NCBI GenBank assembly: GCA_030248295.1
Contig: JASANH010000523.1
Location: forward strand, 744,001-808,000
Direction: 5' to 3'
Source of the DNA: Mesodorylaimus sp. YZB2_4
Lineage: Eukaryota > Nematoda > Enoplea > Dorylaimida > Dorylaimidae
DNA length: 64,000 bases
The notes under the pieces were generated by a model. The model saw only the letters and a program-made list of their open reading frames with translations. It made no database searches and had not been told where the DNA came from. Both the position numbers and the translations under genes were made by a program. Shown in pieces: positions 1-64,000 of this stretch (position 1 is the stretch's first letter; each line of letters opens with the position of its first letter).

Positions 1-1949
1 AGGCTGAAAAGAACAGCAATACGAAAAATAAGCTAAAACGAAACACGCCTTTAAAAAAAAACGCAGATGCTCTGAAAGAATAGGTAGTCGCATATTGGCA
101 CAGACGCGGCTGCGAGAGTAATCAAAGGAGGCATTAGTGTGTAATAAGTGTTTTTGCACAGCAGTCGAGCAGCTGGCTAGTTAAAAGCTGAAATCTGGGA
201 TGGTGTCCAAAGAAGAGGAGACGTACAGAGCATAGCGAAGAGAGGTTTGGAATTCGCTTCTAGCTAAGGAGCCACTCTGCATCGTAGATGTCGAGCAGGC
301 GCTAGGATATTTTAGGCCAAACGATGGGGAATAGCCGTAAATCAGTTGAAACTCCGGCAGGAAGGCTAGATCCTGATTCCATGTCCTACAAGGAGCAGGC
401 GACTGGACCGTCGCAGGCAGGTCTACAGTCGTCTCTGACACACTAGATGATACACACCACAAGAAGAAAAGTCGAACGAAAAAATATGCTGCCCACAAAA
501 CCTAGTCAGTTTTCAATCAGGACAGAAGAAAGTTTCAGTGGGTCTTCTAATGGGCTCCGTCCGCAAGCCATGACTGCTGGCAACTTTCGTCTTCAAAATG
601 GGGCAAAATGGGGAAGATATCTTCACGCGCCAGTTAGGCCTGAAATCGTACCTTTGCGCGGCAGCAATAAAAATGATCGATGACTGTGTTTGTCGAGTTT
701 TGGACCAGACGAAGACGAAATACCTATCACTGCCCTCCTTGTCGTCTGGCGTTGTAAGAGCTAGAGCACTCGAGACGTGTGCACTGATAGCGAATAAAAA
801 CGACTTGGCTGGCCCCTATCAGACTGTTGAAGCAATAATGGGTATTTTTAGTGTCTGTAGACATTTCTTGCAACCGAAGCGAAAAATAATAAGAGCATTT
901 GGGTTCTCACTGATACAAGACTGCGCAAAGTGGTGCTCTGCGTGTTTGGCCGCGGTCTTCAAGCTTTCTAGTTATCTCCGCAGTTGCTACTGTGAGCTTG
1001 TAGTACTTGGCTTCGCCGCATCGACGCAAGACTTACTGTTCAGCATGACTGAATGGATGATTTGTCTGTACTGCTGTACCAGATCCATTTTCTATGCACT
1101 TCAGGAAATTTCTGGCTGAATAGGTTATTATTTTCAGTTTTGCATGGAAGTGTCACTTGCACATGTCCCACAGACGGGTGCGTGCACTAATCCTCAGCCT
1201 GGGATGAGTCTGCTGTCCCATATCAAATGCTACAGGGAGTTGCAAGTGTCCTGGATGCAACTAACTACTTACTACGAGTCAGATGTCGTAAAAGATAGTG
1301 CTGATGATACAAAATCGTCCTCCCACGCAGTGCGATGGACCCGTTGCTTGCGGAGGAGCACAGTGGCACTGTAATGGAGATGTATGAATGGCTGAACTGC
1401 AACGGGATCATCGTGTTGTTGTTTAGGCATGAGTTTTGAGAAATGTGAGGGTGCGTGCTGTGTGTTAGTGTGCTAAGGCCTTCTCCTGCCCTCAAAATCA
1501 GTCCCGAGTGGTTGCGTATTGTTAGCTCAAAATCAGTTTCAATCCACAGAAAATAATGTCTCATCGACGTGTGGTTTTTGCTGAGTCTTCGAGCCGCAGC
1601 GTTCGAGACCCCTCATTCTCCAATGGTAGAATCTGGACCGGATATCTGGAGAAGTGATCGGCTGAGGTAGGAAAATCATTACAAAGCTCACACTCGGCAA
1701 GCCGATACCCAGTCACAGTCAAGAGATTCAAAGTAGAAAGACCAGGAATGTTCTATCGTGGCTCTGAAAGGAGTGGGAGCCTTTTGTTTTGTTACTCGAT
1801 TTTTACGAGCCCGCGGGGGGGGGGGGGGTGTCAGCAATGCCAATGTAAAGCAAAAGGTCAGCTATCTTGCATGACTTGCACAGTTTGTTACTGTCTGTGC
1901 CACTTCGTGGACGACGCATGACAAGAGATTTTATTCTGATCAAATTTTG
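1..1949. other. No convincing gene
   Basis: I see no supported gene here. Several open frames of 70-170 codons exist on both strands, but none has a recognisable domain. The longest plus-strand one (598-1119) has no splice context or known motif. A minus-strand frame at 181-498 begins with a hydrophobic stretch that resembles a signal peptide but has no ATG. A run of about 14 G lies at 1815-1828, just before the first real gene. The stretch may hold upstream regulatory sequence, or the end of a gene outside the window. Confidence 0.5.
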
Positions 1950-1952
1950 TAG
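1950..1952 (+). promoter_or_regulatory. Candidate trans-splice acceptor, RRM-macro-RING gene
   Basis: A TAG preceded by a T-rich stretch lies 9 bases before the ATG at 1962. No upstream coding exon is needed. It fits a spliced-leader acceptor. Confidence 0.4.
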
Positions 1953-1961
1953 CTGATTGAA

Positions 1962-3930
1962 ATGCCGAAACGCGACCGCTATTATCTCTTTGGTGTGCCA
2001 CCAGGAGTGGACGACGAGGCATTGAAGCTTGCGCTGGGCAAAGCGATCGGGTATGCGCCAGGAGTTCAAGACGTGAACTGGTGGAAGCCGGCCGATACAC
2101 ATAATAGTGGAATAGTTCGACTGCAACTCGACGAGAAAGGTGAGCAAGAAACGTTTCGGAGATTGCACGCACGTCATCGCTGTTTATGTGCTGTCGTTTA
2201 GCCATACGTTTGCTGTCAGAGGTGCGTCATCTAGAGATTGAGGGAAATCCAGTGGTGTTCGTCGATCGCGACGAGGTAGGCCTCTCTACGTAATGCGTTG
2301 TCGGACTCCTGCTGTTTGGTCCTCGTTTGACTGATTGCCTCCGCTTCAAGTTCAAAGACGAAGGTGACTGACAAATGTTTATGCGTCTTGTTTCAGCTGC
2401 CCATCAAAGCGATGGCCACCATTGACGACAATATTGTTGAATTAGTGAAGACCAAGTTGGCCAGACGCGGGCTTGGACAAATGTGGGAGACGATAGTAGG
2501 GAATTTGAAAATGACGAGGCATCGAGGCGAGGAGGAAGGCGTATACTGGAAAGTCGAAGGCTTGTTCTCAGGTAAAGCTTGTTCTCAGGTTCTCAGGTAA
2601 GTGAGTAGTTCTGATGGGATTGACTCGGAAACGGGTTTTCTTATCTTTCAGAGCTGCAGAAATTTCATAAAAACATGTACGACATCCTATTCGGTCGCTT
2701 TGTCGTCCAGAGTGGTGGCAAAACGGAAGACCTGATGGACCCGTCACCAGTTATCGATACGATGAATCTAGATGACAACGATGATGAGAGCGAGAAGGCC
2801 ATCACGAGTGGTAACTTTGACGCGGCCGTCGAAGAATTCGACCAGGATGTGGATCAAGCCGTGACGGCCCAACTAGTGACAGGCCAGGCCCGATTCGAGT
2901 TCGTAATGGGGCAGTTGACCAAAGAACGGGACGTGGATGCCATCGTCAATCCGACCGACTTTCTTCTGAACCCAAGAAGCAGCAGCATTTCGGGGAAAAT
3001 TTGGCAGGCTATGGGCGCCTGCAACTACGAGGGAGTGACAAAGGAGGCCTTAAAACGCGAGTGTGGCAGCCTCGCCAACACTTTCGCCCTTGTGACTGGT
3101 GCAGGATGCTTGGACGTCAAGTAAGTCGGTCTAGTTCAGTCTCACTTTCGGCTCACTTGTCAGCTCCAGTGATAACAGTGTTGTGTTCCAGATGGGTTGT
3201 GCACGTGGCCATTCCGAAAGAGACACTGACTGCGGACAATGCCATACGCGAAATCGGAACATGCTACACTCGTGTTTTCGACAAGGCCTGGCTCCACAGA
3301 ATTTCGTCGATAGCTACACCGCCTCTAGGAATGGGTATGATATGATGACTTACTGTCTGAGTGAGGACCTAATAAAATAGTACTGTACCTTCCGCCTCTC
3401 CAGAGTCTGGTGTTGGCCTCAATGAAGCGGTTGCGGCAGCCATCGCGGCTGTGATGGACGCTATGGAAAGGCAACCGCGATTTTCCAGCTACATGCGTTT
3501 AGTACGCTTCGTCTTCACGGACCGGGTCTCTATGGCTCAGTTCATGGACACATTCCACTCTCACTATGATACTATGATGCTGCTGGAGCGCCATGAAAAC
3601 AAGGGTTGGTTCGATTGACTCCCCCCCCCCCCCCCGGGATTTTGTTCGTATCTTGTCCGTTTCAGGATTGAAGCAAAGGAAAAAACGATGCCCCGCGTGC
3701 AACAAGAAAATTGGCGGCAATAAGAGCGTGCAAAAAATGCCTGGTTGCGCTCACACGCTACACAGGCGATGCGCCGCGAAGGTGGCCGATGCCAAGGAAA
3801 GCTGTCCAGCGTGTCTGGCTCGAATAGCCGATGGTGAGTCTTACGATTAGCTGCGTTCCACCTACAGTTCTGTTTGTCAGATCCTCAGTTTTCAGAATTC
3901 GGTTTGGTAATTGCTAGGGACAATGACTGA
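1962..3930 (+). CDS. RRM-like/macro domain/RING finger protein (PARP14/DTX3L-like)
   Basis: Exons are 1962-2139, 2220-2275, 2397-2571, 2652-3120, 3192-3334, 3404-3604, 3666-3833 and 3881-3930, giving 479 residues in one continuous frame. An RRM-like fold opens the protein (about residues 4-75, starting RYYLFGVPPG). A macro domain follows at about 225-400, with VDAIVNPTD in the ADP-ribose loop, an ECG motif and a VVHVAIP strand. A C-terminal RING follows (415-455: CPAC, CAHTLHRRC, CPAC). RRM repeats plus macro domains occur in PARP14/PARP10-type proteins, and macro plus RING recalls the PARP9/DTX3L pair. No PARP catalytic or Deltex C-terminal domain is visible. The likely role is a ubiquitin E3 ligase that reads ADP-ribose; this is inferred. 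The last donor is uncertain: reading through it stops at 3850, and an alternative acceptor (exon from 3896) also keeps frame. Confidence 0.8.
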
Positions 3931-4727
3931 AACAGACAAAAGAATGTTAATGTGAGAAACTACTTACATATCGTGTAAGACGCGTGTTTCTTAAAAAGGT
4001 AGTCAGTATTATGTGGTTTGGGTGTTATATAATTTAGACTAACGATGAGTGTATATGAAACATGGTCTCCGAGTTGGTTGACTTTGCTGTGGTCGCAAAA
4101 GAGGATGCACCATCGAATGTGGCTTCATGAGGAGGATAGCAATTCAAGGAGTGGCTAACTAATCGTGGTCGGTATCCACAGTTCATAAAATCACATGGAC
4201 ATACAAACCTTTGAGATAACAGGCTGATCGTATGTATATTTACTATCAGCCGTGCGAGTTCTGTCTTTCTGAGAAGTTTGCTGGTTTGGCTTTACCTTGA
4301 TCGATCCTGATGCAAGAACGCAATGTCTCTGGGCCCCAGGTGTGTCCTTAGATATGCGTGTGTCCACGATGTCTCTGGCGTTTCTGCAACCTCTCTATAT
4401 GTATCTAGTAACCGTGAACGACTTCTGTGGTCCACGTGTGGTCAATTTCATCGATTCTTTTTGCAACCGAGCCTAGCAGGCGTAGGGGAGAACGTGGCCG
4501 ACCGAAGACGGCGAGACAAAACCTTCGACTGGAGCAAGTCTTGCGACAATACCTGCGGCTGAAACATCACCCTGACGGTTAACGTCTCCAAGCCTGGGGA
4601 GATCGATCTCTCCTACTCTCAAAGGCCAGCCAAGCACGAGGGTTGCAAGTTGAAGAAGTCCGTTGGAACCGTGACTAAGAACCATGGGCTGTGCTGTACC
4701 ACGGATATACTCGCACTGCCGTTACAG

Positions 4728-4894
4728 GTTCATGTTCATGTTCATGTTTTACCACATCACCAAACGCTTATGTGCACTCGAGGGTGAAGGGACACATTTT
4801 ACACGAAATGATTTACCGGCCCGCGAATCGAACACTCGCCCGTAACTGCGCACCTGACGTGAGAGGCAGACGCTAACCCAACAGGCCACGGGGC
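4728..4894 (-). mobile_element. tRNA-derived SINE, near-complete copy
   Basis: Read on the minus strand, this begins with a tRNA-like head (GTGGCCTGTTGGGTTAGCG resembles an A box; GTGTTCGATTCGC resembles a B box). A conserved body containing CCCTTCACCCTCGAGTGCAC follows, and the copy ends in a (CATGAA)n tail. The same unit occurs at 5070, 11934, 21868 and 44259. The A-to-B spacing and the tail suggest a SINE rather than a working tRNA gene. Confidence 0.75.
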
Positions 4895-5069
4895 AACGAT
4901 AAAGGGCAAAATACAACACGGCCAAGCACCAGGTGAAGAGTCTTGGTGACTAAGATAGTTTGTCGTTCGTGCGTGTGATTGCAGTTATGATCATGGGTGG
5001 CCAGGCGATGCTGCGATATGTTTGGAGTATAGTATGCCATTAGCGTGCGCAAAAGGAAGAAAAGCTGCA

Positions 5070-5175
5070 AGTGTTCGTGTTCATAATTTACCACATCACC
5101 AAGAACAGGTATGCACACTCGAGGGTGAAGGCCATATTACACAGATTTGCCGGACCGCGAGTCGGACACCCTGTT
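5070..5175 (-). mobile_element. tRNA-derived SINE, truncated copy
   Basis: This shares the tail and body of the 4728-4894 copy (ACCACATCACCAA and CACTCGAGGGTGAAGG on the plus strand, then a GCGAGTCGGACAC head remnant). Most of the tRNA-like head is missing or diverged. It lies about 175 bases from the fuller copy, in the same orientation. Confidence 0.65.
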
Positions 5176-7063
5176 CTGACTCCAGGTAACCGCGCCCAGG
5201 GTAAGAATCAGAAGCCAGGCCAAGAGACCGGCATAAGGGAGTGGAGGTGTGGGAGGGTATACAGGCAGCGACGCAACAATTTTCATTTCTGTATTTTTCT
5301 CTGCATATGGTCGAGCCCACTCGGCGCCTATCTTGAAACCATGAGACAATAAGTTTCCCATACAGTAAACATGACGGCTGACCATCGATAAGTGCGTGAG
5401 GCTGTTCACAAATGTCACATAACAGATTTCACATTAGGCAATCTGAGGCCGTATTCCAGAAGCGTTTTCCAGCGAGATTTTACGGTGAGGTGACTGGAAT
5501 CTAGTGAGATGGCTGCGTTTGCTATTACAGAAACAATCACAGTCACATAATCGCAGTCACTGGACCCAAAAATACAGTCACTAGGTAGAAAACACCTAAA
5601 AAGCCATTCCATAAAAATTTCTCGTTAGAAAAGTCCAGTCAACTATCGAAGGTGACTGAGAAAAATTGGACTGGATGAAATCATTGAGGGCCCTCAGAGA
5701 TGGATGAGGTTTTGTGGCGTAAAGTTCATGGACTTTTCACGTTGAAGCGCTTGATTTTTACGAGCTGGTGAAAGGGAGAGTGTAGAAAACCACGGTTATC
5801 AGATAATGGAATAGTGTTTCGTACATTCACTATCCACCACGTTTTCATCCAGTCCCGCTAACTCTCACCGTCAGAACATCTCCAAAATCAAGGCGATCAC
5901 TGGAAAATCACTCTTTTAATCACAGAAAATGAGCTAACACAGTGAGAAAATGAAAAAGTGACTTTGAAATGAGTTGGCCTGTTCTTGGCGCAAGTTTCTG
6001 TTGCGGCTCCTAGCTTTTTTTGAACATGTCTACCCGAGCAGCAGGTGTCTTGCGTGGATGGTGCTGTAATGGTAGCCACGGGTACACGACTAGCTCTCAT
6101 CTTTGTCGACATTCCTGATCTTACGTTTCTGTAACAAAAACTCTTCCAGTTTCTATTGGCACGTTGATAGCTGGCATGCTCGGCTGGTACTCGTAAATTG
6201 CGTCGACTTTGTCCTCCGACTCGTACCAGGTTTTGGTATTTCTATTTTAGGATAACATGGTGAAGAATGGTTTTGGCTTGGCTTGCAGCAGCTGATCTTC
6301 GTTGCCCACCCCTCCTCTGTTCGAGCATGCTATCAGCCGTACCCTGGTAGAGTAGCTCTGGTACTACTTCGCGGCCAGGCCTATCCGTGTCGTCGTTGCT
6401 GTGCGAGTGCCAGTAATGAATGAGCTTATACTGTATGGCTTATTCGGTTCTAGGTTTCGCTTTACCTCATCCTAACCAAGCTGTGGGCAACCACTATGAG
6501 AATCGTAGTGGATCGACGCTCCTTCTAGGCGACTCAATTTGGAGCGGCACTGCTGCTTTGCCACTCCAGGCATCCTCGAACGCGGATGAAGAGGGTCATG
6601 TGACCGCTGCCTATGTTTTACAATGCGCAAAACATGAAAATAGCAACGTGGCCCGATTTCGTTCGCGATGCGACCGCGAAACAAGAAGATTTCCGCCTAT
6701 AGGCCATCCCAAAACTCGCAATAGCCCCTAGCCTAAAGTACTGGTTTTCTTGTTTTTCCTCCGTTCATTTTCTGGAATATGACTTCCTATATTGCGAATC
6801 AAGTTCCTTTTACCTTGCGGCCTTGGTGCGGTTTCGCCAAACCAGTCTGGTATGCCTACCTCGACCCTTCGGCTACCCTGAACAACCTATTCATTCATTC
6901 AATCTTATTGCGGCGCGTCAGGTTCAGCCGATATCAGTCGAGCTGGATTTCCTTGAAGAAACATTCTGGCAGACCGCATACTGCATTTATCTTTAGCTAC
7001 TTCTTATGCCTGGCCAGTTGCGTCATACGACTCAGTTTCACTCCAACTAATACTACTCTTTTT

Positions 7064-7066
7064 TAG
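7064..7066 (+). promoter_or_regulatory. Candidate trans-splice acceptor, reductase gene
   Basis: A strong T-tract ending in TTTTTTAG stands 19 bases before the reductase ATG at 7086. No plausible coding exon lies upstream. Confidence 0.45.
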
Positions 7067-7085
7067 GGCCATTTCACGCATCGCC

Positions 7086-8792
7086 ATGTCTACCGCTTCC
7101 GACGTCGCCGACTTCTTCGCCGACCGTAGCGTGTTGATTACGGGTGGAACAGGCTTCTTGGGTAAAGTGCTCGTCGAGAAACTGCTTCGTTCGGTTCCAC
7201 GACTGCAAACCATCTACTTGCTCATCCGACCCCGCAAAGGCATGGACGCCAAACAACGTTGGCGAGCCTTGGCAGAAACGTGCGAGCTATTCGAATCGAT
7301 TCGGAATACCAAACTGGTCAAAGAGAACTCGGACGGGAGCGACACCGTCGTATCGACCAATCTGCTAGACAAAGTCGTGCCAGTGAGCGGCGATATCACG
7401 GAACGCGATTTGGGTTTGAGTATCGACGATTCCAAACTCATCTGCGATAATGTATCGGTGGTTTTTCATTGCGCTGCTACTGTCCGATTCGACGAAAGAA
7501 TGCGACTGGCAATCCAGATGAATGTGGAAGGCACCCAACGTCTGCTGCGGCTGTGCGATCGCATGAAACGCTTGGATGCGTTTGTGCATGCGAGTACGGC
7601 TTATTGCAACTGCGATCGAAGTCACGTAGTCGAGAGTGTCTATCCGTCGCCCGTACCGTGGCGTCGATTGGTGGAGGGCGTGGAGTGGTTGAGCAGCGAG
7701 ATGTTCGATCAGTTGACGCCTTTCTTGATCGGGGCCAGACCAAATACGTACACGTTCACAAAAGCGGTAAGTGCTTTGCTTATACGGACGGTACCGGAAG
7801 GGGCTACAGACTGCAAGGCAATAAACAGTCTTCCTTTGGAAACGTGAACGCAATAGAAAGGCCGCAGTTTCAAGAGCTGACTGTCAGACACAATTCGACC
7901 TAGTAGTATATTATCACACACCGGACTGATTCGTTTTCAGGTAGCCGAGTCCATGATCGCCGATGACGGAGAAGCCAACAAGCACTTGCCAATTGTCATC
8001 GTGCGTCCATCTATCGTAACCGCAATCTTGCGCGATCCTATACCCGGCTGGATCGACAACGTGAATGGTGCCACTGGTTTGATTGCTCTGGGCGCCAAGG
8101 GCCTTCTTCGATCGATGTGTGGCGATATGGAACGATCCCGCGCCGATTTGGTGCCAGTGGACGTAGTGGCCAATACTTTGATCGTGGCGGCGTGGCATCG
8201 CGCTTCGGCCAAAGGTGCACCGATGCCGGTCATTCACTGCGCAACGGGCATGTTGAATCCGGTGTACTGGGGCCATGTGGTTGATACGACCATCAGCTTT
8301 TTTACGCACGAGATGCCGCTGGCCGATCTGTACCGTATTCCTGGTGGACGGGTCACGACAAGTCCTCTGGAGCATCGCCTTCGTTTGTTCTTCGACCATC
8401 TTGTGCCCGCTTACGCCATCGATCTTATTTGCAAGTTGACGGGCCGAAAGGCAGTCATGGTTCGTACGTACGAGAAAATCAATAAAGTTCTCAGCACATT
8501 GGAGTACTTCTACACTCACGAGTGGGATTTCGAATCGGCGGGAATTGTGTCGTTGAACAATCGATTGTCCGATAATGATCGCAAGTCATTCTACATTGAT
8601 GTCAAAGAAATCGATTGGAAGACCTATTTCCACGATTACAGCTCTGGGGTGAGGAGGCACATTTTCAAAGAGCTCCCATCGAGTGTAGCTGTGGCGCGGA
8701 AAGTGCACTTTCGTCGCCGCGTGTTGACAAACTTGGTGCTAGCGAGCTTCTTTTTGCTTTTCCTGTGCTTAATCATTCGATACGTTATGTGA
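7086..8792 (+). CDS. Fatty acyl-CoA reductase
   Basis: Two exons, 7086-7766 and 7941-8792, give 510 residues, the usual length for the family. The enzyme reduces fatty acyl-CoA to fatty alcohol with NADPH, for wax and ether-lipid synthesis, usually on ER or peroxisome membranes. The N-terminal Rossmann fold carries TGGTGFLG (residues 19-26). The short-chain-dehydrogenase catalytic pair is Y222 and K226 in NTYTFTKA, which ends exon 1. A substrate-domain signature VRPSIV follows the intron. The C-terminal sterile-like region ends in a hydrophobic segment (LVLASFFLLFLCLIIRYVM) that should anchor it in a membrane with a very short tail. The ATG at 7086 lies 19 bases after a T-rich acceptor-like site. 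Identification is firm, but chain-length specificity cannot be read from sequence. Confidence 0.95.
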
Positions 8793-9952
8793 TAGTTGCC
8801 GGGAAATAGGGGCAGATTCTCCGAGTGTAATGGGTTTTCAATTTGTTTTTTGGTTATTAACCACGAATTGATTGAGTTTTTGCTTACAAAATTTCAGATT
8901 AATCTGGCTTTACTTTTCATATGCTCCGGGGAGATTTGCAAGTAAATTTCTATTTTCTCTTGTTGGTGTTCTGTATTGTGCGTGGTCAGACGAGTTGGCA
9001 CGTGGCCTAACGGGAGTTCAGAGCATAGGAGAAAGGGTTAGAAGTCACTTGTACAGATTCGTTGGATCACTTTGCGGCACAAGCAGGCATTCAGGCAAGT
9101 ATTTCTGAAGTTACCCTGGACAGACCGTGCACCCTGCCCGCACGCGCCAGAGCACTGACTGAAGCTGACAACCACGACAGAAGTAGACACTCTGTAGACA
9201 GAAGAGCAAATTCCGCGTCGACTTTGCTCATTCAAGAGACGACGCCTCTGTAAATATACTCCAACCAGATAAGCGATACCTGCGTACGATTAAATACGTG
9301 CGTGATGGGCAGGCCATACGGCTGCCAGACGAGCTTGAAATCGCTGATAGATTACAAACAGACCCGTGACTCACAATCAGGTAAGACTCATGCGCTAAAG
9401 AAAATTTGACCCATTCCACTGGCACGTACACCTTTTGCCCGGGGCAGTACAAAACGAGTTCATCCAGAAGGCGAGGAAGACTTGAGAACAAGCTAGGCTG
9501 CGAAAGGGGCAGAGCAAGAATATCGATTTTGTCTTCGTGCTTGGTTGCCGCACCTTGCACCTAGGTGACGAGTAGGTAGCCAAATAAGCTTATGCCCTTC
9601 GCATCTAAGAAGCAGAGTACATTTGATTGCTCTAAGGAGCTCGCCTGAAATCTTATTGCCCTATTCAGCATAATTTGTTTCTGAACTTTCGCACGAATCA
9701 CCTGCCCAAGCACACGACGACTTTCAACTGACCGCGAGGATTCCTTTTATCGCGATTCCTAGAAAGAAATTGCTGATTAGACATGTCTGGGTCTTATTAA
9801 AAAGTGTACGCAGTTTGTTCCTTCACTGATTAATATATCGACGAACTTTCAAAAGTCAGATGCTTCGTTAGACCTTACAGACGTCACCTGTCAAAGAGGT
9901 TTCCTTGAGAGGTGGAGGTGAGGAGCCACTCCGCTTATGTCCATGCACTCAA
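8793..9952. other. Intergenic, no gene seen
   Basis: This lies between the reductase stop and the first AIFM3-like exon. I found no coding exon, structured RNA or repeat. It should hold the reductase 3' UTR and the promoter of the next gene. Confidence 0.5.
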
Positions 9953-12900
9953 ATGGGATCCGGCTCGTCGAAGAAGCAGACTCGGGACCACCGTCGACCC
10001 ATCAGGCAAGTGACCTCAACGACGGAAGCAGAAACCTCGCACGCGCATGCTCCATCGGCATCCGCAGGTAATGGCTTACACATTGGGAGGAACCTTATAT
10101 GGAAGTAGTACAGTAGAATAAAGGGCTCCTCTGGCCAGAATTGAGCTTATTCTCAGTCTTACTGATCCCGTGCTGCACATTCAATATATCTGGCCCATTC
10201 CACCAGCCTGTGGCAGCTTAATGCTATCGACTGCCTGGTTTTGCTTCCGCATCGCAAGTGGTTCGTTTAATCGTATGTTTTATATCACCGCCTTCTTTTA
10301 TCCCAGATAATAGTGTTTGTATTTGAGGTAATAGGAGATCTTGTTCTTAAAATAAAAAGGGGACAAAACACGCCCGAATCATTACTCGATACATTCAACG
10401 TTTCACAAATTATTTTTGTCGCAAGGAAGTGTTTTTATTTTCATTATATTCTAGTTCCGGTCTGCTTCTCCCCTTTCACCGTTTAATGAGCGCTGGCTGA
10501 AGCCTACCAGGCAGAGAAGAAAAGTAGCTGTGTCTTCCCTCAAGAGAAAATATGAGCTGCGAGAATCAGGGCGAGCCATTCCTGGGCAACTGTGTCTTCG
10601 TAAACACAATCGCTCTTTCGTAAGTTCTCGATGGTGTTTTCGCAGTTTCTACAAAATGTGGCTCATGTGCATTGCTCCAGGTCCTGTTGAGCAGAACTAG
10701 TTCTTGACAGTTTGACACTCTCTCGCAAATTTCAACGTGTTGTTGAAAAGTTCATTTTGTGTCGTGGAGGCTGCGTACTGCTTCGTCGCTGTGCCTTCAT
10801 AGTTCCCATGGTGCTGTATTCAGAAAGTGCAGGTGTATGAAGGCATTGCTGTGTCTCCTGCTGTTAGCTTCAGGCTATTGGGGGTCTGAAGGCGCTAATG
10901 ATATGCCCGTCATGAACGCCAATGCACGTTGGGGACAGGTGGCCTCGCAGCGCGCCAGTCTGGGCGACACTCCTGCCAGAAGCATGGATGGGCAGTTTTC
11001 GCTCCCAGCAGCTACTCGTCTTTCAACAGTGTCTGCTGCCGGCGCTAATTAGCTAGGTTTCATTCGTGCATTTGTGCTATTTATCTCGTGCTCTTATCAC
11101 ATTTTATCTACATTGCCCTACTGGTTAAGTCAACTACTTGCACCATTATTCGTTGCTTAGGCCGAGTATCGTCTCAAATTGCTGCTGGTGCTGGTAGGAA
11201 ACAAAGCAGCGGGAAAAGTGAGGATCAATTGAGTTCTGCCAACGGCAGCCGGTCAACGCCTGTCAACGCCGAGATAACTGCGATGGACGATCATGTCGAG
11301 ACTGTCCTGTGCAAGAAGGGAGACTTGAAGAATGGAGAGTAAGTGGCGTACATTTCGTCATGTTTGGTCCTAGCAATCCTCAGGTCGTCCTTCCGACATG
11401 TGGGAGTCAAACTATTCAAACCGTATGGCGCAATTCTTTTAGGATGCGAGAATTCACGGTAGAGCAGGCCAAAGTTCTTTTGGTGAAAGACAATGACGAG
11501 TTCCATGCGATCGGAGGCAAATGCACTCATTATGGCGCTGGGCTATCGAAAGGTGGGGAATAGATTATCTGACCTCCCATTTCATGTTGCGCGTTTCAGG
11601 TGTCTATTCGAACGGGTTCGTGCGCTGCCCGTGGCACGGGGCATGTTTCAATGTCCAGACGGGAGACATCGAGGACTTCCCCGGTTTGGATTCGGTGCCG
11701 TGTTTTCAAGTTGGATGGTCGTATATTTGTAGCGACTGCGATTGTTGCAGTTGCATATTTTTAGGTAAAGCTAGAAGGCGACGATGTCAAACTGATTGCA
11801 TCAAAGGCGCAGTTGTCGGAGAGCAAGCATGTGAAGACGATGTGCAGTATGAATGAGACTGCGGCCAAGACTGAAATTGTGGTCATTGTTGGTGGAGGTA
11901 AGAATTTCTCGTGCCGATACTGAGGAAACGGGACGGAGGCTCGCGGGCCGGTAAATCATTTCGTGTAAAGTGTTTCCCTTCACCCTTGAGTGCGCATAAG
12001 CGTTTGGTGATGTGGTAAAACATGAACATGAACAGGGCTGACTGATGTCGAGCCTATGTTGCACAAGTTCGAGCGGGGTTAGGAAAACTAGGTGCTTGAA
12101 ATGCGTGAATCCTATCAAGCCCCCTTTCAGTCTGATCGTGGTGAGTGAGTCCGATACTTGGGTATTTGTGGGCTTCCTTGGTTTTAGGAGGAGCAGCGGC
12201 TGCATGCGCGGAATCATTGCGACAAAATAACTTCGCTGGTCGAGTCATACTGATCACGCAAGAGATTGCTTTGCCCTACGACCGACCTAAGCTGAGCAAG
12301 GTACATGGGTGCGTAACGGTGGAGACTGGTTGATGGCCCTTACCTTCTGGTTGTTAGAGCCCGGACGCGAATGTGGAAACCATACAGCTGCGAACGAAGG
12401 AATTTTACGAGAATAATCGGATTGAAGTCAGAATGGGCCAGCCAGTAAGCGTGCTTGATACCGGATGTTGAAAACTGTGCATCATAGCTTTCCGAGGGAA
12501 CGAGTCCGTATATCTCGCGGAATTTTCCTTGCTTTCTCCCCCATCCACAGTTTGCAGCAGTTTTCATTGGCAGGTCACTGGGGTGAAGTTCGAGGAGAAA
12601 CTGGTCGTGCTAGCTGATCAATCCGTCCAGCAATACAAGTACTTGGTCATAGCGACTGGTGGAAAGTATGTGCATTGAAATCAGTTTCTTTGGCATTCCT
12701 TCCGGCATTTTTTTTTTCTTTCAGGCCACGGACTTTGATTTGCCCAGGGTCAAATTTGCACCATGTCTACTACTTACGTTCGCCCACGGATGGCAAAGCC
12801 TTAGCGGCTGCGGTCCCAGAAAAACACGTGGTGGTTGTGGGGTCGTCTTTCATCGGTGAGTCCACAGCTGAAGGCTAGATTAGCTGCTTCACTTTATGCG

Positions 12901-14134
12901 TTGTTTCCAGGCATGGAACTGGCCTGCTGGGCTGTAGGCAAGAAAGCAGCCAGTGTAACAGTCATCTGCCAGAGTGCGGCTCCGTACATTCGTACTTTTG
13001 GTCCAGATATTGGCAACGCTGTCAAGGATGTAAGGCATGGCTTTTCGCGTTGCCAATTACCATTTTAGATATGTTATATTTTATTTTGTTAAACAGCTAT
13101 TTATAAAGCACGGGGTCAAGTTCGAGCTTTCTGTGGAGATTGAACAGTTGATTGGCGACGCGAACGGAAATCTGGCCGGCGTGGAGCTAAAAAACGGAAC
13201 GAAGTTACAGGCAGACGTGCTCATTGCTGGAATTGGTAAATGGTTCTGTTGCTATATTTTTGCTTGATTTCATGTGCTACTCATTTTTCTCTAGGTGTGG
13301 AGCCAGCCACCGGCTTTGTTCGACAATCTGGACTGCGAATGAACAGCCGCGGCTTTATCCAAGTTAACTCAGTAAGTGAATGCTTTGTTAGCCAAGGAGT
13401 ACTCGGGGCTCTGACCACTTGGTCTGCGCATGCATCGATTCAGGCGCAAGCTCTCAGCACATACTGGACTTTTCGTAGCACATGCAAACCAGTGATCCAA
13501 ACGTGTACGCTTGCGGGGACATCGTCGAATTCCCACTGTCGTCCTTTGGTGATCAACTGGCCAATGTCCAGCACTGGCAAATGGCTTTGAAACATGGTTC
13601 GTCTTTTTTCTTGAATAGACTCACGTGGCAGGAAATCAAAATATTTTCTTAGGGAAGACTGCAGGTCAAGCTATAGCTGGACATCCAGCGACCCTAAAGA
13701 CAGTGCCGTATTTCTGGACTGTACTCTTTGGGAAAAGTGTACGATACACAGGTTGGTCCAGTGACGGCTGTGAGGCTCATGGTAAAAATCCTGCTTATTG
13801 TTTAGGTTATGCAGCTGGCTACGACAAGATTGTCATCCACGGAGAGGTCGATGATCTGAAATTCGTTGCCTACTTCCTCAAGTAAATAGAACTAAAATGA
13901 GAGTTATGAGAGGATCTCATGTCATCTTTGCTTTGCAGAAACGACAAAGTCGTGGCTGCAGCAACAGTGGGACGCGATCCAGTGGCCTCTCAGATTGCTG
14001 AATGCTTCCGCAATGGCAAATCAATTGTCGAGGCTGACTTAAACAAGTCAGTTGAGGAAACCTTAAGTTTTTATCTTGGCCTCAAATGAATTTTTTGCAG
14101 GAACGAAAGCGATGACTGGACTCATTTACTGTGA
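9953..14134 (+). CDS. AIFM3: AIFM3-like Rieske ferredoxin/NADH oxidoreductase
   Basis: Seventeen exons: 9953-10067, 11161-11338, 11443-11552, 11600-11709, 11765-11897, 12188-12300, 12358-12444, 12574-12665, 12725-12855, 12911-13029, 13097-13235, 13295-13371, 13479-13596, 13653-13751, 13806-13881, 13939-14046, 14101-14134. They close in frame at 612 residues (human AIFM3: 605). A Rieske domain (about 99-195) binds a 2Fe-2S cluster through C125, H127, C144 and H147 (CTHYG, CPWHGAC). An FAD/NAD(P)H oxidoreductase fold follows (VIVGGGGAAAACAESL, then YACGDIVEFP). The protein begins MGSGSSKK, an N-myristoylation consensus also present in human AIFM3. In vertebrates it is linked to mitochondria and apoptosis. 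Intron 5 holds a SINE and intron 1 is about 1.1 kb. The donors of exons 4 and 16 are weak but are required by frame. Confidence 0.93.
10837..11052 (+). CDS. Possible nested small secreted peptide
   Basis: A 71-codon frame inside the first AIFM3 intron starts MKALLCLLLLASGYWGSEGA, a good signal peptide with a small-residue cleavage site. About 51 residues without cysteine or recognised motif follow. It runs on the host gene's strand and has in-frame codons upstream from 10759. It could be a nested neuropeptide-like or secreted gene, an alternative first exon, or chance. There are no dibasic sites typical of neuropeptide precursors. Confidence 0.25.
   Translation: MKALLCLLLLASGYWGSEGANDMPVMNANARWGQVASQRASLGDTPARSMDGQFSLPAATRLSTVSAAGAN
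11934..12040 (+). mobile_element. tRNA-derived SINE copy inside an AIFM3 intron
   Basis: This runs from CGCGGGCCGGTAAATCATTT through TTCCCTTCACCCTTGAGTGC to a CATGAACATGAACAG tail, matching the minus-strand copy at 4728-4894. It is truncated at the 5' tRNA-like end. It lies between AIFM3 exons 5 and 6 in the sense orientation and does not touch the splice sites. Confidence 0.7.
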
Positions 14135-14988
14135 TAATGTATGTAGTCATGACTCCTTCACTGCGCGTACAGTATTCTGTGCCTATCATTTTGGTTATCG
14201 GACTAGACAAGGTAGATCTGTTAGGACAAATTGATACGTACTGTACGTCAATGTACAGTGATAACGAGAAGGCACGATAAGATTCTGTAGGATATGAATC
14301 AGTACTGAATGTTGATACTATGTATTGCTAGGAACCTGTTTGGGTTTTCTTTTTCTGCATTGTTAGGAGGTGAGACGGTTGAGGGGTTTAAGACTTAAGA
14401 TCTTTTGGAATGACGTCGTGAGAGGTTCGGAGAGTAAAAAGAGTTTAGTTGAGAGACGGTCGCTTTTACGCGCAGTGTATAGCTAGCGCACGGCGAGAAA
14501 CGTTGCAACTGACGACTGGTGAGACAAATTTCTCACAAATTTCTAATTTTGGAAACCAGTAGCAGAGTTTCGTGGTATTTGACGATCGAAGAAAATCGGG
14601 AAATGCATCATGTCAGTGACAAGTGAAAGGTGGATGGAAAGATTTTCGTGCTTTTCATTCGAGAAAGAGAAACCGCATTAGGATGCCTATCTTTGAGCAA
14701 ATGCGCAGAGCTAAAGGTTTGAACAACGATGGCCCGAATGCAACGGGAGCTAGACAGGCTATCATTTTTACATGAATGACCAAACAGCAATGCAGGAATC
14801 AAACGGAGATGATCAGTGCTGATTTTTTCTTCCTTCGCGTTATGTAAGGAAAGTGCAACAGACGAACATGCCACAAGGAACTGTAAAGTCAGAATGCCCT
14901 CTAAATTTATGTAAGTCAGTTATGTCTTCTGCGATTGGGAAGAGCAGCCGAGCGGCCAGTCCGATTGAACTTTAGCTCGTATGTTGGA
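14135..14988. other. Intergenic, no gene seen
   Basis: No supported exon or repeat was found. A minus-strand frame at 14608-14874 has no recognisable motif. A 17-codon upstream frame (ATG at 14922, stop before 14980) precedes the MSP gene and could be a uORF if transcription starts above it. Confidence 0.45.
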
Positions 14989-15620
14989 ATGGCGTCACAG
15001 AATCCATCGATGCCGTCGTGGGTGAAAAACGTGAGGGTCGAGCCGGCGAACGGGTTGGAATTAAGCGAGGAGCAACCGTCCAGAATCACGATCGTCAATG
15101 ATAGCAATATCTCCCTGGCCTTCAAGCTTCGCACAACGCGAAATCAAGACGTGAAGCCAGAGTTCGGTGCTGGTAAACTTCTTGCCGATGGAGGCAGGGT
15201 CGATTTCGCCGTTCGCTACAGAGCCATACCCGGCGCCCGACCCTTTCACGCGGAGGATCGCGTCACCATCCTAATGCAAGAGTGCCCAAAAGACGTCAAG
15301 GTGAGCCGCTCTCCTCTATTTTTTCCAGCTTATTCGTGCTTGTCTAACGATAAATCTCACGCATCGATGAATAATTCATGTCATCTGACCCTTGCTAGTC
15401 ATTATGTTTCCGGTTTTTTTAGTCGGTTGTTCGATACTGGAAGGAGAACCGGGCGAATCATGTGCATCGTTTTGTGATTCCGTTGAAACCGTCACCATCG
15501 AGCAGCCCTACCGGAACGGGTGCCGAGAGTCCTACTGAAGAAGATGCAGAAGGCGAGAGCGATGAGGATGAGGATGAGGACGAGGACGAAGAAGAGGAGA
15601 GTGAAGAGGAGGACGAGTGA
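14989..15620 (+). CDS. MSP-domain protein with acidic tail
   Basis: Two exons, 14989-15300 and 15423-15620, give 169 residues. Residues about 15-125 form an MSP (major sperm protein) immunoglobulin-like fold: VRVEPANGLEL, then ITIVNDSNISLAFKLRTT, then VDFAVRYRAIPGARPFHAED. The TT-N step of the fold is typical of MSP/VAP domains. The last 45 or so residues are Ser/Pro then almost all Glu/Asp. There is no transmembrane segment, so it is not a VAP. Small single-MSP proteins are common in nematodes, where they act in sperm motility or as vesicle adaptors; which applies here is unknown. The start is the first in-frame ATG. A polyadenylation hexamer lies at 15847-15852. Confidence 0.85.
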
Positions 15621-16290
15621 ATACTGTAAAGCATGCAGTGATGCAGACAATGATGCAGTGACTCGCTAATTTGTGGGTTCTTCTATGCTTGGTTGCTGTG
15701 CTGGGAACTCGGAGCGAAGTCGAGTGTTACTGAGAGGAAAGGAACAGATCGACCATACGCTGCAGGGTAAGCCAAAGACCAGCAGACAAAAGACGGCTTC
15801 TGTTCCAATTTAGTTCTCAGCGCCAATTTACAGCGGTTAGTCACAGAATAAAAAACACCGCCCAGCTCGTGATGATGATCCAGTCGCGGTGCTTTGGGTG
15901 TAATGTACCCGTATGCTTGAAAAATGATATCGATACGCGGAGTCTCTGGTTGGGTGCAATCAAGGTTGATTCAAGGCTGAGATAGAAGAAAGAAATTGCC
16001 TGAACAGACCCGTGTAGAGCAGAATATGTTTGAGTATCAAGGCTTGACAAGCCTCTCGAGTCTGCTGAGTGATTGAGTATCGTATTCTGTATGGATGGCT
16101 AAGTTGTGCTGGTTTGTGAAATAAGAAACTCCTAAAACTCACACAGTGGTCGCAGCATCATGAACAGCGCCTGAGAAGAACGAAAAACAGCCGCATCAGT
16201 GACAAAGAGATCACAAAACCTCCCGATAATGGCTTTGTATTATCTTCTGCTAACACAGGAACTGGACACGACCAGATTGGATTTGATCGG

Positions 16291-17628
16291 TCATTTCTGA
16301 AAAGAGGTGAAGTTAAAAGCCCATAATAAGAACCAAAAAGAACGGGTTACCTTGTCAAAGACACGAGAGTCAGCCAGCCTGAAACGAAACAAGGATATTG
16401 TCTCACAAATGCAGTGAAGAAATGACAGTAACTTACGCCATCGTTCCCAGAGCCACTGTTCCGCTGGGAGCCATTCCTTTCGCTGCGGTCGTCTTAAAGT
16501 GTCCATAAAACCAATGAAGGCAATTTATGAAAAACACAGATATGGTGGTCATAACTACCTTCTTATCAAACACTCGAGAATCAGCGAACCTAAAAAAGTC
16601 AAAGTAATATGGGATGTTTGATAAGGGTGAATATAATCTTACGCCATGGTGTCCTGCGGGGCGGCCCCGTGCACAGACTTCTTTTTCTCTTTCTTTTTTG
16701 TCGGACCGCTGGACTTGCCAGTCTGCGCAGAGAAAGAAGAAGTCACGAAATCTACACACCTCGTCGTGGTCCTCTTACCTTATCAAACACACGCGAATCA
16801 GCAAATCTAAAGAAAAGGTATAAAGGTCAGGCTTATGCTTCTAACAGGAGATAATGAAAACTTACGCCATCGTGTCCTGCGGCGCTGCCCCTTGTGTTTT
16901 TTTCTTCGGCGGAGTTTTCGTGGTCAGTTTCGTCGTCGCCTGCTGAAATCGTAGTTACTGTACTATCAATCGAATCAAGCATGATACAACTGGCTTACTT
17001 TCTTCGACTTATCGAAAACATCTGAATCTGCCATGGCCCTGGAACAAAATTGTGATATGGGTAAAAAGTATTTTGCCAGAGCCCGTACATAGTCATCAAG
17101 TTGTGCGCCTCCTCTTTCGGAACTGGAACCAAGGCCTTTGGTGATCCTTTCTTGGACGCCGGAGCTACTGTGGTCGGTACCGTAGACTGAGTCGTTTTTC
17201 CGGATACAGCTGATGATGTTGGCGTCCCTGCTGATTCCTGAAACCACAGCAGGGACAAACTGTACTACGGTATGTACAGTATACTTCTTGCCCCTGGCTG
17301 GTCCCTGGCGCGGCAGCAGCAACGGCAGCTAGCTCGTTACCTTTGTGGTGCCTCGACCAGAGGGCATATCGTCGGGCTTGGTGGAAACTTGTCGTGACTG
17401 CTCCGACTCAGGGAGCGATGGCGGCGGGGGCACGTTCGCGTCCGCTTCTTCTTGCATTCGTTTTTTCGTTTCGTCACCTCTGCAGCAGCCGCACAAGACC
17501 ACAACCAGAATTCCGACCACGTTCACCAACACCACCGTCAGGTAGGCGAATACTGACCATTCAGTTTGATTCGTGAGAGGGAAGCTGTACGACGGGTCAA
17601 CGATCTCTTTTTCGAATAACGGCGCCAT
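16291..17628 (-). CDS. Novel one-pass membrane protein with repeated VFDK modules
   Basis: Ten minus-strand exons: 17341-17628, 17089-17237, 16999-17038, 16866-16942, 16779-16806, 16643-16722, 16559-16589, 16437-16492, 16351-16378, 16291-16296. They close in frame at 260 residues. One transmembrane segment lies near residues 24-48 (FAYLTVVLVNVVGILVVVL, then CGCC), after a short N-terminus with an NQT glycosylation site. The rest is predicted cytoplasmic, rich in Lys, Pro, Thr and Ser. It carries four repeats: one MADSDVFDK and then FADSRVFDK, FADSRVFDK and LADSRVFDK. Linkers contain Lys runs and APQDTMA-like ends. I do not recognise the family. Repeated charged motifs suggest a multivalent adaptor tail, which is inference. 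The exon 2 donor (GTACGG) is weak but preserves the frame and the repeat. Confidence 0.75.
16351..17038 (-). repeat. Tandem duplicated exon pairs, micro-exons of 28-40 nt
   Basis: Within the membrane-protein gene, a linker exon ending in phase 2 alternates with a micro-exon encoding [A/M]-x-A-D-S-x-V-F-D-K. Micro-exons are 16999-17038 (40 nt), 16779-16806 (28), 16559-16589 (31) and 16351-16378 (28). Linker exons 16866-16942, 16643-16722 and 16437-16492 all end ATG-GC. Identical phases mean units can be added or skipped without a frameshift. Confidence 0.8.
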
Positions 17629-18434
17629 TGCAGGGAGCGACCAGCTCGTCACTAGAGGGCAGTGGGTTCTCTGGTCACCCTTATCTCTTATCCTTTATGT
17701 CTGGAAGAAAATGTAAAGCGGAGCTGTACAAGGCGGGTGGCGGGGTGGGAGGGTGTTAGCACTACAGGAATGTAAAATTGATGTGCTGCAAGTGATACTG
17801 TAGTGGCGTCTTTGTATACATCAATCCCTCTATGTATCACTCAAAGTTGTGCCGATCAGGTATATGGTACTGTAGAAAAATTAGACACGCACTCATGATG
17901 CAAAATCTCAATTTAGGAATTCGATCAAACACTGAATTTATTGTCAAGCTCGGCTGGAAACCGAATATGATCGGTGAGACTGTGGTGACGCAGAGAGCTC
18001 AGAGAGCTCGTGACGCAGAAATGTGAACTTTATGACTGGAGGTGGTAATGTTTCCTCGCCATCGGCCTTCAAAGGAGAGACTATGTCACTGACAATGAGT
18101 GCTGTAGTTTTGAAAGCAAGAGCAAATTTATTACTGGTGTAGAGGCTCGACTGGCAGTCGATACTCTGCACGGAGCCGGCAGCTGGGAGCGTCACCCATC
18201 AGGATGACGTTTCAGCCATGTACTAGGTCGGAAGACTTGGTAGGCTGCTCTGGGGTTTTTGCGTGGTGCAAAAGCTCCACCGGTCACTCCCTCCAGTTAT
18301 ACGGACCCAGTCATGTTACACTGCGACACTTGATGACGAAACGAGTTTACTGCTGAAGCTTCATTTAAGCATGCACTACATTGTATTGCACGTTTCTTAC
18401 AAACTGATGAAGGCACATACAAATCAGCTGTTCA
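17629..18434. other. Between convergent-reading minus-strand genes; mostly empty
   Basis: A candidate trans-splice acceptor for the membrane-protein gene (minus strand, forward 17652-17654) lies 23 bases before its ATG. The remainder should hold its promoter and the 3' UTR of the astacin gene. I found no other gene or repeat. Confidence 0.45.
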
Positions 18435-21400
18435 CTACACGCATTTCCCATCTTTCTCTTTCAGTGGTGCGCAACATGGGCAAGTGATTTCTCCGGCCGT
18501 CTTTGGTCTTTGGCACATTTCTTTCCTGGTGTCGTTACCACTAGTGCAAGGTACTTCGACCACTTGATTCGTCGAATGGTCATCACACGACGTACACGCA
18601 TGAGTATTGCAAGGCCTGAATTCGCGATCGTCACCTCTGCAATAAAACTGCTAGAACCTTCATTCCACTTTTGAGCAACATTGGGGCCGTACCTGCATTT
18701 GTCGTCTTGGCACACACGATGTCTGATCTGCTTGGCACAACCACCGCACTTAGGACCAAAGCATCCTCCCCATTCTGACCATTCTTCCCAGTGACCATTG
18801 GCCGCGATCAGAGATGCAAAAGCATGATTAGAGGCTAATTCGCACTGCGACTTGCCAGGTTTGAACGGAGCGCAGCAACTGGGAAATGTGCACTTAACTG
18901 TCACTTCATGCACACTAAAAAGAGTGGGATATTAAATTGCCAGTTCGAGTTCGTTCAGGAATCGGCTTCACCTCGAACAAACCCTTCCGCCACCTCCGCA
19001 AGGAAAATCCAAGAACGTCAGTTTACTGCACGTGGTGTCACCCGGACAAATGTTGAAAGGGCAACGTTTGAACTGATGAGCATCACCGCTGAAATGGAAT
19101 CATCGCACAACAATCTGAGTCAGAGGCGCCGATTCCACTTACGTGCAAGAACCCTCCAGACATTCGCGTTGCCTCGACTTGATGCCACAAGCGCCGCATG
19201 TTTTGCTGCACCCTGACCATTCAGACCACAGTGACCATATGCCAGTCGACGGAGGCGATGAAATCGAGCTCGAAGAAATGGTGGAGGTCGAGCCTACAGA
19301 CGTCGATGTTGAGCTGATAGAGGTAGGCGTATGAGTGCTTGTGCTAGAAGTCGCTGTTTTTTCAGTAGTCTGATCTAAACGCGTAAGATAACAGGTGTAT
19401 ACATCTTTGCTGTTTTTTGGAATGCCTACCTTCCCAGTTGCGCGGGGGTTTTTCCTCTACATCCGAGGCGCCACCACCACTCGACGTTGGTTGTGGATCT
19501 AGTTATAGTGAGCCACACGTCGATGGTTGAATAGAACACTCAGATATATCCCAAGGCTGCCCAGTTAGATACCGAGAAATTGCGCAGTCTGTTAAATCCC
19601 AGCCCAATGTGTACCTTTCAGACCCAATGGGTTTTTGCGAGTCCAGTAAACCCAGAGAGATAAAGAGATGCACGGGGACTGATGTGGTTTTTACCACATG
19701 GAAATTGGTGCTACCTCAATTGTTGCCTTTTGCCCACACTCTGAACAGAGCTCTGTCCCACTACGCAAACCCCAATACGCTAGTCAAAGTGCATCACCCA
19801 TACATTGAGTAGCGTGTCCTTTGAAACCCTTCGAATTAGACGTTTGCGAGCTGAAAATGATGAGCATTTCGTTGGTGGTTGAATAAAACGGCTCATTCAG
19901 ACGCTCTCTGCAGCAGAATCTGAAACGTACACCCTTTGTATATAATCAAAGCCTGACGACAGAAGCAGATTACCGCATTCCTGTGCTAGCGAAATCGGTA
20001 TCGTTCTTTATCTCGACGTAATCGTAACAAGTTGCAGTGCAATATATCTGAAACTCGTCTATGAATTGGAAAAGCACACGGAATCCAGGTGGTGCCTAAA
20101 AGCAACAGCAAGCTCATTGGAAATCAGATCATGCAGTCTGTGGTGATGAGGCTGATGCATGAAGAGCAGTAAAAGCCGAGACCGCAGCTTCCATCCAACG
20201 ACGGCAACTTGGACATCTTAATCCGTGCTGGCTTGACCACTTCCCTTATTTCACTGGAAAACATACTCTCAGCAACCAATAGCATTTCTGGTTCTTCATG
20301 TACGGCTTCGGGTAATTGGGACTGGAAATATTGACCCAGCTTCCATCGACTCCGATCACACCGCCGCAGTTTGCATCTATTGAGAGAAGTGTTGTACTGT
20401 GATTGAATGGCTCTGATCAGCAAGAGCTTCTTGTAACCTTACTTTGGGGATCCGCAGGACGCTCACAATAAGTTCCAGCGAGGCCGTCAGGACAAATGCA
20501 GTAATTGCACGCCGTCGGGTGAGCATACCCGCTATAGTGGCATGACAATGGGCGAGAGCATCGGTCTGTAAATGAATCGCCCACGTGACATCATTGATTG
20601 CAGATTCTATTGAAAAGAATCAACCCACCCCCCCCCTTCTAGAGACCCAAGCTACGCGCTAGAAACGGAGCGCGTGCGACTTACTGTCGCAGTAGGCTTT
20701 ATTGATGGCGCTGACATCCAGAAACGAGGGGCGCTCTCTTTGACCAATGACTCGTTGATATCCTGGTTTTAAGGTTTCTATCGTATGTTGAGTGGTGTCA
20801 ATCGCAAAAGCCTGTTAAAACAGCAGGGCTCTATTTATGTAGTCCATGCGCTGCCGAACATAAACTTTCTACCGACGGTCCATAATGCATGACTGATCCA
20901 AGATCATAGGAGACAGAATAGGTGCTGGTTTCAGACCAACTGCGCTGCAAAAAGTTGCTCAACGTTCCGTCAATAATATTCCGCGTGTTCAGTCGAATAT
21001 AACGGTCACTGTCCGGTCTTGACTGCTCGTGCCACATGCCTAATGCGTGCCCGACTTCGTGTGATACTACTCCCAACTGCAAAGAGTTACATGTGAATTC
21101 GCTTTCGGTGAGCCTGCATACTCAAAGTACCTGCGCGCAACCATCTCCGATTGATATGGCTTGCTTTCCGCCTATCTTTCCGATCATAGAATAGCATCTG
21201 AAAAAGGACATAGGTCCCGCCATCGTTCGGAGGCCTGGTCGGAGTGCCATGTCAACGTACCCGTTTCCTTTAAAAAACGACAGGTAATCACCATCCGTGG
21301 CACCAGGCGCATACTGGAACCAAATACACGTATGAGACTCCCAGTACTTCAAGGCGTCCCTGATCGGTTCTTTGTCTGATTCGTCTAAAAATGCAAAATT

Positions 21401-22244
21401 CAATGCAAAACAAACGTGGTAACAGCCTTTGTAAGCCTTACCGACAGACGGATCGAAGTCGTATCGAATAGGCAACGACTCCCACTTCGTTGACTCACCA
21501 CTGATCAAAGCCGTGCGCTTTTGTCTCAAGCGTATTGGACTGGTCGTTTTTTCGTTCTCATTTGATCGTAAGGCTAAGTTGTCCAAAATACGTTTGGCTT
21601 GGTCTGGGAGCAGTAAGATGTCGCCTTCGAATAAGTAGTTGGGAGAAGTGAGTTTTGAGACGTCCGTCGGAGAGTTCCCGTCAGAACTCTTCTAAAAACG
21701 ATCTCAAAGGATTGTACCCGAAGCGGGACCAGAACAGTAAAAAATAAGGATTAACTCAAACTGAAGCTTGCGCCCGAGTGCATGTCGCCACATGTCATGT
21801 CACTTATTCATAGCCAAGCGCCATAAAGCGCAATCGAGGGCTAAGGAACACATATTTGACCAATCATTTCATACCGAGGCGGGAATGCGCACCCAGCGTG
21901 AGAGGCAGACGCCTTAACCCGCTAGGGCACGCAATGGAGTCATAGGCTTGTCCAACTGTCACCCAACTTACATCAAGAGTCACATTAGCACCATCGATTT
22001 CGCTGAGTGAAGCTGGTGTGGCTTTGGCACCCTTCAAATCCCAAGCCGCTTTTGCACCAGGTCCATCGCGGATAGCAGCATTTCGAAAACGTTTCTCGAC
22101 TGCCTGGCGATGCAACTGTTCGAGCAAATTATTAACTTGCGCAATGCCTTCGTCAGTTAGAGCTGGATGGAAATGTTGCAGGAGTTCTCTCCGGTTTGGG
22201 GAATTCGCACCAATGTTCCGAGTCACTGGTCCGGCATTACATGA
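18435..22244 (-). CDS. Astacin metalloprotease, EGF-CUB-TSP1x2 (NAS-36/37-like), 5' end missing
   Basis: Exons on the minus strand: 21972-22244, 21442-21691, 21131-21384, 20873-21076, 20685-20811, 20443-20565, 20267-20376, 19974-20095, 19804-19919, 19430-19498, 19143-19374, 18972-19088, 18693-18914, 18435-18636. They give 806 residues; a signal-peptide exon upstream was not found. The prodomain carries the FEGDI cysteine-switch-like motif. The catalytic zinc site is [12 protein letters not shown] (265-276 of this model), with Met-turn SVMHYG. An EGF module, a CUB domain ([11 protein letters not shown] to SNSKGFKG), a Ser/Thr-rich linker and two TSP1 repeats ([15 protein letters not shown] and [17 protein letters not shown]) follow, with a Cys-rich end. 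The order matches nematode subgroup V astacins, which act in moulting and hatching by cutting extracellular matrix. The catalytic residues are intact. Confidence 0.9.
21868..21937 (-). mobile_element. tRNA-derived SINE, head fragment
   Basis: On the minus strand this reads TGCCCTAGCGGGTTAAGGCG then TCTGCCTCTCACG, matching the tRNA-like head of the 4728-4894 copy. The body and tail are absent. It lies in the first resolved intron of the astacin gene. Confidence 0.6.
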
Positions 22245-24002
22245 CTGGAAGAAGGAAGTATGCTACAGTATGACTTTGAGGGTAATATAGCATCGTTTTG
22301 TTTGTTCCTCCCAAGTCCATCAATCAGGGTCACAATGATTGAGAGCTGCCAATAAACAGACTCTTTCGCTTTTCCTACATGGCCCACATCGTGAACGAGG
22401 AGCAGGTGCAAGACAAACTCAAAGAAACGTTGGTCTTCGGAAAAAGATAGGAAATGCACCAGTACTGGCCAACTCACGTTTAATGGGGTACGACTGGACT
22501 GGAGTCTATTGATTAGTTACCTGACTGGGGCGAAAGTCAGACAAAACAACATGTGATTCATATGACCAATTCAAGGGGCAAAGTCTATCTTCCGGGAAAA
22601 CATATTTTTCATCGGCGTATAAACACATGGTGGGGTCTGTCAGAACGCAATGGAAGAAACCCAAGCGGAAGTTGTCCAGGAAGAGAGGCGAGGCCTGACA
22701 CCGAGGAAATGAAGCTACGCATGATTCAGCATTAGAACTGTGAGTCAAGATTTGCCGCTAGCTCGGGCACCATTCCTGCTGTGAGTCACCTGGCTCATTA
22801 CTATCCCAATTGGACTTTGATCACTTCCTCAGATACGAGCACCTACCTGTCGCCATACAGCAAGAATCTGGCAAATGATAACAGCCCGCAACAGGACCCG
22901 AAAGGTCCTCTCGGTGGCCTTCATTCGACGATTTATTATCGATACCTTCTCAACTGGTGCAATCCCAAATCGGCCGCACTAACAAGGTCCCGGCTGTTTC
23001 CTTTTCTTTTCGTTCGGTGCCAATTGGACTATTCTGCGTGAAGTATGCAGTCAGTGTCCGTGACTGGGAACGACGTCCACGACACGATTACAAACCGGGG
23101 CACTAACCAATACGAAATCAAAAGTACACAAAATTTTTCTTCCTGCGTAATATACGGTCTAAACTCAGTCATTCTTGTCCCCGATTCAACGCGCCTTTCC
23201 ATTGTACTCTCCCCCCCCCCCCCAAATGTCCATCTAAACATAGATTGTTTTGCGATTAGGTGTATTACGAGATCTGGCCCCAGGCCACATCTGCTAAGTG
23301 AACCATATCGCACTCGCCCGCGCCTTCCCGAATATGGACTAGTCTGGAGACTTTTTTGGAAGTGACAGGCAATACGATTAACTACTGGGCACTTGGTCAA
23401 GCGAAGAAATATGGCCCCAAAAAGTTATACGAAAACTAAGGTTGTCCGAATGCGTGCCGGCCCCTATCCATCACCTCGGTCCGTGAACCCGTTACATAAC
23501 CACCTATTATCACTTTCACGAGGACGACCACGTCGGAACATGTAATCGTCAAAACGGTTTGTTCGTTTCTGGGTGGCCAGGCGCGACTGCTCAACCCTCG
23601 CATCCACATAGCCAATTGGAATCAAGTCGGTTTTTTTTCAAGGTCGCTATCATTATATAGTGAATGGTGTTATTCATTGACGAGATGAATTGCACTCGAT
23701 TAGATATTCATAGAAACCTGGACACAACCGAGCTTCGATGCTCTCACATGACTGCACTCTGTCGAGTCGAGAGCGAGATTACAGGTCGTGAAGGTTGGTT
23801 TATTGGAGGACGTGGATACCCATTAAAAATAACCCTACTTACAAATGTTTTTGCCGCCAACTGGTGTCTCCATAAATGGTACCAATGAAAGGGTGCAGTT
23901 ATAGTCGATTATGACCTCGAAGTGGAATGCCATACTCAAAACGTAAACACCCGTGATGACACGTGAACAACAACAAACCCTCCGATTCGATGTGACTCCC
24001 TT
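22245..24002. other. Intergenic; may hide the astacin first exon
   Basis: No complete exon was recognised. The astacin gene needs at least one more upstream exon, ending in phase 0 and encoding a signal peptide, and it should lie here. A run of 13 C occurs at 23211-23223. Other open frames show no motifs. Confidence 0.45.
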
Positions 24003-25301
24003 CTATTGGTCGTCCATATCTTCGTCGTCGTCGTCTTCTTCTTCTTCTGATGAAGTCACATCCGGCTGCCCTTCTAACGCCTCCCTCGCGCACTTCGGGC
24101 ACTCGCAAGCAAACAGGTAGTTCTCCATCAAGGCCCTCCTTCGACTATGTCGACTTCGGGATAACTGGCACTCTTCCAAGTAGCTGATCGTGATCTCTTC
24201 TCCAGGCTGAATCACTTTAGTCGCCACCAAAGCCACCACCGCGTTGTTGAATGGAAATTCGATCTTGGCGTTCGGATCGCAGCTGTGATTGCACGCCGAC
24301 TGCAGCGCGTACAGTCCAGTGCCCTCGCTATTCAAGAACTCCAATCCAACCGCCTCGTCCAACAGCTGATAGAGCTCATCGATAGCTGCATCCGCGGGTG
24401 AGCACGCCTCGGCCGCGCCTCCACCACAGCCACCCTGATTTTCCTTTTGGAAATTGGTGACGTATCGATTGAACGCACTGCCACCGACACCTTGCCCGTT
24501 CAATCCAACCATGGTGAACACCTTGGTCAACCACTCTGCCGTCACCAGCGAGGGATGGGCTTCCGGTTGCAGGAAATGGAAATCCCTTGAAAGCATTGCC
24601 GCTAATTCTCGCAGCTGCGCTTGAAAATCGTCTCGAAGTATCTTATGCATCAGGCCTTGATCTTGATCGAATGCATCCGCTTTCAACGATGCCAGAGCTT
24701 CCAATAACGCTTTCTTGTTCGGTGCATCCGTCGCTTTCAGTATGGCCATGAGTCGAACAACCAGTTGAATACCTGAAAGTAGGCAGTATTGAAAACTAAG
24801 CCATAAACCGAGTCTGCGCTTCTTACTGGCCGTTTCGGGAGGATAATGCATCGATCTCCATAACTCGTCCAAACGCAACAGCGGATTATTCCTTTCGTCC
24901 GTCGAAGAAAAACATAAAAGATGATGATACATTTCTTGCGCCTGAGTCCGGCACTCCAAACAGCAGTACTTGGCCCCGCATCCAAGCTGGCATTCAACGT
25001 GCTTCGACTGGTCCACTTCCGACAACCGATCGTAATCGGGCAGGGCAGTCAACAATGTGCTTGGCCGTTGCTTCAGGAGACGCGTTAAGTTCTCTTCCAG
25101 CGTTTCCAGGGGTCGGAGACAGTGATCACAGGCTGCGTAGCCATACAGCTTGTTCCACGAATATTGAGCCACAACCAAAGGCGCCTCGACGAAGATCTGT
25201 TCGCCGAGTGCATACGCTCGACGCGAGACTAACCCGCGCCCTTTTCCTTCTATCGGTTCGACGCTGTATCCAGGCGACGACACAGGACTGCTCGCGGCCA
25301 T
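24003..25301 (-). CDS. SMYD5: SMYD5-like SET domain protein
   Basis: Two exons on the minus strand, 24827-25301 and 24003-24772, give 414 residues (human SMYD5: 418). The split SET domain begins GYSVEPIEGKGRGLVSRRAY. A Cys cluster (CDHC, CQLGCGAKYCCLEC) interrupts it, and the conserved HYPPETAS, VGLNGQGVG, LQSACNHSCDPNA and GEEITISYLEEC motifs follow. NHSC and the GEE-Y motif form the S-adenosylmethionine site. A post-SET CxC-x2-C (CECPKC) and an acidic Glu/Asp tail match SMYD5 rather than other SMYDs. Vertebrate SMYD5 methylates histones and ribosomal protein L40; the target here is unknown. The start is the first ATG after a TTTCAG site 15 bases upstream. The 54-base intron keeps frame and contains no stop. 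Confidence 0.93.
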   Translation of the reverse strand: MAASSPVSSPGYSVEPIEGKGRGLVSRRAYALGEQIFVEAPLVVAQYSWNKLYGYAACDHCLRPLETLEENLTRLLKQRPSTLLTALPDYDRLSEVDQSKHVECQLGCGAKYCCLECRTQAQEMYHHLLCFSSTDERNNPLLRLDELWRSMHYPPETASKKRRLGLWLSFQYCLLSGIQLVVRLMAILKATDAPNKKALLEALASLKADAFDQDQGLMHKILRDDFQAQLRELAAMLSRDFHFLQPEAHPSLVTAEWLTKVFTMVGLNGQGVGGSAFNRYVTNFQKENQGGCGGGAAEACSPADAAIDELYQLLDEAVGLEFLNSEGTGLYALQSACNHSCDPNAKIEFPFNNAVVALVATKVIQPGEEITISYLEECQLSRSRHSRRRALMENYLFACECPKCAREALEGQPDVTSSEEEEDDDDEDMDDQ

Positions 25302-25316
25302 AACCGTGTTTGGGTG

Positions 25317-25319
25317 CTG
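25317..25319 (-). promoter_or_regulatory. Candidate trans-splice acceptor, SMYD5
   Basis: On the minus strand, CCTGCCTGTTTCAG ends 15 bases before the SMYD5 ATG. It is a good acceptor with no coding exon before it, consistent with a spliced leader or a very short 5' UTR. Confidence 0.45.
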
Positions 25320-25963
25320 AAACAGGCAGGCAGGGGTAATCACAGCAAATCCTGGCGGACAAATGCGCGGGGCTGAAGCTCTCGCCTCAAACAGCCTCCA
25401 GCCACGATTGCAATCTTCTTTAGACTAACCATTAGCCCATAAGCAATCACGTATCAGTCGTCCATAGCTACTGAAGTCAGCTACACCATTAGCAATCAGG
25501 AATAAGCTGAACAAGACGAACACGTTATGAATAGAAACGAGCAGCAAGCACTTTGTATCTTTTATTCGCTAAACTAACGATAATCCTTCAAAGTCGCATT
25601 TAATCGATCATAGCGACGCGATTAATAGTAAAAGTACGCAAAGTTTTCTGGTGCTCGCTGTTGTGTTATAATAATGACGATATTGACCGTCAAAATTTTA
25701 ATTCTGCTTATGAAAAACACGATGTCAATCTCCCCATTTCTCGTTGTCGCATCGTCCATTACGTAACCGAAATCAACGGCTCGCTCGAGCACGTTTACTC
25801 GATTCAACCACCACTCTTAACGCGAGCCTAAAAGTATTATTACTAGACTAGCACATGAGCCCTACAGGCGTCTGCCCCCTCTTTCTATTAACTCGTCCCA
25901 GGAACACCTATCAGGTTTGGCGCAGTCAGCACAAATATGCCAGCTCTCATACCAAAAACCTTT

Positions 25964-28900
25964 TTAATAATGCTGCGACGCCGGCTGGTAATAGTGAGAC
26001 GACGGTGGCTGTCCAGAATTACGAACCCCAGAATTCGAGGCCGAATGACCCCCTCCACCAGAGTTTGCTTGATGATGATAACGTTGATTACCCCCACCAG
26101 CAGGTGGATTGTACGGTACTTCTTGCGATAACATCATAGCGTCCATTTGACTCCTCAAGGACTCATCCGTGTAATGATCCTAAAAGGCATAATTTGCGGA
26201 CTGTGCAAAATGCTTTTTAACCCTGAAACGATACCTGAGCGATGAAATCAGTTTGCGATAATCCCGAGAATGGACCAGTCATTTGACTTATTTGGAATGG
26301 ACCGCCTTGACTCATACCAGTCGGGAAGCTGCTGCCCGCACTGGCTCCCTGCGTTAGTGGGCCTTGCGAGAAATAGTCCGCCATTCCGCCTTGGCTCGCT
26401 TGGGTGTTCGAAAAATCATTCAGTTGCGTTCCATAATCTTGGCTTCGAGGGTCTTTTTGCTGGTACTGTGGCACTTGTGAACCACCCGGACGACGACCGC
26501 CAACATTGGTCTGAGGCTGTCCCGCCCAGCGGCCTTTATTTTGCACTAAATTGAGCACGTTATGCAAGTTTGCTGGGACACTCTCAAAACAACTTACCAG
26601 ATGGAGGCGGTTGACCATAATACGAAGGCATTGCGGGCGGAGGCGGCTGTGGCATAAACATACTCAACGGCACAGGAATATTGACACCGACAGCAGCCGA
26701 ATTCAAGCGTTCCGCCATGATGTATCCCATTGGATCGTGAAGACCGCCCAAAGTTGTGGGCCCAGATCGGTAATCGCCAGGGGCGCCGGGCATTGGTCCT
26801 CGATAAAACGGGCCTCCTGGCGGTGGCGGAGGCGGCTGGGGGTAACCTAAATCAACCATGCATTTGCGACTGTTCGATCTCGATCTGCCTAACCCAAACG
26901 TTAGAAAAAAATCACCACCCGCTTTGTCACCCTGCTGTACACATACAGAAATAAATTGGGGCGTGATCTCAAAGCACACTTACCATTCATTGCGCGCGAC
27001 GATCGATCATAAACGCTTCCTGGTATCATGGCTTCCTTTGCACTGAACATAGCAGTGCTCATGAATCGTCCGCCCTGCAAAGGAAACCAGTGATAGCAGA
27101 TTACTGACACAGAAGGAAAGCGCGCTTACAGGGTTCGAAGCGTTCACCAATGCACGAGGTTTAGCGAATTGTATAGGGCTTTCTTTCAAAGCTGACAATG
27201 GACCCTCGACTAAGACACGTTTCTCTTTGTAGAAAACCAGAAGATGATGCCACAACGGCTGACGACTCAGCACTTTCGGGTTTCCAACGATGATCAATCC
27301 GTACTTGGCTCGCGTTAAGGCGACATTCAGGCGGCGGGGATCGTTCAAGAAGCCGATCCCTTGATGTTCATTCGAACGTACGCAAGACAACAAGATGATA
27401 TCCTTCTCTCGACCTTGGAACGCGTCCACGCTGGCAACTTCGATTTCCAAATAGAGCTTTGAGTGCAGCGATCCTTGGTGTTGCATGTAGTTGACAATGT
27501 ACGCACGTTGGCCCTCGTACGGGGTAATAATGCCAATTTGCTCAGGCCGAATTCCGCTTTTCAAAAACCGAGTCGCCAATTTTTCGATATTCGACGCCTC
27601 CGTTCGATTCAAGTACGAAGTTCCGCTCGAGCTGATTTCCTCTTGGCCTGTCGTCGACCAGAAACAAATCGGTTTGTCCGACTGTGGCCACGGAAAATCG
27701 ATACCCGTCAACTGACGCTCGATTTCAGTCACGCCGTTTTGCAAACTGCCTTCGTAGAATACGTTGCTTGGGAACGCCGAAAGGGCTGGGTGCATTCGAT
27801 ATTGAACTTGCAGACGAATAGGACGAATCCCGAGAACGACTAATCGTTCGAACAGCGATTGGCTCAACCCAGCACGCGCGGCCTTCTTGCACATGACGAC
27901 GGGTCCAAGCTGACAATGATCCCCAACCAGGACGAGCTAGAATAAAGCGAGGCAATCGAAGACGTAGAGAAGCAAAAATGACAAATACTTACTTGGCGAG
28001 CTCCGCATACCACAGGCACCATACATTCTGGTTCAGTAGCCTGGGTCGATTCGTCGACCAAAACGCATCGGAATTTCATACGAGCCAATCTAGGATCCCC
28101 CGCACCGACGCAAGTGCACGAAATGACATCAGCTGCTTGTAGCAACTCTTTCTCGCAGCTTTTCTTTAATGAGCGATAACGTTTTTCGTCGGCACTTGAC
28201 AACTCTCCTGTCTCATCTTTCAATTGTTGCAGTTTTTGCAACTCCGTTTGCCTGTAAGTCACAGACAGGAAATACAGTATATTCAAAAAACAGAAATAAT
28301 ATCAACGGTCTTACCCCTCCAGATTGCGTACTTGGTTATGCAAAGCGAGAAAACCCACCGGGGAATCAATCGCCTCGCGTGACTTCGCACACAAACGAAC
28401 GCATTTCAATCCCGTACGGTGAATTTTCTCGGTCAACTGATCAACCGCAATGTTCGATGGAGCGCATACCAACACGGGTCCACCGGTTTGACGTACCAAA
28501 TGATAAACCACAGTAGCGGACGTCACAGTCTTACCCGTCCCAGGGGGACCCTAAACCAGCGTCATAAACAATATTTGGCAAAAACCTGCCGAAAAATAAA
28601 AGAACCTAACCTGAATAAGGCTCAATGGGCGCTGAAGAACGGTTTTGACGGCGTAAACTTGACTGTGATTCAACTCGGGCAACCCAGGCGCGGAAAATCG
28701 CTTCGGTAACTGCACTTTGTATAGAATATCGTCGACTTCATGTCCCAGAAGTTTGTGGTAAATATAAGACGACACAGAAGCTTCATCGACGGCGAAAGTC
28801 CGCAAAGCAGAAATCATACTACAATTTTAAACAGCAAAATTAACGACAAGGTGTCGTCACAAAAAAACACACCCCTCGTACTCACCGGTCAAAGGACGTA

Positions 28901-30572
28901 GCCTTCCATACAAAATCAGCCTTAAACCCGTGCGTCACGTCGACGGGAACACCCGCATTGCTCTTCAATTCAATTCCCACGTCCTCGCCGAAATCTAAAG
29001 ATCTCAACAAAGTCTATATGCACGATCGTTACGCTATGGAGAAGTAAACGTACTGTCAGGTACTTTGATGACGTGACCGACTCCCATCCATTGACGGTCT
29101 TCGCTAATTAAACGTAGGCGCAACTCGTCACCCATCATCAATTTCAAATCTGAAAGAAAAAGCTGGTGCATTGCAACGAAATCATAGGCTACTGATCTAC
29201 TGACCTCCTTCATTCATTTTAGTCAGCGTGAAAAAAGCCAACCGCTTTTTATTTAGACCGACGTCCCAACGAACCGTCACGCTGTCTTGGGTCTGATTTT
29301 CCTTCAGACGCTTGTCATAGTCGGCTTCCAGTTTGATCAAAGGCGTAAAAACACGCTGATACTGATAGGCATCTTCGTATCGCAGTAACACCTGTTCGGG
29401 CTCTTCGTCAACACCTGGTTTTTCGAGATCTTCCAGAACGGCGGTGGGACTGTCCTAGAAACACGAATAGCCGGATAAAAGTGCCCGTCAACACACATAA
29501 AAGTGCTCACCTTCCACAGTTCTTCCAACTTATTCATTTGTAAAGCCGTTATTTGACGCGCACGCAACTGTTCTTGCTCAGTAGGTACTTTGACCAACCA
29601 CGATACAAACTGGCGATCACTGATTAGCGGTTTCCATTGCGTTTGATCCCTGCAAAATAAGTCAGACTGTTGAGACAAACGACACCAAAACAAAACAGAA
29701 GTTTCGCTAACATACCAATTCTGATCTTTGCTTTGTGTGGCACAAGGTTGACGACAAAGCAAGACTACGACCGAGTCTGCTTTAGCCGGAATGAATCCCA
29801 GCAAAAATACATTTCGGCAACCACAGTTGTAGCATTCCAATAAGGTTTCACCCAAAGGGCCGTCCTTATGCAAAGTGACTTCCTTATGCTTTGCACGGAC
29901 CATGTGGTTCACGATGTGACTAAAAAGAATAAAGGCTTAACCGCCAGAAAAACATCCGAATAAGAAATTGTCAAACCTGCCAGACGTATTTCCACGCCCG
30001 TTGCAAAACCATTTTTTGCACTGGTTGCAATAAACCACGCCGGCGGGATCGTGAATTCCACAATAACGACAAGCATGGGCTGGTAGTTCTTTTTGATAGA
30101 AACCACTGCCACCGCCTTCATCGTCATCTTCGTCGTCGTTATCGTGAAATGTCAATTCGGTTGTTTCTCCGCCAGGACCCTTAGTTCCGGGCAAGCCGTC
30201 GCCAATGCTCAGGCCATTGCTGACTAATCCCTAAAGGAGATCGATCACGTACACGCTGGAAGCCTCATTAGCATACCCACGAGAGAAAAATTGCACGTAG
30301 GCCTATACAACACAGCGATCAGACTGTTTTGACTTGAACAGGCGTGGCTTAGTGAAAGATAGGTATCCGTACAGTACCTGGGATTGGCTGTGACTGTCCA
30401 ATTGGCTAGCTTGCGTTTGCGAAGGCAACGTGAATTCGCCGAAATCGTACTCCGAGTCTTGGGTTGCCGCTACCAGACCAGCCGCACGATTTCCCCCGAC
30501 GGCTACGGGATCATCGGTGTCCAAAAATGTCAGGGTTTGGGAGGCGGGACCGTACGCGTCGATACTGCTCAT
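25964..30572 (-). CDS. UPF1: UPF1 RNA helicase (nonsense-mediated decay)
   Basis: Fifteen minus-strand exons: 30378-30572, 29977-30230, 29716-29919, 29511-29649, 29205-29454, 29054-29149, 28886-28994, 28611-28818, 28315-28550, 27993-28251, 27130-27936, 26984-27074, 26598-26846, 26235-26545, 25964-26179. They close in frame at 1207 residues. The N-terminus ([14 protein letters not shown]) and the Cys/His-rich UPF2-binding domain ([18 protein letters not shown]) are highly conserved. The superfamily 1 helicase has Walker A GPPGTGKT (486-493), Walker [12 protein letters not shown], and motifs [13 protein letters not shown] and [22 protein letters not shown] with its arginine. The tail is rich in Pro, Gly and SQ dipeptides, targets of SMG1. 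UPF1 directs decay of mRNAs with premature stops. A candidate poly(A) signal lies near 25560. Confidence 0.97.
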
Positions 30573-31992
30573 TTTTGTAATATAAAAACTGGCCTGTCTT
30601 TTGAGAATAATCAAAAACGATAGATGGATTTACAGGGACAAAAACAAATTTAAAAAGTCACAATCGACACCCACCAAGACCGATTGAAAAAAAAACGGCT
30701 TAGAACAAAGAAGTCGAAGCCAAGAAAAACTGAAACCAACAAAACTAGGAAATGGCTGACGTGTGACGCAAGGTGCGCACACTTGTAAAAGCATTAAGCT
30801 ACTTATGGCAATTCTCGCAGATTTTAAACGGTTGATTTGCGTTAGGTTGGGGGTGCGGGCTGCTACGTCGAACCAATTTTTCATGCTCTCGGTGTATGGA
30901 GGGAGGAAAAGGAAAGTGAGGCGGCCAAGGTGTCAAAACAGAACGTACATAATGGCTGAATTATATTTATATCGGAAACGTTTTTGACATATTGTAGATA
31001 AGGAAGGCGAAAACACGAAGTTGTACTGTGCTCGTTCTTTGCTGATTTCTCGACGTCAGAGCTACTTTTATGCTCTCCGAGTTACCTTGGGCGATACGGC
31101 GAGAAGATATTACGAGTGTCACACATGACTTGACTCAAGCACTCCGTATCTCAAACCCACCATTTAGACAGGCACTTCACATTATCCAACCCTCATGGGT
31201 AACATAATAATTGCCTCCCACAGCTAAACCAAGAACAGAACATCAAACCAGCGTAATATACTCTCAATTCCCCCCCCCCTTAGGGAGACCGACCGACAAC
31301 CGACACCATTTCCACATCCCTCCAACAGTCCCATCTTACCTGGCCTCTCTGCACATGCCACAAACTCATCAGTCCACGCGAATGGCCTGTTTTACACTCA
31401 AGTGGTCTCGCAACTTCTGATCAGTCTCCGAGTGAACTGACAGTGAGAATTTGCACAGGCCGCAGTAGTAGCTCCCCACGCCCAGGCCGGGTCCTGCAGA
31501 ACTGCCTTCTTGCCTGAAATGAGGAGATGAAGTGCACAGTCGTGCAAAACAGACAACTCTGCTCCACTACTTCTCGGACAATCACAACACAACTTACCCA
31601 TCAGCTTCGGTCACAACCACGTTCGTGTCGACAATCACTTCTCTGTAGCACCGTTCGAATGTGTTGCATAGTTCGTCGACGATGCTCCGACAAATCTTCG
31701 TAGTTGCGGTCCTTGGCTTCTCGGTTTGGTTGGTGAGATGTTTGCACGATTGCACTGGCCTAAAATGTGGCAAGTAGATGAGCGGCAGTAGGCACTGATA
31801 TCATTTGGCTCCAACCCATCACAGGACAGTAGACGACGACAGATAGATAACTCACCTAAAAACTGACACAACTCTTACGTTGATTGCTGCACTTGATCGT
31901 CACCGCCCACTCGCATTGGCGAGCCAACATCCTGGCCGTGTTGACCATTTGCAGCGCTGGTGCCATCCTGGCCAGCAACTGGATGAAACATC
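30573..31992. other. Intergenic, no gene seen
   Basis: This is the divergent upstream region of UPF1. No exon with a recognisable product was found on either strand. A run of 10 C occurs at 31270-31279. The right end abuts the foldback element. Confidence 0.5.
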
Positions 31993-32638
31993 TGGCCAAG
32001 ACCAGTCTCGCACACCTCTCAAAACCGTGGGGCTAGGTTTTGCGAGAACAGCCATGTGATTGGTAGAAGCAACCCTGTGCTGCGCTGATTGGTCAAATAC
32101 TGCGACGATGCTCCTCCCTGAGTAACATGTGCCTGGAGCCGGCAATGCGCCCATCGATTGGCACAAGTGGAACGTAGTCAACCTCTCGGGTTGATGTTTC
32201 ACCAGTCTTAGACTGCTAGAGGTCGGACAAACCTGCTCTGAGTTTACTGCGGAGTGCATAAGCTCCCCGCAGCACCACCTACGTCCTGCCTGGTGTCGCC
32301 TACTGAGTCTAGACGCCTGACTCCCGCCGGACTAATCCTTGGGGCGCGTAGGTGGTGCCGTGGGGAGCTCCGCGCACTCCGCATATCACTCAAAGCAGTG
32401 GGCTTCGACCTCTAGTAGTCTAAGACTGGTGAAACATCAACCCGAAAGGTTGACTACGTTCCACTTGTGCCAATCGATGGGCGCATTGCCGGCTCCAGGC
32501 ACATGTTACACAGGGAGGAGCATCGTAGCAGTATTTGACCAATCAGCGCAGCATAGGGTTGCTTCTACCAATCACTTGGCTGTTCTCGCAAAACCTAGCC
32601 CCACGGCTTTGAGAGGTGTGCGAGACTGGTCTTGGCCA
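31993..32638. mobile_element. Large inverted-repeat (foldback) element
   Basis: Two arms of about 291 bases, 31993-32283 and 32347-32638, are near-perfect reverse complements around a 63-base loop. The outer ends begin TGGCCAAGACCAGTCTCGCA and finish with its complement. The inner ends are CAGCACCACCTACG and CGTAGGTGGTGCCG. No transposase frame lies within, so it resembles a MITE or foldback transposon, or a recent inverted duplication. Each arm also reads as an open frame of about 120-150 codons, but the protein is unlike anything known. Confidence 0.85.
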
Positions 32639-32685
32639 ATCGATGGGCACACTGCCGGCTCCAGGCACATGTTACACCTGAAAAT
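32636..32685 (+). repeat. Third partial copy of the foldback arm
   Basis: CCAATCGATGGGCACACTGC and the following GGCTCCAGGCACATGTTACAC repeat an internal part of the right arm (about 32470-32512), directly and adjacent to the arm's end. This suggests a local duplication or imprecise repair at the element boundary. Confidence 0.65.
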
Positions 32686-32966
32686 GTATCACTCCCCTCA
32701 ACAGCGACAAACATACTTCTTGCCCAATGGCACACCCTCGAAGTCGCTGATGACAGTCGAGCTTGACTGTCTGCAAAGTGGCATATCTGATCGTGCATTG
32801 GAGCAGAGAAACTAACCAAAAGTCAAAAGCGAGTCAAGCCAGTCTGAATTATCGAGTCAAGCCTCAATCCAAAATCCACTGAAGCACCTCGGTCACGTGA
32901 TTCAACGTGACCTGCCTTACACTGCAATCAAAAGGGAGTAGGTCATACGCTCGTCATTCGTCGCTT

Positions 32967-32969
32967 TAG
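32967..32969 (+). promoter_or_regulatory. Candidate trans-splice acceptor, first Src-like kinase
   Basis: GTCGCTTTAG ends 14 bases before the kinase ATG at 32984, with no coding exon upstream. Confidence 0.4.
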
Positions 32970-32983
32970 GCCGGTTGTTCAGG

Positions 32984-35273
<2,290 letters not shown>

Positions 35274-37296
35274 ACAGGATAATGTTCTCTGCGATCGGTC
35301 TTGTGCTGTGCCGTTTCCGCTACGAGGGAGCTGCTCTGCCGCTGATAGTATAACATGCCCATTGGCTGGACTTGCGCTTCGTCTTTCTCAGACATCATTC
35401 GAGTACATCACAAATACAGTAGCCCACAGCTGCCAGAGGCAAGGCCAAGGGCACTTTTGCTGTTTGGTCCCCAACATGGGTTAGCTGAGGCTGGCATATG
35501 ACTTGGGCTTAGACTCATACTAGGCTTAGGCTTAGGCTTAGGCTTAGTCTGGTATAAGAATTAAGCTTAGGCTGATATTAGCCTCAAGCCAGCCTTCGCT
35601 TGGGGACCAAACGGCAAAAGCGCCAGGCCAAGAGCCTCCACTCGCCCAACCCGCGGTACAAGTGCCAAAAAACCACGATCAGGTGAGGCACTCAATAAAT
35701 CGCTGTTGGGATTCGAAACACCAACGATAAGATTCCATAGAAAAATGTTCCAGATTCAGAACCAAACAACATTTTTTGCAATCACTAGTCAAACGAAATC
35801 AGTCATTTTTGTGGTTGGCACATTCTCAATGTAGCATCCAGTCTTCTGTGAGGCGAGTGGTTCAAGCTGGTGTCAGCCTGCCAGTTGGCTGGAAGGTCCT
35901 GGTTCAGTCTGGATTCTTCGCACGATCAGTGTGCCATGCGCACTAGCCGCTGCCATCTTAGCAATTCGAAAGCTTGGAAAAGCAGGTGGAACCATTTCGG
36001 TGGGAAGCCCCACTTTCGCATCTTGACCTCGTCAGAGTGCTCCGATTGCGGCTTCATAAGTGCAGAATTCAGTTTCGCGCTGGCTATTTTGACCGTGTGA
36101 CAATACTCTCAAAGCTCGAAGGTAAATTGGGCCTCAAAACGGCCTGCTGCTGAAACTACTATTACACACCATCGTCCATCAAAACATGATGCTTAGTCGG
36201 GGAACCTTGCATTCTTGCACGTTTTAGCTGATAAATACGTCACGTTGTCTCAAAAAAAGTTGGTGCGGTGATAATGATTGGCGATGGATGTCTGATCACT
36301 ATACTCGTTTCACATATCGTGCAAAATGAGGGAAGCGAAGCGAGCTGGTTTTATAAGAGATACAGTAATAAAACGTTGGCACAGGTTTGTTTGAGAATTC
36401 TTACTCAAAATCAGTTGTAATCGTAAAATCAGTTTAGGTCTGTGGTGTAATGTCCCCATAACCGAGAGGTAGGGTGGTCGATGCTCGCCAGGGGCCACTC
36501 CACGGAGAGGCGCGCGACACAATGCGTGGGTATGCAAATCCCCGTGCTAAAGATTTTAGTCGCCCTCAGAAGGCTTTTCGAATGTTTGCTACATGGAGAG
36601 ACCTTGTATTTGTACTTCTCATCCCATCGCCTTTCTTTCGTATATCGCCACGTACGACCTTGATGGTGAGACCACCGCAGCGATGCCTGGCGTCCTCATT
36701 TGCACCATAAATCTCGCAATCTTCTCCATTCTGCTGAACGACCCTGCCTTTCACGTTTGGTTTGCCTGGCTTGAGGCCTCTTATTTGGGGTAACATAGGC
36801 AGCAAGGGGCTTCTAGCATAAACGAGACTTTCATCAAGACCTGGTTGGTCGAAACTGTTTTTTAGGCGCCGTCCAGTCCTATCAGGTTTTATCGATTTTG
36901 AGTGTTTTCAAACGGCACTCGGGATCCAGTAAGCACAGCTACGAATCCGAACGGGCATTTCTGGACAGCATGCCTCAAATGGGGTCTTGTGGGTTATCTC
37001 GAAACGTCGGCTCTAATGCTAGCTGATCCCAGATTCGGTCGCAGGGGTCTCCGCCTTGCCGTCGCTGCAAAATGCGTTTGGGTTTGGGCTTTTTCTCGCC
37101 GAACGTGTTACGCCTGCTGAGGCATGGTCATTGTGTGTGCGATCGAGTTGATGTGAAGGAAAATACTCGATTTAGGAAGACACGCTATGTCGAAAGCTGG
37201 GAAGAGCACTCGAAACGCGAGGGCCAGGGCCAGAAGCCTGCCACTTCCTTGACTACATTATTCTTAAGAGCATCTGATCGAGGCAAACTTTCTTTA
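35274..37296. other. Intergenic with a small inverted-repeat element
   Basis: Apart from the element at 35448-35625 I found no gene. Around 36450-36550 there is a weakly tRNA-like stretch (TATGCAAATCCCCG resembles a B box) without a closing cloverleaf. Open frames on both strands lack motifs. Confidence 0.45.
35448..35625. mobile_element. MITE-like inverted repeat enclosing a TTAGGC array
   Basis: The left arm AGGGCACTTTTGCTGTTTGG(TCCCCAA) ending at 35473 and the right arm TTGGGGACCAAACGGCAAAA(GCGCC) at 35600-35625 are imperfect reverse complements about 26 bases long. Between them 35521-35547 reads as four to five TTAGGC units, flanked by decayed CTTAGG-like repeats. TTAGGC is the nematode telomere repeat. 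The unit may be a MITE with an internal simple repeat, or telomere repeat captured at a break. Confidence 0.6.
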
Positions 37297-37299
37297 CAG
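37297..37299 (+). promoter_or_regulatory. Candidate trans-splice acceptor, small secreted protein
   Basis: TTTCTTTACAG ends 24 bases before the ATG at 37324. It could be a spliced-leader site or the end of a 5' UTR intron. Confidence 0.4.
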
Positions 37300-37323
37300 G
37301 TACAATATCTTTATCCCTTCGTG

Positions 37324-37659
37324 ATGGCAAGAGTGGTGTTCGTGGTATGCCTCATCTTATTAACTTTCCCAGCATCGGCCGATAGCAGCAAGAAGATCGA
37401 GTGTATCAAGGATTCAGTGGCAAAATTTGGAGTTACACCAAATAATGACATCTGCGAATACTTCAAGCAATGCTGTACCGACGGATGCGGTGCCAGTAAT
37501 GCGCCCAAGACTAACGTGTGCAAAGCTGCAGGCACCACGCTGTCCGAAGCATCAGCTGAAATCGACTGCGTGTGCAGTGCCGGCAACTCCACTCGATTTA
37601 GCATCCTGGCCGTTGGCATAATTGCGATGGCAATGTTCATCTCAAAGAAGGCCAATTAA
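37324..37659 (+). CDS. Small Cys-rich secreted or GPI-anchored protein
   Basis: A single-exon frame of 111 residues starts at the first ATG after a clear acceptor. It opens with a signal peptide (MARVVFVVCLILLTFPASA). About 70 mature residues carry eight cysteines (ECI, DICE, QCC, DGCG, NVCK, DCVC) and an N-glycosylation site NST. It ends in a hydrophobic segment, FSILAVGIIAMAMFI, followed by SKKAN. The C-terminal segment fits a GPI-attachment signal or a short anchor. I do not recognise the family. The eight cysteines suggest four disulphide bonds in an extracellular domain. The codon pattern and the signals at both ends make a chance frame unlikely. Confidence 0.7.
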   Translation: MARVVFVVCLILLTFPASADSSKKIECIKDSVAKFGVTPNNDICEYFKQCCTDGCGASNAPKTNVCKAAGTTLSEASAEIDCVCSAGNSTRFSILAVGIIAMAMFISKKAN

Positions 37660-38463
37660 CCTCCAGTGCGAGGATCGCTAACTTACAGTATGCTTCCTCC
37701 GCACGCTCCAAGGGTAATGGACAACATAGTCTATCACACTTTGTATTCGAGACAGATAGCTTTTGCTTCGATGTTCCTCACATTTGTCATTACTTGGTAT
37801 GTCTGTGGCAAGATAAAGAATTTTGTAGTCAGTCTGACAGCGAACGCTCATGGGAACAAAAAAATTATTGCAGGTTGAAGTGCAGGAAATGATGACATTC
37901 GTTTACGTCTAGTTTCAAGCAAGGTGGGCCGAGTTCAAGGCTCAAATGCATCCACTCATCCTGGATAGCTTTAGACGAAGACGTAATGGACAAAAATACC
38001 ACAGCCAATGCTTGATGTGTTTAGAGGGCCTTTCGATTCTTGCGGAAGAGAAGAGACAGGCAGAGAGGCAGAAAACCGAAACAGGATGTCAGGAAAATTG
38101 AACAGCTTTAAAAGGGAAAGAATTATACTGCCATGTGTTCATGAAGCTGAAAGTACATTATGCGCAGGAGCAATCACTCTGAGTGCCAAGCTGGAACGCA
38201 AGGATCGCTACAATGCGGGAAGATTCCAATGTTTGAGTGCTCACGATTGAGGCTTTCCGTAAGGGCTGCACATAAGTGGAATAGAAAAAGGACTAGACGG
38301 CCATCTGCTCTGCACATATCCTTTGTGACGTGTTGCACACAAATTTCATACACAACAAACTCTCCACCATTATCGAATCATTGGCCCAAGCAATAAAAAA
38401 GTAAGGGAAATGCAAAACTGCACCAACTGCAATTAGCCAACTGCAAGCCAAAAACTCATGCCG
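37660..38463. other. Intergenic, no gene seen
   Basis: This is the 3' region shared by two convergent genes, the small secreted protein (+) and the MAM protein (-). No supported exon or repeat was found. A motif-free frame at 38008-38250 was not accepted. Confidence 0.5.
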
Positions 38464-41400
38464 TCACTTCCGTTTTCCCAATATGGATTGAAGCCAGCCG
38501 GCATTGTTTGATGTTGGTGCCTGCACAGCATTGCTCGCTTGAAGTCCCAGAGCAGTGGCACCCAACTGAGGCAATACGGCGCCACTGGCTGTCTGAAAAT
38601 TGCTCAAGGGTGAGCCACTTTGTGGCCAAGATGAACCAGCGGGATTTCCACCAGCTAAAGCCTGCAGGTCTCGAGTAAGGGAGCTTACGAAATCCTGGAA
38701 TCCCAAAGGATCGGGATTGGCTGTTGTGGTAGGCCTGACAGATGTCTGTAAGAGGATGGCTTTGGATTCGTCGTCTCCGTTCGAGCCTAACACATTCTCG
38801 TTGGCTCCCACAATGCTGGCCACTGCATCACTGGACTCGACACGAAGTAGAGGGCTTCTGGCGGGAGCGTTCCTCGGAGCCAAACCACTTACTCCAATTC
38901 CTCTACGCTTGTAAAAGGCGTCTTGATCATTCGTATCGGAAAAGTCTCCTGGAGGGAAGATGGGATCGACTGATCGAGGTGCGGGGCCTGACCCTGAACT
39001 CAGGGAAGGGTACTCAGTTTGAAGTTGGACAGTCGTCGTCGAGAGGGTCGAAGATGACAGTTCAGACGCCAGCGAGGATGTCTGCACTTGCGTGGCGTAG
39101 ATGACTTCTCTGGGTAGCTCGTCCGACTTTGCTGGTTGAAACACATTCCACTGTTGAGATTGACGTTCGATGCTTTGCTGAAAGGATTGTGGCGCATGAA
39201 GTGCTTTAGGACTCGCTTCTGAGCATAAAATCCCCGCTTACCAAGAGCCCCCTCCTTTGCCCACTCTTGTTTACGCTGCTGATTTGGACACCACCGATAG
39301 ATTGCCTCGGCAACGTCGAGCTAGCGTTCGATGACACTAGCTGCTGCTGACTGTTGCTATCACTCGGCTCTCCTCCAAACGATCCTTGAGCTTCGATGAC
39401 TCCGATTCGACGCTGCTGAACAACGGCTACTGCTCTAGGCGGGCCTGGCTCGTTAGAATTTTGAATAGAATTCGAGCCAGGGGGCAACAAATTGGTCAAA
39501 CTGGAAGGCTGAAGCTGAAAGGACCCAACTGGCTGGATACCAGGAATTGAGGCTGAGTTGTTGAGTGGCTGAGGAGGTGCCAGTTGCTGTTCTTGACCAT
39601 CATTATGTAACAAAGCGACTGCCTTGGCGGGCGGAAGCTGCAGATCTGTCTGCAAACTTTCATCGCCGGTCTCTTTTGGCGGAAAAGGAGTCAGCAGGAG
39701 GAGTCGCGTTGACCCCAGGCTAGTGAAAGTGGTGTCAGCGGCTGAAAGGGCGGAAAAATAGGTGGATACTGATGGACATGGAAGATTCATCACATACCAC
39801 ATCCGACATCCGAACCGCCGTTGTCGACTAAGCGGAGCTCATCAACACCAATGTACTGGCCAGTGCTTAGTTGATCAGCAACCACGCTCAGCTAAAGTGG
39901 AGTACGCTACCTGGTCCACTCTGTTAGACTACGCACAAGCACTCTTACCGTCATTGGAAAACTGGATGCGGGCAACGGTACTCGCACCCTTTGCCAGTTG
40001 TTTTTATCAACTTGTCCATTTCCCAGTGTTTGCCACAGCACATTCGGCTGCTCATTTCCGATTGTCCTGTATGCGCTCAGCCTCGTCACTGTTGGATCAG
40101 TGAGGAAAGAGAAGAACTCCAAGTAGGCTCCGCTTGGCGCAACGAAGGGCGGACTCTTGATCACTGCTCTTTGATCTGGCCGCCTTTGGTCTCCACTGAC
40201 GAAAAGGTAGGAGGGTCCTACAACGGCGCACAGTTTGCAGCAGCAAAATGTAGGAAGCGGAGAAAGGAACTTACTGGCACTGAAGTCTTGGGGGATGCCT
40301 TGATACTGGGACTGGTTGTTTTTTAGTTTCCAGTCAAAATTGGCATTCAAGTCGTTGTACCAATTGCACACAGTCGTGTCGAAATTACATGCGACTGTCT
40401 GACATACTCCGAACACGGGTTCATGATGATGATCACCATGTCCGTGATCGTGGTCATGTCCGTGTTCATGCTCATGCTCATGCTCATGTGCACTGGGTGT
40501 GGTGGTTACTTCCAGCGTCGGTCCAATTGGACTGGGTGCCTGGGTTTCAACGTCAGTTCGACTCGCAGATGCACGGAACCAATTCGATGGCAAAGTGAAC
40601 TTGGCGGGAGTCGAGGGGGTTGTGCGTTGAATGAACAGACTGATAACTTGTGTGCTATGCACTGCAGCATCGATATCAGGTTCCGACCTCTCCACTGGTA
40701 ACAGTTCTGGCGCAGGAAGTGCTGGTAGAGGTGGGCCAAAAACTGTGGCCTCGAGAGGAGGTATTTGCGAGTCCTGTCTCGGGATGGGGCCTGGTGCTAT
40801 TAATGATGGTTGCGGTTGTGGGATCAGAATTGGAGGCCCTGGAGGAGGTAATTGCTGCAGAGGGACTTGCTGGTCAACGACTTGAAAGTTTCGACCGACT
40901 CCTTGATTAGGTGCTCCTTGATTGAGCGGCAGTTGACGTGGTATGGGGCCTGGATTCGGTGCTAAGGCGAATGAGGGTGGAGTTGGCTGTAAATTTGAAT
41001 TCCTTTGCTGAAGGATCTGCTGCTGAACTTGCAGCAACTGCTGTTGCTGCTGGCTCTGGCGTAGTTCGAGCAGCCGTTGCTGCCTCAGCTGTTCTTCTTG
41101 CAGCTGTTGTTGTTGTTGTTGTTGCTGTTGTTGTTGCTGCTTGTTCTCTTGCTGTTGTTGCTGCTGCTTGTTCTCTTGCTGTTGCACCAGTCGTCGCTGC
41201 TGTTGAAGGCTGCCTGAGATTTCTGTTGTCGCTTGATGGATCCTGATGTCTCTTGGATCTGCATCGTCGGCCAAAGTGGTGGTGGATAGGAGACTGGCTG
41301 GGGTTTGAGTGTGGAATGATTTTGATTTTTGAACCAATGTATTGACTGTCTCGCGTCCTCGGTAACCCTGACGCTTTGAAATTTCGTCTAGTGCATCTGC

Positions 41401-42567
41401 CGAATAACGAGAACTGCTCGTGACAGTACTACTTGTGTGTGCTATATCGTCCCGGCGATGGACATGCTTTTCAAACGATTTGGAATCGGGCGGCTGCTCC
41501 ATAAGCTTTTGCAGATGCAGCGTGTCCGCATCATCCAATAAGGTCGCATTCGTAGTAGCTGCAGCGTAAGAGCAAGCACAGAGGAAAGGCTCAGACGGGT
41601 TAGCGGGTTAGAGTATGTGTATAGGCTTCGGGTAGCTACTGTATTTGCCATAGCGTGAGGCCCTCCATCAACAAAGCGGCACCGTAAAACATTGCCAACT
41701 GCCAGGGTATTAATACGTGCGAGGGTAAAAAAGCACTGAAAAGCATGACACCGAGCCGTCACAGCTCTCACTTACTTGTTCTGAACTGAATGTCGTCCAA
41801 GCCAACGAGGTCCAATGCAGTACGGAAGTTGGTAGCCACAAAGATTATTTGAAAAGGCAGCGGGTTAGGTGGGATAACCACTTCGCGCCGAGTCCACTGC
41901 TGATCACCCAAGCCACTTATCGTATCCAGGCATCGAAGCTGGCTCACACCAGCATCTCTGGTACATACCTGTCACGGGATGCTGTGAGGCAAGACACTAC
42001 ATAGGAGAATATTCGAGCCTGCGCCTACCTGAAGAACCGGGGGTGCAGCTGTCTTCCAGTAATTGAATGACAATGAGGCAGCTCTGGATAAGCCATCAAT
42101 GGTTGGACTTCGAAGCCACGCCCTCGCTGTATCCGTTTCGGTTGGACGTAGCTTGCCTTGGGCGAAGGCGAAATTGCCAGCTGCAAGGGGTCAAGTCTTC
42201 CAATCCGTCAAAGCATTTGTTGAAGCTGTGACAAGAGCTCACTTCCTGTGACACTTCGGGGTATGCTGTGAAATCCGTCGACGGCTACACTGTTCCCAAT
42301 TTGCCAATCAAAGTCGTCCTCTAATCCATTCACTCCGTTGGACCAATTGCAGAAAGAGTTTAGATCGAAGTTACAGTCAAGCTGCTGGCCAAGCACGAGA
42401 AAAGGTGCTAAATAAAGTAAAGTGAACTGTCGGATTCACCAAGGATTTTATTAAAGTTCTGAATGATACGGTTGCCCCTGAGACAACCAACGTAGACGTC
42501 TATCCGGGGATCCCGCTGACTTACCTGTGATGAGAAAGCTTAGAAATAACAGACTGACCAAACTCAT
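38464..42567 (-). CDS. Secreted two-MAM-domain protein with polyQ and His-rich tracts
   Basis: Nine minus-strand exons: 42525-42567, 42243-42407, 42029-42180, 41776-41968, 40275-41558, 39949-40217, 39798-39891, 39242-39741, 38464-39177. They close in frame at 1137 residues. A signal peptide (MSLVSLLFLSFLIT) leads into MAM domain 1 (about 20-185; CNFDLNSFCNW, DDFDWQIG). A long disordered linker follows, with a Gln-rich block (about 300-370) and an alternating His-acidic stretch (HEHEHEHGHDHDHGHGD) near 545. MAM domain 2 (about 570-735; ACNFDTTVCNWYND, NFDWKLKN) is followed by a Gln/Ser/Pro-rich tail. MAM domains mediate adhesion between extracellular proteins. The His tract could bind zinc or copper. 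The tail and linker resemble cuticle or matrix proteins, but no named orthologue is recognised. Confidence 0.85.
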
Positions 42568-44258
42568 CCTGGCTTCGTCTGACTCCTTTTACTCGTGACA
42601 ACCGACAAATCCGGAAAAAGCCAGACGTTGTGTCCGATTCCCGAACATTTTCACTAAAGCTTCGTGTTCCAGTTTAGCAGTGGTCACGTTATGGTGGGAC
42701 TTCCACGAGCGCATCAGAGTTCGCGTGTATTCGTTGGCGGTCTGCTACCTGCTGCCCTTCAAATTGCGTCACGCGTCGGTGAGACTGGTGGGTAATAAAT
42801 GGCGTTGTTCTGCCCGCCGACTATGTGTGACCCAAATGCCCCTATTTTGACAGTATTGGGTGAAAGCTATGCTTGAATGAGAATGGAAATCAGGCTACTC
42901 TGCCATCGTTAACTCGCCATTCGACCGTCGCTTTTCGATTATTCGTAGCAGGCAGCCTGGTGGCAATACGCTACGCCCTGTAATTTGACTTCGTTTCAGG
43001 TCCTCCACCTACGCCAGCTGTCGGTTGGGTGACCCGATTTGTTGTCCCAATCGAAGTCTGTCCATTGAATATTGGCATCGCACAACTGTAATTATGGACC
43101 GGCACAATTCTGGCCTCGTTACTGGCTACTCAGCAACGACAGGAGGCTCGGTGGCGGGACGAGCGCTCATGCTGGCTAGTTCGCAGTTTTCGAGAAAAAT
43201 CCTGAAAAAACTGTTTGCAACTTTTTACAGGATTCAATATTTTGGCAGTTGACGAAAAAAACGAGTGATTTCAGTTTGGCTCACAGCATACATAAAGGGT
43301 ATTCTTGACAGCAGCATATTTGTTGCCTCTGCTTGTCTTTATGGCCTGATGTGAGAAAGCAGCTGCTAGCTTACAAATCAGCCACAGGTCGGTCCTTCCC
43401 AGATCCAGCCTGTGCCGGTGTCAGGTTGATTCTTAGGTTCCCTTTAAAAAATACTAAAGCTATAGCAAATGATAAATTTGGCTAGCATGCTTACGGTTCA
43501 GTCAAGCGCACTACCCAGTCGTAACATGAAGCGCATCACGCATTGTACAGCATGTACAGTAGTTCCATCCGTCGTCAGCAATTATCTCTGCTCACTCGTC
43601 ACTTGTGGTTTGAGAACTCGGCTCATCGCCAGCTCGAAACCGATTCGTCTGGAGTGTCCGCCGAGACCACTGACCGCGTTGATGTACTTCAGTGTAAAGT
43701 ACGCAAGAATTTCTAAGAGAACTTTGACACATACAACGCACACAGGCTCTCGCGTCCCACTTCCCAGTCACATGATTAGATGCATGCAGTAGAAATACAT
43801 GTCCACTGGAAGACCTAGAGCATCGTCAGGAAGGTCCTGCTCTATTTTGGACTTGAATCAGTTAACCGAGTCGCATTGGACGGCGGGGCTTGCAGGTGAA
43901 TAAGTAGACTGGGCGTCGGAGTCGGTTGAGACTGCGACCGCAATGATATGCTTGCAATATTCAGGCGCGCAGCCATGGTTGGCTCGGTGGGGGGGCCAAG
44001 CAAAATATATCACCATTTTGTTGGAATTGGTATGTTTGGGAGCGCGAAGCGCGCCCGCCAGGGGGAGGGGTGCGGGGAGGGGATATACAGCTGACTACAG
44101 AATACTATACTATGCTCTGCTACAGAATACTGACTCTTTATCGTGTTGCCACTGCCTTTCTATGCCTTAGCCTATACTCACAATAAGTGCTCTACAATTG
44201 TTTGATTATGTCTGGACTTTTAACCCTGGGCCATTGCCCCCCCGCTGGCTGCGCGCCT
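42568..44258. other. Intergenic, no gene seen
   Basis: This is the upstream side of the MAM gene. I found no supported exon on either strand. A frame at 43469-43792 has no motif. Confidence 0.5.
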
Positions 44259-44432
44259 CATATTGCCCGTGGCCTAGCTGGTTATGCGTCTATTCCATAT
44301 GTTGTGCGCATTCATTGCCAGTGAGGGTTCGACTCGCGGCAGGGGTAAATCTTTTCGTTGCTGTGATGTGCCCCTGCACCCTCGACTGTGCATATCCACG
44401 TTTAGCTATGTGAAAAAACATGAGCATGAGAT
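44259..44432 (+). mobile_element. tRNA-derived SINE, full-length copy
   Basis: This begins TTGCCCGTGGCCTAGCTGGT (A-box-like). It has a clear B box in GGGTTCGACTCGCGGC and then the conserved body GTAAATCTTTTCGT and GCACCCTCGACTGTGCATAT. It ends in ACATGAGCATGAG. It is the most complete head in the window and best shows the tRNA origin, but it has diverged from the other copies. Confidence 0.75.
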
Positions 44433-45003
44433 TCTGAAAATAGTAAGCAGAGAGTAAATCTTGTCCTGTTTCACACTGTACTAGCTTCTGCTTGTAATAA
44501 CGTTATCGACCCTAATGGTGTCACCGTCAACGCAGTCTTCTACAGTATGACTAGTAAAGCTTACCGTAGAAGGGTCACTACATGGCCAGGGTCCTTAATC
44601 TCCCTCATATTGCAATAAGCGTGGTTAAAATAAAAAGTTGTCTGCTTGAAAGCGCTAAAATGTTTTTTGTAACGTTTTGATGTCTTCGTATAAAATTTTC
44701 GCCCCGTGTGAGAAACATTAGGTTACTTACAACTAGTTCTTGTTGAGAAGCTTGCTGTCAAAGCGGAAAATTAATTTGATAGAATTATTGTATATTTATT
44801 CTTCATTTCGTACCAGAGACCGCGAAAGGTACCGTAAGTTAGTGTGTGCAGTTGGTCTAACGATAAGTCGTTCCGTATGAGCGGCATGTAGAGTATCTTC
44901 TACCCGCTATTGTTATCGCATATACAGTAGGTAGCTAGATTTTGCCAATGGAATTAGCCGATGGACCTGTCATTTGTCACAGAAAATATGTATAGTTTTG
45001 TTG
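44433..45003. other. Ku80 upstream region
   Basis: AT-richer sequence between the SINE and Ku80. No exon was found. It is the likely promoter region of Ku80. Confidence 0.45.
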
Positions 45004-45006
45004 CAG
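45004..45006 (+). promoter_or_regulatory. Candidate trans-splice acceptor, Ku80
   Basis: AGTTTTGTTGCAG ends 24 bases before the Ku80 ATG at 45031. It is a strong acceptor without a preceding coding exon. Confidence 0.45.
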
Positions 45007-45030
45007 GACTTGTTCATTCCCCTGGGGGTG

Positions 45031-48000
45031 ATGACTGTTACACGAGAGGCAGTAGTTATCTGCTTAGACGTTGGACCGCATATGCGGATTCGTGATAATG
45101 ATGACAGCCCAACAGCATTAGAACAAGCTGTCGAATGTATCAACTGGATTTTTCAAAGAAAGGTCTACGTTCATGTCTCTTTCGGAAGAAGTTTGGGTCT
45201 TATCCATTGATTTGGCTATGTAAACTTTTTAGATCTTTTCGGAATCGAAAGATGAATTTGCTATCGTGCTGTTTGGAACCAACGACACTGACAACCCGTT
45301 GGCTAGTGACGCTGGCGAAGATTATTCAAACATTGTCGTCGCCCGGGAGTTGCAATCACCGACTTGGGATTTGGTAAAATTCATTCAGAACGAAATACCG
45401 CCGCCCGATCCGCCGGTTCCGGCCGACTGTGAGTACATTGCTAGTTTGGTAATAAAATTCGTGGCGATCCTAGGTTTTTTAACAGAGGTTCTTTTCAGTC
45501 CTGGATGCCATAATCGTCTCATTGGACCATCTTGCTAGAAGCACCGAGGGCAAGAAATATGCAGCTAAACAGCTCGTATTGTTTTCGAATCTTGGATCTC
45601 CGTTTGCTGACGATCAGTTTGATCAAATAACTGACGCTCTCAGAAACGGCGGCATTGATTTCACTCTTTTGTAAGCGCTCATCATTTCTGTATTTTATTT
45701 GATTTATTTCACTCGTCTCTTGTTTCCAGTGGCCCCAAGCTTTATCTGGATGACGATCAAAATGGCGAGGACCAGAAACCGAATGGCGCAGGGACATTGA
45801 AAAAGACTGAACAGCAGGCGTTAGGAGAGCAGTACGCCGCGAGAATCTTGGATCAAGTGCACGGCCAATCGTATTCTTTGCGGTAAGTGGAAGGGTCAGA
45901 TTCCCTCGCACGCGTTCTCTGAGCAGGGTTTATACAAGGCTGGAAATCCCGGGAAACTTGTAAAAGTTAGGGAATCCTGAAAGTGTCTGGAAACCTGCGA
46001 TAATGGGAATTTCAGCTAAAATCAAAGAAAAATGAGAGGCTGCATTTTGAGGCTTCAAATTTTGAGTCACCCATCTTTAAGTATGGGCAAGGGGGTGGGG
46101 GTTCCCCCTGTTGGGCCGGCCAGGACATTGAACCCTTCCTCTCGAACCCCCCTCCCCCACCTCAGGTCCAGCAGGAAGTAAGCAAAAGCGATCGAATTGT
46201 ATGTGGGCAGGACCAAGACCTGGCCTCCAAGCACAGGCCAATTGTCCAGCCAAGCCTACAGTGCTCTCGTATGTAAACAGTCATACAACTCACTCACTCG
46301 ACTCGACCCAAACCTGACCTGGCCTGACCTGTCTCACACGCAATCAGATCAGGCTTGGGCGATCTGATTGGATCTATACCACCTCCCTCCTTCCCTCTCC
46401 CCCCCTCCCCCTCATCCCAAAACACCCCCCTCTAACCCAGCCGACCTTGCCCATACTTGCTCACCTTTTCTGTGTGCCTGCTGATCGTACTTGTCGATCA
46501 GGATCAGTTAAAATTGATGAAGGAGTGCTGGGACTTTGTGAAGAGAATAACGAAGAAAAAAATTTTTTTGTGGAAAACCTGGCAAAATCATTTTCCGATC
46601 CTTGTATGAACTTTGTATGAGAGATAGTTGACTACTAAGAGCGTGTATGTTTCCACACAGCATTATGTCCACTATAGTGCTTTGTTTTCAGGGAAGGCTT
46701 GTCGTTGCTCAGCAGATTCACCACTCGAGCAGTTCGACCGACCCCTTGGAAAGCGAATCTAGAAGTGGGAGAAAAGATCAAGGTTCCTATTGTTATGTAT
46801 GTCAAGGTATGTACCAACATTCCACAACATATTAGTAGTATTTTATGCATCAAGTTCCATTTCCATTTTGCACTCCAGACTAAGAAAGCCAAGCCGAAGC
46901 AATCCTGGAAGTGGACTCATACTCAGGACCAGAATGCCGAAATCACTATGCAGCGAACGTACCATAAGAAGGACGAAGACGACGATGAGGAAATGGATAC
47001 CCAGGTGAATCAAGGCTCTTCTACGAAACCCAAGTACCCGCAGAACGATGGCAGTGATGGCGATGGCGAAGAAGAAGCTGAGACACAAAGTCAGGCTCGC
47101 GCTCCGCTGGGGAAGGAGCTCGATAAGGGCGATGTCATCAAAGGTATGATAAATATTGTGCGATGGTGTCTCTGGTCGTGATCATACGCTGGTTTAGGTT
47201 ATAATTACGGGAACACGGTCATACCGTTCGACAAATTGGACTTGGAAGCGATGAAATATAAAAACACGGAAAAATGCTTGAAGTTGTTGTCCTTCATCGA
47301 TAGTGAACAGGTGAGTCACTTTTGCGCTGTGATTTTTCTATGATCTCATCCGAGCAGTTGCTGGGGTTTCAGGCTAAACGGCAGTATTTTATGGGCGATG
47401 GTTGTCACATTGTACTTCCCGAGGCTTCGGATGCAGAAGGCACGACGGCATTCACAGCTTTATGGAAAGCCATGAAAAGCGAGAATACCGCCGCACTGGT
47501 TCGGTACGCTCACAGTGCTCGATCTGCTCCCAGAGTAGGCGCTCTCATTCCATGCAAAGAAGGTAGTGGGAAAGAAAGTGATCATATCGAAGTAAGTCAG
47601 CGTGGAGTTGATTTTGGCAGATGGTTATGCCGTGCTTCTGCTCTAGTGTTTCGTCTTCGTCACCTTTCCATTCCGGGAAGATGAACGCGTGTACGAATTT
47701 CCAACGCTGAATGACATGCACAAGGAACCGTCAGGTAATCTATAGTGCTGTTAGTATTTTGCCAGTCGATGAGGCAGGAACGCTTTAAGATGAGCAACTA
47801 CAAATAATCGATGATCTGATCATTTGCATGGACTTGACGGCGGCTCAAGTTGACGAGAATGGGCGCCGGTGCGAGGCATTTAATCCGACTCAGGTTATTG
47901 ATCCGCATGTGCAAAACATGTTTGCGGTAATGATTTTGCTGCTGTTGTTGGTATGTATGCATCTTGTAATGGTTTCGTACATGTGTTTAGAGTCTTGCCC

Positions 48001-48937
48001 ATCGTGCTCTTCACGAGAATCAGCCGTTGCCTCCAGTCAACAAACAATTGGTAGCATCGATTAATCCGCTCGAAGAACGTTTGCATTTGGCGAAACCAGT
48101 GTTTGAACGAATTCAACGGTCGTTTGATCTTGTCAAGAAAGAAGTGAGGAAAGAAAAGCGAACTGGACACGATATATACCGAGCCGGGTATGACCGTTTT
48201 GGGATTACTGCTTTCAGAGAACATGTAATGAGCTCGTCTGTTTCAGAGAGGCGAATGTTGGTGGCCCGTCTGCCAAGGTTCCACGAGCTGATCAAGGAGT
48301 CGCTGGGCAAACTGCCCAGCCACTGAAGATCAGTTCAGTGCGACCCGTGGAAGAGTATGCTGCTGTCGTCGAGAAAGATGAATCTATGTTTGAGTTGGGT
48401 AAGCCTTCGACCAATAGTGGCGTGATATGCGATATGTACATCGGCACATTTTGTAATTTAGCGAGCGAAAAACTCGAAGTTATCATCATTCAGTTTATTT
48501 TCGAGGCGATCGGCTCTCAATTTTACGACAAGGCAATCGAGTGCATCGTCGTTTATCGTCGCAAGAGCATTCAGGTATACTTCACTGTTTTTGATCGAAG
48601 CCTCGAGGCTGGAGCCAGTGCCTTCTTGGTGTTTTAGGTAAACAAGCCAGGAACATTCAACGCGTTTATTAGGCATTTGAAAAGACGCCTGGTCGACGAA
48701 GGCAAGAAGGACCTTCTTCAAAGACTGACCAATGGTGAGTGGCGCTTTCAGGCTCCTTTCAGAATGTAGTGACGAAAAGGATTTGTAGATCGCTTGGGTT
48801 TAATCAGCGAGAAGGAATGTGGTGCCAGCAATGTTACTGTGCAAGATGCAGACGTATTTTTCGAAGAAGATGAGGAACCCGTCCACCCAGAACCATCGGT
48901 GGTCAATGAATCGAATTTACTGGATGAACTGGAGTGA
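45031..48937 (+). CDS. XRCC5: Ku80 DNA end-binding protein
   Basis: Fifteen exons: 45031-45162, 45233-45428, 45499-45670, 45730-45882, 46692-46806, 46879-47143, 47198-47310, 47373-47591, 47647-47734, 47790-47926, 47991-48187, 48247-48398, 48462-48574, 48638-48734, 48789-48937. They close in frame at 765 residues (human: 732). The N-terminal von Willebrand A-like domain reads VVICLDVG and FAIVLFGTNDTDNP. The Ku beta-barrel core includes FMGDGCHIVLPEAS and the LVRYAHSARSAPRVGALIP strand. A C-terminal helical domain follows. With Ku70, it encircles DNA ends for non-homologous end joining and telomere maintenance. The last residues, NLLDELE after an acidic stretch, resemble the vertebrate motif that recruits DNA-PKcs. 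Intron 4 is unusually long (809 bases) and C-rich. A run of 15 G begins nine bases after the stop. Confidence 0.95.
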
Positions 48938-49214
48938 TCGCCTTCGGGGGGGGGGGGGGGAGGTAGTATAATTCTTTAGGGTTTTGTGTTCGCTATGTAC
49001 CTACCTAGTCTTCGAAATTCTAGCTTAGCCTACGTTATCGCTTTTTCACCAACAAAAAGTTTTTCTGACAAATGCACATAGCATTATGCGCATAACCATA
49101 GCAAATTACCCCCAAAAAATGAAAAAAGACGCGTTAAATTGATAAACAAAAGTGAAAAAAACCAAAGCGCAATAACGATAACCAAAATATAAATGTGTGG
49201 ATACCCCCATTGAT

Positions 49215-52200
49215 CTATTGCCAGTACATAGTTTTCTTGATGTCGCTGCTGACCGATATCAGTTTCTCCAGACGCATCAGTTCGTCGTCAGTCAGTCCGC
49301 TCGAGCCAGATCCCGACGAAGCTTGCGATTCGGTGTCGCTGTCCCTGAAAAGATATGCAGCAGGCTAGTACCTACTGTAGTTATCTAAGTTGTGTCAGAC
49401 GCAGTGCAAGCGTTCCAAGTCCGACTGGTCTCCCCGAGTGCCCCACTTACATGTGACGTTGCAGACGCAACTTGGCCCGATATGCGATCAAATGAGCGTA
49501 GTAACACGGAGTCGGAATGCTGACGCTGCGAGTACAACGTGCGTACGTATGGCATAAGTGATAGGTCAAAGCCTGCAATTCGTCCGACGTGAATCCAGTT
49601 TGATCGAACAGAACGTGATAATGCGATGGTTTGCTGGTGCCCTGAAAAGAGAGCATAACGATTGGGGTACAGCGATTAGGATAAGACCCCCTGTCCTAAA
49701 GTAGGGCTGTAACCGATAATGCGAACTCCCCTCCCACATTCTTCCTCGATGGATAGTTCAATCAGAGGACAACCCCATGACAAGGGGCAACAGTCTCATC
49801 ACATACCTGAATTCCCTGGTGTGAACACAAGAAAAAGTCAAATTCTGCCGGATGCGTTACGACTGAATCGACTACAGTTCCCGCGGGAATGTTCTGCACC
49901 TGAAACAGGAAAAGGTCATCGGGGAGACATACTGGACTCACGCCTGGGCATAGACACCAGCATCCCCAGCACAGTGGCAAAACGTGTTAGATCCCCAAAC
50001 TTACGTTTGCGCGTTCGCCTTCGTTCATCTGTTTCTTGAAGAAGCGCGTGTTGTGACGTTTTTGCACAATGATAAACGTAACAGCAGGCTTGTACGTTTG
50101 GTCCAGTTCGAGGCACGCTGTTTGAATAGCTCGTAATTCCTTGTCCAACACCTGCGGACAAAAGAAAAATGTTTCGTCAAATGTCTGCACTTCAATCTCT
50201 CAGGTACTCACCTCGTTGAACTGTCCTTCCGAGACGCCGTCCCTGTACATGATGATCCTGTCGGGCTTCAAACGGGTGTTGCGATAATACGAGATCAACG
50301 ACTCTTTGACCGCAAATTTCAAATTAGCAATCATCTCTGTTCGGCATCGTTGAACCATTTCGAAACCAATGTATTTGTTGGGATGATTGTCGATGTTGGC
50401 GCAAACCGCAGCGATGCTGGGTGATTTCTTGTCGCCAGCTTCTGGATGATTTACGTCCGCCCCCATAAACAAGATCGGCGTGAAAAGGTACTTCTTGGCA
50501 CTGAAATCCGGACATATGCCATAGCTTCATGAACTCTAAAACTGTTGCACTTACATGAAATCCCCTCCGTGAATCTGCACGTTGATTCCGCCCAGTTTAG
50601 CATTCATTTTCAAGAGGATGTTGCCCAACGCCTGCTGCCCCTTCTTGCCTCCATCATGGGAACGCGGACTGGCGTTCCTGACACGATCGTACTGCAAACA
50701 CTGAGTCATGATGCCAAGCTTCGATTCGCCAACACGTTTAATTTCACCTAGAAATCCGAGATATGCGGGGAACGGGCAGGGGATCACATTTGTATCTCTT
50801 ACCATACAGCTCATTGCTCTTTCCCTGCAGAATGATCACGATCATTTGCAGAGGCAGGCCTTCGTAGTTAAATGCATCGTTCACTTGTTCCAATACCGAA
50901 AGCACATCGGCCACGTCAGTGCCGCGCCAAATCTTCCTTACGGCCGGCTTCATAGTCATGCCCATACGACGAGCTTCCGCAGCCAACATATCGGCGAAGG
51001 AACTAAAACCACAAGAGCCTGGTTAAAACCATTCCAGCGGAGCACCCCACAAGAAAGGCAGAACCACTATGATGACACTCGTGAACCAACTTAACAGGGA
51101 TAATGGCGAGGATCATCCCGAGCCACCCCTGGGCAGAACTCACGATCAGTGACAACTCAGACCACGAAGCCCATCTCCAAATAAGCACTTACAATAGTTC
51201 GTCGTCTCTTGGTTGACGAGCGAAACTGACGATACCCCAATTATTCAACGAAGCACCCTGGAAGAGTCGATTAGCTGTCCAGCTGCCGTTCGCAGGCATG
51301 GCCGTTTCAGTAGCCTGCAAAGTGACTCGGTCACAAGAGGCCGAACACAAGGCTCCAACAAGCTTACGCTATACTGCAACATCGGCGGCGTCAAAACACG
51401 TCCAGACAGTTGAGCCATTTCCAGACTGATGCTGATGTAGAACTTGCGCAGACGAGGATCATCGGCGATGCGGGCGTGCTTCAACATATCCAAAATTCTC
51501 TGGCGTCTTTCGAGAGGCGATACGGCAGTTTTCTATAAAATAAAATATGAATGACCTTGTGCAGATCTTCCAGAAATGACTTACCCTTATCATAATTTTG
51601 TGCTGCTCTTCGTCGATTTTACGATTCCGCACTCTTTGACCTGGAGCAATTTCGCATAACTGAAAACGAGGTTCAAGTCAAACCAGAGCAGAGCTAAAAT
51701 CAAAGCATTTACCTCCATCGGGTAATACGTCACTTTCTGACCTTTCCCACGAACGAACAATGGCCAGTCCGGGAAGCTATGAAGCAGAATACGTTGGCAA
51801 AAACGGGCTCGAACTCCAGTTGTGCATACCTCAGCTTCACGTTATATTTGCGCTGGAAATACTCAAATACCGAGACCGTGCCGTGATCTCCGTCCTTATC
51901 CACCCAATTGAAAGTTTGCTGGCGCGCAGTAGCTGGCCCGACTCCAGTAGGAGTAAAAGTCTGACTGATCAGTTTCGCGAACACTTTGATACCTGAAAAC
52001 AGGCAGATCAGTCAGAGTGAGGCAAGCTAGAGACCGTATTTCACCTGGATCTTTCGGCGGACATCCTCGAAATTCTTTCTCCAGCAGGGCTCGTTCTTGA
52101 TTTGGCAGATTCGGCGGGAATGGCATGCTCGGAGAATAGCTCTTCTTGAAACTGTAGCAAAGCAATTTCGCGGAGAAAACTACAGCGTTATCTTGCTCAT

Positions 52201-53842
52201 AAAAAGCAGTCGCGTTCCCTGAACAGAAAAAGGCTTGTGAGAGTACTGAGAAGCCACTTGCAGCACTTACAGTTGACGTTCAATGACAACTGCCAATTAT
52301 CGATCAATCTCGAGGACAAATAGAAGCCTTTGAGTAACTCGCGACCACATCCCAGATCCAGACGCTCACGATCATTCGAGCGAAAGTAGAAGGACCGTCC
52401 AGCAGGCACCAGCGTATCACTGAAACAGCATTGAGTTGATTCGAGGAAGCGCGCCGCTTACGGGATAGGGCTGGTAGTTACTTGAAGTAGCGGCCCTGGC
52501 GAAACAGAATGTCCAGAAATCGAATTTGAGACATTTCTCTTTCGCTCAGATTTTCGTGGTAGACTAAAACGAGGTACGCAGTGAGTCAATGAACAGATTG
52601 GATACAAATGGATATGTCCTGTACCCCGTGGGTGTAAGGAACACACCTGTGCGAAAGGGGGGGGGAGGACTCTCCTGGCTTTAGTCAGCGATAAAAAGGG
52701 ATCGATGGTCCCCCCTGTGCATTTTTCACACCATCTCCTACCCATGGAGTCTCATGGGAAGCATGTTTCACCCCAACCACTAACGATAAGATGGTAGATT
52801 CAGAAATAACGAGTAAATTATCGCTGGGAGCTGCCGTTGTCGCGGTTTTTTGAAAAAAGTAGCGAGAAATACTGTTCGCCGAAAAGACAAATTACATGGT
52901 GGGAGATTTTGCCCCGTAGCAACTGGACCCTGCCCGTACTTGGCTGGTAGTTCGACACGGACAGGTAGAAAATACCGTGGTCTGATTGTGATAGGTACAC
53001 AAGGAGATCCAACCTAGTCCAAATATCCCTACCATACACCTCCTAGCTCAAAAGAGTCTTCTCTTACCTTGATTAATGTTGCTCAAGTCGACGTCACACG
53101 CGTACTGGATCTTAATTTTGCAACGAACGTTTCGGTCGCGATCGTTCGGCAGCTGCGATGGGAATTGCAAGATCAACTGAAAAAAGGATGGATGTAGTGA
53201 CTGTGACTGGATTCCAAGCCCCAGATTAAACTGATGTGAGGTTTACGACGTTAGCCAAGAAAGCAGACCTCGCCACCTCGGACTCCCACTTCAACTTACC
53301 GGCTTATCAGCGCTGCATTGCCCGATACTTTTCAACGTGAAGGCAGTCTTTTGTTGATCGTACACGATTTGCTCAGGATCTCCGAACTCGGCTGGGTGCA
53401 TTTTGACGGCACACCAAAACAGCAAATGCGCTTCCTCCCTGGACAAACATGACATGACAGAGATAAGCGATTGACAAATAAGCGGGCACCAGGACCAGGC
53501 CACGTCTACGTCAAGTTCCCAAGAAAAGGAGCCCTTTCACGACCAGCTCGACCCCAGTGAACCCTAGCTTGTTGAAGGTAGGATTGCTATCAGCACTTCC
53601 TGAGACCACACTTAACTCCAATCTTACCTCTTCGTTTTTCTGGCCTTTCCATCGGCAGCGAATCTGTTCACCTCGACATCGTATTGATGCACAACAACGC
53701 GGTTTTTGAGTTCGAAACGAAAATGGTTTGCTTGTAATTCGATGGGACGACCAGCTCGGCCACCTTTGTCGGGTCGTCGAATCAGACGAATCGAGCCATT
53801 TGCGCTGACCAAGCTTTGATCTTCGTCCTTGTTTGGAGGCAT
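49215..53842 (-). CDS. Argonaute, AGO (miRNA) clade
   Basis: Eighteen minus-strand exons: 53628-53842, 53300-53438, 53068-53176, 52482-52563, 52271-52419, 52045-52218, 51830-51992, 51713-51776, 51585-51659, 51368-51532, 51193-51257, 50803-51002, 50555-50747, 50212-50500, 50005-50151, 49807-49899, 49451-49641, 49215-49344. They close in frame at 880 residues. The N-domain contains [15 protein letters not shown]. The PAZ region covers about 280-400, MID about 450-580 ([14 protein letters not shown]), and PIWI starts at [14 protein letters not shown]. Slicer residues are intact: D613 (MGADVNHP), D685 ([10 protein letters not shown]) and H824 ([14 protein letters not shown]). AGO-clade proteins load miRNAs and repress or cut targets, like nematode ALG-1/2. 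The C-terminus differs from the usual YFA, ending MYWQ. The ATG lies 13 bases after a TTTGCAG-like site. Intron 3 (504 bases) holds a G run. Confidence 0.95.
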
Positions 53843-56399
53843 CTTTCAAGATTTTCTGCAAAAAATGTTTGTGATCGGTGTAGTTAGATACTGACAATTG
53901 AACACAGTACGCTCCGGCAGAAGGGAGACGCGTGAATACAACCGACAACCGTGCCCCACAACGCGCCGTCAACGTCGACTAAAACCACTTCGCCACGCCC
54001 GACGTCGATATGATAGAACAAATCGAGACGGGCCTGGACACGGCGAGTGGCCGACAAAAGGTGGCCTCGCGCGAGGGCCAGAATCCAAAACCAGCAGGTG
54101 CAGAGGAAACGGGACGAAAACAAAGAACCAGAAGTGGGCCAGCAGGAAGGGCCTTCCCGATCGCCACCTTGGAAAGAGTGGCGCGTGGAAATGGTAAGAC
54201 TATGTTGACGTCACTGGTGTAAGTGGACGGAACGCGATTGCCCGCCATGGGCCGCCACGGCATCAAACGAAGACGCAATAAACAGCTGTTATCTCTTCTC
54301 CCGCTCACGATCTCGCGCTCATCGTCAGCGAAACCCACTTGGTGCCCAGCCATAAAAGACCCTGTGTGTGATGCCGCGTCAAGAGAGGAAAGTAGGAAAG
54401 GAGGACAGTCAGTTGTCGGGAAACCATGGCTCCCTCCCGCCTGTGTATAATGAAAAAGGGCGCACGAATTTCTATCTGGATTGGGTGAGGCATATGGGCA
54501 TGACAGAAAAGAGCGCTGTACGTTTGAAAAGCGTAGAGAACGGTCGATTGGTCAGTTTTCTGACGAGTCAGCAACATGTATACAAGATCTCCCAGATGGT
54601 GGGCCAACGGGGAGGGGGTCAAGGAACCGTACGAGTGCTCCGATGCCCGAAATGAGCTAGTCGATGGTCGAGCAGCACTGACCGGTGATGGATGGGTTGG
54701 GCGGCGTGGTGACGGCTACGCGGCGCTGATCGTGAGCATCGCTTGATCGTCATGCTCGCGCCTCGAAGCAGAAAGGAACCGAAGGAAGAAGCATCGCCGC
54801 CAACTGGGTCTGGTTGGCAGAAATGCCAAAGCACCCAAATAACCACCGCAGGTGCTTCGCAAAATGCAAGTACACGGCTTGTCGGCCAATGGTCGTGATC
54901 GCGCTCAGATGTACCCACATCTCTAATTATACTAACCGCCCCCGGCAAAGTCACAGCACAACTCTGACCAAGGAAGAGGCAGACTCGCCCTCATATACCA
55001 CCCCATAGATCGATTTACGCATCACACAGGGATATGACTGGTCTTTGTTCTTTCTGGTTTTTTTGAATCTTCTAAAATGTTGGATGGAATGTAACCCGAA
55101 TGATATGGCCTGGTTGTTGCCGAGGTATTTTTATAACCGGTACCTGGGTAAACACGTCGGAATGGGCCTGGACGGGAACACTACACGTCTCACACAGAAC
55201 GCCATCGGGGGTAATCGGAGATGGCAAAGACAGGCAAAGATAAGCTTAGTCTCCAATGCCAAAACATAATGCCTCGCTCGCGCTGTGCGTCCTTCCGTGC
55301 ATACGTCCATCCCGTATACTCTATACACAGCTCAAAAAACAGAAACTGTGTAGTCGGTGGGTCTTGGTCAGGAAGTGGCAATTAGGCGCAGGATAGGACA
55401 AGAAAACAAGCACGTCAGGTGTCGATGATAAGCAAGTCGTGGATAATCCAGAGGCCATGCTATGTGCTGTGGGAACTGTGCAAGTGCTGTGAATGGGCAG
55501 TCGGGTCAGGTGCGAGACAAAGCAATAGTGCCATATATGTTTTGGTTTCACATCAGAATTTGCGATGCTCGAGTCGGTGGGCATTTTTGGATCGCGTGAA
55601 GCGGGTACAGACAGACAGGCTAGAGTGCCCACGCATCAGCTTTCTTCTCCGTGAGCAAAGCCAAGGTTCGCTGACGAAGGTGCGAAATGTCGACGACATC
55701 CGTTCGATCACGCTGGCAAAAACCGCGTTTTGCATGGGCGAAGAGCACGATAAGACAACAGCAACTGTCGAGACAATTGGTCGACAACTGATCGTCACGG
55801 CTGTCACCTACAGTATCTTCCAGTGCAAGATTGTATGATAGCCGCCCCTTTATGGCAGGCTGTCATCGGATTAAAAGATGCCGAAAGGAAGCTGGTCTTG
55901 GCAACATCATTAACCACCAATTTGTCAAAGCAGCTGTCGCCCTCGATCGCCACCTTTTGCGCACTGTATTGTCAGGTCTAGGGTATTGAGGGTGCTGCGG
56001 GCCCCATTTATGTGTAGAAGAAGAAACAAAGAATCATGCCACTGTTTGGGGACCCCACGCTGTCGTTGGTACTATCACTCTTCAAAAAGTCGCGCTACAC
56101 GCTTGCAGCGAAGCAGATGATTAGATTTGGTTGCTTGGACACGGAGCCTTGAACTTCGCGCTAGTTCATTTTTTTCTTTGTTGCCAACAAGTGCCTTCCA
56201 AATCATTAATCTTTCCTGAATTGGATAAATCTCTCGGAAAACAGCTCATGTTTTTTCTGTCCTGATCGCAATGATCTGCTGTTGCATCGCAGTCTATTTC
56301 ACAGGAGTCCTGAAGGATGCGTAGTAGATTCAAAACATGCACCGCTAACCAGAGCAACCCACCCGCCGCCACACACAGCTTCTGAGTTTATTGCTTCGT
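53843..56399. other. Intergenic, no gene seen
   Basis: Upstream of Argonaute (minus) and downstream of the amidase (minus). A candidate trans-splice acceptor for Argonaute lies at 53856-53858 on the minus strand. Frames at 53898-54197, 54368-54655 and 55419-55838 show no motifs or splice support. A possible amidase poly(A) signal (minus) is at 56387-56392, just after the stop. This is one of the longest empty stretches and could contain a noncoding RNA that I cannot recognise. Confidence 0.45.
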
Positions 56400-58222
56400 T
56401 CATGCAAACTCGGGTGGCAAGTAAGACTCGCCAGGTTCATGGCGTATTGCCTGTTCATACAGTCTGGCTATATCCAGCATGGCTTTGAATTTTCTGGGTC
56501 TTGTCATAAAGTACATTCCGATGGGAGTCCCCTTCGCGTGTCGTCGATGATCACTTTTTGTGTGTCTTCCCTGGTCCTGCGTAAATCCGATCGGTAAGTT
56601 CATGGCAGGGAAGCCGAGGGCTCCGGCAGGGTCCAACATGAAGAACGCATCGGAGACCGAATCCAGGTGTGAGCGGATACGATGTGGACGAGGAAATGCA
56701 ATCACGTCCACATCGTCCACATCGAATATTCGTTTTTGTAAAAGCCTTTTAGCCGCAGTGCGAACTTTGCGCAATCGGCGGACAGAAGGCAGGCAGTGAA
56801 CTCTGTAGGCCGCAAATAGGCTGAAGAAACGACGGTAATGTGGGGGTATGTTGTCGAGGGCCAGCATCTCGTCCAGATTATGGATCAGTGTTTGCACGTT
56901 TTGTTTTTTGACCAAGAATGGATATCGTTTGAAGAAAGCATCGATCCACTGCGGGGTGCACGCAAACACGTCGGTCCAAACACGATGAATTCGATCGATC
57001 TGCTCCACGAAGTCTTTGAGGTTTATAGTCAAGTTGACCACAGTCACATTGGCGTGCTGTATGCGCTCTACGAATTGTTCCGTAGCAGTGAATATATCCT
57101 CATCCAAGTAGTAGTCAACGGACGTGCCGTCGACGCGGGTCACATTGATCGACGTTTCTGACTGAGCATACACCAAATCTCGGATTAGACCGATCCGATA
57201 TTGTGCGCCGTTGTGTCGGACGGGAGAGGCCTGGGATAGGTAAGTACGTGAGGTGCGATTCGAGGTGGATATTATGTCCAATATCAAGGCGACGTCAGAA
57301 ACTGTGAATGCGATAGGGGCTACTGTGTCTCCAGCGTTCTTCAAGAGAGGGAATACGCCTGTCGAATCATACGTTTTGGAAATTGGACGGACGGCGACCA
57401 AGCCGCACTCGGATGCAGGCCACGTGACCGAGCCTGCTGTGTCGGTAGCCAGGCCAATAACGGACAATCGCGCCCCTTGTGCCACGGCATTTCCGCAACT
57501 GCTGCCGTATACGCTTATGCTGCGACCCCCTGAGAAACTGTACGGGTTGCGGCATTGGCTTGAGATCTCGTTGGGTTCGTCTGGAGCCTGGAAAAAGAGA
57601 AAGAGTCAAGAACTAATGATAAGCAGTCGTTTGGGCGTCCGAGCCCGCTGGACTACTGAGCCACTTCCGACCGCGTACTTTTATCCTGCAACCCTCTTCT
57701 TACTTTTAATCCAAACGAGAATGGTGTCAAACTGGCTTTTCCCAAAATCAGGGCGCCTTCGCTCTTTAATCTCCACACTGATCCCGCATCAGTCTTCGCA
57801 TTTGCACTAGCGAAGGCTCTCAGGCCCAGCGTAGTTGGCAGCCCGGCCACGAGAATGTTGTCTTTGATCAAAGTTGGAACACAGTGCAGTCGTCCAAAGA
57901 GGCGGCCACTGGTTCGTTTCCTGTACGCATCGAGTCGACGTGCGTCGGCCAAAGAGCCTCGATAATTCAAGACCGTAACAGCCCCCAATCGGGCATTGTA
58001 TAGGCGAATGCGAGCCAAGAATAGTCGAGCTATCTGTTGGCAGTCGGTACGGTTCGAACGGATGGTGTCCAAAATGTTGTCGACACTGATTATGTTCGAG
58101 AAGTTGAAAAGTGGCAGGGGATGATTAGGCCCTGCGGTGGCTAGGGAGCATACTAAGAAAGCGGAGGCCACTATGAGCCGAATCATCGTGGTCTTCTGCT
58201 GCCAGTCTCTCGAGACAAGCAT
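56400..58222 (-). CDS. Fatty-acid amide hydrolase-like amidase, secretory
   Basis: Two minus-strand exons, 57704-58222 and 56400-57587, give 568 residues. This is the amidase-signature family, which hydrolyses acyl amides such as endocannabinoids in FAAH relatives. The Ser-cisSer-Lys triad is visible: the lysine in CVPTLIKDNILV, the cis-serine in the Gly/Ser loop (VYGSSCGNAVAQG), and the nucleophile in ATDTAGSVTWPASECG. Residues about 13-30 (MIRLIVASAFLVCSLATAG) form a signal peptide or anchor, and several N-X-S/T sites (NFSN, NRTD, NVTV, NLTI) suggest a luminal or secreted enzyme, nearer FAAH2 in layout. The first ATG lies 13 bases after an acceptor-like CTAG. Starting at 58186 would give 556 residues and put the signal peptide first. 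Confidence 0.88.
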
Positions 58223-59665
58223 CGGGCAAAGGAGCCTAGTTGACAATGAAATATGTGGAGGAGACAGTCGCTGACTCGCTTCCTCGCAGCTGTTCGATGT
58301 CATCGACGTGTCGTTGAATGGAGTTTACTTTCGACCGCACCCTCAGGATCGAGTTTCTTATGGGCTTGCTGGCCGAAGATCAACCCTCGCATTTGCCTGT
58401 GGTGATTACGATTGCAATTGTGTAGGATGTGGGTGCGTGCGCGCACTGGTAGTGGGGTACGTCAAAACATCGGTCAGGGCTTTTATGTGATGCACAATAC
58501 CGACCACCAGACGCCAAATCAGAAGACCACAGACTCGTGTCCTGCTGTCCCACATTCACCCTACCGTACTTACCCCCCTTGTTCGCTATAATAAAAAGTC
58601 ACGCAGACGCAAAGCATTCATTTTGCTTGTCTACTCATTTGGCTTCTTCATAGGAGCATTCTGGTGAATCACGTTGGACCTGAGAGGGGTCAATTAAACT
58701 TAGGCTGTTTCGCTTAGATTAGCTGTGATCTATGGCTTTCTCGAATATCCCGCTCTTGCTTTTCTTCAGTCACTTCCAGATCGTCCTGAGAGCTTTTTTG
58801 TAAGCTGTCTCCATCGTCATCTCATCAGTTTCAAGATGATCATATAACGATGGCCAAGCCACGACCCACAAGGATCACGATAATCCGTGTCGGCACATTC
58901 GGCAACGCTGCTACCGTGAGCCTCGGCCGGCGAAGTGCTTTCACACTTCCAGCTGTGCTTGAGTTGACAATATTGCCCCTGTTTCGGCACACTTCGATCT
59001 CGATTTTTTGTTCTAATGCTGCTTGCAATGCACCCCTCCGATTGGGCCTGGGAGAGGATGTGACTGATCGAAGTCGGTGGGCAACACACACTCGGACAAG
59101 TCTAGGACAACTGTACGCTTGTTGCTGGAACCTTTGCCCAAAGGGTTGGCGTCGCCTAGCCAACAGAGATGGATAGTCCACTCACACTCGCCGTAGTCCA
59201 CAACACTGCGAGGATTACTTACCTCCAATACACTGATGAAGACTTCGTCTCTCTTCCAGGAAGGGACCACCCCAAGTAGAGTGCCCGCAACTCCACTTTT
59301 GCAATGATTCGCAATGAGGACGGAACCGGCTGCTGGTATTGATTTATGGATCCTCAGATCTTTCGCCTTATTCTATTATTCTGCTCGCCTATCTTTGCAC
59401 GGCAAGGCCGCTGCAGAGGTCATCGTCAGCGGCAGCGACACTAGTCGCCGTGCTTTAGGCTCAGTGGCATTGGTATTGTAGACCCACGCACCCACGCTGA
59501 GAGCAGATATCACATGGACCCCGCGTCTGACCGAGAACAGCAAGTTATAGATGCGCTATTCTGTTACATATCCCTTCATGACTAGACAAACGGAATCGGA
59601 CTGCACCGAATGACCACACACCAGAGAGCCAATCATGAGGATACCGCGCAACATGGGCAGCACAA
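58223..59665. other. Intergenic, no gene seen
   Basis: Between the amidase start and the second kinase stop, which both read on the minus strand. A possible trans-splice acceptor for the amidase lies at 58236-58238 (minus). No exon was recognised. Overlapping frames near 58840-59180 lack motifs. Confidence 0.45.
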
Positions 59666-61932
<2,267 letters not shown>

Positions 61933-62980
61933 GATGACCGAGTCAGCCCGAGAACACGCCGCACTACGCACTTCCGCTTGAACCAATAGCTGTTGCCGAG
62001 GAGTAGAAGGGGGTGCTTAGTGCTCGGGTAGTGTAAAGTCAGGCCCAGTGTACTGCACGGGCATCCTCCCATCACGAAGGCAGATGTTGCCAGCTTTAGC
62101 TGCGCAGGAGCTTTGAGAACTTTGTAATATATTTTTTAAATTTTTTGGGCCTAAGTCTTTTGACTCTAGCCTTCCAGCAGTCAGCGATGAGCGATGAGTG
62201 AAGTCGTCTCGTATGAACATGATGAAGCTGGAAAGTAACGTAGCAAAAAAATAGCAGCAAAAAAGAAACCTTCTAAGCATTGCTGTGCGGGGACCAGCAC
62301 ACAGCGGTGCCCCTCTGCGCGTCTCCACTAGGAGCATCTATACGCGAGGACATCCTGGACTGTACATTGACTTCCTCGGACAATGGCGGGCGGGCTTTGA
62401 ACCCTGTCGGTGTTACACAGCCGAGACTGTCTCCTCGTTTGGTGTCCGTCTCTCCACTCGGAGAATCTCGACGGTCCAGGGTGAGTCACCCACAGGCTGC
62501 ACTGCAAGGTCAGCGAGGGTTTAGGGTTCGCAAACCGACCTCCATCACCAGGGATCGAACCTGATACGAGTCCAGCCACTCACTACTAAGGCAACACGGT
62601 AAGACGAATGCCCAACCGAATGCACCATCGTAGCCGCTCTTTGAAATATATGGATGGGCCTATTTTACATGGTACGAAGCACGGAGACACGACGCGGTTA
62701 TTTGGGTTACTTGCACATCGTTCAAAAAATTTAGGGGAATTCATGCCTTTAGTAAAAATCAAGCTAGAACATACGATATTATTTGCTGCTTCGCAAGCGA
62801 GAACACAGTGATTATTTTAAATTAGCGCATTTTCAGGTTTTGCGGATGCTTATATCACAATGTAATGAATTAATCGGCTGCGTGCGCGCTGAACCCCTTC
62901 GAAAAACGAAAAAAGAAAAGAAAAAGAAACGAAAAATTCAGAATTGGAAAAGTAGACTCAATTTTGTTTTGGTTGTAAAC
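61933..62980. other. Intergenic with tRNA-like remnant
   Basis: On the minus strand near 62525-62605 the sequence contains CAGGTTCGATCCCTGGTG, a perfect B box with a pairing stem. An A-box-like TAGTAGTGAGTGG lies too close upstream for a normal tRNA. It is probably a degenerate tRNA or a different SINE. No protein gene was recognised. The end includes an in-frame upstream extension of NDUFA2 (from 62846). Confidence 0.4.
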
Positions 62981-63714
62981 ATGTCCGCAGTGCGATTGGG
63001 TCCTTATTTGAAAGAATTACGTATTCATTTATGCCAGACTTCGGGCGCGAGCCAAGGAGTTCGAGATTTTGTTCATAAGCACTACGTCGCCTTGAAAAGA
63101 GCCAATCCGCAATTCCCCATCTTGATTCGCGAATGCAGCGGAATATCGCCCCGGATTTGGGCTCGGTAAGATCTTTTTGCTTCTTCTCTGTAGTTCCCAT
63201 GCTGGTACGAAATAACGCGTATTTGTCAATTTTCAGGTCCAATATATACTGTCTGTACTTATACAGCATGTCATGGGATTGATAATGCTGCTCTGATCGT
63301 GTTAGCGTAGACGTAGGTTATTTTCTATGAAAGCTGCCCCTCCGAAACAAGCTTTGCACAAGGGAAATCGGGTCAAGTATCTTCGAAGTCCGGCCTACTG
63401 TAGGTCTGTGTTGTGCGTGAAAGTGTACTGACTGTAGAATCTGCGGGCGAATATTTAGGCCTAGGTTTGTGGTTCTCACAAATGCCAAGGAAGGCTTCTC
63501 TGCTGCCCTTATGACGATCGTGCTGTGGGAGAAATAAGGCTATGCAGTTTTGGTTCATTCGAGCTGTACTACGGATACATGCTATGCGAGTTGCACTGAA
63601 TTTTCACTTTTCAGGTACGAATACGGCCGCGAAGTCCACCACAGTTTGGAAAACAGTAAAGGCGATGATGTACTGAAATTAATCGAGAAACTAGGCACTG
63701 CTAAATCGCCTTGA
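62981..63714 (+). CDS. NDUFA2: NDUFA2, complex I B8 subunit
   Basis: Two exons, 62981-63165 and 63615-63714, give 94 residues (human: 99). This is an accessory subunit of mitochondrial NADH:ubiquinone oxidoreductase with a thioredoxin-like L51/S25/CI-B8 fold. Conserved segments are [40 protein letters not shown] and [19 protein letters not shown]. The start at 62981 matches the family. An upstream ATG at 62846 is in frame without a stop and would add 45 mostly Lys/Arg-rich residues. It lies 9 bases after a good TTTTCAG site, so the longer form cannot be excluded. The intron is long for this window (449 bases). A poly(A) signal, AATAAA, is at 63850-63855. Confidence 0.95.
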
Positions 63715-64000
63715 AATTTCAGTAATCGACTCGTAGTACTATTTGATTTGGTATCTGGATTTGTTCTAGTATCGAGTGATCCTGCGGAGATTTTGCTGTT
63801 CTATGTTGTAGAGGTATGTATGCGAAATGCTAGTGATGTGAGAAGCGATAATAAAGCTTCCTGAAGTAGGAGTTGTGAACTGGATGGATCTTGTGATCAG
63901 TGGACTGTAATCCGCACGTTACTTTGGATGGTTCTGTATTGACTCGTGTTGTGTTAGCAGGCACCTTTAGGTCCAGTTTTGGAACGATGGCGTGGAACGG

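Follow-up and report, generated by a model that had tools for sequence, protein, structure and literature searches.

Introduction

The DUF236 proteins (PF03057) are the closest described relatives of the protein reported here. According to PMC8480184, DUF236 genes usually contain several repeat units, are largely restricted to nematodes and are products of a recent lineage-specific expansion; of C. elegans and Pristionchus, at least one shows a peak of their expression where MSPs are expressed. A survey of C. elegans (PMC3534327) gives 13 DUF236 genes encoding 200-320 amino acids, for 10 of which a signal peptide is predicted. Other systems are similar in a single respect. The micro-exon genes (MEG) of schistosomes have exons that are mostly multiples of three and introns that range in length from about 100 bases to almost 5000, and their products are secreted (PMC10526429). 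The NSPD sperm peptides of Caenorhabditis are a multigene family of largely disordered proteins with a short repeat (PMC6081950), and regulated neuronal microexons are 27 nt or shorter (PMC8378409).

We have analyzed a window of 64,000 nucleotides from Mesodorylaimus sp. YZB2_4 (GCA_030248295.1, contig JASANH010000523.1, positions 744,001 to 808,000 of the forward strand), which contains a gene with micro-exons at 16291..17628. Like the DUF236 proteins, of which F27C1.3 of C. elegans is an example, its product is small and has a repeated small unit, and two DUF236-matching genes of this genome, of which one passes the Pfam threshold when scored as an exon peptide, have the same front end of MAP, membrane segment and CxCC. 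Unlike DUF236, the repeats have no PF03057 match, the motif is TMAxADSxVFDK, and the copies are split over micro-exons. The schistosome genes resemble it in spreading one protein over several very short exons; here, however, the micro-exons are 1 mod 3 in length, the introns span 50-103 bases, and a membrane segment is present in the product. The likeness to NSPD is that of a nematode multigene family, in our case a putative sperm one, with a short repeat; however, a membrane segment and a VFDK motif are not mentioned for NSPD in the excerpts of PMC6081950. The micro-exons, of 28, 28, 31 and 40 nt, also differ from the regulated neuronal class. DUF236-type sperm repeat proteins are a known kind, and the form with a split VFDK motif is one variant of it. 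Six motif strings were absent from the literature that we searched, and no VFDK form was found described there under DUF236 or under sperm families.

Results and discussion

Gene structure

The gene is on the minus strand, with its ATG at 17628 and its stop codon ending at 16291. It has 10 exons encoding 260 amino acids, and 9/9 introns are GT-AG. Exon 1 (17341..17628), which is based on the gene model, hydropathy and the paralogs, encodes the MAP N-terminus, a membrane segment at residues 30-48, the sequence CGCC, and KKRMQEEADANVPPPP. The mean hydropathy of the membrane segment is 2.81, and that of the best tail window is 0.92. There is one K/R before this segment and there are four within the next 20 residues, which suggests, by the positive-inside rule, that the tail is cytoplasmic. 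In the gene model, exon 2 (17089..17237) is a linker that ends with NLMT and the AT of the next codon, and it is followed by micro-exon 1 (16999..17038; 40 nt), which gives (M)AMADSDVFDKSKK, that is, MADSDVFDK and then SKK. Exon 4 (16866..16942), assigned from the gene model and the paralog, is a Lys-rich linker ending in GAAPQDTMA, and its CAGCAG acceptor places its start at 16942 or 16939. Micro-exon 2 (16779..16806; 28 nt; FADSRVFDK), micro-exon 3 (16559..16589; 31 nt; FADSRVFDKK) and micro-exon 4 (16351..16378; 28 nt; LADSRVFDK) come from the gene model and from the pattern of an acceptor followed by the motif core. The linkers between them are exon 6 (16643..16722), Lys-rich and again ending in GAAPQDTMA, and exon 8 (16437..16492), which encodes TTAAKGMAPSGTVALGTMA; the last exon (16291..16296) adds K and the stop codon, all from the gene model and on the minus strand. 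The NAGNAG acceptor of exon 4 at 16939-16942 could add or drop one Gln. In the paralog on contig C2, an AG is present only at the second place, equivalent to 16939; our model of that paralog used the first place, and hence has a non-AG acceptor there.

All four micro-exons begin in phase 2 and end in phase 0, and exon 2 and linkers 4, 6 and 8 run from phase 0 to phase 2. The intron interrupts a longer motif, T-M-A-x-A-D-S-x-V-F-D-K, in its third codon in copies 2-4 and in its second codon in copy 1. Since the intron falls inside this 12-residue motif, the conserved unit spans the end of a linker and the micro-exon after it. The first-pass annotation had described micro-exons with xADSxVFDK alternating with linker exons, all in matching phase, and this description is borne out, with exact coordinates. 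Its further statement that copies can be skipped without a frameshift fails. Every single micro-exon skip (4/4 tested) shifts the frame, because of the change from phase 2 to phase 0 across each micro-exon, and so does the skipping of linker 4, 6 or 8 alone. With copy 1 skipped, the protein ends at residue 151, and with copy 2, 3 or 4 skipped there is no stop within the modelled exons. Only the linker and micro-exon pairs are neutral: all six neighbouring pairs tested can be removed with the frame kept.

Paralog and selection

The paralog at G000:C2:1739180-1740474 has kept all ten exons, with lengths that differ by multiples of three. Identity between the two genes is 76-90% in exons 1 to 9, and the micro-exons have 36/40, 25/28, 27/31 and 25/28 bases in common; for the introns, with the splice ends trimmed, 190 of 343 aligned bases are identical. 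The whole-gene dN/dS is 0.19, at a dS of 0.63. It is 0.28 in exon 1 and 0.21 in the linkers, and falls to 0.013 in the motif, where there is 1.0 nonsynonymous difference per 112.7 sites and there are 14 synonymous differences per 31.3 sites. From the exon-for-exon paralog, these ratios and the excess of motif matches in the genome described below, it is very probable that the gene codes for a protein and is under purifying selection, which is strongest on the motif. The difference between motif and linkers supports a reading in which the motif would be recognized by a binding surface and the linkers would act as spacers.

The individual marks of the copies, SKK after copy 1 and KK after copy 3, are identical in both paralogs; thus, there is no sign of copy turnover since that duplication. 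This bears on the proposal that the gene is an isoform generator, in which alternative skipping of micro-exons would vary the number of docking motifs. The frame-neutral pairs would permit such variation, and paralogs do differ in copy number. However, the single skips shift the frame, all four copies and their quirks have been retained at this dS, and other members of the family have the motif unsplit, so we consider this proposal very unlikely.

The motif family

The 145-Mb assembly contains 23 exact matches to the pattern ADSx[VI]FDK, 4 of them in the window gene, and 1 to the reversed pattern, so the motif is not a product of chance. A variant pattern (A, then D/E/K/N/Q/H, Ser or similar, N/K, and VFDK) has 19 matches versus 0 for its reverse, and shares 4 matches with the first pattern. 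The pattern of an acceptor joined to the micro-exon core gives 17 matches versus 2; 16 of the 17 belong to 8 family genes, and the remaining one is at C94:12922. Altogether, the motif is found, split or unsplit, at 24 loci of the assembly, with 1 to 4 copies at the loci that were read. It is unsplit in C3:1315, apparently a one-exon gene with three copies, and in C85 and C94, and both states occur together in the C8 gene. Because these other family members carry the motif unsplit, micro-exon coding is only one gene form and does not characterize the motif in general.

The front end of the protein identifies relatives without the use of the motif. Exon 1 alone has 18 matches at E up to 10 in the assembly, one of which is the gene itself. 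Of the 17 others, 8 are motif loci, and in 9 the patterns detected no motif. Six of the best 7 matches, the gene included, are motif loci (5/6 of the others); in C7:1048, which is among these best matches, there was no motif in the 2.5 kb examined. The family proteins whose start was found have a recurrent architecture: M-A-P and a short N-terminal segment, one membrane segment, Cys, Lys/Arg, often PPPP, and then the repeat tail. The MAP N-terminus is present in 10/10 hand-picked family sequences, and C85:124 starts with MPP. The earlier suggestion of a membrane protein with a Lys-rich tail and several conserved motif copies is supported, with a single membrane segment and four copies, and the suggestion that copy number varies holds between family members.

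The loci with AQSNVFDK (L043, L045, L048, L049, L051 and L053) are on six contigs (C7, C14, C67, C85, C105 and C145) and look nearly alike around the motif in the short stretches compared; two of them are 3-4 kb from an MSP gene. They are perhaps a recent amplification. Clustering with MSP genes was also considered as evidence and set aside as weak: 4 of the 24 motif loci lie within 30 kb of MSP genes, versus 0.86 expected (P about 0.01), but the two closest loci are related copies.

Relation to DUF236

The whole window protein gave no PF03057 match in Pfam, where its two matches are far under the cut-off (best E 0.38), and a PDB search with it gave 0 matches. When the genome was searched with PF03057, 9 matches were obtained; none was above the cut-off, and the best E was 0.0085. 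Two of the 9 were read, on C69 and C93, and both encode proteins with MAP, a membrane segment and CACC or CGCC. The C69 protein begins with MAPLWK and continues through the membrane segment to CACCNGDD and, further on, NYQTLHGLGDDVFKE; its exon peptide scores 25.9 bits against PF03057 (cut-off 25; E 8.7e-6), and the locus is also a weak match to exon 1 (E 0.0045). The C93 protein (E 0.142 in the genome search) runs from MAPVGST through the membrane segment and CGCC to NYRSLVGVDNNFEPSNKAK. The window protein thus has the same front end as the DUF236-matching genes at 2/2 loci read, out of 9 matches. The first-pass annotation had not been able to place the family, and this common N-terminal architecture does not support leaving it unplaced: the gene is DUF236-related by architecture, but is not filed as a member of PF03057.

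The repeat itself is harder to connect. The window protein has four repeat units, which are VFDK units and were not scored as DUF236, and 0/8 VFDK-motif peptides match PF03057. With a VFDK profile made from a hand-picked motif list, the DUF236 motif of C69 is only second within its own locus, and its score is equalled or beaten by 24 of 110,249 background 12-mers, some of which come from unspliced frames of the window gene. These results are what would be expected from convergence, in which a front end of MAP, membrane segment and Cys carries two unrelated short tail motifs, the VFDK unit does not come from the DUF236 repeat, and both kinds may still be sperm proteins. Against convergence, YKTLHMADSMVFDK (C78) and YRTLHLADSRVFDK (C151) appear by eye to be intermediate, with Y.TLH and VF in common with YQTLHGLGDDVFKE (C69), and these two motif loci have the same front end as C69. 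We consider convergence unlikely, and regard descent of the VFDK unit from a DUF236 repeat as the likelier origin.

The upstream element

A scan for words common to the upstream regions of the family found CTTTACA at -66 to -121 in 6/13, versus a background of 2% per 250 bases; the word was picked post hoc among all 7-mers in these regions. In the window gene, it is at 17712..17718 on the minus strand, -90 from the ATG, and it is also present upstream of MSP genes. In MSP genes, which had no part in the discovery, CTTTACA occurs in 5/16 versus a background of 4% per 500 bases, and the reverse complement TGTAAAG occurs in several others of this first set. Counted in either orientation and up to 330 bases, the element is present in 7/13 family genes (6/13 are without it), 12/16 MSP genes and 5/8 hold-out MSP genes, with a background of 4.45%, and in 0/6 histone controls. 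In 1000 dinucleotide shuffles of each of the family, MSP and hold-out sets, the observed counts were never reached (means 0.5, 0.6 and 0.25). A further gene, the DUF236-matching gene on C93, which had not been used earlier, has GACTTTACACTGCG with CTTTACA at -107.

The 13 family genes are 12 of the 24 motif loci and the motif-less relative C7:1048; they include both the window gene and its C2 paralog, although these are related, and the upstream length was limited to 142 bases for C7:1048 and 217 for C3:1772. The other motif loci (C2:2241, C3:1490, C3:1757, C7:1144, C14, C16:811, C67, C85:13, C94, C105, C145 and C193) are outside the set because the start codon was not identified, because they are copies of others, or because they were not sought. 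The MSP upstream regions are 24 (16 and 8) of 102 MSP-domain matches, chosen to spread over contigs; several look like recent copies, so these counts are not all independent. The 102 matches by themselves point to a nematode. The histone regions are 6 of 19 matches, and the MSP and histone regions were measured from the domain match rather than the start codon. In the 24 MSP upstream regions (L067-L090), the element is present in 17, in 15 of which it is 116-186 bases before the MSP-domain match, and L079 and L080 have facing copies. GATAA/TTATC shows no excess upstream of the family, with 2, 3 and 3 of 13 genes within 100, 150 and 200 bases. Trans-splicing was of no use as evidence, because no exact match to the canonical nematode SL1 sequence, 22 bases long, is present in the assembly of 145 Mb.

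The window contains 9 occurrences of the word, including the one at -90 of the window gene and those before two other genes. The convergent neighbour is an MSP-domain gene with an acidic tail at 14989..15620 on the plus strand (exons 14989-15300 and 15423-15620; PF00635 at 18.2 bits, under the cut-off of 25.9), with TGTAAAG, the element in the other orientation, at 14882..14888 on the plus strand, -107 from its ATG. An SH2 gene runs on the minus strand from 61932 to about 58500; it has two SH2 pieces that pass the Pfam cut-off, and frames that look kinase-like by eye. The element, in CTTTACACT, is at 62032-62038, at about -106 from the ATG of this gene, which may encode a sperm non-receptor tyrosine kinase, as does SPE-8 of C. 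elegans. More copies of TGTAAAG are at 11964, 29539 and 43693. CTTTACA is a candidate sperm promoter element of this nematode, and its presence is the best available evidence that the window gene would be expressed with the MSPs.

Proposed function

Taken together, we consider it probable that the window gene encodes a diverged DUF236-related sperm membrane protein that displays several copies of a docking motif. In this proposal, the short N-terminus, the single membrane helix and the juxtamembrane Cys cluster would anchor the protein, and the basic, low-complexity cytoplasmic tail would display four copies of T[ML]AxADSxVFDK. Each copy would dock the same partner, to give a multivalent membrane tether. 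With a phase-2 intron near the start of the motif, a linker and its micro-exon would form a natural duplication unit, and the copies may have arisen by duplication of such pairs. MSP-fibre proteins or sperm kinases are guesses for the partner, because it is only co-expression that points to them.

Could the tail be a direct ligand of MSP or MSP-fibre proteins, in the way that an FFAT motif is recognized by the MSP domain of VAP, which is related? The common upstream element and the convergent MSP-domain neighbour would fit such an interaction, but shared expression is not binding. Furthermore, the FFAT core is EFFDAxE, with an aromatic residue at position 2 and a small residue at 5, and, by eye, SxVFDK does not match this core, since it is without the aromatic residue at 2 and the small residue at 5. 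We regard direct binding as quite improbable. A broader version of the docking proposal, also a long shot, is that, on the membrane side, the VFDK repeats dock a cytoskeletal or kinase partner of sperm, such as MSP-fibre proteins, so that the family would tether the MSP machinery to the membrane with an affinity set by repeat number, and that all these genes, MSPs included, are under one lineage-specific ACTTTACACT promoter code that replaces the GATA element of C. elegans.

In print, the DUF236 proteins are sperm-region proteins of unknown function. The family described here provides a conserved 12-residue core with measurable constraint, split and unsplit gene forms of one motif, and a candidate promoter element that ties the family to the MSP genes. 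Together, these features make it possible to test what a neglected sperm family does and how sperm genes are controlled outside C. elegans.
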